Both the position numbers and the translations under genes were made by a program. Under the pieces are notes generated by a model that was not told where the DNA came from, searched no databases, and saw only the letters and a program-made list of their open reading frames with translations. Below, piece after piece: positions 1-64,000 of a stretch of 64,000 bases of DNA (positions are counted from its first letter, which is position 1; every line of letters starts with the position of its first letter). Source of the stretch: Antedon mediterranea (lineage: Eukaryota > Echinodermata > Crinoidea > Comatulida > Antedonidae); the NCBI RefSeq assembly GCF_964355755.1, contig NC_092672.1, positions 5,394,001 to 5,458,000 on the forward strand, read 5' to 3'.

Positions 1-581
1 TGAAGGCTTCAGATTGCTTGAGTTCTGTAACTTCAATTCGATGATCTTCAGAGGTACAGTAATCTCTAGTAGTGGCATTTGCATTCACAACATTGATAAC
101 ACCATTTCCTATTTAAATAATGTATCAATGTTTTCATTAGGTTCAAGTAACTTTGGGTATTACAAAAAAGTGCCTATTTATACTCCTGTGAGACTTTAAA
201 CACTGTGCCCTGTGACGACAGACAATTGCTTGATGGTTTAACATGTTTTTGCCTTTCAACCTCAAGATCCAGCGTTCAATCCTGATCTAGTGCTACAGTA
301 GGGCCAGGTTGTAGCTCACAATTGTTAACTCAACTCCCTAAAGCTTTGTCCACACTATCAAACTAGTTTGAAAACAACAGTGTGATGTGCCCAAATATAA
401 TAGTGATGTGCCCAAATATGGTAGTGATATGACATCATCATGTCCATATGGGCACATCAAATTTGTTTTTGTCAAATAAAGTTTGATAGTGTAGACAGAG
501 CTTTAGCTTCAAATGAGAATTATTATCAATATAATAATCTGCCAACTCCTTCCCTAAACTGTTTAAAATTCTGTTTCACAC
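1..581 (-). other. Start of an NIF3L1 intron with repeats
   Basis: No coding exon is seen here. The stretch around 200-335 resembles a decayed tRNA-derived SINE in plus orientation (GTTCAATCC as a worn B box near 273), and a foldback MITE fills 341-503. Confidence 0.4.
341..503. mobile_element. Foldback MITE, copy 1
   Basis: Member of the family described at 62562-62726. It has TA on both sides, the left arm AAGCTTTGTCCACACTATCA and its inverted counterpart on the right. The unit containing gatgtgcccaaatat is duplicated inside this copy. Confidence 0.8.
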
Positions 582-936
582 CTGGAGCAAGGGCAAGCCA
601 ATCTGTTAGCCCATCATTCACAGTATCATAAGCAGTGTGAGGCGAGTATATTGCAATACGATTTTCAATCGCTTTTACAATAATACGTTCTTTAAAGGTG
701 GCCATAGTCAGACGTTTCAAAGCTGTAAAAATCGGTGGATGGTATGACAGTATCATGGACGACTTCTCAACAATTGCTTCTTCCAAAACATCTTCGGTCA
801 AGTCATTTGTTAAGAACAATTTAGTAACTGTGTGAGGTGGTGTTGGTTCCACAAGTAGCCCTACGTTGTCCCAGCTTCCAGCCAGAGACGGTGAGGCAAG
901 CTTGTTGAGACGTCCGACACACTCTTGTAAGTTCAT
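582..936 (-). CDS. NIF3L1: NIF3-like protein 1, first coding exon (partial gene)
   Basis: The exon encodes about 118 residues that I recognise as the N-terminal half of the NIF3 domain: SWDNVGLLVEP, FLTNDLTEDVLEEA, ILSYHPPIF and IYSPHTAYD all match the animal NIF3L1 pattern. NIF3/DUF34 proteins are conserved from bacteria to man and bind a dinuclear metal site; the His-Pro-Pro and His-Thr-Ala segments lie in that region. The function is poorly defined, with a transcriptional co-regulator or metal-dependent hydrolase role proposed. The exon ends at a consensus donor (CCAG before GTGTGA, cut after 582); the open frame beyond it to 526 is intron read-through. The remaining exons lie left of the window. 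ATG at 936 is the first Met, but the frame stays open some way upstream, and human NIF3L1 has about 25 extra N-terminal residues, so an upstream coding exon is possible. Confidence 0.88.
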
Positions 937-1771
937 TTCAGTTGGTATTGTAGTACACAGTGCTTTCTCCTTTTTAAAATTAAGACAAATAAATTAAATA
1001 TTCAATTATTATTTTAATATATAGGGCCTACAGTTGTTTAAGAAATTATGATATAAGATTACACTTAAACAGGATCCATACTATATAAGTCAAGAAAGGC
1101 CTGTGAGGTCTCCCTGGTCCCTGTAGTCATCTAACTACCTGTAGCTAGTTGAAAGTAATCACTACATACAGTAGCAGGCCTAACCATTCACATGCCTGGC
1201 TGGAGTTTATACCTCCATCCATCCATGCCAGCAGTACTGTTGACCTAGCTCTACTTAGCTACTACTAGTATTAGTACTGGATAGTACTAACTAACTAGTA
1301 CTAGTAGGCCTAGGCCTAGCTAGTAGTAGCATAATTTAAGTTTTCTGAAAGACGCTTTACTTTTAGAAAATAAAACTCTTCGTGTTTAATATATTATTTA
1401 ATTCTTACGGAGTTGCTGATCAATTTACTTCGAAGTTGATAACCAAATCTGAAATTTCTAAATATTAATGTCATTCCAGTCCAAGTACTTTCAGGTCTAG
1501 CCTAGACCCTATCTTTGTTTACAAAAACTTGAGTGGACACGCATGTTGTCACACACGCTTAGAGGGTGAAAGGTCATTATCTACTAGAGCGTGACAGACA
1601 GTGTGAGAGCGACTTTTACACAAACACGAAGCATTCAGGCTAGAGAAACCACAACTTGTAAACTTTACAATTTAAAGTTAATTCTTAAGTCAGCTTATCC
1701 ACTTCTGGTGACATTATTACACAATTTTGTTTGAACTAACATTCCAGTAAAAAGTTATCTACAGACCAAAG
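937..1771. promoter_or_regulatory. Divergent NIF3L1-PXN intergenic promoter region
   Basis: The two start codons are 835 bases apart and point away from each other, so both promoters and 5-prime leaders must fall here. No clear TATA box is assigned. A cluster of CTAG and TAGGCCTA words covers about 1228-1330. The promoter role is inferred from gene orientation only. Confidence 0.5.
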
Positions 1772-4700
1772 ATGGAAGACCTCGGTAAGTCAATTTATTT
1801 TGTAGTTCGAGCACTCCCAATAATTTACTTCCGGAGTTTTTAGGCCTCACCACAACTCCATGATGGTATCACGATGGATTTTATACACAGGTGGGAGGAC
1901 TCAAATTAACTGATACTGATGAATAAAGATTTCAACAGGAGGCCTAACCTAACCTTGGAATTTAAATTATTGATGATATAGTTGTTTGTGTTATACTAAT
2001 AATTATTACATATAAATTGAGAAGAATAATATTATTAATTAATAAACAAAACTAGAAAGTAGAAATAAGAAATTGATTATATATTATTTAATATTATAAA
2101 CAAATCAGGCAAAGAACATTAATTCTAAACCGCCCGGTGATATACTGAAATTTAATTAATTAATTTGAAACGATAAAGATGAGGAAATCTGTGAGAATGA
2201 GAAAAAGTCGCCCCAACCGAGACTCGAACTCGGACCGCCTGCTTGATATGCAGATGTACTAACCATTAGACCACTGAGGCTTTCATGGTATTGTTTGAAC
2301 TCGATTGGATTATTTTATATTATTAAAAATAAGCCTGATTGATTGATAAAATTTCCTACTGTATGTCATATGTTATTCACGACAAATCTGCAGTATATAT
2401 TTACACTACAGTCCGTATGAACGGTTAAAGTCAGTATCAATTTGTGTAAGTACAGTAATACTGCATCTATGATGCGCCATGTTTTCTCAATCAGAGATAT
2501 ATACTTTTGTTTAGGTTGTTTATTTGAGCATCTGATTTTCCATTAAAAAAAATTCAAATCAAACTTAAGAATGTATACAGTACTGCAGTCAGAGTCAAAT
2601 CTGCAAAAAAGGGTCTTTGAAATGAGTTTTTGATTTAAATGTTTAAAGAAAGAGCAAAAAAATAATTAATTTCATTATTGTACAGTACTTCCATTGCATT
2701 ACCATAATGTTTTTGAAACAATTTACTTTATTTTCATGTACTGTATGATGCGTAGGATGTTATACCTAAACTTTAAATATTTCCTCAACGTGTAATACCA
2801 GACATTGAAACCCTAAACAACATCCTGGCAAAGGATTTGTGGTTTTCCAAAAAAAAAAATCAATGCATATAGCAATTTGTGTCTGGTCCTATACCAAAAT
2901 GTTAAACTTTATCTACAGTTTTTATGCCATGTTTAAAGCATGCAATACATTGATTATCTCATACTACTTTTTTTAAAGTAACCTTGATAAAGTCTCCCTG
3001 ATTTAATGTACTTGTTTACAGTAGGTTAACAGGCCAATGATTAAACACCCCTACAAAAGTGGTATAAATCCATACAACAAAAATTTCATATCATTTGTTA
3101 CTTATTTTTAAGCCTTATAAAAATACATAATTTTAAAATTCATAATAGGCATTGGAAATTCTCAGTTCTGTCATAGTATCAATGAAGTGTTAATAAAATT
3201 TGCAGACACTTAGAATGTGCTAACTGAACTGTACTTATTCTATTAAAGTTGTTTGTTATTTCACTTACGGTACAGTACAGTATGACACTGTATTCAGTAA
3301 CTATTCAGGACTTTTTGATTTCATGTTGCAGGACTAAACACATTTTCTCTCGATGATTATCTGAAATAGCAGTGAATAGTTGTTGTGATAATTATATGTT
3401 TCAACCATGGACTATAAATTATTCAATGATTTAAGAAACTATTTATTGCTGATCTGAGATTATCCCAATGTTTAATCATTGGGCTGTAGATCCTGTAGGT
3501 GGAACAAAGGTTTTGTCTACAGTTAAATAGTTTGTATTCAATCTTCAATTTGTTTGAAAGACACTTTTTTTTCAAGTGAAGACTCAATTGTTATCTACTA
3601 ACTGTACAGTACATTAGACCAGTGGCCTTATGCCGTATAAATAATTATCTCTCCCTATTTTGTATTGTTTCAAGTTACAAATTAAAAAAAAAAATATTTT
3701 ATTATGAGAGACTCATTAGTGATAACATAGATAGTTTGACGATTATTAAATTTTTTATATACTTTTTTCTATATTTAGATTACAGTATTCTAGATGGTTT
3801 TAACTTTGATTATCTTTGTCACCCAGATCTTTTGGAGACCGTTGGAAATAAGTTATTATAAAACTGTTACAGTACTTAATGTTATGGGTTATCCTAGCAA
3901 GATACTGTATCTAGGTTGTTTCTGTTGTCTTGCTGTCTTGTAAATTGTTTCTTGTTTTTATGCCAAATTAAAGAATAAAATGCAATACAAGTTTCAATAT
4001 ACGAATTATAGGCCTGGTGAACTCATGTGGGAATCTAGGTCTGGGATGTTTGTAGAATGTCAATATTAGAAATTCACAAACATACAAATCAAGCTTGCTC
4101 TACAGACCAATTACAGGCACTGTTTGTCATCAGTGGTTGGCTGATGTTGATCATTAAAACTAATGATTTGATCTTGAATGTGATGGGCGGATGTGGTATC
4201 TGACAGTTCATCCTTTTAATTGACCAATTTACATACAAGTGTACATGTCTCAACTGAAGTGATGGTTGTTTAAAACATGTACATAATAATTCAATTCGTT
4301 CACTTGCACTGATGAAGGGCTAGTGTTGCCCGAAAGCTCTGCTAACTTTTTTGGCGGTTTTACTTTAGATTAGGTACTGTATGTAACATGTACAGTAAAT
4401 ATGTAGCTTGTGGGGTTTAAAAAAAACATGCAGTACCTATAGGCTACAGTACAACACTGTAGATACCATCAGATATTTAATTTCAATACTTCTTTCTCAA
4501 ACTGTGTATAGATACAGTAAGGCTTCATTTATGTGCCTCGGGCACATCAATTAATGATGTTCAATTCAGGTATATATGTATAATAGAGAAGTCTAGAGAT
4601 GGTAAAGTATGACTTACAGTACTGCCCTAACATTACTGATACTAAACATGAACCATACTAATACTATTAGTAACCTTTGGAATTATGCTATGTTTTATAT

Positions 4701-7700
4701 GCTAACTACTATCATATTTTTATATATCATTGGAGCAATAGATAAAACTGGATGTGTGTCATAAACTTAAATGACATGAAGTGTATCACATGTAGAATAT
4801 GCAGATTTTGCGGTTTACTACTGTCTGTATAAACTATATGAACTCTATGATGATAAGTACTGTGAGATAAACATACTGAACCATAAGCAGATGTTTCCTA
4901 TGTCATGCCCTCAATTATGATTCTGTTTTTCTATTGGTTTTAATATGGAGGTATAAAATAAAAATATTATTATACCTCCATGGCTAAACTTGATTAGTTT
5001 AACTATTTTTTAGCCCTTCCCCCTTGATTATATACAGTATTGCATATTTTATTTATGTTACAATGTTTATCTTATATTTATGGGTAAATAAAAGAAAGGA
5101 AAAAAAGAAAGAATATGCAATTGTTTCTTTTCAAGTAGAAACGATGCAAGTTGCAATTGTCCCAAAGTTTGAATAGTGTTCATTCAAGTGATTCTTTTCA
5201 CCATATTTTGCAAATAAAACTAGATTTTGACCTATAGTTACAAAAAGTCAACTACAGTATCTTAATTGATACATAAAACCTAACTCATTAGATACAGCGC
5301 ACATTCTGGCAATCGATCAACAACTGAATTCTTGTTATTCTAGATAGAATGTTGAAATTGTATCCTAAAGCTAGGCTGCTTCATCTTACAGGTTGGGAGT
5401 GCCTTGAGATATATACCTCCAGGTACTCAGCCAATCCAGGGTCAAGTACCTTCCAGCACATTGCTACATTCTAGTTTCATCTCCATGGTTATAGAACACA
5501 GTGGTCTGAAACCTGAAACGAGTTCTCTCAGAGGGATGCCACGGTTTTTACTGTTTAAATGCATTGTTGTAGGCCTATGTTAAAATAAAATTTATAATAT
5601 TCTAGTAAAAGAAAGAAATAGTACTATAATATAATAGTAATAAAGTGGTATGATCGTACTGTTTTGTTTAATTTGGTACAATGTTATGATGAAACTACTT
5701 CTTCCATGGAAATCTTTAAAATTTTATATGAAATTGTTTCTAAGATGGTTGCAAACAAAAATGTCTTGCATACAATATATTACAATGTAAAGTAAAAGGT
5801 CTTAATAAATAGTGTTCAGTCTTTTTAAGACGGAAAATTATTCAATTTAATATTTATCGTCAATTTTTTTTTAAATGGCACCACACTAATTGTTTAAGAG
5901 GGAGGGAGGGTTTTTGGGACATACTACTGTAACTAACTATACTGTATCAATTGGTGATTTTTTTTGCAGAATAATTTGCATCAACAACATTTTTTTTTGT
6001 AAATTAATGCATTTTATTGAAAATAAACTAAATGGTTTATATGCAGATTGTTTAGTCTGAGTAATGTAATTGATTGATGTTCTGAAAAAAAGGTGACACC
6101 ATACAAAACGGAGAAAAAAAAGATTTACTACAGTAACCTTCAGTTTGATTTGAATTTATTAGGAAAATCATCATAAAAAATATCAATAAAAATACTTATT
6201 ATGCCAGAAAGCTTTATTAGCTTATTTCCATTTGGGATCCTTTTATTATAAATCTAAAAGGCAAAACATACAAAAACAAAGAAGAAACATGCATCAAAAA
6301 TGCCAGGAGAAATTAACTGTAAAAGTTTATGCATTTCTAAACAGGGTCCAGTCAATCTGAAATATACAGTACTCTAATAGGATATAAGGAAAATAACAAT
6401 ATTTTAAGACTTTTAAACAATACATTGTTACAGTGTTTTATACCATGCTATACTTTTCTACTATCTACTACTGTTAATGTACAGTACATTACTTTTTAAA
6501 GTTTTTATCTGTAAAATTGTACTCATCTCAGCCTTTGGCTGCCTGTACGATTTCTATAGATGAATAAAATATACATTGAATATACCTGAGTACAGTACGT
6601 ATATAACAGTAAATGTTGAAGATAAAACTTGTTGTGGTTCACCACCACCTTTATTCATTCAATGTTTCATTACATAATTTATAAACATTTTGATATACTG
6701 CACTTTATTTTATTTTTTATCTTTTGTGGTTCACCACCACCTTCAATGTTTCATTACATAATTTCTAAACATTTTCTGTTTTTTTTAATTATTTTCTGTT
6801 TTTCCTCATTGATATCATAATTTTAACCTTTAGTATCATACCATTAATACAAAGTATTTACTTCTTAACATTCTTTTTTTGTGTTAAATCTTCTATTTAC
6901 AAGTATTTTAGATATATGGTACAGATGTACAAACTATACAAACGATACTAAAAGCAGTCAAATGTAAAACGGATCAATTTTATTTGGAAGTGAAGCGGAG
7001 AAACCCAATGGAGGTCGCCAGCTTTAATTTTCGTGCACTGCGATTCAAGTTTATTTTGAATTATGGCGTGCATTCTTTGAATAATTTCTCAGATATCTAT
7101 GCCAATTGTTGACATTTAGGATACTGTCTGTAGTATTTCTGTTTAGATCAGTATGACAACCTGACATATTCTGTTTACCTTAGAAATTTGAATCCGAAAT
7201 ATAAATACGTTTTCAATTTAAAATGTCTGATACCATATATTGTTGTATTTCTGTCAATTTTATATATTTATTGAATGTATAATTTGACAATGAAGTTTTT
7301 CTTGTATAATATCTTGTGTACTGTATGTAACATTTATAATTTACATGATACAGTGAAGTTTTTCTGCTTGTATAAACTCAATTATTGAAGATATCTTTTC
7401 TTTAACGTATAATTTTCAATTTTCAAGTAATATTTTTTTGGATTTGATCTTCTTTCGACTAGTGAAAATGCTTTTTATTATGTAACTAAAGCGATTTCTT
7501 GTTACAGTAATTCTGGAAGATTTAATTGATGTTTCTGTTAGTTTCTTTGCTGTTTAAGAATATTTGTATTTCTTATCTGATGCGCCTTGAAGCTAAGGTG
7601 GTTTTACCTTGTGTGGCGCCTCGGTGTAGAATATTGAATTAAAAAAAAACAAAGTTTTTACAGTACAATAATTTTGTTTGACGCATTCTACTAACGTAAC

Positions 7701-10700
7701 CATGTTTTTTGACACCTGAAAGTGTGATTAAGGGGATGTAAAATGTTTCCCTTGTGATCATTTCAATCGTCTTCCTTCATCAGGTGTTTTTTACTTCCTG
7801 TCAACATCCCACGCAGTGACTACATAGTGTCGCAATGGTGATGTTATCCCACATCTTGTGGTTTAAATCCCTTCACAGGTGAAATTGAAAAATGTTGCAT
7901 ATTTTCTGACTAAGTTGAGTTTTATTAGGTGTTATTAATACATCCTGGGTTATTACCAATACCCATACTTCCGCCTAAGCAATGCATAGTTTGTAACATG
8001 TGTTGCTATGTATGGCCTTTATTGGGTCAACTCATGAGAATCTACCATTTTAAACGGCCACTCACCTGAACTTAATTTCAGTAAAATGATAATTGATATG
8101 CTATCAAAATTATTTCCATAATAGCATTTATGATTAATACACAGATCCTACTACTATACAAACTGTATTGTTTTTAAAACAAATGTACAGTAGTAGGCTA
8201 CAGTAGGCCTAACTATACTTTGTATACTGTTTTATAGAAAGTTATTATTAAGATTTTAATAAAAACTTAAACTAAGTTTCTATTAGTTTTGAGATATAAT
8301 CATGGTCTGGGATCAACTTAAAGAAGTGTTTATTATTTTAGAAAACATTTGTATTTAAACACCCCTATTAAGAATGGAAGATGCCTGATTTGGGTCAGTG
8401 TCTTGGTATGTATGCTCACTGCATACCAAGTGAAGAGGTAGCCCTATTGCACAAATAAGGCCATCTCAGATCAGATCCTCACAAGGTGCTTCCCAGCAGT
8501 ATATCAAGCCCTCTTTAGCTGGAAAATAGGTAAATATTCCTACAAATTACGTTATGATGATGGTGTCACATTTCATGATGTGTTGAGGAGGATGTTGATG
8601 ATTCAGTGAGGTGTGGAAACGGAGGGGAGTTCTCTCGGTATCAATTCAAGAGCTTAATAACGTTCTGTTTGGTCTCTGTCAGTTTCGGAAATAGGAGGAC
8701 GTGGTATATTATTTTAAGGATTGGAACAAGCTATTTAGTTTTGACATAATATTGTGCTAGTGTTTATGTTGTTTGAGGGTTTTAAACAAGAAGACCTTTA
8801 ACATTTAAAGTTAGGTTTTATTTCCTGTTTCTGTTTTTGGAATTTGTTTTCGATCTTCTCGTCACCTTTCATTTTCATCAGGTATGTCATCTTTCCGTTT
8901 TGAATTATTTTACTAGGTAATATAAAACTTCATTTTGATATTATGTAATCATGGAGTGTTTCGTTTGATAGGGAAAGTAGGTGTACATATTGTATAGTAC
9001 CTTCAAGTGGTTTAGTTTAGTAGTTTCAAGTCTACAGTATATCGTGTGATATTAATCATATAAATCAATGAGTGTTTTTAAATTATTTTCGGTTATACTG
9101 TGTTAGTTACCAAACACCAAAGTTTATTTTGCTAAGTACTTTATGTTTGTCTGTATAGTAGTATCATTGGTCGATATGGCCTCATGGCATTAAGAAAAAA
9201 GTGGGAAGTTTTTAAGGGAGATTCTTAGGGTGGGTCCTACAGTATTGTGTTTAGGAGAATGAAAACAATGTATGTTCAATAAAACCAATACTCTATCTAA
9301 ACAGTTTGTTATAAATGTAAATAAATAGAAACAGCAGTAAACATACTGAATGTTAATTATGAGGCATGAATATATTTCTTTAATTAAACAAAGCCTTCAA
9401 AATATGCATTTTGACATCACAAGTTGATTAGGAAAGATATGAATTAATACTTATTAAATGCTTCAGCTAAATTCAATGTCAGGGTCAATGCCATGCTTAT
9501 CAGTTTGTCAAGGACACTATATAAAGTTTGAATTGACAGAATAACAATGTACTACAGTATAATTGAACATTTATTGTTTATTTTTGAGGAATGCCCCTGT
9601 CATCTCCACCCCCTCCAACTATAACTCCGCCCTCCCCCCCCCCCCATATCACGAAATTAGGCCCTCTTTACGGGTTTTCGGACTATACCTGAGAAATCCC
9701 TGATTCAGGGAAAAAAATTCTTGTAAATACTCATGTGAACTCACTAGAGTCAATACTAGGACTATACCCGGGGATATGCCTGTTTGTGAAATCAGACATA
9801 AAGTAGGGAGTGGGATTAGACCCGAAGTGGGATAATACCCGAGGATGGTAGTTATATCCTGGGGAATGTTCCAGGGGAATGTTCCAGGGGAATGTTCCAG
9901 GGGAATGTTCCAGGGGAATGTTCCAGGGGAATGTTCCAGGGGAATGTTCCAGGGGAATGTTCCAGGGGATATAACACTGTATTTACCCAAAGAGAGGTAA
10001 TATTGCAGAGATAGTGTTTTATACTGTCGTTGTTCAATCAAAGGACTGGTTCTGTCATTGTCAATTTTAAAACTGTCTTAAAAATTATCATCCATGTTTT
10101 TATGTCTGCAAAACTCATTATTCACTTCAGTAAAATGCCTAGATAAATGTTTCATTAACTGGTAATACATGTATCTGTTATAAATGCAAATGAACCAAGT
10201 AGCTTAATAAATAAATGATGTGAGGAATAATATGATCTGATTCCTGATTAAAATATCCATCAATTTTGTAAGTACTTTACGAATGACTCATCGATTTCAC
10301 ACTGGGGAAATTATTCATAAACACAATGTTGCTGTAGTAGTAAATATAAACATCAACATTTCCTTGGTTTTTTACCAAGAACAAAACACAACTAAATCTG
10401 AGGTTTACTATTCTATGTAGTGTATACAGTAGTACTGTAGTGCTTACACAGTATAATAAGACATTTAATAAAATATAAGACGAAGTATAATACAGTAGAT
10501 ACTGCACATAGTACAGCACTGTAATATAAGACATAGTCAACATATGAGACATAATAAATATTATAAGCATGGACCTAATTTATAGGTTCATGGTATAAGA
10601 CATAGTCGACATATGAGACATAATACAGTATACAGTAAGCATGGACCTAATTTAGACATAGTAATAAGTATATTGTAAGACATACAGTAGTCAACATATG

Positions 10701-13700
10701 AGACATAATACATATTATAAGCATGGACCTAATTTATAGGTTCATGGTATAAGACATATTAATAAGTATATTGTAAGACCTACAGTAGTCACATACTTGG
10801 TTTAAATAAATACCTTACAATATTCTGTGTATACACTTTTATGTTTTACACATAATGTTATATTACATTACAGTACTGTACATTCTTTTGTCCCTGTTAA
10901 AAACTCCCACATACCCAGCAGGAACATTCCATCAGGCACATACTCTTAATGTAATTAGAGGGGCGAGGCAGATGTGTTGCAGCACATACTTGTACCTTTA
11001 ATGTTATATTACATTATTTTTTCCCTGTTAAAACTCCCACATACCCAGCAGGAACATTCCATCAGGCACATACTCTTAATGTAATGAGAGGGGCGAGGCA
11101 AATGTGTTGCAGCACATACTTGTACCTTTAAGAAAACAAGGGCATTACTGTATGTTTATATTTTGGTAACAGTAGTGCTGCTATAGTCTAGTTTTTTTTT
11201 AGCACAAAGTGGTTTACAGTATCCTTCTACATGCTTCACCTACTGAGGATATTAAGTACACATAAACATCTCTTCCTATTGTTATTGTTATCTATTTTTA
11301 ATCTATTTAAAAATAACCGTTTAAATTGCGTTATGCAGCAGAAACAGACCCTATGTAAAACTAGACATGTAACTCGTCACTTCGACGAGTTTGGTTATCC
11401 GCCGCGCAAGTGGAGCAACATTAACATTAAGGAGATAGGTTGAGGACAAAAAGAAGTGTTCACGTTGGCATTATGACCTGAACTGAAGAATATGATATGT
11501 TGTTATTGCTGAATTTTATTATTTAAATTCATATATAGTATACACAGTATAATCTGTATCCATATCACATACAGTGACATACAGTGTAGAATAGGTGAAA
11601 TTACGGGACCCGCTATTTATTGCAATTTTTAACATGTTGACGGTTTTAAAATGAAACGCGAAGGTAGCAATTCCGAAAGGAAATTATCTCAGCAACAACG
11701 TATTAGCGTGTAGAAGAAATTTGAATACGTGAAATATTGATGCGCGCTCTTTTAAATGTAATGAATTATGACGCAAAAGATGAAAATACGACCTTTTTTA
11801 TTTAACTGGCCATATGATGACGTCACAACATCCGATGGGCAACATTTTTACATAATTTCGTATCTACAATCCAATAGCATCCAGAAAAAGTTTTAATCGT
11901 GATTATCACATTTTATTCTTACGAGCTATAACAGATTAAAATTTACTGTAAAGATGAAATTGATGCCACACGTGATTTAAATTTTTAGGCATGATGACGT
12001 CAAAAAAATTAAAATATTTTTAACTCATGCGAAAGATAGTTGATTGACCTAGACAATATCAAAATCGGGGTGAAAATGGAAAACGAATAAGTGGAGATGC
12101 GCTCTATTCAATGTGATGAGCTATGACGAAAGATACAAAAATCCTAAATTTTATATTCGCGTGGCCATACGATGAAGTCACAATGTCCGGTTAGCCATAT
12201 TAATACCTGATCCGATACCTACAACTCATCTACTTCCAGAATATGTCATCCACAAAAAGTTGACGTCTAGTTTAGAAATTACGACTGTTTAAAAAAAGGC
12301 ATATTTTAAACGAATTTTTTAACCTTTTCATAAAAAACGCGCGCAAATTGTCCAATTCGACGTGCTCGTATGACGTATCTTTAAGTCGAAATTGTTTAAA
12401 ATTTGGTAAAATTACTAGAAAAGGCTGGAAAAACATAAATCACGCGAAAAAAATACGTTTTCAATGCTACGTGCGCACCGCACACGTAAAAATGTGCGCA
12501 CGCGTGGGAATTTTTGACATGCTTAAAACGACATGAAACGCGTAGAAAGTTGATTATAAATTAATTTTGCGCATTTTGAAATTTTAAATGCGCGTGCGCG
12601 CGTAAATTTGTGTAAAACACGCAATTTTTTTTCAACAGAAAGTTAGCGCATGATATAAATTAAACTTTTGCAAAGTTTCACTTTAAAATGTTATTTGGTT
12701 TTCGACATATGTTAAATACGAGAAAATCGTTAAATCGCGCGTACGTCACGTTGCGCAATTGTAAACATCATGAAAAGCTTCGCTTGACGACGTTACATAA
12801 ATGTCAAAATGTTAACATAGTTAACAAAATGTTATGTTTGCAAGTTTTAGAGAAAAGCGTTACACAAAAATCATACAGAAAGAAAGAAGATTAAGAAAAA
12901 GATGTTGATGATGATGATTTCGTACAATCACAAGAGGTTATCCTGCAACTTCGTTGCGGATAACCAATTATCCTAAAGTATTGTTTTGATAGTGTTTTAA
13001 TGGGAATACCGGTATTCCATATAATCTGGAACACTAAAGCTATTAGGGAAGTTGTTAACTACAGAAAAACTAGCTTCTTATAGTTTGTACAGTAACTGTA
13101 AAGGCTAATTCAAGCCTAGCCTTTACATACAGTATATGTACTGTAGATAAACTAACAATATACTTTCTCTAGTTACCCTTTCTCTCTCTATGACATTATA
13201 AATTATGAAAAGAAGAAAATAAGATGATGAAACACCCCTATAGAGGAGGAAGAATAAGCCTTTTTCCTAAATTATTGTCATTACAGATAAATTACTAGAA
13301 GAGCTCCAGAACACTTCAACTCAGTTAAGTTCAGGACGCCTATCAACAGCACAAACCACCCCAGTTCCACCAAGCCCTGTTTCCCCCTTGTACTCAGAAA
13401 TTCCAAACGGTAACCAACAGCCACCCAGAAAACCTCAGGTAAAAAATACAAAATGTTTGTCTCTATTTCATGCCTTCAGTAGCTCGCAATTAAACGCTGT
13501 GATGACGGTAGTGTTCATTATAATGACGCATCCCGGATTTTAAAATAGGGGGGCCCAGGGCCTAAAAATGGTGAAGCTTAATTTGATATCCTATCTTTTG
13601 CATTAATACATTTTGCGACATTTAGGGGGTGGGGGTGGGGTGCGGGTTCAGCTGGGCCCCCCTTGAATCGCCCCTGCATTAGAGCTTGTTCATGTGGTAT

Positions 13701-16700
13701 AGTGGATTACTAATAATTATTGTAAGAGATATTTCAAAGAATTGAATTGAAATGCCATTTCCAGTGCTGATTTACTGTACTCTAGATGACCCAATACCAT
13801 TTTTTTACTGACTAAATTGTGCTTTTCACAGAAAAACACATCAACATTGTTTTCTTTAATTTTAAAATTAGCACCAGGACATTCCAACTAATCACACCAA
13901 CTCCAATCCTCAACACTTCAGCCAACCATCACCCTTATACAGCGAGATCGAGTTGGACTTCAAGACTCAACATTCCAACGCCCCTCCCCCAAAACCAGCC
14001 TATAGAGGAGAAGCAGTGAACAACTTTGCCAATAGTACCTACCAGCCAGGTAACAACATGACGGCCCTAAGCAATCTGTCTGAATTGGACAGTTTACTGG
14101 AGGATTTAGCTGCTGCACAAAATGTATCGGGTAAGCTTCAACTATTTCAAATGAACTACAGAACAGAAACCCTAGGCCTACTCATCATTGGTCTAATAAA
14201 ACCTCCTGGAAACCAAACAGAACTAATCAAAAGAAATTTCATTTCATCTTTAATTTGTTAGTATGAAATAGTGTTTAAATAGTAAGAAAACAATAATATC
14301 TAACAGTAGAGTTTTTAGTTCATTCCTAAGTCAAAGTTTAGATGAAAGGAGTGTATGAACTCTAATACAGGCAATAATATCATTAGTATTGATAATATAT
14401 TGATAGTTTATTGATAAGGCTCATCAAAAACAAACTTTTATACTTACTATAACAACTAAAAGTAAAATAAGGAATTCTTCCTTAAACCACATTACTTACT
14501 ACAGGACTGTTTGGGCATTACAGTTGCTGGGCCCCGATACTACTTTCTTTAATACATTTGAGGGGCCCTGACGTTATTGTGTTTTTTAATACATTTGATG
14601 GGCCCAAATGTTATATGTTTCTTAGAAAAATACATTTGACAGGCCCAAATGTTATATGTTTCTTAATACATTTGCAGGGCCCTGATACTGAAACATTCAA
14701 GAGCCAATAACTATCTATGTTTTTCTTTGCAGCTAAACCAGTTGCAACCAAGGCCCCACCACCACAGACTGCGCCTAAACCTAAAAAGCCATCCCGCCCT
14801 GATGTTGATAATTCTTTCACAGAAGTAGATTCACCTAGAACAAAGTAAGTCATTGTACTACAAATGGTTTTGTGAGGGGTCGTGTTTGTTTACCTTGCTC
14901 CTGATTAAATCAACATAGACTACAACTCTGATTTCTCCACTTGGTCGTTGCGGTGATCTACCTAACGTGACTTGGATAGGCAATAGACTTTATACTTTGA
15001 GGTTATGACCTTAGTTGAAGTGTGGTTATGAATTCAAGTTTACTGTAAGCACAACTCATAAACTGCCAATTTCACAATCAATAAAAAGTATAGTAGTTTT
15101 TTTGTTTTTTTTTGCTTTTCTATATTAGATTTAGGAATCTACTATGTACCTAGCTTACCTTGATAAACCAACAATAGCCTTTCTCCTCGAAGAGTGAGAT
15201 ATAACTCGAAAAGTATAAGTTTTTATTAAATCCCCCTTTCCACAAATGGTATACAGTAGTCCATGAACTATGCCCTCAAGTGGGAGCCTGCCTACAAACC
15301 ACCATCATTAGTTAATTAATTAATCATTCATTTTATGTTTTGAAATGTCATCAAAGTTTATCATAATTGGTAAATCAAACATAAGACTTTTAGTGGTCAG
15401 ATAACAACAAGAAGCTTGAAGGTGGAGGAGGGGAATGGGGCGTAGGAAATTGTCTTCATCCCCACTCCCAACAGCTGTTGAGTATGGCAAGATCTCTAAA
15501 GCTCTGTCTACACTATCAAACTTTATGTGACAAAAAAATGTGATGTGCCCACATGATGATGTCATATCACTACCATATTTGGGCACATCACACTAGTTTG
15601 GTAGTGGAGACAGAGCTTTATGTTCAGTAACCATGACGGTAGACTGGCTCGTTGACCTTGTTTTCCAGCTTGTTTTACAAATCCCTTTTCCTCCCCAAAC
15701 TATTTCCTTAATTACCCCAAATTAGCGCTCATGACGTGTTTCGCTAACTATGACATTGATTCATGACGGAAGGAAGTCGACTTTTTTTTATGCAAATCTA
15801 TACTAGGCTAGGTTATTTTAACAATCCTCAATTCTGACTTGTCTGTCTTGTCTTTGTATACAGTTGAGTATTGTATGAATTCCTATCACGAATGTAGTTG
15901 TACTGAGGCAGTAGGAACATTCAACTTAAATGTGATTTACCCAGCCTTTATAGAGCCACTATCTACAGTATTAACCTATTGTGTGAGGATCATCATCTGA
16001 ACAACTATCTGGCATCAACCCTAAACTTATAGCTCTGTATTTATCATCATTTTGATATAATTAATTTGTATTTGGCAAATAAATATTTGTCACTATTGTT
16101 CTTCTATTCAGATTTGCTATTTTAAAAAGTAAATAGATAATAAATAATAGTTTTAATTGACCTTGTCCTTAGAGACCAGTCTGACCTTTAGTCCAGTTTT
16201 TCCACAGACTCAATTACTCAGCACCCTAGCTATGTGTTGCTATCAGGCACTAAAATGTTACTTTCCTACAAAATACCAAAAAAAAAAGTTAGATGGCATT
16301 GTGCCAGGTATAAATAATTGTTTAGCCTCCCAGTGAACATTTCCTTTTACCGTGTACCAGTCACTGCGAACAAGATGTTTTCAGCTGTCAAGGGCCGCTA
16401 CCCTGAGTACGAGGAGTGTCATTTTGATGGCGTGTATATGACCATGTAAGTTGGTTGTGTTAGGCTTGGTGATTTAGACTTCATAGACAAGCGTACTGTA
16501 AGGATGATCTGTGCTGTAGGTTTTTAGTGCCTCTTTTAATTTTAATTGTATTTTTTGTATTTTAGACTTTTATGTAAGTTTTTTGTAGGATTCAAAATGT
16601 TCTTATCGGGGCATTGAAGTTTTTTTATAAGAGTATGTGCCAATTATATAAATAATATATTATTTTGTGTCAAGTATTTTTCTATTCAGGGCTATTTTAC

Positions 16701-19700
16701 TTTATGTTCCACAAAAAAATGAACCATTAAATAATAATATATAAATTGTGTCCAGTATTTTTCTGCCTTTTTGTTTGTATGCTTTGATATGAATGAATAA
16801 ATATACCTGAATATATAAATACAACATTTCGTTTAAAATTTCTGTACATGATTTTATTTCATAGTGATGCTCAAGAGGTTTTAAAATCGAGTAATGTTGA
16901 GGTTCCATTATACATTATTTAGTTATTTTTACAAAATGTATATCATAACAGTAACAGTTTTGTTTTCATTTTTCTAGTGGACAAAGGTCCCAGCCATTCC
17001 AAGGCGGCAAAACAGTAACAGTGACACAGACTACAAGCTATGGTCAACATGCTCCTAGCTACACTCAGAACCCACCTGCCCCTCTACAGCAACCACCGAT
17101 TAAAAGCCCACCAAACATCAGCTCACCACCCCCTCGCTCTGCATCTTCAGCTACTAAGGAGCTGGATGACCTGATGGAGTCATTATCAGACTTTAAGGTA
17201 AGTAAACAAATAAGAAATGCTTACAAACAGCGCATTTGAGGCTTGGAGAGTGGAAGGTGGTGGAAACGGTAATTAGATACTAGGTCAGGATTGAATTCTA
17301 GACTCTGGATTGAACCCTTGACCTTAGATTGAACCCTCAGCCTTGGATTAAACCCTCAGCCTTGGATTGAACCAGGGACCTTAGATTGAAGCCTGTACCT
17401 TAAGCTCTGTCTACAATATCAAATATCAAAAAGTGTGATGTGCCCATAGTGATATGACATCATGTCCATATAGGGGCACATCACTTTTTGTTATCACATA
17501 AAGTAATAACTGTATGATAGTGTTGACAGAGCTTTAGACGCTATAACCACCAAGCTACAACTTCACTACTTAGCAGAGTTTTGTTTAAAGTAAACATTTT
17601 GGAGGGTTAATTCAATTTGTCAAATTTCATGCTAGTTGAACATGCATTGTATTTAAAATATGATGACGGATTTGTCATATATAAAGACTCGTAAGTATTC
17701 AAGACAATGCATATCAATTAGAGATTGAGGTTTAAGCCTACAAATGTATTATTTTTCTCATAGATGAATCATATATCACCTGTTGAAACAGTACCCCACG
17801 ACCCCATAAGAACAGCACCAATATCACAGCCAGTACCAGCTGAACACAACTCCAGCAATCAGCTAGACTCCATGCTTCGTCATCTAGACTCAGACATGAG
17901 TCGTCAAGGGGTCAACACGGTAGCTAAAGGTCACTGTGCCGCTTGCAACAAGCCGATTGTTGGACAAGTAAGCGTTCATTTTTTACAGTTGTTTTTATTT
18001 ATTTATTCATTTATTATGGCATTCGTCTTGGGTAAGACATTACATTTGCTAATCGTTTCCATAATCTCTTTCGGTGGCCTGATGGTCCGTCTTTAACCTT
18101 TCGATTGATGTAATTTTTGATTATATTCACTTACACCTTATTAATTAAAATACAGTATTGAATTAGAAATATTTTACTTTTTACGTCTCTTTCTCTTTTT
18201 CGTATTCATACCCACAAAAACTTTTTTATAAAATATAACCAAGTTAACAACCTACTGCATTAAACAATATATGTACAGAAACGTTGCAATAAACCTTCCA
18301 ATACAGGTTGTGACAGCTCTTGGCAAGACTTTCCATCCAGAACACTTCACCTGCAGTCACTGCCATCAGGAATTAGGCTCTTGCAACTTCTTTGAACGAG
18401 AGGGAGCTGCTTTCTGTGAGCGGGATTATCATAATCTATTTTCGCCAAGATGTGGTTACTGTAACGGACCAATTCTTGATGTAAGTAACCATCTCAAGTC
18501 TAAGGCAACTAATCAGGTTTGATTTCATGCAGGCGGCGGTAAACACAATTATTGGAAGGGCATTTTCTTACGTTGCGTAGGTTGCGCTGGTGGGAACCAT
18601 GCTTAGCTGTAGTGATTATGTTTATATTCTTGCAATTTTAAAATTTCTCAACATATATTATTAATTTGTAGAAATGTGTTACAGCGTTAGACAAAACATG
18701 GCACCCAGAACATTTCTTTTGCGCTCAATGTGGCCGTGCATTTGGAGAAGACGGCTTTCACGAGAAGAACGGCAAAGCGTATTGTAGAGAAGATTACTTT
18801 GACATGTTTGCACCTAAATGCGGCGGTTGTCACCGCGCAATCATGGAAAATTACATGACTGCATTGAACACTCAGTGGCATCCAGAATGTTTTGTGTGTG
18901 GGGTAAGATTACTTTTATATATTTAAAATGCCAGATTGGCATTTTTAAAATCAAGTGATTATATTTGGCATGGTAGTATGAAACAATTGCAGTAACCAAG
19001 TTGGGACACTTGGCTATCTGGCTAAACCTAGGGGCCCCAGAGCTCAAAGGGCCCCAGATCATGAGCAGTCCAATGCAACTACCCAGTGTTGGAGGGCCCT
19101 TAGGAGTGCCAAAACCAAGGGCCTTTGCACTGTGTGTTACGCCTCTGGCCATCAGGCAGAAAGACTTCAATTCCCAATTAAAACAATTCATGTCAGGCCT
19201 CTTGGCTGTAAATGAGTACCTGGTTGGAAAATACTGGTTAGGAGAAGGGAGAATGAACTGACCACCTTACCACATATTTCTGAAGCTCACTACAATGAGC
19301 TCTAACAGTTCATTAACATATGTTCAGAATTAATGTATACAGTAGTGTAATGTAAAAACAAATCTTGTCAATAGGGAGGTTTCGCAACCTTACAAATACG
19401 ATAACGAAAACGGATACGTCACACTTTTGTGAAACTTTTGAGCTGATCCCCATTTCATATTCGAAAAGCGTATTCGTGTTGACTAATATCACCAGTCATA
19501 TTCGTAAATACAAAACGACTATAGTTTTTGATCTATTTTGCACATTTTGCATTTGAATCAGGAAAGATTCATGATTATAATATAATTATAGATTTATTAC
19601 TAAAGTAATTTACTAAAATGCCAGGTGATGTAAAGGCCAACTCAGACAGCGTCGTACGACGAGGCCCAACGAGACGTCTTGTCTGGACCCGTCTTTCCAA

Positions 19701-22700
19701 AGTCCTACCGACAGATAATCGTGCCAACGCTCCGCGACGGCTCAACTCAGACAGCCCGACGCGACTATATTGCCTGCGCTTCTGATTGGTTGAATTCAAG
19801 ATGACGCAACAAACCATGCAACGCGTACGCACGACGTACGTACGAATACGTTCGTATGATTTGTAAACACGGAAGTAATAGTAAGTTTAATTGATAATTA
19901 ATAAACCGATAAATCCGTTTGTTTTACCTAATAAAAATAACAACAAAATTTAAGCTTATATTTTGTTGAATAATTGAGACTAGGCATATGGGATCCATAT
20001 CAGTACAGAGTTGGTAGGCCCATGTATGCCCCTAGCCAGGCCTTTTAGTAGGCATATTAGTTTAGGCCTAGGCCTAGTATCTAAATATGTGGTCACTTAG
20101 GCTAGGGCCCAAGGCCTAGGTAGTTAGTAGAAACTTAGGCTAGACCCAGATACTTTATCTAGGCATAGTAGTACATACAGAATAGGAAGTCTAATATGAT
20201 ACAGGGTAGAGTCACATGTCGATCGGTTCAATTGCTTTCATTTTTAATTACTAGGCCAATACATAACCTTGGAATATTTATGTAGGCCTAAATTAGGCTA
20301 AGCTAGGCATTTATTTATTTAGAGTACCTATACAATTCAAGTTAAATTTATAATATTGAACACAATTCAATACAAAATTGTGTTCATATATATCATTTAA
20401 AATGTCCGATTGATAAGCATTGTTGAGAGGTATAGATAGATATAACAAACCAGATAGATATAACTTTTTTTAAATTCTTTTTTTTATTATTAATATTAAC
20501 AAATTATGTACAAAAAGTAAGTGGTTCCATTTCGTCTCCATACCTTAACACTGTGGCAATGCGCCATACCAACTTTTTGGACATGTTAGCCTAAAACTCA
20601 ACTCATTAACTAGTGATACAAAATAACAAACAAATAACTAAATTATTTAAATTAAACATAATTATATTACACTTTTATTTATTTACTACATGTATTTGTT
20701 ATTACATATTAAATCACAACATACATCAGATTATATTGATGAAACAAAATGTAACCATTTAATTAAAGATGTATTGCCCCTTTGTCAAATTCCATTTACT
20801 GAATAATGAAATTTCTTAAAAATGTTGTTTTAATTATACAGTATTTACATCATGGTGTCAAATAAACGCAAATCATGTGCTGCTTTACTGCTGTTGCTTT
20901 TAAAAAGAAGGCGGCGAAGACGAAGCAGCAGAATATGGTGTAAGCCCTGGATCCTCAAAAGACAGCAACAAGGAGCATATGGAAATTTGATTCAAGAACT
21001 GCGGCTCCAGGACCAGGAATCTTACAGAAATTTTTTAAGGATGGATACTGGCACATTTGACAACCTCCTGAGTTTGGTCAAGCCCATTATAAAGAAGCAA
21101 AACACCAACTGGCGCCAGAGTATTTCTCCAGGAGAAAGATTAGCGATTACGCTTCGTTTTATTGCAACTGGTGAGTAAACATGTTCAAATCATCAAAAAC
21201 CCAAATTTATTCTATCCCTTATCCTTTCTCAGGTTTTTCAAGTATACTAACAATCTGATCACCTGTAGTTGCAAATAACCATTCATTTGTCAAACAAATT
21301 GTTAATTTCAGGTGAAACATACAAAAGTCTGTCATTTCAATACAGAGTTGGGGCCACAACAATTGGTGAAATTGTACCAGACACATGTAATGCAATATAC
21401 TCTGTTTTGAAAGAACAATACATGAAGGTAAATTACTGTGTACTCTAGGCTATAAATTTAATTTGTTATCCACTAGGAAACTGTAGTGAATGGAAAAATC
21501 AGTGAGGATTTGACTGGCTAGACAGTACATTTTGATATTATATATATTATTTGAAGCTAATCTAGATCTTTTATCTTTACTTCAAAAATATCATTTTGGA
21601 TTTTGTTCATCAGAACTGCTTTGGTTTTTTTATTTTGTATTTGTTTAAGTTCTGATGTAACATACTGACCAAAAAGTAAATCGGCATCTGTTTCTTCGCT
21701 TACGTTTGAAGGAGATTCTAATATTGTTGTAAGATTACGAATCAAATTCAATTCTTCATTGTCTCTCTCTCTTTTTGTTGGTTTTGTTGAACTTTTTTTT
21801 GTCTTAACATCATTTTCTTCGCTCATGTTGGATACATCATCATCGTGATCTGCCTCTAATCCTAAATCTGACAACTGTAACAAAAAAAAGCAATGATCAG
21901 TCAGTTATGATGTATTATTATTATTTTTTATTAGAAAGTTTATCATATTTTTATATTCATATTAACAGACGCCATCAACATCTGAAGAATGGATGGGAAT
22001 AGCAAAAGAGTTCCAAATGAAATGGAATTTCCCCAATTGTTTGGGTGCACTAGATGGAAAACATGTCAGTATTCGGCCACCACCCAATTCAGGCTCGGAA
22101 TATTTCAATTACAAAAATTCATTCAGCCTGGTACTGATGGCCCTTGTAGATTCATCATATAAATTTTTATATGTCGACTTCGGTACGAATGGACGTGTAT
22201 CCGACGGTGGGGTGTTCTCAAAATGCTCGTTGGATAAGGGCCTTAAGAACAAAGCAATTGGAGTACCAACCCCGAGTCCATTGCCTGGAACAAATACGAC
22301 AGTTCCATATATGATAGTAGCAGACGATGCATTCCCATTGCGGGAGGACATTATGAAGCCACATCCTCTAAGGCATTTAACGAAACAACAAAGAGTATTC
22401 AATTATCGTCTGTCAAGAGCTAGGAGGGTTTCTGAGAATGCTTTTGGGATCTTTGCAAATAGATTTGGTGTATTCTTGACGACGATCAAAATACTGCCGG
22501 AACACCTTCAACCGTTAGTGTTGGCATGTGCTGCTTTGCACAACATGCTAAGAAGCAATAGTGCCTACAATCCACCAGGTTTTGTTGACCTGGAAAATGG
22601 GGCGCACAATGTTGTTGAAGGACAGTGGCGACAGCAACCATCCATGGTGCCTGTTCAACTTGATAGGCACAACAATTTTACATCTGCTGCCAAGCAACAG

Positions 22701-25700
22701 AGAGAAATATTAACCACATACTTTTCATCAAAAGAAGGATCCATTGAATGGCAAGACCAAATGATTTAGATACACAGTATACTGTATACGTGCTACATAA
22801 ATTCCAACTATTATGCTTCCTTTTATTTTCACAATTTGTTTTACAGTATTCTCATTGAGGACTCTACTTTATACAACCATATTTAGGCTATAGTATTACT
22901 TACATCTAATGTGGACTGAGACGCCCTCTGCTTAATGTATGGAGTAAGCCAGTCACATCGCTCCAGCACCCATTGCTGCCTAGCTGTTCTTTTCCTGGCA
23001 GCACTCCCACTAGGCAGGCTCTTTCTGTAACGCATAAATTGTGTCCTCAGGGAATTTATATGTTTTTTGATCTCAATGTCTATTAAAATACAAATATATA
23101 TATATAATTAAATCATAATATATTAATAATCTATATAATCACAATCCATTTTTACCATTTATTTTACATTTAGGCCTACTTGGAATATATACTGTGTATA
23201 TGATATATGATATTGATACAAATATTAATAATTAAATTACATTATATTTTATACAATTTATTTTACTTTTACTTGGAATGTATACTGTGTATATAATATA
23301 AATACAATTATTAATAATAAAATTATATCATATTTTACTGTTTATTTAATGTTTACATTTACTTGGAATATATACTGTGTATATGATATATGATATTGAT
23401 ACAAATATTAATAATTAAATTACATTATATTTTATACAATTTATTTTACCTTTAATTGGAATGTATACTGTGTATATAATATAAATACAATTATTAATAA
23501 TAAAATTATATCATATTTTACTGTTTATTTAATGTTTACATTTACTTGGAATATATACTGTGTATATGATATATGATATTGATACAAATATTAATAATTA
23601 AATTACATTATATTTTATACAATTTATTTTACCTTTAATTGGAATGTATACTGTGTATATAATATAAATACAATTATTAATAATAAAATTATATCATATT
23701 TTACTGTTTATTTAATGTTTACATTTACTTGGAATATATACTGTGTATATGATATATGATATTGATACAAATATTAATAATTAAATTACATTATATTTTA
23801 TACAATTTATTTTACCTTTAATTGGAATGTATACTGTGTATATAATATAAATACAATTATTAATAATAAAATTATATCATATTTTACTGTTTATTTAATG
23901 TTTACATTTACTTGGAATATATACTGTGTATATGATATATGATATTGATACAAATAATAAATATTAATAATTAAATTACCTATATAGGGCATATAATAAT
24001 AGGCGCAGTTTTGCTTATTTATTTTTCTTGCCAATGAAAGTGAATGAATTCATGTGAATGTTGCTGATAATTTATAATATGCCTAGGGGCCTCTCTCTAG
24101 GCTAGAACTAGTAAGTAAAGACAAAGTAGTAGAGATTAGTTTATTTGTGGAAATTTTAGGGCCTACTAACTAGGCCTAGGCTAATACTAGCCCATAATAT
24201 TAGGCCTACTATCTATATATTAATGCTACTACTAATAGGTAGGCTAGTTAGGCCTATAATAATAATATTTTACTATTACTACTAGTAGTACTAACTAGTA
24301 CTAGGCCCAGGGAATAATTTCGCCAGTGTAGCATAGCAAAAAGCTATACAAAACAACCTAATATTGCTACACATTTCTAAAATTGTGTAGCAAAATATAC
24401 AATACAAAACTATGTTTCTCGACTAAAAAATAAGTTGGATTAGCAATAATTGCTAAACAAAATTTTAAAATGAAATTTCCTAGTTTAGTCTAGGGGCCTA
24501 CACTACGTACTGTACAGTATAGTAATAAAAGAGCCTAGTTTAGTAGGTAGGCCTAGTCCCAAGCTTAATATTTAATATTAGCCAAACCTAGGCTAGAGAC
24601 TAGCATGCCATAGGGACCTACCTAGGCCTAGCCCTAGGCTTATTAGGCCTAGTTAGTTAATTAATAATATTCTATTAGGCCTAGGCTAGGACTTGTTGTA
24701 GGAAAGTGTTTAGGCTAGTGAGTCGAGTGTGGGTCATTCATTTTTGGCAATAATTAATAATAGGCCTAGGCCTACGTACACTAGCCTAGCTAGGCTATAT
24801 TAATATTAGTAAAATAGCTGTTGTGTTGTGCCTAGCCTATATGCCTAGCCTATCCCTATATGGGACAAACCGCTAATTGGTACAATCCATCTACCCCTAG
24901 TAGGCTAGCCTAGGCTAGGCCTAGTAGTAAATATTTATTATTTTAGGCCTAACCTAGGAGGGGCCTTATTATAGGCCTAGCCTAGTAGGCTAGGCCTACT
25001 ACTTACTAGGCCAGGCTAGTAATTAATAATAATAATATTATTTGTTGGACTTACCACTTTTTCCTAATATTACGGCGAATTCTTCTACTTTTTTTTGCCT
25101 AAGCTGTCGATTGCTATACTCTTTGGAGGTAGTGTCATATAGACACATTTCATTCCTCCAAAGGTCAATAAGGCAAGACTCGGCCTCTTCTGACCATAAA
25201 TCTTCTTCACGTGCACCACCACCACTGACCGCCATGATGATGGAAATAATCCCCGCGAAGCACATTACTTCTTCGCGCTCTTCGATAAAAACTTTTCCCC
25301 TCGTGACCTGCCGTCATAATTTAAACGCCTGTGATTGGTCAATACCCAACAAACGAGTCGTCCCGTCGGGTGAAAATTAAACATGTTTAATATGCTCACG
25401 ACGACCTAAAACTACCCCCGACGCTATCTCACGACGACCCGTCTCGTCTGGATTCAACTCAGACAGCACGGACGAGTCAAGTTCAGACAAGACGTCTCGT
25501 CGGGCCTCGTCGCACGACGCTGTCTGAGTTGGCCTTAACGCTAGGCCTAGACAGCCAAGCGCCAAGCAACACGTACCTGCGCGTCGCTAAAATTTACCGC
25601 AGTCATTTTTTGGACGGCGCCCTCAATATTTAGTTGCCATGCGAAACAGATTTTTACTGGCTTACGAAAACGAATACGTGTGCTTGACGTTTTCGTTATC

Positions 25701-26079
25701 GTATTCGTAAGATTGCGAAACCTCCCTAATACTGATACTGAAAATTGTTTTCTTCTAACAGTCCTGCTAATACTAATAACATCATACATCAATTTTATTT
25801 TTCTTCAAACAGGAATGTCGTATGCCTTTCAATGGTGGTAGTTTCTTCGATCACGATGGTATTCCATACTGCGAGACACATTACCACGCCGTACGCGGAT
25901 CCCTCTGCGCTGGCTGCAGAATGCCAGTCACTGGAAGATGCATCACAGCCATGGGCAAGAAGTTTCACCCAGAGCACTTTTCTTGCGCATACTGCCTGAA
26001 ACAACTCAACAAAGGCACCTTCAAGGAACAGAATGATAAGCCTTATTGCCATACATGTTTTACAAAGTTGTTTAGCTAG
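1772..26079 (+). CDS. PXN: Paxillin, complete coding gene (9 exons, 543 aa)
   Basis: Focal-adhesion scaffold that links integrin complexes to FAK/Src kinases, vinculin and actin regulators. Coding exons: 1772-1784, 13287-13438, 13872-14130, 14733-14844, 16978-17197, 17764-17967, 18307-18480, 18672-18902 and 25813-26079, all with GT-AG borders and continuous phase. LD motifs seen: LD1 at residues 3-12 ([10 protein letters not shown], split by intron 1), LD2 at about 124-138 ([15 protein letters not shown]), an LD4-like motif at 240-251 ([12 protein letters not shown]) and an LD5-like motif at about 284-297 ([14 protein letters not shown]). I found no LD3. Tyr40 and Tyr78 both sit in SPLYSEI, resembling the FAK/Src phosphosites. 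Four LIM zinc domains run from Cys310 to the end ([32 protein letters not shown] starts). The length is close to the 557-591 aa of the human forms. Introns 1 (11.5 kb) and 8 (6.9 kb) are packed with repeats. Confidence 0.95.
2210..2280 (-). tRNA. tRNA-like gene with anticodon AUC (Asp codon GAU)
   Basis: Read on the minus strand, 71 bases fold as a tRNA. The acceptor GCCTCAG pairs with TTGGGGC (two G-U pairs) and the anticodon stem TCTGC pairs with GCAGG around the loop ATATCAA. The T arm is perfect (CCGAG / CTCGG, loop TTCGAGT). The D arm is weak, with one mismatch. A run of five T lies at 2206-2202, just past the 3-prime end, as expected for an RNA polymerase III terminator. The anticodon ATC would read Asp GAU, whereas eukaryotic tRNA-Asp normally carries GUC. 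It may be a mutated copy, a SINE head or a pseudogene. Confidence 0.55.
4945..4981. repeat. Short perfect hairpin
   Basis: ATGGAGGTATA (4945-4955) is mirrored by TATACCTCCAT (4971-4981): an 11-bp stem around a 15-base AT loop. It could be a remnant of a very short inverted-repeat element. Confidence 0.5.
6630..6785 (+). repeat. Two-copy direct duplication, about 91 bp apart
   Basis: TTGTGGTTCACCACCACCTT followed by a shared CAATGTTTCATTACATAATT tract occurs at about 6632 and again at about 6723. The small ORF across it is a by-product of the duplication. Confidence 0.6.
9851..9975 (+). repeat. 13-bp minisatellite, about 8 copies
   Basis: The unit GGGGAATGTTCCA is repeated about eight times with almost no change. 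The array is bounded by an inverted pair, GTTATATCC at 9851-9859 and GGATATAAC at 9967-9975. Each unit contains GAATGTTC, which fits the GAAnnTTC core of a heat-shock element; regulatory use is only inference. Because 39 bases equal 13 codons, the minus strand reads as a repetitive peptide that I do not regard as a gene. Confidence 0.85.
10540..10800 (+). repeat. Irregular tandem repeat (GCATGGACCTAATTTA family)
   Basis: The block ATGAGACATAATA ... AAGCATGGACCTAATTTA occurs three times (near 10545, 10612 and 10696). The outer copies also share TAGGTTCATGGTATAAGACA. The array is AT-rich and has no coding content. Confidence 0.7.
10854..11130 (+). repeat. Two-copy tandem duplication, about 130 bp
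   Basis: ACTCCCACATACCCAGCAGG through GTTGCAGCACATACTTGTAC is present twice, 130 bases apart. Differences are few, apart from about 16 extra bases near the start of the first copy, which indicates a recent duplication. Confidence 0.85.
11391..12967. repeat. CpG-rich unclassified repeat element
   Basis: This 1.6-kb block stands out from its AT-rich surroundings by frequent CG, including runs such as GCGCGCGTAAATT. It is bounded by the inverted pair TTGGTTATCCGC (11391-11402) and GCGGATAACCAA (12956-12967). Inside, a diverged direct repeat (TGGCCATATGATGACGTCAC near 11807, TGGCCATACGATGAAGTCAC near 12162) is about 355 bases apart. The short ORFs here look like chance. It is probably a non-coding mobile element or decayed satellite; I cannot name the family. 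Confidence 0.5.
13529..13682 (+). repeat. G/C-rich dispersed repeat fragment
   Basis: The block holds GGGGGGCCCAGGGCC near its left end and CTGGGCCCCCCTTGAATC near its right end, which look like worn inverted termini of a short DNA element. It sits in PXN intron 2. Confidence 0.4.
14510..14695 (+). repeat. Tandem repeat around AATACATTTGxxGGGCCC
   Basis: Four diverged units, each with ACATTTG, a GGGCCC core and a following TTATNTGTTTCTTA stretch, end just before PXN exon 4 and may crowd its branch-point region. Confidence 0.65.
15499..15618. mobile_element. Foldback MITE, copy 2
   Basis: Short (120 bp) member of the family at 62562-62726, in PXN intron 4, with flanking TA on both sides and AAGCTCTGTCTACACTATCA on the left. 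The ORF that crosses it is not a gene. Confidence 0.85.
16361..16445 (+). CDS. Candidate alternative paxillin exon
   Basis: An open 85-base segment between PXN exons 4 and 5 follows a pyrimidine-rich tract ending ACCAG and precedes a strong donor (CAT before GTAAGTTGG). It would encode about 28 residues beginning [15 protein letters not shown] and ending HFDGVYMT. It starts in phase 1 and ends in phase 2, exactly like exon 4 (14733-14844). Splicing from exon 3 into it and on to exon 5 therefore stays in frame, while joining it after exon 4 hits a stop, so the two would be mutually exclusive. I do not recognise the peptide. It may be a chance ORF or an exon of something else. Confidence 0.4.
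17290..17400 (+). repeat. About 20-bp minisatellite, six units
   Basis: Units of the form GGATTGAACCCTCAGCCTT are repeated about six times in PXN intron 5. The array directly abuts MITE copy 3. The repeating GATTGAACCC resembles the B-box side of a worn tRNA-derived SINE, a possible source. Confidence 0.65.
17403..17534. mobile_element. Foldback MITE, copy 3
   Basis: Member of the family at 62562-62726, with arms more diverged than in most copies. TA is present on both sides. Confidence 0.75.
18530..18608 (-). repeat. Dispersed repeat shared with 32655-32790
   Basis: The stretch from GGTAAACACAATTATTGGAA to GGTGGGAACCA is the inverted counterpart of 32665-32730. The two copies share AACACAATTATT and AAGGGCATTT, and have related ends around GGTTCCCACTAG. 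It lies in PXN intron 7. Confidence 0.65.
20852..22769 (+). CDS. Harbinger transposase (HARBI1-like DDE nuclease), 3 exons, 411 aa
   Basis: Exons 20852-21170, 21312-21427 and 21969-22769 join in frame across consensus GT-AG introns. The protein opens with a Leu/Arg-rich basic stretch, then a helical domain ([41 protein letters not shown]) and the DDE_4 nuclease. Proposed catalytic residues by comparison with HARBI1 are D174 (GALDGKH), D264 (VADDAF) and E301 (RVSENAFG). The C-terminal [11 protein letters not shown] is also a family hallmark. No frameshift or stop is seen, so it could be active. An acceptor-like TTATACAG sits just before the ATG, so a non-coding leader exon is likely. Confidence 0.93.
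21557..25235 (-). CDS. Harbinger-associated MADF/Myb-like DNA-binding protein, 3 exons, 224 aa
   Basis: Minus-strand exons 25235-25055, 23079-22904 and 21874-21557 join in frame (AG/GT borders checked by eye). Exon 1 starts [18 protein letters not shown] and carries [14 protein letters not shown], the first helices of a MADF/SANT-type domain; exon 2 carries [19 protein letters not shown] and [14 protein letters not shown]. Exon 3 is an acidic then Lys-rich tail ending in FEVKIKDLD. In PIF/Harbinger elements the second protein binds DNA and helps the transposase reach nucleus and ends; that role is inferred from family knowledge. Exon 3 lies inside transposase intron 2 and exon 2 just beyond the transposase stop, so the two genes interleave on opposite strands. 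Confidence 0.88.
23166..23965 (+). repeat. 183-bp tandem array inside the Harbinger element
   Basis: TGGAATATATACTGTGTATA starts at 23181, 23363, 23547, 23730 and 23913, giving about 4.3 nearly identical units of about 183 bp. Each unit has two diverged halves (GGAATATATACTGTGTATAT and GGAATGTATACTGTGTATAT). It lies in the intron of the MADF gene, is about 85 percent A+T, and probably differs in length among element copies. Confidence 0.9.
24060..25030. repeat. TAGGCCTA-rich tract
   Basis: Dozens of TAGGCCTA, CTAG and GCCTAGGC words fill this stretch, immediately after exon 1 of the MADF gene. Similar tracts occur at 1228-1330, 20030-20330, 33478-33620, 35826-35910, 51930-52335 and 63540-63580. 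Confidence 0.7.
24308..24482 (+). mobile_element. hAT-like MITE nested in the Harbinger element
   Basis: Starts CAGGGAATAATTTCGCCAGT and aligns along its whole length with the inverted copy at 52920-53094. Shared inner words include GTGTAGCATAGCAAAAAGCT and ATAGTTTTG on the opposite strand. The right end has decayed (TTTCCTAG instead of TTCCCTG). Confidence 0.7.
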
Positions 26080-29029
26080 AATAATAGACCTATTTTAGCC
26101 AAAAACATTGTTTAACTGTATATATCGCTTACCATAATACTCAAATATGGTTTTGCAAATAGCAGTATTCTAAAGGCGCTACTTACTGTATTTGAAGTAC
26201 TTATAATAAGAATTTATCATCTTAAAAATTGAGACTGACACTTTTGCACACGCTGAGTGTTAAATTCAAACAAATTTATTATTCTATGCATACATGTGGT
26301 ACAGTATATTCGTATATGATTCATATAATATATGGCTGGGTTTAATAGGAATAATACAAAAAGTAATTGTTATTTAGTTACAACAGTGAGTAGTTCTAGA
26401 TGTAAGACAGTAATGTTCAAAATCACATTACTACAAACGAAAGAATGGCAGATAGAGGAATTGTAATACAGTATTGGGGTGGTCCACCTATGTTATATAG
26501 TATACACTGAACTAATGATGATGTGTTATAGCCTTGTTGTACTAATTATCTTACAACTAAACTGTGTCAAAAACCATATTCTAGAAAACTATTACAGAGC
26601 TGTAACGTAGCAGTGTTTAAAGATTAAAATAGAACATGTACTTGCTTAATGTAGTAATGTACAACATAGGATTCTGTTAGTGTGCTAGATTATATGTAAC
26701 TTTGCATGTCCTAGCTTTGCACTTCGCATCTGTTTTTGTGTATACAGTGCAGTAACCCAACCTATCAACTGCAAACAGCATTTTGATTATTTTCAACTGA
26801 ATGCCGTTGTATGATGTTATACAGATCTTTTTAATAATTGTCTTGATAACAGTATTACTGATAGAGATATGCAAATGAGAGACGGCACTGTATTGTATGG
26901 TAAGAAGATTGTCAGTTGTACAAAAGAATGTTTTAAATTTCCTACCGAAGTGTATTTTAACATTTACTAAAATTTTAATGATGTTGTCTTTAAGTGTCTT
27001 CTACTGTATTATCAGTGGCTAATCATCCTTCATCACAAATTTTAATACTAAATTAATTTTTCTACTTAGTTTTAATAATGTTAATTAAAATGCACTAATA
27101 TATTTTTATTTATTTTTTTGATAGCAATAAGTGATAAATTGCTATAATGGATGAAGGTACTGATTGAAAAAATGTTTTAAAATTATAATTTATTTTAATT
27201 GATCAATTATTGATTGTGATTGATCAAATATAATTTGTTACGATTGATTGTATTGATCTAGATAATTGGTTAAAATTGATCAAGTATTTAATGATTGATT
27301 TTATTGATCTAGATAATTGGTTAAGATTGATCAAGTATTTATTGATTACATATTGATCTAGACAATTAAGATCAAGTATTGATCAATTGATTGTAATTGA
27401 TCTCTTATGATCGATTGTTAATTAAAAGTTTTAAGGTTTCTCGTTGCGAATGTGCCAAGTTTTGTGTGCTTTTAGAACAAGATATATATATGAATCTATG
27501 TTTAAGATTTGAATAGGAAAATTGCTAATAATTGTGTATTCTGTAATTGCTACTAAATATGACCAAAACATGATAATGATACGATTGGTTTTCCCATTAC
27601 ATATAATTCACAGTTTATAGGTAGGGTGGTTTTGCTAATTTAAGTATAATATTATAAGGTTTACTAACACAGTATTTGTAGTACATTAAGATACAGAGTC
27701 TGCGATTAGTGTAAGGTCAAAGGTCAAAATCACCGTTGTATTTTAGTTCTATATCAACTCTTAACAAATTACAAGGAAACATTAAATTGATGAGATTTTT
27801 TTAAACCAATTATGCAATCTAAATTTTCTTTGTTTTGGTCAGTTATAGTATAAGAAAGTGTATGTTGGGCTTACAGATTTAGAATATTTTATGTATTTTG
27901 AATCGCATATTCATTCATTATTTATCGTATTCATTTTTTATTATTATTATTATTATAAGAGAAATACTACAAAACCCATCCCAAAGTTTTGAGTAATTTC
28001 CATGCAAATAATCAAGCATTTAACTTCTACGTTTTTGAACTTTAATAATATATAAATTCATGCTTGATTTGCCTTTTGCTTTTATTTAAGAATACTACAA
28101 AATATGATTTGTATGATCTGTTGTTATATTATATACAATTCATTTATGTACTGTAATCTTGGTGCTTCTAAATCTAACTGTAGCAAGGTCACATTTTTTA
28201 ATATGTGAAAAATAATATAAATGCCATTTGAAATTTCAATCTAAATTGCTCTTCACAAAATATTTAATTCTGGTTTTCCAGATTATTCGGAAAGAATTTG
28301 AGAAACCTTAAAAATATCTCAGTTGTGGGAAAGATTATTATCTTCTTTTTCTAAACATTTCAACTTTGTATACATAAAATGATAATTTTTATTCCTTATT
28401 TTACACATGTCACAAAGGTAAAATGAATGTGAAACTGTATAATATGCAAGCTAATTGCATGGCTATACTTAATGATTTTTCCATGTCTTTTATCTGAGCT
28501 CTGATTGGTTAAGTACACTATTATTTCATGTGAGTATTAATGTAGCTCATAAAAAATGTTTTTTTTAAATAGAATTGTACAGGAAATAATAAAAGACAAT
28601 TAGGGATGATTTTTTTTTGTAAAATAAATATCTTAAATATCTTGCAATTACTACTGTTTTTATTATTATTCAATAGATAGTATAAATTATAAATAAAGGG
28701 GGTTTGTTCCGATGCAAACCTACCAATACAAATACCTCAGAAGAATAAACAGATTAATTTAGTTTTAAATAACTGTGACAAATAATAGAAATGAATGTTT
28801 ATGGATAAAAATCATGCTTAAATGGAGAAGAGGAATCAACTTAATAAGTTATGATGTTGAAAAGCAGGCAGGCAGTTGAATTTATTATAACCCTGATAAA
28901 ATGAATACACAGAATAATATGGGCCTCAACAGCAGCTCTAAGCAACAATTTTGTAATAATTTGGCAAACTCGATTGATTTTCTGGCAACGACAAAGTAAA
29001 ATTTATAAATAAAAAACGTGTGATCAAGT
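26080..29029 (+). other. PXN 3-prime UTR and intergenic DNA
   Basis: No coding exon is seen. The paxillin trailer must begin here, but I could not fix its polyadenylation site. The stretch is very AT-rich and holds a TTGATC-based repeat at 27150-27425. Confidence 0.5.
27150..27425 (+). repeat. About 50-bp AT-rich tandem repeat (TTGATC)
   Basis: ATTGATCTAGATAATTGGTT recurs at 27252 and 27303, with a diverged third unit at 27352. The flanks are dense in TTGATC and GATTGA. Confidence 0.7.
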
Positions 29030-29073
29030 TTAGTAGTAGTCGACAGAAGATCCAACAAATAAGTTTTATAAAG
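29030..29073 (+). other. Possible 5-prime leader exon of GPN3
   Basis: A sequence ending TTATAAAG is followed by the donor GTATGTA at 29074; the coding exon has an acceptor at 29403-29404 (TTTTGTAG). The left limit and the transcription start are unknown. Placement is inference. Confidence 0.3.
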
Positions 29074-29418
29074 GTATGTATTTTAAAAATTGTTATGCTA
29101 CTAAATAAAATTAAGAGTTTATAATGTTATCTTCAAATAAAAATGTTTTAATTTGAGTATTAACTACGGAAAAACCTACCAACAGCATCCTATTCTAGGC
29201 CGACCAAACTTGGCCAGTGTACCTACGGACTTTACAGGAGTTAATACAGGTGCTGGACCTTCGAATTTCGAATAAAGTCGTTTCGTCCTTATTACTATTG
29301 TATACAATCCGTTTCTATCCAAATTCTTTTTATCTGTTGATTACGTAAACCAGATTCTTTTAATTTCGTTTTTAAGGGAATATTTGTAATTTTATATTTT
29401 GTAGGTATTTGTTGGAAA

Positions 29419-32397
29419 ATGCCACGTTATGCTCAGATCGTCATGGGTCCGGCTGGTAGTGGAAAGGTAAGAAATGCAAGAAATCACTGAAGCTTGACTG
29501 AAATTGTACTGTCCTTTACATGATGTGTGTGTTTTTCTTTATACTTTACTTTTGTTATCAAGTAGTCTACCAAACCGACACATGATCGTTACTATTATTT
29601 AAACCATTTTGTTCCTTTTTTTGTAGTCTACCTATTGCAGTCGTATGCATCAACACTTTGAGAACAGTAAGAGGACAGCCTTTATCATAAATCTTGATCC
29701 CGCAGCAGAGTATTTTAGTTATCCTGTACTAGCAGGTTTGTATCATTTTTATGGGTGAGCTCTGGCTTAGTTAAATTACCCGCTAAGTTGGCTTCATGGA
29801 CCAATTATCGCTAACTTTGGTGGGTAGGTGACTAAGCCTACCCATGGTTCCTTTATTAATAAATAGAAATGTAAGCCTTATTATTCATAGATATTCGTGA
29901 GTTGATTGAAGTTGATGATGTCATGCAAGATTCAACACTAAGTCTTGGACCAAATGGAGGTCTTGTGTTTTGCATGGAGTAAGTATCAAAATGTGTTTTC
30001 TTTTTGAAGAGAATTTAATCCAAATATATTTTTTCAATTAATTAATTGATTTCATTTATCAATTAAAACAAAATCTGTTTTCAGATATTTTGCAAAGAAT
30101 TTTGATTGGTTAGAGGAACAAATAGGAGAGACGGACGGTGATTACTTTATCTTCGATTGTCCAGGTAGGACAAATGATTGTCATTGTTTGCTAAAAGCAT
30201 CTATGATGCTTTTTTTTTCTTGTGTGAGTTCATTTATTTGAATTCTCAGTTATAAATATATTGTATACAGTGCATGTACCTTTCTGACAATTAGAGTTTT
30301 TATAGTAATTAAAATAAATGTATATCATAACATGCTTATAGTCAGTATTAACCATATTTGTTTTCATAATAAACATGATGCTACTTTAAGTTTATTATGT
30401 GCTTCAATGTAATATACGTTTCTTTAAATATTTGTTTATCACATAACATTTAACTGTATATTTACATACATATTTTCATCTTTGTTTTAAATTTCCTGCT
30501 TTATAAGCTTAGTTCTGCTTAGTACTCCAAAGCTTTTGGAGGCGTGCCTTTTTAACTATGCCTTGTGTTTGTTAACATCTTTGATTGGCTGATTTGTTTT
30601 ATTATGTAATTTTGTGACTTTAAATATAATAAATGTTATCCTTTGTTCAATTCTCTTCACATGATGATGGGCTATGCCCGAAACATGTCGTAAAAATAAA
30701 CTTATATTGAGGCAATTTTAACATATTTGATCTCTATTTTCATTTTCATTATATTTTTAGGCCAGATTGAATTATACACGCATATCCCTGTTATGAGGCA
30801 ACTGGTGGAGCTTCTGCAGGGTTGGGATTTCAGGCTGTGTGGCCTGTTCCTCATTGACTCACAGTTCATGATTGACACTTCTAAATTCTTTTCTGGTTAG
30901 TCTTTGATAAGCCTTTTTACAGGTATTATTTATTCAAATATTAAGCAGGCATCAGGTCCATAAAATGCTTCAGCATAAAATAGGTTGTTGAGGCAATGGA
31001 GGTCCCAATCAGATACATGCGGTTGTGTTGAAGAAAAACATTTTGTCAACTTTGGTTAAAAAATTAATATAATTTACTGTAATAGATACAATCATTAATT
31101 ATATCCTTTTATTGCAAAGAATGCAACAAAAAAACAGTAACAAGTATGTAGTAAGTAATATAAAGTGAATTTACAAAATGTTAAAATGTTATAGGCCTCC
31201 ACTGATAAAGTTGATCAAATTTTAATTATAAAAAACATTAGAAAATAATGCCACAAAAGAGAGAAAAACAATAAGTATGCAAATACGAGGTCTCTATACA
31301 TGTTTAATGTCCTTTTCCAATTAAAAAGAAAAATAGTATTTTACCCGAGACTGAGAGAAAAAAATTCCTTCATTAAGCTCTGTCTAAACTAGTTTGACAA
31401 AAAAGTGTGATGTGCCCATATATGGCAGTGATATTATACCAAATATAATAGTATGTGGACACATAACATTTTTTTTGTCACATAAAGTTTGATAGTTTAG
31501 AAAGAGCTTAAAGCAAGTTAATAATTTTAATTTTGCTATAGGTACAATGTCTGCTTTATCCACAATGGTGAACCTGGAGATTCCACATATTAATGTCATG
31601 ACAAAGATGGACTTGCTTAGTGCTAAAGATAAACAGTCAGTTGAAAAGTAAGTAAGCATATTTTCTTTTGTTACCAGGATGGCCCCTGTATCAGGATTAC
31701 ACCTATCTGACAGTGATTAATTTACTATTTGTAATCCAAAACATTTGCCTAAAGACATAAAATAAAAAAAATAAAAACTAGTGAATGATTATCAACCAAC
31801 ATCATTTTCCACTACTGATTCAATCATTTCATATCATTATCATAACCTTTATTTTTGTTATAGATTTCTTGACCCAGACACAAATGCATTGATAGGCGAT
31901 CTTCACACAAACAACAAGAAGTTTGAGAAATTAAATCAGGCAATTGCTGCACTGGTAATGACATTTTAGCCTGAAAAAATAAATTTTTAAGGAGCAATAG
32001 CCTACTAAATTCCGTACCCTTTAAAATATCAGAGAAAAAAGTAGAACATGGGTAAAGTGTAAAAGTAAAAGTGTGATATGCCCAAACATGGTAGTGATAT
32101 GACATCATCAAGTCCATACAGTATATGGGCACATCGCATTTTTTTGTCACAAAGTTTGATAGTGTAGACAGCTTTAGAATGAAGAAAAAAATATCTCCTA
32201 AATTTGTTTTCAATTTTTAGATTGATGACTATTCATTGGTGAAGTTCACTCCTCTTAACTACAACGTTGAGGAAACCATAGAGGAGCTACTTCTGAACAT
32301 TGACATGACCTTACAGTATGATGAAGATCAAGAGGTCAGACCTCCACCAGATATAGATCCAGATGATGATGTCGACTCTGGTGTGGCAGAAGGATGA
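29419..32397 (+). CDS. GPN3: GPN-loop GTPase 3, complete (8 exons, 277 aa)
   Basis: Small GTPase of the GPN family that, with GPN1, is needed for assembly and nuclear import of RNA polymerase II. Exons: 29419-29466, 29627-29735, 29891-29978, 30085-30164, 30761-30895, 31542-31647, 31864-31954 and 32221-32397, all GT-AG and in phase. Motifs seen: P-loop GPAGSGKST (10-18), the signature GPN loop (LGPNGG, 71-76), switch II DCPGQ (106-110) and base-recognition TKMD (174-177). The acidic C-terminus [13 protein letters not shown] and the length (human 284 aa) favour GPN3 over GPN1 or GPN2. An acceptor 14 bases before the ATG implies a leader intron. Introns 5 and 7 contain foldback MITE copies. Confidence 0.96.
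31376..31509. mobile_element. Foldback MITE, copy 4 (GPN3 intron 5)
   Basis: Member of the family at 62562-62726. The left arm is shortened (a few bases lost after GTCTAAACT) and the right end reads AGTTTAGAAAGAGCTT. It ends about 30 bases before GPN3 exon 6. Confidence 0.75.
32070..32174. mobile_element. Foldback MITE, copy 5 (left end missing)
   Basis: Only the inner part and right arm of the family at 62562-62726 remain. The right end has lost AGAG (GTAGACAGCTTTA). It lies 46 bases before GPN3 exon 8. Confidence 0.75.
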
Positions 32398-33352
32398 AGA
32401 GATCCTGACAAACAATCCTCAGTTAGAAGATTGGGTTGCAGTAGTGGAAATCCTTAAAGATATGCTAGCCTTGATGAAAAGTCACAGGTCAAGTGCTTTA
32501 GCTAGTTGTGTTAGACCTCGAAATAAAGGTGGAAACTACCATTATGGTTTAGGTGAGTGGTGAGGGACAAAAATAATCTGCTTGGAAAATAAGAAAGGTT
32601 ATATAAATGCTTCTGTAATAAGGAAGATGTACCAACTGTCCTTTCACTTTGTCTCTAAAACTTGGTTCCCACTAGCGTTGCAACATAAGCAAATGCCCTT
32701 CTAATAATTGTGTTTGCCCCCACCTACATAAAATCAAACCTGTGATGTTTGCAGCACTATTGCGTCGTCGGTTCCCACTATAGATTTAAAGTCTACAGTA
32801 CTGGCTGCAATAATGTCCATGCAGTTAGTTTTTGTTTTAATTAGTATGCAATTATTCAAAGAATCTCATTTACATATGATTTGCATGCAGTCGGTATTTA
32901 CACTGTATAGTTCTTTTGTTCTGCTCAGTAGCAATTGAGCAGCCACAGAGTAGAGACCATTAAACCAGTACACCATATTTCTTGTGGATTTATTTTGCTT
33001 TACATACCATTGGATTTATACTTTGCCAAATGGATTTACATTGAACATATGTATGTATTATTTACTTTATATTATGTTATATAATGTTGCAATTAAAAGA
33101 TTATAAATTACAGTACCTACATATTCAGTAATGTATTTTGTAAAATTATCGGACAGAAACGTTATATATACAGTATACACAAAAAGCACTACTGTCTGGC
33201 AATTCCATACTTTCGACTATAGAGGGCGTAAATATTTGTAAATTCTACACTAATTTTTTTTAATTTTTGAAAAATTTACTTTCGATTTTGACTACCAAAA
33301 GATTACTAATGATAATTTGATCTTCCATTCGTCTTTGTAATTCGTATCAACG
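32398..33352 (+). other. GPN3 trailer and PLPP promoter region
   Basis: No coding exon is seen. A dispersed repeat with GGTTCCCACTA at both ends covers 32655-32790. The PLPP transcription start should lie in the last few hundred bases. Confidence 0.4.
32655..32790 (+). repeat. Dispersed repeat with GGTTCCCACT ends
   Basis: CTTGGTTCCCACTAGCGTTG at the left and CGTCGGTTCCCACTATAG at the right are direct, not inverted, repeats. The left half matches 18530-18608 in reverse. The family is not identified. Confidence 0.55.
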
Positions 33353-36300
33353 ATGGCGTCTTGTAAAAGCTGTGCCAGTCAAATCTTCGTAGGCTTAGAT
33401 TTTTTAGTATTTGTTATTGGTAAGTTATTTTAACCGTTTGGACTTGTTTTGATTATTGATAATTGTGCGGTAGCTATAGGCCTAGTTAGGCCTCTAGGCT
33501 AGCCTAGTAAGGCCTCTAGGCTAGCCTAGTAAGTATGAAGAAGACTAGGCCCGGCCCAGCTAAGTTCCTAGTTAGGCTAGGCGTACTACTACTAGGCCCC
33601 TAGTCTCTAGAGCCTAGGCTAGAAAAAGTATTTATCATTATAAAGCTACTTTATATACTTCTATTCTAGAGTCAGTATGGCCCAGCAAGGTTTATGAAAA
33701 TATCTCAGTATTTAGAAAATATTTTACTTAACAACAATGACAAGAAACTGTTTGATATTAATTTAATACAAATGTTTTGATGTATAAATTTATTATAAAT
33801 ATAAAATTAGCCAGTTAATTTGTGTTTTAAAAGTAAAAAACTGTCAAATCAGGCACCGCTGTCAGCCATTAAATGCATTGTTTCCCGTTGTAATGTAGGC
33901 CTAAATATATAGCCTACTAGGCTTATTGCAATATCATCACAAATTAGAGTACTGTAATCTTTTTTTTTTTGTATTCATAGTTGTAATTATTGCTATTTTG
34001 TTCCGTGTGCCTGGATTGGATCTACCGTTATTCATTCAAGGATTCTATTGTAATGATGAATCAATAAGCTACCCATACATACCATCTACTGTACCTATTG
34101 GAGTGGTTTATGGAGTTGGAATCATTATGAACTGTTTAATTGTAAGTAAGCCTTGTTTTGCCATCCATGGTTTCTTTTTTTTTTTCATACCATTCCAACA
34201 GCGAGCATAAACTTGCCAATTACAGGCATGTACTATTTTATAACTTATCGTGCTTATAAACTAAGTCTTATTTGATGCTTTGGGAGTGGAGTTAAAAAGA
34301 GTTGTGAGCACCACTGTAGGTCAGGATTGAACCTTGGACCTTGTGATTGGAAGGCAAGCACTTTAACCACTAAGAATTAATGACAGCTCAAATACAACAT
34401 TAATTTGAGGATGAAGTCCAGTAAAATTTCTGGGTTTTAACTTTTTGACAACCACTGATATCCCCTAGGCTACATCCTGATTAATACTTTATTGTAGAAA
34501 TATTTTCTTAAAGAATTTAAATAAACTACATTTGACGAAAAAAAATTACAAAATGCTCGAATTAAGAATTAATGAGTAAATCACTAGCCAACTTTACAAG
34601 TCAACTAATAATTCATGAGAGGTGTGAAATCGTAGAAAATTAGTAGCTAAATATTCAGTGGGTTGTTGGATGATTTACCAAATGAAGAGATTTAAGCTAA
34701 AATACTGCATCATAGAGGTAGTGAGCACTCCATTAGTACAAAACTAATAACGTTCATTGTCATCCGTCTTGTGGATAATCTCCTTGAGTGGGAGACTTAA
34801 TGCAAAGAATTATTTAGACTGCATATTTGGCAAACTACACAATACTGTAAACTGAGCTTCTTCTTAAGCCTGTCTACTCTATCAAACTTTAGGTGTCGAA
34901 AAAATGTGATGTGTCCATATATGGACACAATGACATCATATCACTGTCATATTTGGTCATATTACTATCATATTTGGGCACATCATATGTTTTTTGTCAA
35001 ACTAGTTTGATAGTGTAGACATAGCTTTACTATTCTTTAAAGATTTGGAGTTGAGTTGTGGATTGGTGGTTATGATGCTTGGCTACCACTCCAAGGGTCC
35101 TGGGTTCACATGTCAGGATTGTTTCTAAGGACAAAATTACAACTCCACTCCCAAGACTTGTAATAAGACTTTGTTTATGTAGAGCATCTTGTGTATGTTT
35201 GTCTTGTAGATCTAAGGATCCCTAATGATGAGCAATTGCTGGATGTATCACCCTAATTAAATATGGGGAAAAAAAACCCATTGATGCAACAAGGGAAGTT
35301 CTCTGCTGATCCTTGTACATAACGCTAACTGTCAAATTGATTGTTTCCTTTGCAAACGCTTGTTTAGTCACAGCATCAATAATTAGAAGTTGTATTTTAC
35401 GTATGTGAAACACTACAGCATAAATTAAACAGGCAGACCAAATCGTTATTCAGACAGATTATGCCATCAGACTTTGTCCCTTACACTTGCATTATTATAA
35501 AATGATGAATAGTATTGTTATGTACATAGGCAATATTATAATTTAAATTTATTAACATTATTATTTGCTTGCCACCTTCATTAGTAATTTTCTGATTATT
35601 TTACAAAAATCATTAAATATATTTAACAAACATTTTTTTTATTTTAAAGACCCCTTCCCTGCAATTTTGGACGTTTTTTGGAAAATAATACATATATATC
35701 ACTTTAAAAACATTAAACCATGTCATTCCTTGTCTTAAATGTACGTTTTATGGTAAATTATGATAAAAAGTGAGAAACAATGCACTACCTAAGTAGCTCG
35801 CGGCGATCGACCTCTCGTGGACGGTCTCAGGCCTAGCCTAGCTAGGCTTAGTTTTGTAGGCCTAGCTGGTAAACATCGGTAACGTACGAACATCGTACGC
35901 TAGCTATATACCTAGCCTGACGTTGTATAGTTGCTGCATTAATTGTCTTTCTATTTTTGCCAGACTCCGTTGATACAAATTGGGGAAAACCCGGTATTTT
36001 CGCTGAAAAGTTAGGAGTCTTCCATTTGTTTTGGCTTCACGATCGATCGAAAAGTGGGCGAATTACAGGTGAAAAACAACAATATCAATCCGCGCGCAAT
36101 GCATTTTGGGATTTATAGCGGGCCGCTATAATTATTAAAATCGATTTATTTTTCACATTTTTAACCGTTTAAAGACGAAAAAAGTTATCGCAATAGGACC
36201 ATATAGTATTATTTTTACATTAAATATAGTTTGTGATCTTAAATTAGATCTAAAAAACGTAGGGAATGGGGCTTTAACATTGCTAATAATACTAATATTT

Positions 36301-38504
36301 CAAACCTGATTACCAAGGCCAATTTACACAAAAATACAGAATCTATGTTATTCCTTTAATGACCATTTACCCAACGCGGAGCGGACGAGCAGTTTCTGTT
36401 GAGGATACTTCAGATACAGATTTTATTACGGAAGCTACTCAGTTTTCCGCTTACGGTTACCGCTTGTCTGTGTAAATTGGTCTTTATTCATACTTTGTTT
36501 CACAAGGGTAGGAACGTGTTGAACAATTTTAAAATGTCAATTTGTTTTTATCAAAAATTTAAAACTTGCAATGCATGCAAATACAATTTAATTTGTTTCA
36601 TTGACTTTCACTTCAGGTCCTCGTTGCAGAAATCATTACATACAACAAACGTAAGCAACAAGGCATACAATACTTGCAGCCAGACACGGTAAACCGTTGC
36701 TGCTCCATTCCGGTCCACCCCGTACTCTATGAAGTTACCAAATACTGGATCCACTTTGCTTTCGGTCTGTTCCTCACGATGGTCACATTTGACGTCACTA
36801 AGAACATTGTCGGAAGATTAAGGCCAAATTTTCTGGATGTCTGCCAGGCAAATTTCACTCTTGTGGATTGTAAAAATGGGTCGATTCAAGCATATATTGA
36901 GGAGGATGTCTGCACTGGACCTATTGAAGAAGTATTAGCATCAAGGTCTGCATTATGCCTACTTTTTTTAAATAATAATTTGTAAAAAAATACTTAACCC
37001 ATCCAGGGTATTAAATGGGAGTATTTTCTCTCACTTCCTGAACACAATCTTTCACAGAAACATTTGCTGTACTTATAGTATACTACTTACTAAAACTGTT
37101 TGTACTTCAGTTTATAGTTTTATAACAGATTTGTTATGGTTTTACTCTCACTATTTTTTGCAGTAATTACATTTATATAACTGTATTAAGTAACTGTAAA
37201 AATATCTAATTAAAAAAATGCCGTTAGAATATATAAGTAAATATATTGTATTGGGTTTTTTTTTTTCAGGAGGTCTTTCCCGTCAGGACACTCGGCCTTA
37301 GCAGTGTACTTCATGTTATATACAACGGTAAATATACTGTAATCTTTAATTGAAATATAAATATTTCATCCCAATCACTGCCTGTAAAATTTATCTTAAA
37401 CTATAATTATAAAGCTCTGTCTACACTATCTAACTAGTTTGACATAAAAAGTGCCCATGGTAGTGATATGACATCATTATGGGCACATCACATTTTTTGT
37501 CACATGTAGACAGGGCTTAGTAATGTGTCGTTAACTTCTAATTGTGTAATTACTCCAAAACATGAGTTTTTGAACAAAACTATATCCGGAGTTATATTGG
37601 TGCCGGAGGAGGAACAGGGTTATATTTTCAGGGGAGTTGATAGGGCGTTTCCTATGGGGATGAATTCCCATAGATTGTTTTCCTTCTGGATGTTGTTTGC
37701 AGGAGAGGGTGAATTACACGAATGTTGCCCTTTGAAAAATAATTTCTATTTGTTTTTACTTTTATGCTACAGTTATACCTTGAGAGCAGATGGAGTTGGA
37801 ATGGCTCCTACCTATTGAAACCATTCACACAGCTTGGCCTGCTGTACCTTGCTTTCTATGTCTGTGTTAGTCGCATGTTGGACAACAAACATCATCTTGG
37901 CGACGTGTTTGTCGGTGCTCTCATTGGAATTGTTTATGCTGTATTTGTTGTAAGTATTACTAAACAATAAAAAAAATGTCATTGTAAACTTTGGTCTTTT
38001 TCATAAGTGGTAGGCATAGTATCCTTGCACAGTCGTATTCTCTCCTGATTTATGTTTTGTTCTTCTTTGACGTAATATTTTCTATTTTGTTTAATTTCGA
38101 TATTTTTTATGGATTTGATATTTGCATATAATTATAATAATATTCAACAAATTAAAAAGTTGTAATAAAAGTATTTATCAGTTATGAGTTACGATAGTGT
38201 TTTATAGAATAATAATAACATGCAGGTGTCTAATTTTTACACCAACGTCAATTGAAGTTCAATTTTCACAACTTAATTTGAATTTCTAAGGTGGTGTTTT
38301 CTACACTTCAAAGAGGAAAGTTGTTGTTTGCATTCCTATTTATTTTTGAGCATTTGTTTGATTTTTTGTCAACAGGCTTTTCGATTGTCGAATCTCTTTT
38401 ACTATCGTCGACATCAAGAACATCAAGAGCTTGATTTCTGTGGCACTGATACCATGTTGGTTGAAATGAATACAACGAGTAGTAAAAAGTCTAATCGTAA
38501 ATGA
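33353..38504 (+). CDS. Phospholipid phosphatase (PAP2/LPP family), 6 exons, 306 aa
   Basis: Integral-membrane enzyme that removes phosphate from phosphatidate, lysophosphatidate and related lipids. Exons: 33353-33419, 33981-34141, 36617-36945, 37270-37327, 37773-37949 and 38376-38504. The three PAP2 catalytic motifs are complete: C1 K138-x6-R145-P146 (KNIVGRLRP), C2 PSGH 190-193, and C3 S238-R239-x5-H245-x3-D249. Hydrophobic helices are visible at about 12-31, 62-80, 122-138 and 225-240, and near 251-264. The N-terminal half (GFYCNDESISYPY) matches the PLPP1-3 signature, so it is an LPP rather than another PAP2 protein; which vertebrate PLPP it matches best I cannot say. An AATAAA lies at 39218-39223. 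Exon sizes and phases nearly match the paralogue at 44743-49105. Confidence 0.93.
33478..33620. repeat. TAGGCCTA/CTAGGCTAG tract at the start of PLPP intron 1
   Basis: GGCCTCTAGGCTAGCCTAGT is repeated twice in tandem and followed by further CTAGGC words, 60-200 bases after exon 1. Confidence 0.65.
34300..34385 (-). mobile_element. tRNA-derived SINE head fragment
   Basis: On the minus strand, CTTAGTGGTTAAAGTGCTTG (A box side) and GGTTCAATCC (B box) are about 20 bases apart, as in a decayed tRNA promoter. No body could be delimited. Confidence 0.5.
34867..35027. mobile_element. Foldback MITE, copy 6
   Basis: Member of the family at 62562-62726 in the opposite internal orientation. TA flanks both sides. 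Confidence 0.8.
35043..35275 (+). mobile_element. tRNA-derived SINE, family A copy 1
   Basis: Begins GGAGTTGAGTTGTGGATTGG, a tRNA-like A-box region, then shares with 42850-43090 the words CTTGGCTACCACTC, AAGGGTCCTGGGTT and AAGACTTGTAATAAGACTTT. The B-box region has lost about 10 bases compared with the other copy. It ends in CACCCTAATTAAATATGG and an A run. Confidence 0.75.
35647..36274. mobile_element. TA-flanked 628-bp non-autonomous DNA element, CpG-rich
   Basis: The inverted ends AAGACCCCTTCCCTGC (left) and, reverse-complemented, AAGCCCCATTCCCTAC (right) are flanked by TA (35645-35646, 36275-36276). The inside is unusually rich in CG for this window (CTCGCGGCGATCGACC, CGCGCGCAATGC) and holds a TAGGCCTA tract. 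There is no coding capacity. A Tc1/mariner-type MITE is the likely class. Confidence 0.7.
37412..37517. mobile_element. Foldback MITE, copy 7 (PLPP intron 4)
   Basis: Shortened member (106 bp) of the family at 62562-62726, with an intact left arm, a right arm that has lost TTTGATAGT, and flanking TA. Confidence 0.8.
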
Positions 38505-41500
38505 AAGGTCAAGGATGAACCTCTGTCGAAGAAAACTGTCATTACATTTTGTACTGTATACAATACACTACTGCCAAAATATGGTGCCAAAATGTAACTA
38601 TCAGTATATTAGTATCAGTATATATAAGTGCAAATTTGTGTACTGCCTTTACTTAAGAATATTTTTGTAAACTTTGGCTCTGGTAGCCCTATAGTAACAA
38701 CTTTTTTAAATTTTTTATAAATATAGCATTTTTGTTTGTTTGTTCAAAAGCACATCAGGACTTTTGTAGATGTGATGTGACAACCACATAAGGTAAATTC
38801 ATGTAAATATAGGTCATGGTTTTTGTTAAATCGTATAAAGATTGTATGCAATTGTAAAATATGAGTATTCATTTGAGACAAATGTTCACAATATATTTTA
38901 TTATATTATACAAATTCAATTATATATAACTTTTATTTATATATCTTGGCCATAACATTTTAAAATGTAAAATACAATACTGCAATATACAGTAAACTGT
39001 GCACAATATTTTATGCAAAGTTAATTTCAAAGATTTTGATCATGGACATACAATTATAAAGATTTTAATATATTTTAGTATTGATATATTTTAAAATATC
39101 AACATAGTGTATTAGCAAAATTTAACTTTCATTTGAACTTTATTTGACCCCACTGAAAATGTTTTTTAAGTCACAAATTTAAAAGAGAAAATATTTTCTG
39201 TTGTAATTATATGTATGAATAAAACATTTTTTTTGGTCTATATTTCTTAAATATAAAAGAATGTAATAAATTGCACAAGCATGAATACTTGCATCTAAAT
39301 ATTAATATTAAAGAATGCCTCATTTGTGACTGTCTTTTCCAAACATGTTAGGTGGCTAAAAAGGATATCATAAATCATGAATACCACCACCAAACTTACG
39401 AGTTAAAATGACTATAGCAAGGCATTTAATAAAAAGCAAACTGCCTTAAAACCCAGCAATACAGTACATCATATAATCAATGAAAAGTCTTGCCTAGTTT
39501 AAGCTCCAGACGGAGTTTTGTCTTAATATTAGTAAAAATATAAATATTTTTGCACATATGGCGTTTCATACAACGTGTATTACTTGTTTCAGGCAAAATT
39601 CAAAACGACGTGTGGAATGACATTAAAAAAAAGACAATAAATACAGACTTGGAGCAAGTCTAAGTCTTGCCCTTTAATCAAAGCAAATTATATTGCAAAG
39701 TTGTGCATGATCTACAGTTCTACGTGTGAAACCTAGGATGTATGTAGAATTGTAGGAAATTAAATCAGACTCGCTCTCCCATTGGGATCTTAAAGACATT
39801 TCAGCTTACGACACTTTGCTTTAGTTTTATAGAATCCAATTCACTCTGTGTAATTATTTGTATTGAGGTATAAAGGTTTCATAATTGATGTATTATAATT
39901 TTTTAGCAAGAACCTTTTTAAACTAATTCAAATATTTGAATTTGTTAGACATTCTTGTAGGGTTAACTCACTAAAGTTTTTTTAAACGGACCGGGGCGTC
40001 TATTATTCAGGGAAGGCGTTTATTTTTTTGGGTGTAATGTTGTAACGTGTATGATCAAATAAATACCCCATATGTTAAAATACAACATAATTAATATTGA
40101 GAAGTGAAAATACAGTAAAAGTGCTTGGTAAAATTGTAGATCATGTCATTCAAAGAATTCTATTACAAATAGAAATGTGTTATAATGCAATATTGTGTAT
40201 AATGCATGTGGTGGGGAAATAAATAATATTCGAGGGGGTGAGGTGTTTATTCAAAATGATGTTCTATGGCGGGGTTTAAAAAAAAAATAAATATGGTAGT
40301 TCAAATTTAATTTATTGTACATTCTTTTGTAGGGTTAACACACCCAACACATAGTTGAGTGAAGAATTAAAAATGCAAGCCAAGTATATGATTGATATGA
40401 TGTAGGGTCTTGTAACATGTCGGCATCCTGTCGTTGATAATAAAGGAATAATTAGCTAAGAATAATATAATTATGTTTTTGTCTTATTACAGATGAATAT
40501 ACTGTGTGTAAAATTATATGAGCATTTATACCTGTTTGGTGCATGCAGATAGATTTACTTTTAAACAGTATCATGAGAGAAAATCATTTTAAAATTAAAT
40601 ATTCATAATTCCAAATTTATGCTCGTGTAGTTTGTGTTATTTATTTGGTACATTAATTAGCCTATATCAGCATATCTTAACTTAAAGGAAGCTCACATTA
40701 ACTATAAATAGATAAAGGAGGCTGGCGTCGTCGGTGGGTTTATTTATCGTTCAGGTAAAAAGTTTACAGGAAAGGTGTGGCCTTCCTTTTGTAAATCATG
40801 CTTTTTCAAGATTTTAACGACATAATAATGATTTTTTCTATGTATGGTAATATTTGATTATAATTTTGTTATTGGATCAATTCTGGTCGGGTTTAATTAA
40901 TTATATTAATAAGTTTATCTTTAGGCTTTCAAACATATATGGATTTTGATATCTTTGAAATGTTGATACTTTTGCATTTGTTAGTTTGAAGTAAAGGCCA
41001 GGTACTTTCTTTGGTAAATTATGGCTAATTTCCAGGTTTTCTCTATTACAATAAGCTCCATGACCAATTGAAAATTATTATTAATTTCTTTTATTGTTCA
41101 ATTGTTCATTGCCAATTTAAAATAAAATTGTATGAGATGATAAGGTGGAACATAGGGGTGACATAGACATTAAATGTTCAGACATTTTGACTATAGCATA
41201 GGAAACAGTGGTTTTTGAAGGTGTGGTCATCATTTAAGTTGGTGTAATAGGATATACATAATGAAATCTAATTAGGATATTGTGTACGTCTCATAATTAC
41301 AATCATAAACCACAAATCTAGAATGAAAATGCTTGAGCATTGTATTCACCAATCCAGCCACACTTAAGTGAAATCAAATTCAAGAAATGTTATTCACTTA
41401 TGAGACATTGTAAGAGCATTTTTATTTAGCCAATGTGTTCAGAAACAAATACATATACATGCACAAAATACTCTACTAAATCAATGATATCTTTTTAATA

Positions 41501-41738
41501 TTTTATTTATATTATTGTGAACTAATGACACAGTCAACTGTGCATGTAATTTAAAGTTTTCTATTGGCACAGTCGACTGTTTTCTATACCAAGACAATTT
41601 TTACCTAGCACCTAGCATTGTATATACAGTTTAACATTTTCAGCAATGGTAAATATAAACATTCAATCGACTAAATTGTCATCTTGGTTTATATACTCTT
41701 TTTATTGAGTGCCTGCACTTGATATTTCTTTGAATAGA
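38505..41738 (+). other. PLPP 3-prime UTR and intergenic DNA
   Basis: The trailer probably ends near the AATAAA at 39218. Beyond it the stretch is AT-rich; 39985-40300 holds GGGGCGTCTATTATTCAGGG and GAGGGGGTGAGGTGTTTATT words, which look like a decayed dispersed repeat. No coding exon is seen. Confidence 0.45.
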
Positions 41739-42055
41739 GACGTTTATTCCTTAACAAAAGTTACACCTGTATACTCTACATTCAAATCTAGTTAAATCAC
41801 AGCTCAAAAAGCAAGCAATGAGTTTATTCCTTAACAAAAGTTACACCTGTATACTCTACATTCAAATCTAGTTAAATCACAGCTCAAAAAGCAAGCAATG
41901 AGTTTATTCCTTAACAAAAGTTACACCTGTATACTCTACATTTAACTCTAGTTAAATCACAGCTCAAAAAGCAAGCAATGAGTTTATTCCTTAACAAAAG
42001 TTACACCTGTATACTCTACATTTAACTCTAGTTAAATCACAGCTCAAAAAGCAAG
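41739..42055 (+). repeat. 80-bp tandem repeat, four copies
   Basis: GTTTATTCCTTAACAAAAGT followed by TACACCTGTATACTCTACAT recurs with TTACACCTGT at 41761, 41841, 41921 and 42001, an exact 80-bp period. Units 1-2 read TTCAAATCTAG and units 3-4 TTTAACTCTAG, which shows duplication by pairs. Confidence 0.93.
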
Positions 42056-42130
42056 TAGACCATGCATCAACTTGGCCAATCAGATACACAAGTTTAAGGT
42101 TACGCCCCTTCTTACTCGAGCAAGGCGCAG

Positions 42131-42160
42131 ACTAAAGGCCCATTTACACTAGGACATTTC
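42131..42160 (+). mobile_element. Solo end of the 43768-44168 MITE family
   Basis: TAAAGGCCCATTTACACTAG matches the terminus of the element at 43768-44168. I see no matching right end. Confidence 0.55.
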
Positions 42161-42849
42161 ACATTTCATCTACCTTTGCTTCTAAATCCCTTTTTACGCT
42201 GTGAATTTGAGTATTCTGAATGTAATTTTGTGGAAAAGTGACAATGTTGACTGTGTCTTTGTAAATATCTTGTGAATTTAAACTGATCAATCAATATTAC
42301 ACATGCAGTGTAATTATTCATACACAACTTGTTTACACTGTGTAAACAAATTATTGCTGTACCCGACATTTAACCATATTCATAGTACAGTGCATTATTA
42401 CGCAATATGAAATAAAATATTAAACAGTAACTTTGATAGGTTTCAGAATGTAACATTAGACAAGTAATAGGAATAACAGATGTAATTTTTTGGCATTTGA
42501 ACACCGAACAAGCTACAGTAAACCGCAGTGTAACTCCGATAGACCACAATTTAACTAAAGAAAAGATTGCTGTGTGGACATAAGTCTTAATATAATTACT
42601 GTATTTCTGAATTAACACTAGTATAATTTAATTTGTGGTACCCCATGTGTATAAAGTATAGTTGTGAGTCTCAATGTTTCAGTTGTTATGCTACAACCAC
42701 CTTCAGAAGAGTTCTAGGCAAATAAAGATATGAGAGATATAGAAATCTGGTCCAGATTTTAAATAAGCATCATACTGTAGTTAAAAGAACATTTTAAATA
42801 ATTAATTAGCATGTACCTGATCTAATTTTACCTTTCTTGTCTCATGTGG

Positions 42850-43090
42850 AGTGGAGTTGTGGCTTGGTGGTTATGATGCTTGGCTACCACTCTAAGGGTC
42901 CTGGGTTTAAGTCCCGTCACATGTCAGGATTTTTTTCTAAGGACCAAATTACTCCACTCCCAAAGACTTGTAATAAGACTTTGTTTATGTAGAGCATCTT
43001 GTGTATGTTTGTCTTGTGGACCTCTGAGGGTCCATAATGATCAGCAATAGCTGGATGGATCACCCTCATTAATAAATATGGTTTAAAAAA
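42850..43090 (+). mobile_element. tRNA-derived SINE, family A copy 2
   Basis: The better copy of the pair with 35043-35275. The A box is in GTGGCTTGGTGGTTATGATG and the B box GGTTTAAGTCC follows about 35 bases later. The body runs through AAGACTTGTAATAAGACTTT, and the tail is TCATTAATAAATATGG with an A-rich end. Confidence 0.8.
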
Positions 43091-43398
43091 AGAATAAAAA
43101 AATGTGCAATAGGAATTCTCAATCTAATGAATTTAAATCACTTTTTTTCTCTTTGTCTATTTCGTGTTTGAATGTTTTTTGTATACTGTACATTTGTATA
43201 ACTTGTATTGATATTTTTCTATGTTAATGTTTTTGTGTACATTTTATACAGTTTTTATGTACAGTAAATGCAATACTTTCAGCTTCTGCTGCTTTTTGTA
43301 TATATATGTTTTTTATAACAAAATAAAAAAAATAAATATAAAGATTTAAGTTTTTTTTGTCAAACTTATCTAATATGTTTTTATTTTTTTGTTCTCAG

Positions 43399-43619
43399 AA
43401 AGTATAAAGTGTTTTGACAACAGATGTATTGGCATGAATGAACAGCTAAATTTACAAGATGCGAATATGATTTTTTTCAAGCAACTTCTTCACGCTCCCA
43501 AAAGTAACCCAAAGGCCAATGAAATCCAGAGTATTCTGCGTGAACTCGATGCACATAGCATGACCTCTGATCATGTGTATCTTCGATTGAAAAGTTTATA
43601 CCGAACTAGTGAACCGTAA
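43399..43619 (+). CDS. Unrecognised terminal exon or small gene
   Basis: A strong acceptor (T-rich tract, then GTTCTCAG) precedes a frame open to a TAA at 43617-43619. If spliced in phase 1 it encodes about 74 residues; from the internal ATG at 43434 it would give 61 (MNEQLNLQDANMIFF onward). The sequence looks like real protein: balanced composition, predicted helices (NEIQSILRELDAH, DHVYLRLKSLYR) and no repeat character. I do not recognise it and found no partner exon between 38505 and 43398. Its phase does not fit an alternative end after PLPP exon 5. Confidence 0.4.
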
Positions 43620-43767
43620 CAACGCCCCTTAAATGCGGGCTGCATAAAAGATCAATGCAAATTTTATTTATCAAACTGAAATTACTACCAAGGCAACTGA
43701 GGAAAATTTTCAGTTTTAATTTTTGTGGCAGCAATAGACAATTCAAATAGTAATAATAATCTGCGTA

Positions 43768-44168
43768 AAGGCCCATTCACACTAGGACGATAACGATCGA
43801 CGATAAATAGACAAATGTGCATTTTTCATACATAAAACAAAAGAAATATAAAACCTTTTCATTGTAGAACAATAGAATAACCTTCTATGCTTCCTTTGAT
43901 GAAAATTATATTTTCACATGTCCAATCAAATGACGTCATGATTAGTAAGAGCAATAATATCGTGACAATACAATGATTTTATTGTTTTTATTTATCATGA
44001 CGTCATTTGATTGGAATTTTAACAATATTATTTTTATCAAAGACAGCATAAATGATTATCCTATAGTTCTAGAACGAAAACCTTTCTAATTTATTTTGTT
44101 TTATGTAAAAAAAATGCATGTTTATATATTTATCGTCCATCGTTATCGTCCTAGTGTAAATGGGCCTT
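43768..44168. mobile_element. 401-bp foldback MITE with TA target
   Basis: The inverted ends begin AAGGCCCATTCACACTAGGA on the left and, reverse-complemented, AAGGCCCATTTACACTAGGA on the right. TA flanks at 43766-43767 and 44169-44170. The inner arms also pair: both contain an AATCAAATGACGTCATGA motif or its complement. It has no ORF. Confidence 0.88.
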
Positions 44169-44483
44169 TAGGCAGGCAGCACCAGCCTGTGTTGCAGCAT
44201 TGTATTGAACGCATCAACGCTAACAATGTACTGTATTAACATTTTAGACTTTCGCAAGAGTAAACTACATAACTAATATATTTTTTTTTAAAGTGTCATG
44301 ATTTATGTGGTTCTTAGTAATATTTTAGGTTATTATTTTTATATATTAATATTTTTGAAAATATGTACAGCTGCATTTTATTATTTATAATAATCAGGGA
44401 GTTGTAAAATAACTCCCTGTAATAATATTCTGCTCTTTTTATGTCACTGTCCACAACTTAACTTCAACATTTACTACAATTCC

Positions 44484-44573
44484 GTCTACACTATCAAACT
44501 ATATGTGACAAAAAAATGTGATATGCCCATATATGGTTTTTTGTTTAGTTTGATAGTGTGGACAGAATTTTAA
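44484..44573. mobile_element. Foldback MITE, copy 8 (deleted centre)
   Basis: Both arms of the family at 62562-62726 remain, but most of the middle is gone (90 bp in total). It lies in the trailer side of the minus-strand PLPP paralogue. Confidence 0.7.
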
Positions 44574-44785
44574 GGACTCTTGAACATTTACTGCAGTACT
44601 TCTAATTTCAACTTCAAGACTCTTCAACATTTACTGCAGTACGTCTAATTTCAACTTCAAGACTCTTCAACATTTACTGCAGTACGTCTAATTTCAACTT
44701 CAAGACTCTTCAACATTTACTGCAGTACTTCTAATTTCAACTTCAAGACTCAACATTTACTGCAGTACTTCTGCTTTCTATCTCT
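44567..44785 (-). repeat. 43-bp minisatellite covering the PLPP paralogue stop codon
   Basis: CTGCAGTAC starts at 44591, 44634, 44677, 44720 and 44760, giving five units of 43, 43, 43 and 40 bp. The innermost unit encodes the last residues (STAVNVES) and the stop of the minus-strand phosphatase; the other four lie in its trailer. Confidence 0.9.
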
Positions 44786-47700
44786 ATCGTACCATAATCT
44801 TGTGGTCTAGGTGGTGCAACAACAGAGCTTATAATTCTGTTTTCTATTATACATGAGCGCTTGTATACATCCATAAGACCGCATATGTACAAAGCCTATA
44901 GAAAAATATAAAAATGTAATATTAATATACAGTCAGTTCATAATCTTTTATAGTAAAATAATTAATTACAATTTTGAGAAGGTACAAAGAGGCTTCTTGA
45001 TGTGGGTGAAAATTAATCAGCACAGAAGTCTTAAAACAATATTCTAGATAATAAAAGGGTGCTCCTGGCAACCCCTCCGTGTCCAGTAGGCCTACAATTA
45101 ATTCCTTGTATATTTGTATTAAAAAATTTTCGAGCCAAAAACAACAAAAAATATCGTTGGTGTACTATACAATAGGAGAACCCATGCCATTGTTGTGACA
45201 TAACTTTATTAGGTTTATGTAAACCTTATCAAATATAAGATTTCAATTTTAAAAATGTTTTAACCTCTCAAAAAATCAACCACAAATAAACAGGGTGCAA
45301 TCAAGAAAAATAACCTTTTTAACTTGCCTTGTTTTCATTGTTAACTGATCTCTTATAATTATTATTAAATTGTAGTATTGTAATTTTTATCTTCCTTCTT
45401 TTCTTAAAGGAAGACCTATTAAGATCAATTACCACTACTTACTGTGAGTAATGCTACGGCCGTACCAAGTAGACCGCCCCCTATCACATCACCAGCATGA
45501 TGCTTGTAGTCTGATACTCTAGAGAGTGCTGTTAACCAAGCCAGTGTGAATGAAATAGTTTGTAGTATGCTTCTTAATAAAGAATACCAGTCCATTTTAA
45601 AATGTAGATAAATCTGAAAGAATAAGAAAAAAATCTAGAAATGGCAGCAACAAGTATAGCTTAATTTGAATTACCATTGTAAAAACACATACTAAATATA
45701 TGAATACATGTACGATCTTATAAGTTGTCTATTATTAATTTTCTTTAAGAGTTCTATACACGAATTTGGCTGCAGACAAATAATTGTCTACTGGTCTATA
45801 TTTCAAAATTGATGAATTATTAGACCAGTCATATTTGAGGGATAAGTGTCACTTTTTGCAGAATTTATTTATTTTTTCTAGGGTAATTTTGGCTGTAGAA
45901 TACAAATATGTATGTTGATCACGACGAGGTGGGGGAATATGTTCTCCAGATGCAACTGGTCTATATTGTTATGTCCCATGTTGAAAAAGTCTGTCTTGAA
46001 AAAGTAACTAACTAAAGTAATACTAAAAAAGTCTTTACCACAAGGAATATAAATGCATAAAATGCAAATGATGCATGGCCTGATGGGAAGGATAATCTAA
46101 AAAAAGAAAAACAAAGAGAGAAGTTACTGTATATACCATTTATTTTGTGGTCTCTTTGTATTAAAATATATTTTGTGTACGTTGTCGAAACTTGTCACAT
46201 TTTAAAGGATTGAGACTCATTAAATAGATACTGTTTTATAGACAAAGACACATCATATTTAATGATGTGATTGTGAATGATCTTTCAAATATCATTACAT
46301 AATTACATAAAGTTTCAATAGCAGTACAGAAAGTTTTACAAGGTCTTTGTCTGAGAAACTACACTACTTTGCTCACAGTACCAGTACATATGAAAGCAGT
46401 ATGATTTTCTTTGTTGCTAATTTATTTTATTTTTTATGTACTGTAGCTACAAACAGATATAGATAAAGACTAGGGTTTCATTTTTAATTTTGTTTATTGG
46501 TTTGAGCATGGAGAATTTCTCCATGGTTTGAGGTAACATACAGTAACCAAACCAAAATACAGTGCTGTAAATTATTTGAGCCAATTGAGATTTGTATAAT
46601 ATTGCTTTTTTCTCCGTGATTGGTATCACAAAAGTTCGAATATGAACAGTTCTAATAATGAGCTTTGAGGAATTTTATATAATGTAAAAAAACGTTGCTA
46701 CTGTACAGTAGCCCCTTTAAGGGGGACACCTTCCGGCCCCAACAAAGTGTCTGCGGAATAGGGGTGTCCCAAAGGAGGGGTTCTACTGTGTCTAGCCATA
46801 CCTTGCATCTCTCAATTTATGCTCCGATAAGTTACCATCTCCAGTGCAATTTATGTTTTCAATGTACATAAAAGTATTGTACCCTTGAGGGCAATACTTA
46901 GCATATTCTATAGCACATGCGCTAAGAAAATGAGGTCGTAGACGTCCAATGATAAACTTGGAAGAGTCTGTTAAGGACTGATTAATGAACCCGCCAAACA
47001 TAAAGCCGCCTACGTATTTGTAGAGGGCGACAAAGTAGCCATTCAATTTTAATGTTGGGCTAATGCTCACAGTATCATATAGATATTTGGTTTGGCAACT
47101 GGATCCATGAGACTGGTATTTTACAAATAAAATTCTTTCCCATATTATAATCTGGAAAAAAGAAAATAAATTAAATTATACATTAGTATTTAAGGAATAT
47201 TCGCACCTACTAATTAAACCAATTGTCTCGTCAAATACTAACTAAATAACATTTCTAAAAGGCAGATTATAAAAGGCAGATTATAAATGCAAAATATACT
47301 GTAGGTCATTACTTAATTGTACAATTTTTAGGCCCAGTCTGATGGGTCCCCTATTTCAAAAGCCACTAGACTTATACTAAAAAACATGTATTTACCTCCA
47401 TCCTACAATATACAGTACTAGAAAACCTTTTGTTCAGAGGACACCTCTATTAGAGTACAGTACACTTTTCTTTGAAGGGCATTATTTTTTAATGGTCAAC
47501 CCCTATTTAGGGGACACTTTTGGGTCCCAAAGGTAACCCGGACCTTTGTGGGTTCTAGTGATTCTTTTTAATCAACTAAAAGCATAAGTGACATCTTTTG
47601 AGTGCCATATTCATAAGACCTTAATTTAAATTCATTCAATACTGGCATACCATCAGAAAAACATACAATTGTTTTTGTTATAAATGATATCATGCTGAAT

Positions 47701-49105
47701 TATCTGATATAAGGGAAATATAGCATAAAATAAATACTAATCCATTAGTATTCATAGAACAGGACAAACAAACTAAACCAATACTTGTAGTAGTGTTAAA
47801 GATCATTATCATTGATAATGATATATAGCCTTGGCCATTACAACTATTTTACATGAATGCACATCCACAAATGATCGCACGCAAGTCAATGGGTAATCAC
47901 CACAGTCAAATTAATACAGTAAACAAGCTGAGACTTAACCAAAATCATTGGTTAGCACTGTTTTCTAAAGAAATGCCACCTTAATTTGAAAATTTTGCAA
48001 AAATAATTACAGATTGAATGCCACCAAATATAAAGCAGAAACCTGAATGATTTAGTACATGTTAGGGATCAACAGTATTTTACTGCAGTTACTGCAGTAT
48101 CTAAATTTTTTTGTGAGGCAGTCACTGCAAACAAGTGTCACCCCAAAAAGCTTGCTAAATAATTGGTTAAAGGTTCAAGTGTAAATGTATGAGAACATAG
48201 AGTTAATTTAAGTATCTCCATGATGAGATTGAAGTAACTGCAGTAGAATTTTGAAATAATCCCTACAAACACAATTAGAAGCTCAATGTAATTCTAAGCT
48301 CTGTCTACACTATCAAATTTTATGTGACAAAAAAAATTATCATGTGTCATTATCACAACCATATTTGGGCACATCACACTTTTTTGGTCAAACTAGTTGG
48401 ATAGTGTAGACAGAGCTTTAGCTAAAGCACATACTGATATTATAGGTACGAGTCCACCGACGACAACTAACACCGTTGAAGAAATTGTATCTGGCTTGTA
48501 CGGATAGCGCACACTATGATCATCGCAGTAGAAGCCACGTTGATATGGTGTAGCAGATAAGTTGAGAATGGCTGCAGGAAGAACAACTGAAAGACAAAAA
48601 GATATTAAATATGTAGTTCTCTAGTACCTGTTATAAAAGCTGAATTTGAATGAATAAGATTTTAAAGACTGAGCTCTACTAAAACTTGGTTCCAAGAGCA
48701 TACAGCTTTATTAGCAGGTGTAAACATAAGAATATCAAATCATAGTTCATGTTATTTTATGTCTATTGCTCCAGTCATCTGGGGCAACCTCTCCTTCACT
48801 TTCCTTCCACAGATCCTTAACAGAGCCGTAGCCACCAGTACATGTTGGTAAGGTTTCAACCTGACCACTGTTTCCACTGAGGCCTTTGACAACCCCGTGG
48901 ATTATTTCCTTATCTTGTGAAAACCGTACCACTTGTGGCTACACCACAGCTTAACAGAGGTTTGCGTAAGATTCCAGTAATCTTATAATAAGTATTGCAT
49001 TCATATATTTTTTGGAAATTAATGAAGTACTAACTTACCTAAAACTGCAATAAAGATGTCTAGAGGGATCTTAAACTTCAGCTTTATACCGCTGATGCTA
49101 TCCAT
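44743..49105 (-). CDS. Phospholipid phosphatase paralogue (PAP2/LPP family), 6 exons, 316 aa
   Basis: Second lipid phosphate phosphatase, convergent with the gene at 33353-38504. Exons, from the start: 49105-49039, 48586-48435, 47151-46802, 46096-46039, 45613-45443 and 44895-44743. The catalytic motifs are intact: K138-x6-R145-P146 (KFIIGRLRP), PSGH at 194-197, and S240-R241-x5-H247-x3-D251. The segment GGFINQSLTDSSKFIIGRLR is closer to the vertebrate PLPP1-3 pattern than its neighbour's equivalent. Exons 1 (67 bp) and 4 (58 bp) are equal in size in the two genes, and all intron phases agree. The C-terminal tail RSCIIENRIISSVVAPPRP differs completely from the paralogue's. The last codons come from a minisatellite unit. 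Confidence 0.93.
46700..46795 (-). repeat. Dispersed GGGGACACC-type repeat, copy 1
   Basis: Contains TTAAGGGGGACACCTTCCGG and CCCAAAGGAGGGGTTCTACTG. It is related in words to 47420-47570 and directly precedes the donor side of phosphatase exon 3. Confidence 0.5.
47420..47570 (+). repeat. Dispersed GGGGACACC-type repeat, copy 2
   Basis: AGAGGACACCTCTATTAGAG is followed by CCCTATTTAGGGGACACTTT and GGGTCCCAAAGGTAACC: short repeated modules of the form N-GGACAC with local palindromes. The family is unnamed. Confidence 0.5.
48297..48418. mobile_element. Foldback MITE, copy 9
   Basis: Member of the family at 62562-62726 with both arms and TA on both sides. It ends 17 bases beyond the donor of phosphatase exon 2 (minus strand). 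Confidence 0.85.
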
Positions 49106-51683
49106 ATTTCAGGTGTACTATTCAAATAATAAAAGAATAGTTTTATCTTAAAGAAAATCGCTGAGAGTAAATGATGAAAAAATGTTATGAGAACTTCCAA
49201 CAAAAGAACCACTTAAGTCATGGTCCAGAGAATATTATTGAAAGGATGTAAGCATGTGAATACTGTTCTCGCATAATATCAATATTTAAACCTACTATAG
49301 GTGGGAGAAACCATTATTGTGTGGGTGATACAACATTATATAAACAAGTATAACAAGTATAAATGTTTAAAGCTCAGGTACAGGCATGAATTTTAAATAT
49401 AATATTTGGTTAATTGTACATAAATCAAATATTTGTAACAGAAATCAAGACGAAAAAACATGAATTTCCCTTAATATGGTCAAATACAAAATTTGGCCAA
49501 ATTCTTCCATAAAAACCAGGAAGACTTTTTTTCAGTAGTTAGGTAGTTAAGCTAATGTAATAACATGTCTTGTGACTCCCTAGACGATGAAAAAAGGTGG
49601 TGGATATACGGTGGATAATTTTTGCTATAGCATGAAAATAAAAATCTGAAGTTGAATAAAAATATCAGAAATGTAATATTCAAGTTATAATACCTATATT
49701 TAGTCATCTGATAACTTTTTTTACCACACCGTTTATTTTTCATAGCTTTACAAAATTTGTGTATAAAAGAATAGAGATTTTACTTTGTAATTTGAACTAT
49801 TGAACTGATAAGAAAGTGCTTATTTTTAACAAGCTCGTGTAACACAAATAAAATCCCAAAAATTATGAAACATAGGGGAAACTATAGATCGATAATTATT
49901 GGAATGTATGATCAATAGAAATTTTTTGCCCGCACCTGGCCTTTAAAACCATTGTTGGTAGGGCTATATAACAATGAATCACCAATAAATTGATAACAAA
50001 TATCGAAAAACTAAAATAATAAATGTAACTTTATAAATTACTGTAAAGTGTAAGATGTTCAGGATTAGTTGATCAGTTAAGAATTAAAATATGTACTACT
50101 GTAATATAATGTTATCACAAGATGCAATATCTTATGTCTCAAATATTTATTGTTTAGGATTATTTAAAATAATACTGGGAAGAAATTGTGCTGGGTGGTG
50201 TTAGTCGTGCCCTATAAATCAAAGACCTAATTTTCTGAAGATATATTTTCTATGAAGAACGATGAAAAAAGATTTTATTGAATTGAATTGAAATTTATAT
50301 TTATACTGGGTAACCTCTTCAGTCAAAGACTGGTCTCCCAGAGGGCCCAGTTGGTGATCAGTGGCTGTGATGTACTAATACACCGGGGTAACCCCCTACT
50401 CGTCTCGAAAGATGTACTAGGTTCTTTAAAGTGCACACGAGCTAGATGTGTACACTGGACCTACGGTTTATAGTCCTTATCCGAGAAGACTCGTTCTACC
50501 ACCAGAACCATGGAGCGAGTGAGCCTCGAACCCTTGCCGATGTTATGGCTACGTAATTACGGTTCCACTGTCTTAACCGCTCGGCCACTCACTCACTCCC
50601 GTTTTAATTACAAATTGAGTAGATGGTAGTAGAAAAAATGAAATGTTGAACTAATTTTTTGTAAAGTATAAAAAATCATAAAATAAAACACAAGTTTTGG
50701 TAAAATTGTAGGCCATAGTCCTGTACACATAAAAATAGAGAAAAGAAAATAATTACCGGTATACACCAATACGTATTAGCCTTGTTTAGACACCCTGATA
50801 TGGAATTGGAACAACTTTAAAGGGCTGGTCCATGACAATCACCGGATATTTGAGAATATATTATTTTTACTTTAAAAGTATTTTTCTCAAAATTGAAACA
50901 TATTTACGAATTGTGTTCAAACATAGAGATATTATACAGTATATCTCTATGGTTCAAAGTACAGTACAATTAAATAGTTCATACAAATTTATACAGTCAT
51001 AAAAAAGACAAATTATAGACTGAAAGTGTTTATAGGCTGGCTATAAATCTAAATTTTGTTGCAAGTTTTTATAATAAAAAAGTTTCCTGCCGGCATCTTA
51101 AAGAGAAGCTCTTAATAAAAAGTTATGAGTCAGACTCATTTCATAGCTAAAAAATAGGCTTACCAATATTATAATTTAGATCAAAGATAGTCTGTCTGGG
51201 CAATTAATAAACTAGTGCCCAAACTAACCTGGTGGCTGTACTCTAGTTTAGTTCCAACTCATTGACTTTTTGGGGTTCCCTGTTTGGAGCTGCTTGACAG
51301 AGCCTCCAGGCAAAATGAAAGGAAACCCCGGAAATTGACAATAATCCAAAATAAACAAAGAAGTAGAATGTTCCACTTTTGTAATGGGTTTAGTTTAGAT
51401 GCGATAAACTTGATTGAAAAAAATAACTAATTATCTAAATTTGTTATGAGTTAGTTTTTATTACCTTAAGGTTTAGTATAATGTTTCATTTTGATTTCAA
51501 TATCTAATCAATGGTTGTTATGAATTAAATATCAAGATGTATTCATTTGAATCTGTTATCCGGTTGAATATTAGTGGAACAGTCGAGCGCGAAATTTTAA
51601 CTGACAAACACGCCCGATACCGATTTAACAAAAAGAGTCGGCGAAAAAAAAATTGAAAACAAGTATTTTTATCCCAGAAAAAG
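49106..51683. other. Intergenic region between divergent genes, with a SINE
   Basis: Both flanking genes read outward, so their promoters lie here. The sequence is AT-rich; the only strong feature is the SINE at 50230-50605. The ORFs around 49552-49743 and 50288-50473 are not convincing. Confidence 0.5.
50230..50605 (-). mobile_element. tRNA-derived SINE with a Nin-DC-like conserved domain
   Basis: On the minus strand it starts near 50605 with a tRNA-like head (GTGGCCGAGCGGTTAAGACA as A box, GGTTCGAGGC as B box) of the Ser/Leu type. The body, read on plus, contains AGGTTCTTTAAAGTGCACAC and ACACTGGACCTACGGTTTAT, with TCCTTATCCGAGAAGACTCG beyond. From memory this resembles the Nin-DC module of metazoan SINEs; the family call needs an alignment. 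The other end is A/T-rich (repeated GAATTGAATTGAAA on plus). Confidence 0.65.
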
Positions 51684-54051
51684 ATGGACTATTACAACGC
51701 AGGAAATATTGATTTAGTTTCTTTCAAACAAGGACAACAAGATCTTCTCAATATGTCAGAATGTTCAGACGACGCTGCTGCAATTTTACCTGCATCTGGC
51801 CAGAGAAAACCGTCTTCAAAACGAGAACCCCTCAGACGAATGAACTCGGGCGGTAGGCTTAGAAACGTTAAGAAGGCATGGGGCGATCTTAAATCGGTGA
51901 GACAATATTCATTGCTAGCCTACTACTACGGCTGGGCCTAGGCCCTCTGCTAGCCTATCTATTAGAATTTCCTAAAAGGGAAAACCTGCTGATGGTAGGC
52001 TGGGTAGGCCTAACTGAACTAGGCCTAGCTAGGCCAGGCACAAGAGATGAATATAATAATATCATATCAATATCATGATGATGGATATAGATAGCCTAGC
52101 TAGCCTATGTCATTGACTTTGTCAGTATTCAATATTATTATTATTATTATTTATTAAATATTAATTAATGTCAACAACATGTCAACACTAAAAATTTGCA
52201 AGGCAATTTTTGGAAATTTTCAGTAGCCTAGAAATCTAGGCCTACTTACTAGTAGGCCTAGGCCTAGCTATAAAATAAAAAAAAAATTAATTAAAAAAAA
52301 ATTGTACTAGTAGTAGGCTAGGCCTAGCCTAAGCCTAAATTACAATTTACTTTGAAATCTTAAATAAAGGATAACAAATTATTTTAAAAAAACATAACAT
52401 GTCTTATAATATTAATTTTATAAATAAGTGCTCTTATCAATTAATGAATGTTCTATTTTTTATTTAGAAAATTAAAATTCCGGGAAAAGGAACAAAGCAC
52501 TCAAAATGGAATGTTCCTCAACACACCAAAACACCTGAATGTCCCCCACAAGTACTCAGAACGCCAAGGTCGATGACAAAGCAACGATTGTTAGACATAG
52601 CATACAGTCCAGACTTCTTCAGGACTCCGGAGCATTGTAGAATCTATCGTAGTTCAAAAACACCAGGAACCGAACAAAGCGAATTCCTGCGGAGATCAGT
52701 TCGTATTGCAAACCGAACCCCAACACCATCTTCTGTAAAGTCACGGAGAAGAAGCGTGAAACCGAGAAGGTACTAAGATAACATATGATACAGAAAACTT
52801 TGGGATGTCCCCTAACTATTTTCATAATGCATATATTTTACTTAGTATTAACTTTGTGAGAGATTGTTATGCTAGCGTAAGAATTCCATCTTCAGGAGTA
52901 ATAAGTTAGTAATAATAAGCAGGGAAAAATTTCATTAAAAAAATTTGTTTAGCAATATTGCTAATCAAACTGATTTTTAAGTCGAGAAACATAGTTTTGT
53001 ATTGTATTTTTTGCTACACAATTTTTAAAATGTGTAGCAATAAGGTTTTTTTGTATAGCTTTTTGCTATGCTACACTGGCGAAAATGTTCCCTGATAAGT
53101 ATTTCTAGAGAACACTTCGCCACCAAATAAACAATCAACACATTCTCAATTATTTTATTTCTTTTTTTTGTACCACAAACCTCACTAGTTTTTTTTCTCA
53201 TTGTCTATATAAAACAAAAGAAAATAATATTAATACATTCATACCATCTTGATGCTTTATTGTTTTATTCAGAATTGAAGCCACGAAAGATTTGAACCAG
53301 GAAGTGAATGATGTAGTTCGAATGACACGCACCATGACAACCATGTCGTCTGCTGTTGATTGCTATAAAGGAATGGCACAGGGATTGCGTGATTCCATCG
53401 AGAAAAATGAAATGTAATTTACAAAAATTCCTCTTTAATAGTTACAATATGAATAAGTGACTAAACATATAAATACTGGTATTTAATATTGAAAGTGTAA
53501 TGCTCATGTTAATTGTATAACCCACTATACAACCCCTGGGAGAGGTGTGTCTTTTACAAATAATAATAAATAAAATAAAAATATGACGACACAGGGATGC
53601 GCCAAAAAACCTAGATGGTATGTCACATCAATGAACAATGGTGTGTCAATGTCCGTCACTTTACCACCCACCATATGAACAACATGGTCACAATGCGTCT
53701 AAATGGGTGCATCATGATCACCTATAGGTAAGTCACTTTTTTTACGCAAGGGTGTGTGTGTCGATGGGTGTGTCATGGTTTTCATATATGGTATCACGCA
53801 CACATAGACAATTGACATACTTCTCCCGGGGGTCGTATAGTGGGTCATACAATTAAGAAGTGCATAATTTAACTATACCATTTAAACTAATTCCTTAATA
53901 AACTATAATTCCTCCATGACTATACTAAGTATGTTATACAAATATTTACATTTTTAGCTCATCTGTTCAAGATACAAGTGCTGATGGAACAGACAAAAAG
54001 GAGGCCAAAGGAAGAAAGAAGAAGCAAAACACTCCACCAAAGGCCAAATAA
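51684..54051 (+). CDS. Unrecognised basic TP-rich protein, possibly a mitotic regulator (4 exons, 249 aa)
   Basis: Exons 51684-51896, 52468-52769, 53273-53413 and 53958-54051 join in frame with GT-AG borders; an AATAAA follows at 54292-54297. The protein is strongly basic. Seen in order: an acidic or polar N-terminus, SSKREPLRRMNSGGRLRNVK, a helix KKAWGDLKSKI, then a long Pro/Arg-rich stretch with seven or eight SP/TP sites (KTPE, RTPR, YSPD, RTPE, KTPG, RTPTP, NTPP). RRSVRIANRTPTP and SRRRSVKPRR follow. A helical segment comes next (LNQEVNDVVRMTRTM), then a Lys-rich tail GRKKKQNTPPKAK. CDK-type sites plus basic motifs suggest a cell-cycle nuclear protein. I see only a faint resemblance to PIMREG/FAM64A and would not assign it. 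Confidence 0.7.
51925..52335. repeat. TAGGCCTA-rich tract in intron 1
   Basis: TAGGCCTAGG and related words are frequent from about 30 bases after the exon 1 donor, around short AT-rich runs. Confidence 0.65.
52920..53094 (-). mobile_element. hAT-like MITE, intact copy
   Basis: 175 bp with termini CAGGGAAAAATTTC and GAAAATGTTCCCTG. ATAAG is found on both sides (52915-52919, 53095-53099); a hAT element would normally show 8 bp, so the superfamily is tentative. It is the inverted counterpart of 24308-24482. Intron 2 of the 249-aa gene. Confidence 0.8.
53509..53857. mobile_element. Long-armed foldback MITE in intron 3
   Basis: The left arm TTAATTGTATAACCCACTAT pairs with the right arm ATAGTGGGTCATACAATTAA. 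Beyond these, ACAACCCCTGGGAGA pairs with TCTCCCGGGGGTCGT. The inside is rich in GGTGTGTC and GTCA words. No ORF; target duplication not resolved. Confidence 0.75.
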
Positions 54052-55446
54052 ATCATCCAAATACCTGTCTACAGATGCCACTAACATTATCTAGAAAAAA
54101 ACAAGAAACTCACATTTTCATGCAAGTAGACTGAAATCTAACGTGGGGGTTGGTGGGGGTGTGAGGAATTGTTTACTTATTTAACAATAATTCTGACTGA
54201 CTGAGAATCTTCTAATCTAAAAAAAATATTTGATTCTGTTTTGATATTTTCATCTGTTTTAATATTTATTTTTTTTAATTCTCAAATGAATAATAAAATA
54301 AATAATTCTCCCAAAAATGTACAGATTTTTAAATCAATTTTTATTCAATTTAGATATTTTAAAAATTGTTTATATTATTTATTTTAACAAATTTATTAGA
54401 ATTACAGTAATAATATACATCAGACTGGGGATAATTTACTATGTGTATGAATTTAATGTAAAATTTATATATTTTTTCTATAAAGATTTTTATTTTGTCT
54501 TTCAAATAAGCTCAGAGGGTTCATTGAAACAATTTGTAATAAGTTGACGTTCCGAATGTCTGTTTTCAAAAGAGCATGTTTTGTATTTTTAAAACTAATA
54601 CATTTATATGTACTGTAAAAACAGTAATAACTAAATATGTATTTTATTTTTAATACCGGAAAAATATGTAGCTAATTAATAGTAATAGTATCATAAATAA
54701 CACATTTCACTAATATCCTGGACATTGCTTCTCAACTACTCTATTAAAATTTATGTATTAATAAAAATGATACATTACACACAAACAAAACAATTAAAAA
54801 GCTAAATGGTGGAAAATTACTTTTTCTATTTTAAAGAAAGATACTAATGATTGGAATATGTGGAGTGGAGTCTTTAGAACCAGTGGTTTTTTCTTGCCAA
54901 AAAATATTTAAGCCTCCCAAGTTTCGTTTGCATGTTTAAACAAAACATATAAAAAAAATTGCAACTCAAATGTATGATGCATTGCTTGTTTATATTTAAC
55001 TCATTTTGAGAGCTTTTTGCATAATTCATCTATTGTCGAACTAACATGCATGTATATGATCTAATCATTTGGTTATATGGATAATAATAAAATACAATTT
55101 AAACATATGCTAAAAGAAAAAAAAGAGAAATAACAATTTATTTTTCTAACTCAACTAAAAATACTGGTATATGTTCATTTGCCATTGACTTAAAATTTAG
55201 TTAAAAAAAAGCATATTAAATGTTCTTGAATTGTAGTTGGAATAGGTTGAAAGGATCTAAAGTTTTTTGTGTTTAGGTTTTCAATTAGGAAATCCTGGAA
55301 AGTTGGTGTCCGGTTAAAAGTCCTTGAATTTTAATTTTCGAAAATGTATATGATATACTGTATGCATGAACAAAACTTTATTTAATTTTCTGGTTTAGGA
55401 AATCCTAGAATGTGTCCGGGGAGAATAGTTCAATTTCAATTGCTTA

Positions 55447-55602
55447 AAGCTTTGTCTACACAAACTTTGTAACAAAAAAATGTGATGTGCCCAAATATGG
55501 AAGTGATATGCACAAATATAGTATGCTATGACATCATCATGTCCATATATGGGCACATCACATTTTTTTGTCCCATAAAGTTTGATAGTGTAGACAGAGC
55601 TT
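55447..55602. mobile_element. Foldback MITE, copy 10
   Basis: Full-length member of the family at 62562-62726, with TA on both sides. Only 32 bases separate it from copy 11. Confidence 0.85.
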
Positions 55603-55634
55603 TAGTGAATACTCAAGGGTTTTTGAAAAATCTA

Positions 55635-55782
55635 AAGCTCTGTTTACACTATCAAACTTTATGTGACTAAAAAATGTGATGTGCCTATTATATGGACACG
55701 ATGACATCATATCACTACTACCATATTTGGGCACATCACACACTTCTTTTGTCAAACTAGTTTGATAATGTAGACAGAGCTT
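55635..55782. mobile_element. Foldback MITE, copy 11
   Basis: Member of the same family in the opposite internal orientation to copy 10. The left TA is kept and the right one has changed. Confidence 0.82.
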
Positions 55783-56722
55783 TTGAATGTTGCATGCAGT
55801 ATCAGGAAAAAGCCCTGAAGTTTGTATGAACTTTGTTTGTGTCAGGTTTATTTGAAAAAATCTTGGGAATTTCAGTAAAATAACCATTATAATTTGGTTC
55901 AGTGTATATGAACCTATTATATAATTAATACAGTATTACGGTAATAATATTATGTTAGTACCTAAATATTCAGGTTATGTTTAATTATTATAAATTTGTT
56001 ATATAATTTTATCATAATTAATAAATGCTGTAATGTAAGTGGTATATTAGATTACTGTAGGATTATAGTAATGGATTGGCGATATCATTCACACTGTGGT
56101 CTCATGTCATTTTAATTACTTTAGTATGACATAATACCATTCTCGTACATAATTGTTGTACGAGAAGGGAAGAGAGAAAACAACAAACGAAACATTTTAA
56201 TTACAGTAATCAATACTGTATTATTATTTTCTATTGTAAAATATTTTGTGCATGTTTTATGTATTGCAATATATCATTTTTTATTAAATTTTTAAATGCG
56301 AGTTTTCAATTGTGTGTTTTTTGTTAGAAAATCTTTTTCATGGCTCACTGTTGCAAAAGTTACTATACTCAGAAGAAATTAGTAAAATATGTGTCACTGA
56401 CCTATATTTTTGTTGAAGCTGGCTTCCTGTACACAGTGGGGACAACACTTTTTTTTATTACAGTACAGCATATATTGTTATACACTGTTAGTTGTCTTTG
56501 TTATAGCTTTGTACATATTATATATAATTTTAACTTCCCATAATAAGTTATATTATACACAGACATGGCTAGTACGAAAGGATATACATTTTTTGGTGAG
56601 ATAAAATATCTCCTGGAAAACTATGTACAGCAATAATAATGTTATAGTAAAATGGCAAATAGATATTTGATGACTAAAAATGAAAAAAATATATATTTAT
56701 TATTATTTTATTTAGTTGAGAT

Positions 56723-56818
56723 GGGTGTCAACTAAATAAAAATTTTTAAAAACTAAGATATCTTTAGTTTTCTAGATCACTAAAGAGGATATCTTAGGTC
56801 TTAGTTTTCTAGACACCC
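56723..56818. mobile_element. 96-bp inverted-repeat element with a 9-bp target duplication
   Basis: The ends GGGTGTC and GACACCC are mirrored, and inner arms AAAACTAAGATATC and GATATCTTAGGTCTTAGTTTT also pair. AGTTGAGAT flanks exactly on both sides (56714-56722 and 56819-56827). A 9-bp duplication suggests a Mutator-like or related transposase, but the class is inference. Confidence 0.8.
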
Positions 56819-57887
56819 AGTTGAGATATGGAAATTCATTAAAAATATCGTCCTTGGTGATCTAATTCAACAATTTTTTTTCAGACAATTGTCCATATAG
56901 TATAATACATTACAAAAAAAATAAGAAGGAGAGCGGACCAAAACTTTTATCTATTGGTATATAATGCCTCTCTCCATTTGTAGTACATGTTTGAATCCAT
57001 CAACAAATATTTATATCTACAAATTAACATTCTGTTTTCGCTTTTCAGATCTATTGAAGTCTTATTTTACAATTATTTATTATATTTATGTTTGATTGAA
57101 TTATTGAGGAATGCACTTAATATTTATTGTGACTTTATTATGTATAAAATGTATCTGCTGGTGGATTTTCATAAAGCGTAGTAACTTGACAGACTTTCAT
57201 GTCTTTTTATATTAGCGTAATATCAACTCTGAACAAAGAAAAACTATTTAAAATAGAAAAAAAAAAGATATATTCGCCCCTGAAAAATTAATTTGTTTAC
57301 ATTTTTGTTGTTGAATATGCCATTTAATGTCACATAATTTGACATGTATTTACTTTGACCAAAAATTGGATAACAACAAATTACAGTATTTACCTGAATG
57401 AAAAACACTGCAATTTAAAGTAAAAAATAGTAAAATTGGCTGTCAGCCAATGGGTTTTTGGTTTAATGTAGCCTCTGTTTATTTTGTCATTTTATAAGTG
57501 AAAACATAATTTTTTCATGTATTTTTTTGTACGGTAGTTAAAACTACAAAATGGCCTATTAAAGTCTGATTTTATTATTTTTTGAGGCAAATTGGCAACT
57601 TTAAGATGTATTTGAAGCAAAAATATGTACTGTATAAAGCAGTAAAATATGTAAAAATATTATAGGTGCAGTACCTTGCTTTAAATTGTAAATAGCAAAA
57701 TTTACTGTATCTATTAATAACTATATGGAAAGTTTACCCTTGATATAATTGTATTGTATGGCAGGTTATATTTACACAATTTGATATACATCACAATACA
57801 ATATGAACTCTATTGTTATTGTAATATTTGATAAAGGAAGTAATTACGCCATGCATGACAATCTCACATAATACATTAACCAGTACT

Positions 57888-57947
57888 GTACGCAGTCTGC
57901 TAAGCTGAGAATATTTTGAAAGGAAATCGTATCAGTCTTCAACAAGA
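57888..57947 (+). other. Possible leader exon of the B-box gene
   Basis: A stretch ending CTTCAACAAGA is followed by the consensus donor GTAAGTTT at 57948. The B-box ATG sits directly after an acceptor (ATTCTACAG) at 58447-58455, so a leader exon is required somewhere upstream. This is the best candidate; its left limit is unknown. Confidence 0.35.
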
Positions 57948-58455
57948 GTAAGTTTATACATTATTGAAAGCTAGATAATGTCCAACACTCTTTCCTACTG
58001 CTTAAAAGGCTCATTAACCCAAGGATGTTTTTATTTTGGTAGAAAATATCTTATTTATAGCCTAAAATCAAAGCTACATATGCCATTTTGTTGACCCATA
58101 ATTTTTTTTTATGCAAATCATAGTGTACGGTTTTGCCATTCATAGAACCCAATGAGAGATCCTGGTTAGGCTGCTACAAATAATATAAGCCTATACCAAA
58201 ACTATTACAACAACATTTTAGTAAATTACTAATATTTTCATTATACAGTAGGCCTACCGAAATGTTTTTTGCAAGCCTAAAATATTTTTTAATAACTTTG
58301 TAGAGCTGGATTTAAAGGAAATGTGCATCTGTACATCAAATCCCCCTCCCTAAAATCCCTCTTTCAGTAGGCCTAAGCTGTATTAGAAAAATATCTTTTA
58401 TTATACTTCAACCACAACTAATGTTTAATACTATGTGTATTGTATTATTCTACAG

Positions 58456-58902
58456 ATGTCAAGTCAAGATGAAATACCAGGCAAATGCAAGGACCATCCA
58501 GAAACCACATTAGAAATATTTTGCGTAACTTGCAACAAGAGTACATGTAAGGAATGTACAAATTTTGAAAGTTGCACAGCAGAACACGAAACTAAACCAA
58601 TACTAGTCGCTATAGCGGAGTTTAACAAAAAGGCAAATGAAGTTCTGATGTCCGCAGAGGAAGTAAAACAGCAATTAGAAGCTACGTATCAGGCCTTAAT
58701 GGCGGACAAGGAAGAATTTGATGCACACGTACAGTCATGTAAGGCGGCGATCGAAAGACGTACACAAGAAATTATTGAAAAAGTGAAAGAAGAAAGCCAA
58801 CAAATGTTGATGAATCTTGATAACGTATCGAGACAATCAAATGAGATTGAATCGCAGCAAATAATTGCGAAGTCTAAAGATATCAGATTCAGAAATAATT
58901 AA
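58456..58902 (+). CDS. B-box zinc finger coiled-coil protein (148 aa, TRIM-like fragment)
   Basis: Starts MSSQDEIPGKC directly after a splice acceptor. Residues about 11-50 form a B-box-type zinc site: CKDH, CVTC, CKEC and a final CTAEH, with normal spacing. A long helix rich in Glu, Gln and Lys follows to the end (FNKKANEVLMSAEEVKQQLE onward), as in the BBC coiled coil of TRIM proteins. There is no RING before the B-box and no NHL, SPRY or other domain after it, so it is much shorter than a TRIM (usually 400-700 aa). It could be a genuine B-box-only gene or the first part of a gene whose later exons I missed, but a TAA and an AATAAA at 59138-59143 favour a short gene. Confidence 0.82.
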   Translation: MSSQDEIPGKCKDHPETTLEIFCVTCNKSTCKECTNFESCTAEHETKPILVAIAEFNKKANEVLMSAEEVKQQLEATYQALMADKEEFDAHVQSCKAAIERRTQEIIEKVKEESQQMLMNLDNVSRQSNEIESQQIIAKSKDIRFRNN

Positions 58903-59448
58903 AAACTGAAATGAAAATCTTGACTTGAATGTAATTTCTCAACCGCACCTCATGGGGTCGGACAGATGAAAAGAAAGAAGTAAAAAAAAATGATCTTGAT
59001 ATTTGTAACATAAACTGCACAGGTTGGCACTCAATGAGTTCTTTAGAGCAGAAAGTGTCGAAAAATGTGCATTATTGTATGCTACAACATTCTGAACAAT
59101 CAGCTTAGCTAGTTAAGTGCATATTCTTAATTTAATTAATAAAGTTAATCAATATTCATTATTGTATCATTTATATGGTATTTTGATTAAGTATTGTATC
59201 GATGTAAATATTTAAACATAAACATTTTTCCAGATACCTTATTACTTAATTACCGGTTCCAATTATTTTTCATTAATTACTTTATGTTTTGCTGTTCTTA
59301 GTACTTTAGCTTTTATATAATAGACCAAAATGTAATTATCAAATATTGCCATAAAATGTAGCAACTCAATTTTTGGAAAACCTTAGCCCCATGGTTTTCA
59401 TAATATGGGTACAGACAGCATTCATAAAAATAACCTTTTATAACCTTA

Positions 59449-59586
59449 AGCTCTGTCTACACTATCAAACTTAATGTTAAAAATATAAAATTGATTTGCC
59501 CTATATATGGACATGTCATATCACTACCATATTTGGGGCCATCACACTTTTGTTGTCAAACTAGTTATATAGTGTAAACAGAGCTT
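59449..59586. mobile_element. Foldback MITE, copy 12
   Basis: Member of the family at 62562-62726, with TA on both sides and several substitutions in the middle. Confidence 0.82.
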
Positions 59587-60074
59587 TAGTTTTAACCAGA
59601 TGAAATAAGGTCTCCATCATACTGGAAGTATTGCATATTATGGTAATTAGAAATGTATGATTTCATTTTGGCCTTTTTGTTAATAAATTATTAATATTGT
59701 ATTGTCCTACAGTATTTTCTATAATTTTAGCAAACATGATATCGTTATGAAATAACGTTCAGAGTTAGGAACGAATGAGGTTCCACCTCACGATGGTTTA
59801 TAGTTCATAATAAATGCTTTGTATATAATCCAGTGTCTTTGTTTTAGTTGTTTTATTATTGTTGTCTTATCATTATTATATCTGGTTTACTAGGATACTG
59901 TACTTGATGTTTAAAAACCAGTAAACACACATAAAATCTTTACTTTATTAAAAGTGTAAATTATTTATTACAATAACAAAGAGTACAGAACAACAAATTA
60001 AGCTTTCCATCAACACAATGGCTAGTATGTATTATATTACAGATATGTACTCAATAATTATAGACTCTGATTGG

Positions 60075-60350
60075 CCATTGTAAGGGCGTGTTGTGCAGTG
60101 TGTTGGACGTGAGATCGAGGTTCGAATCCAACTCCCGCTGCATTGTTTGTATCCTTTAAGGCAAGATACTTTACTAATATGTTTGCCTCTCTTAACCCAG
60201 ATGTATAAATGGGAACCTGGTTAGATCAAGACACAACTTTGCACTAATTACTACCTGCATTATGGGAGTATGTTTCCATACATGTTTGATCCAAAAAAAT
60301 GGGGTAATAATGTTCAGCGCTTGAAGGTTTCACAACATTAGGCGCTATAT
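60075..60350 (+). mobile_element. tRNA-derived SINE, family B
   Basis: The head GTTGTGCAGTGTGTTGGACG contains an A-box-like region, and GGTTCGAATCC at about 60119 is a perfect B box. The 3-prime part contains TGTTCAGCGCTTGAAGGTTT and TTAGGCGCTATATAATTATT. The GCGCTATATAA motif recurs near 62318, so it is probably the SINE tail. Confidence 0.72.
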
Positions 60351-60958
60351 AATTATTTTTATAAATCAAGGATATTATTATCCACAGCCTTGGTAGGTGT
60401 GTATGGTAAAATGGTATTTTTACATATTTTAGAGCTGAGCACCTACAATGCAAACAGTCAATAAATAAGGACATAGATGCTACTGATGTAACTGAATATT
60501 GGCACAGTCAACTCTGCCAATGGAATGGTAATACATTTTCTACAGACATGGTCAACCTTGTTGTAGTTCACTGTCTATTATTAGACAGAATTAAGGAATT
60601 AGACAAACACTATTCTGTTATAATGCAATTAATTACATACATGGTTTACAGAAAGATTTAAATAAAAGAATTAATTTTACTCTTTTTTTTGCAGATTTGT
60701 TGGTCCCTAACCATCAAAAAGTGTCATAAAAGAAAACTTCTTTACCAATCGGAAATTTAATTTGTTTCTGTGTTTATCTACCAATGGACAATTTAATTTG
60801 TTTTTACATAAACAGTTTCTTTGTTTATCATTATCTCTTAAATTGGAACCATTTAATCCCAGGAAAATTAGAAGAATTTAACCCTAGAATCCATTCATTC
60901 ACTTTGTCAGCCTGTATCCTTTTACAAAAAACATGCACTTCTACTTGAATATAAACGT

Positions 60959-63696
60959 TCAGTCAGCCATGGAGTCTTCTGATGATAGATATTGTCGTTT
61001 CAAAGGAGGTTCTTCACCAGTGTCTTCCTGTCCAGAAAAAAAAAATTCCACACTTTATAAAGCTCTGTCCACACTATCAAACTAGTTTGACAAAAAAAGT
61101 GTGATGTGCCCAAATAAGTATTCCCAAATATAATAGTGATGATATGACATTATCATGCCCATATATGGGCACATCACATTTTTTTGTCACATAAAGTTTG
61201 ATAAAGTTCAGTTAAAAAAACATTTATTTATTCACTAATGGCATATTATTGTACAGTATATCATAGGTGTGTATTTAAAATAACATGGTAATAAACCATC
61301 ATTTGGGATCTTCTCTAGAAGAAATCAAGTTTCTTGTCTCAAAAAAGACCCCAGATACAATTATAACTAAAAAAAATTAAAAATAGAGAGAGCTTTTAAG
61401 TTTTAGTTATTTAAAAAATACATTACTTAAGTTTAAACCCTATTCTATTGTTTACTGAAAATAATTATTTTAAGTGTGTGACTCCAGATTTGTTGAGGCC
61501 TTAATGGTCTTGCAATTATTGAATAGGATTAAATTTAACATTCTTTTTACCCACCTCGGCTGGTCTGATTGATGACTGACATGGTGGTTCTTTTTTATCC
61601 TCTTTTACAAGACTTTGTTCTTTCGTTTGGCTTTCTGGTCCTGAAAAAAATATACACATTTTGTTATGTCTCCAATTAATAACTATCAATTTAGGAAATA
61701 TGAAAGATGACTTTTTAAGTCGCAAGAAAGTTTCATAAATCTGACCACTGCAGTTTTCATAACTTACTAAGGATTGGTGGTTGACTGTTAGAATCGGAGA
61801 TAGCTGATTGGTTGGTGGTATCATCTTCAAAAGCACTTCTGCTATCATTATCTGTAGGTAGCACAAAATATAATATCAATCTATTATTTATTTATTTTAA
61901 CTTTATTTAGAGAGGCCAGCTGATATCCAGGGGCCTCATGTTATACTTATTTAAACTCTTTACAAAATAGAATATAAAAATATAATAAAAATACAATATA
62001 ATAAAAAATACATTACATTTCACAAATTAAATCTACAATCGCCGCAACTTCTTTGCTCCCTTTCACACTACTACCACTTACCTTCGCTCTGAAAGCCAGT
62101 GATACTGCTGGTATCATCACGATCAGAATAGTCATGTGAATCCATCGTTGACTCATCAAGACTAACATTTGAAGGGGAAGCTAAACAACAAAAAATAAAT
62201 AATATTTAAAGATTTACATTTTACAGACAGAAAAAAATTACAGGATAACATTAATCCATTTTGTGCCTTTTACATTCTTTGCTGATGGTTCAGAGCTTAG
62301 AGGTGCCCTGCAATTTGCGCTATATAAATTGAACATTACAGTATTATTACTATAACAATTAGTTACTCATAAGGAGTGACTTGTCGCCAGCACTTTTCAC
62401 TAGACTGTAGATGAAGACTTACCCGTTCTATCTTCATCAATTAGAGCAGTAACATCCCTGTGGCGTAGTGGTTCATGTCTATTGAGGTTTGTTGACATGG
62501 AAGACTCTAAATTTTAAAATATATAGAACTGCACTGATTAAGATAATAGCCCACCACCCTAAAGCTCTGTCTATAAAACTATCAAACTAGTTTGACAAAA
62601 AAACTGTTCCAAAATATGGTAGTGATGTTCCCAAATATGGTAGTGATACTGACATCATAATGTCCATATATGGGCACATCACATTTTGTTTTTTTCACAT
62701 AAAGTTTGATAGTGTAGGGAGAGCTTTAGGACAATACAGTAGCTATTATTTATTTATTTTTTTTAAATATTTTTTTATTTACATACTGGGCTTACAATAC
62801 AGAATATCTGAAAAAATGCTTTTATTGTTTTGGGTTTTTTTTTTCATTAGATAAAATATTAAATGGAAAAGGATGGCAAAAAGAGCAATACTTGTATATA
62901 CAATTGTTTGGCCAATAAAAAAAAGGCACACTTTACTAAACTTATGGTGGACTTGTACCTCCATTGAATTCAAAATATTATTTATATACCATCTTTTTTA
63001 TGTATATTTTCTGATGTTTTGTGTTGACTTGTATTCTCTGAGCTTCCTGGCAGACTGTTGGTGTTCTCATTACTATCAACACCACTTGTCTCTCCTTGCA
63101 CAGTGTCATTACTACTTGATGCCTGACTTCCATTTTCTGCTTTGTCTCCTCTTTCTTTGTTATCTGTAGTTTTTTTCTTTTCTTCTTCATCCTTATCATC
63201 TTTCGTCTCTTGTACTGGAATCCATTTATAGACCTTTAAAGTGGTATCTCGAACCGTAACCCACTTCTTTTCCCTATAAAAATGGAATGGTATCAATTTA
63301 TTTGTTTTCTGTATTCGGAACAAACATAAATTAATAATACACAATTAATAAATATTTGTTTAAAAAATAAATTCAATGCAAGATACTAAGTAAGGTATAA
63401 TAGTTATTGTAGATAGGCTGAAGAACGCTAACTAACAATAGCTGTACAAAAAAAAAAGAGTTCGGGACTAAACGACCTGGCATTTCAATGGCTAGTTCTC
63501 TCAGATCAGGAGAATGCATCGTTTTTGCTTCTTCTTTGTTTGTTAGGCCTAGAGTAGCAGGCTGCCTTAGGCCTAACCTACATTAAATTCAAACTAACCA
63601 TTTTCTAACTTTATCTATAGCTTGCATAACACGTTTGATTTCATCTTTGGCACGACTTCGAGTTTCAGCTCGTACAGAACGAGAAGATGTTAACAT
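60959..63696 (-). CDS. BCL7: BCL7-family SWI/SNF subunit, complete (7 exons, 267 aa)
   Basis: BCL7 proteins are small accessory subunits of BAF-type SWI/SNF chromatin remodellers and act in the nucleus. Exons, from the start: 63696-63599, 63273-62990, 62506-62423, 62180-62082, 61851-61768, 61640-61555 and 61027-60959. The conserved N-terminal domain is unmistakable: [40 protein letters not shown] and KVYKWIPVQ. The rest is a low-complexity tail rich in Ser, Asp, Glu and Asn, as in BCL7A/B/C, ending [16 protein letters not shown]. The length lies within or slightly above the vertebrate range (about 202-231 aa). An invertebrate single-copy member cannot be matched to A, B or C. The start chosen is the Met just before the conserved SRSVRAETR block. 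Confidence 0.94.
61060..61203. mobile_element. Foldback MITE, copy 13 (BCL7 intron 6)
   Basis: Member of the family at 62562-62726. The right end stops at AAAGTTTGATAAAG, so the terminal 20 or so bases are lost. The left end lies 33 bases from BCL7 exon 7. Confidence 0.82.
62562..62726. mobile_element. Foldback MITE, copy 14 and type copy of the family
   Basis: 165 bp. The left end AAGCTCTGTCTATAAAACTA is close to the consensus AAGCTCTGTCTACACTATCA; the right end is its inverse (ATAGTGTAGGGAGAGCTT). TA flanks at 62560-62561 and 62727-62728, as for Tc1/mariner-type insertions. Between the ends the two halves are also complementary: GTGATGTTCCCAAATATGG pairs with CCATATATGGGCACATCAC, so the transcript would fold into one long hairpin. 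There is no coding capacity; ORFs here are chance. Fourteen copies occur in this window in both orientations. Confidence 0.88.
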
Positions 63697-64000
63697 TTTG
63701 ATGTTTAAAAAGACGCCGGTGGTGTTGACACGAACAAAGTAAACTTTAGATTTCTGTATGCTGACCTCTGACATTAAAATAACTAATTCTATTCGCACTA
63801 CGGCCGTGTATAAAATAACAGGGAATTGTATTGTCATTATACACATAGCCGCCGTGCTTATAACCTATGGCCTACTATATGCTAATTTTTGAAAAATAAA
63901 ATGGTTTTCTCTCGCGACACATGTTTTAAAACTTGCTAGGCCTAGCCTAGCTCTATTATTAATAGAGTAATTGAGGTTTGTTTGCTATGTGATGTACTTT
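63697..64000 (-). promoter_or_regulatory. BCL7 5-prime leader and promoter region
   Basis: Upstream of the BCL7 start codon. The frame stays open for some distance, but the upstream residues do not look like family members, so I treat it as leader. CTAGGCCTAGCCTAGC at about 63935-63952 is another TAGGCCTA cluster. The transcription start is not fixed. Confidence 0.4.

Follow-up and report, generated by a model that had tools for sequence, protein, structure and literature searches.

PIF/Harbinger DNA transposons duplicate 3 bp of their target site. In the account given in PMC2836001, both proteins of these elements are needed for movement, with the second protein binding the element ends and bringing the transposase to them. 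The same account describes this for Harbinger3_DR, a reconstructed zebrafish element whose second protein binds the terminal inverted repeats (TIRs) and carries the transposase to the nucleus and to the ends (PMC2836001). Here we analyze an element of this superfamily within a 64,000-nucleotide stretch of DNA (hereafter, the window), which lies on contig C3 of the genome that we searched (354 Mb in 18 contigs, 11 of them chromosome-sized). A search of this assembly for mitochondrial COX1 gave no match.

The transposon occupies positions 19634-25535 (5,902 bp) and has TAA on either side (19631-19633 and 25536-25538), in agreement with the perfect TAA target site duplication (TSD) proposed in a first-pass annotation of the sequence. 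Comparison of the left TIR (19634-19685, plus strand) with the right TIR (25484-25535, minus strand) also confirmed the proposed 52-bp inverted ends with two mismatches: 50 of 52 positions are identical, and the third mismatch falls at position 53. The genome contains 201 exact matches to the 17-bp terminus (106 and 95 on its two strands), while the reversed control gave 0 and 0 occurrences on the two strands of the whole genome, so the recurrence of the terminus is not due to chance. In addition to these TIRs, the element has the other hallmarks of PIF/Harbinger transposons – a DDE_Tnp_4 transposase with a D..D..E triad, a 3-bp TWA TSD (TAA/TAA for the window element and a copy on contig C7, TTA/TTA for a copy on contig C4), and a second gene with a DNA-binding domain of the SANT/Myb/MADF type. 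Its membership in the superfamily is ordinary, and it is of the transposase-plus-MADF kind that is known from insects (PMC9710019).

Three plus-strand exons (20852-21170, 21312-21427, and 21969-22769) splice into an open frame for a 411-amino acid DDE transposase that matches Pfam DDE_Tnp_4 (E = 8.8e-27). The triad residues D174, D264, and E301 are encoded in exon 3 and are invariant across nine related transposases from the same genome; no solved structure resembling the transposase by sequence was found. On the opposite strand, exons at 25055-25235 (ATG at 25235, with an in-frame upstream ATG at 25265), 22904-23079, and 21557-21874 splice into an open frame for a 224-amino acid protein with a MADF domain (Pfam E = 8.1e-13). 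Exon 3 of this gene encodes a BESS-like C-terminus that, taken alone, falls below the Pfam reporting level. GT..AG borders were found at all four introns of the two genes in the window copy. Both proteins had been called uninterrupted in the first-pass annotation, which regarded the copy as apparently intact, and the spliced frames bear this out for its coding capacity. Elsewhere in the genome, a Myb/SANT-like gene (L101, G000:C4:1381800-1384300; Pfam Myb_DNA-bind_4) encodes a C-terminus ~46% identical to that of the window MADF protein; the genome search returned no transposase match nearby, making this gene a candidate domesticated second gene.

The most unusual feature of the element, which is missing from the first-pass annotation, is the way in which its two genes are interlocked. 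MADF exon 3 (21557-21874, minus strand) lies within transposase intron 2 (21428-21968), and transposase exon 3 (21969-22769, plus strand) lies within MADF intron 2 (21875-22903). In the gene models predicted from the sequence, the genes are therefore convergent, with the 3' exon of each inside an intron of the other. Because of this placement, the predicted precursor RNAs must overlap in antisense over more than 1.2 kb; in the same models, the spliced coding sequences do not overlap each other. A MADF isoform that stopped after exon 2 would escape the interlocking. Our best guess is that the layout may tie the two required proteins together, conceivably because most internal deletions would hit both genes. 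It is also conceivable that the antisense overlap makes expression self-limiting.

We observed the same or a variant layout in several related families of the genome, whose splice sites are GT..AG wherever read. A closer relative on contig C3 (L055/L057, at 15.73 Mb) has the gene order of the window element. In family L038, whose transposase is 51% identical, the MADF exons lie at 462-615, 1238-1422, and 2396-2757; the last of these lies within transposase intron 2, the splice sites are GT..AG, and the spliced protein has a MADF domain (E 1.2e-21). Two decayed members of this family (L050 and L100) have kept the antisense exon in transposase intron 2. Similarly, an antisense BESS-like exon (884-1264) lies between transposase exons 2 and 3 in L099/L108 (~50% transposase identity).

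Other families depart from this arrangement. In L047 (44%), the main transposase exon is within MADF intron 1, and MADF exons 2 and 3 lie antisense upstream; the protein matches MADF (1.3e-16) and BESS (8.5e-5), and the interlock is one-sided as far as traced because the first transposase exon was not located. In L040/L044, antisense MADF exons lie on both sides of the main transposase exon, the C-terminal one being a weaker assignment read from an open reading frame. Five further families (L034, L036, L039, L048, and L049) have the MADF C-terminal exon antisense and past the transposase stop – a tail-to-tail layout without overlap. Interlocked and tail-to-tail layouts are intermingled in the transposase tree, where the deep supports are 62-64.

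On balance, we favor the view that a clade of animal PIF/Harbinger transposons keeps an interlocked antisense gene pair across ~50% transposase identity, a layout that would force precursor overlap and tie the fates of the genes together. If true, the conserved interlock would be a testable case of transposon self-regulation or gene-pair protection through layout alone, for which the tail-to-tail families of the same genome offer a natural comparison. We found no description of an interlocked Harbinger gene pair in a literature search that excluded Repbase and most subscription journals. PIF/Harbinger transposons being known already, we consider with moderate confidence that the interlocking is the new part.

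Searching the genome with transposase exon 3 identified three further near-identical long copies, on contigs C7 (2 mismatches in 801 positions relative to the window), C4 (6 mismatches), and C6 (97%, with indels). The C7 and C4 copies have both ends, their own target duplications, and unlike flanks. Pairwise divergence among the long copies is 0.65-2.26% over a core of 2.0-2.3 kb. Private substitutions number 6 in the window copy and 7, 17, and 28 in the others, giving an almost star-like pattern. The combination of differing flanks, TAA or TTA duplications, and near-star divergence of 0.65-2.3% argues that the copies arose by transposition and did so recently. The first-pass annotation had likewise suggested recent movement and had named equally diverged copies with common old mutations as the pattern that would speak against it. 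Such copies are absent, with a single shared 2:2 site in ~2 kb, and the near-identical copies at unrelated sites, together with the derivatives and empty sites described below, support the suggestion. Gene capture or segmental duplication was rejected as the source of the copies because the flanks adjoining the ends differ and TSDs exist. Assuming that 1-3e-9 substitutions accumulate per site each year, the 6 found in 2 kb would place the split of the window lineage ~1-3 million years ago.

Both coding sequences are open in two of the four long copies, those of the window and C7. The C7 copy (G000:C7 11278164-11289817) has large inserts in two places: a TTAA-flanked MITE precedes its transposase, and MADF intron 1 holds several kb of additional DNA made up of nested palindromes, among them long inverted repeats 98.8% alike. 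The C4 copy is dead: it has the catalytic substitution D174V, and its reading frames are shifted where 5 bp are missing from transposase exon 2 and where 5 bp have been added to MADF exon 3. The C6 copy has W153*, frameshifts, and a truncation. MADF intron 1 of the window copy contains a 183-bp tandem repeat (23177-23956; 4.3 units, 99% matches). No such array is present in the C7 and C4 copies, where we found only a shorter 86-93-bp periodicity, which suggests that the array expanded recently. Gap repair after excision could produce such growth, and changes in tandem-repeat number in MtPH-A6-4 are ascribed to gap repair in the accounts given in PMC2836001 and PMC2213677.

Short derivatives of the element are also present. 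Two 418-bp MITEs on contig C1 (C1:3560268 and C1:22909996) are fusions of the two element ends, with 211 bp from the right and 209 bp from the left. Their sequences disagree at 6 positions; one is flanked by TAA/TAA and the other by TAA/TTA. These short elements, with both ends and the expected TSD type, identify the long element as a MITE parent; its window and C7 copies are two-gene Harbinger elements that are intact in coding sequence and have MITEs to match. A shared motif, CAACTCAGACAGC, lies within the left TIR (19638-19650, plus strand) and the right TIR (25519, minus strand) and recurs further in at 19743-19755 and 25455-25467 (both plus strand). It is also found inside the ends of the C7 and C6 copies and the 418-bp MITEs, all of which have the left inner motif, and with one mismatch in C4. 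The inner motifs had been described as inverted relative to their nearest end; this holds on the right (25455 plus against 25519 minus) but not on the left, where the inner and terminal motifs (19743 and 19638, both plus) are direct.

To locate empty sites, the window flanks were fused at one TAA and searched against the genome, which returned more than 30 uninterrupted matches (79-88%). Three of the six fetched sequences read GATG-TTA-CGCTAGG, with a single TTA at the position of the left TAA and thus one TWA against the two TAA of the window; the other three differed or were gapped at the site. Uninterrupted flank matches with a single TWA indicate that the element inserted into one copy of a different dispersed repeat, two parts of which form the window flanks (19434-19633 and 25539-25738) and which is present in more than 30 places. 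Separately, we observed perfect or near-perfect 44-bp palindromes of the two outer TIR halves at 22 sites (≤3 mismatches; e.g., G000:C4:367469-367512). Twenty such stretches were fetched (L079-L098), comprising 19 of the 22 sites and one 41-bp variant. The idea that they are mobile micro-elements was rejected: 19 of 20 lie in one other dispersed repeat (~20 copies), and none has matching 3-bp flanks. The exception, L097, has only its left flank in common with that repeat. Outside the element, an open reading frame at 58435-58902 of the window shows, by eye, a B-box-like cysteine/histidine pattern and possibly belongs to a TRIM-type host gene.

The region upstream of the transposase sets the window copy apart. 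At the point corresponding to 20767 of the window, ~85 bp before the transposase ATG, a ~560-bp foreign repeat interrupts the C7 and C4 copies; this repeat is very common, has inverted ends, and is flanked by TTAA. Beyond it, both copies continue with 113 bp of the element. The C6 copy has the 113 bp without the foreign insert. The window copy keeps TTAA and the first 27 bp of the insert (20763-20793, the right edge being the deletion junction), is missing the 113 native bp, and resumes 58 bp before the transposase ATG. This remnant implies that the insert was formerly present in the lineage of the window copy and that a later deletion removed it along with part of the native upstream sequence.

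Because the missing 113 bp lie just upstream of the transposase ATG, the window copy may be poorly expressed. It is quite possible, though not what we expect, that the copy is coding-intact yet transcriptionally crippled, the deletion having taken a promoter or 5' exon, and that the family owes its present or past movement to C7 or to a copy outside the assembly. The retention of the 113 bp in C7, C4, and C6 and the closeness of the junction to the ATG point in this direction; however, the transcription start could sit further upstream or in the remaining 58 bp, and the window coding sequences show no decay. Errors in the interlocked gene models seem unlikely to us. They would require that the MADF gene stops after exon 2 and that the open reading frame antisense in transposase intron 2 is incidental, and three points lend this some weight: the models are predicted from sequence, read-through of the MADF exon 2 donor soon reaches a stop, and the window BESS is missed by Pfam. 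Yet the same transposase intron holds an antisense open reading frame in families with ~50% transposase identity, where its acceptor position and length class are unchanged and its end is again BESS-like, and a homologous last exon is present in the tail-to-tail families. Least probable by far is a domesticated host gene pair instead of a transposon. Insects do have co-domesticated PIF transposase/MADF pairs (PMC9710019), but such a reading is contradicted by the TIRs and TSDs of the locus, which are intact, and by the existence of several near-identical copies, of MITEs, and of empty sites.

The whole is very probably best explained by a young DNA transposon of the PIF/Harbinger superfamily, with complete coding sequence, convergent interlocked genes, and two-protein cut-and-paste movement of the superfamily type. 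By analogy with the superfamily, the MADF protein would bind the element ends, probably via the CAACTCAGACAGC-containing TIR and subterminal motifs, and would then recruit the DDE transposase. The element would move by cut-and-paste into TWA targets with a 3-bp duplication, and the same two proteins may mobilize the 418-bp internal-deletion derivatives.

Among described systems, animal PIF/Harbinger elements with a MADF protein (insect PIF, and the co-domesticated pairs DPLG7/DPM7 and APLG/APM; PMC9710019) resemble the window element in combining a DDE_Tnp_4 transposase with a MADF second protein. In the domesticated pairs of insects, the two genes lie side by side with 97 or 179 bp between them and lack TIRs and TSDs (PMC9710019), whereas those of the window element are interlocked and TIR-bounded. 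Harbinger3_DR, as presented in PMC2836001, is likewise a two-protein system, but its second protein is Myb-like rather than MADF. Ping/Pong/mPing and Medicago MtPH share with the window element TAA/TTA targets, two genes, and internal-deletion MITEs, according to the descriptions drawn on here from PMC2836001 and PMC2213677. In those descriptions, MtPH orf1 can precede or follow the transposase gene and interlocking goes unmentioned, whereas in the window element the two genes are interlocked.
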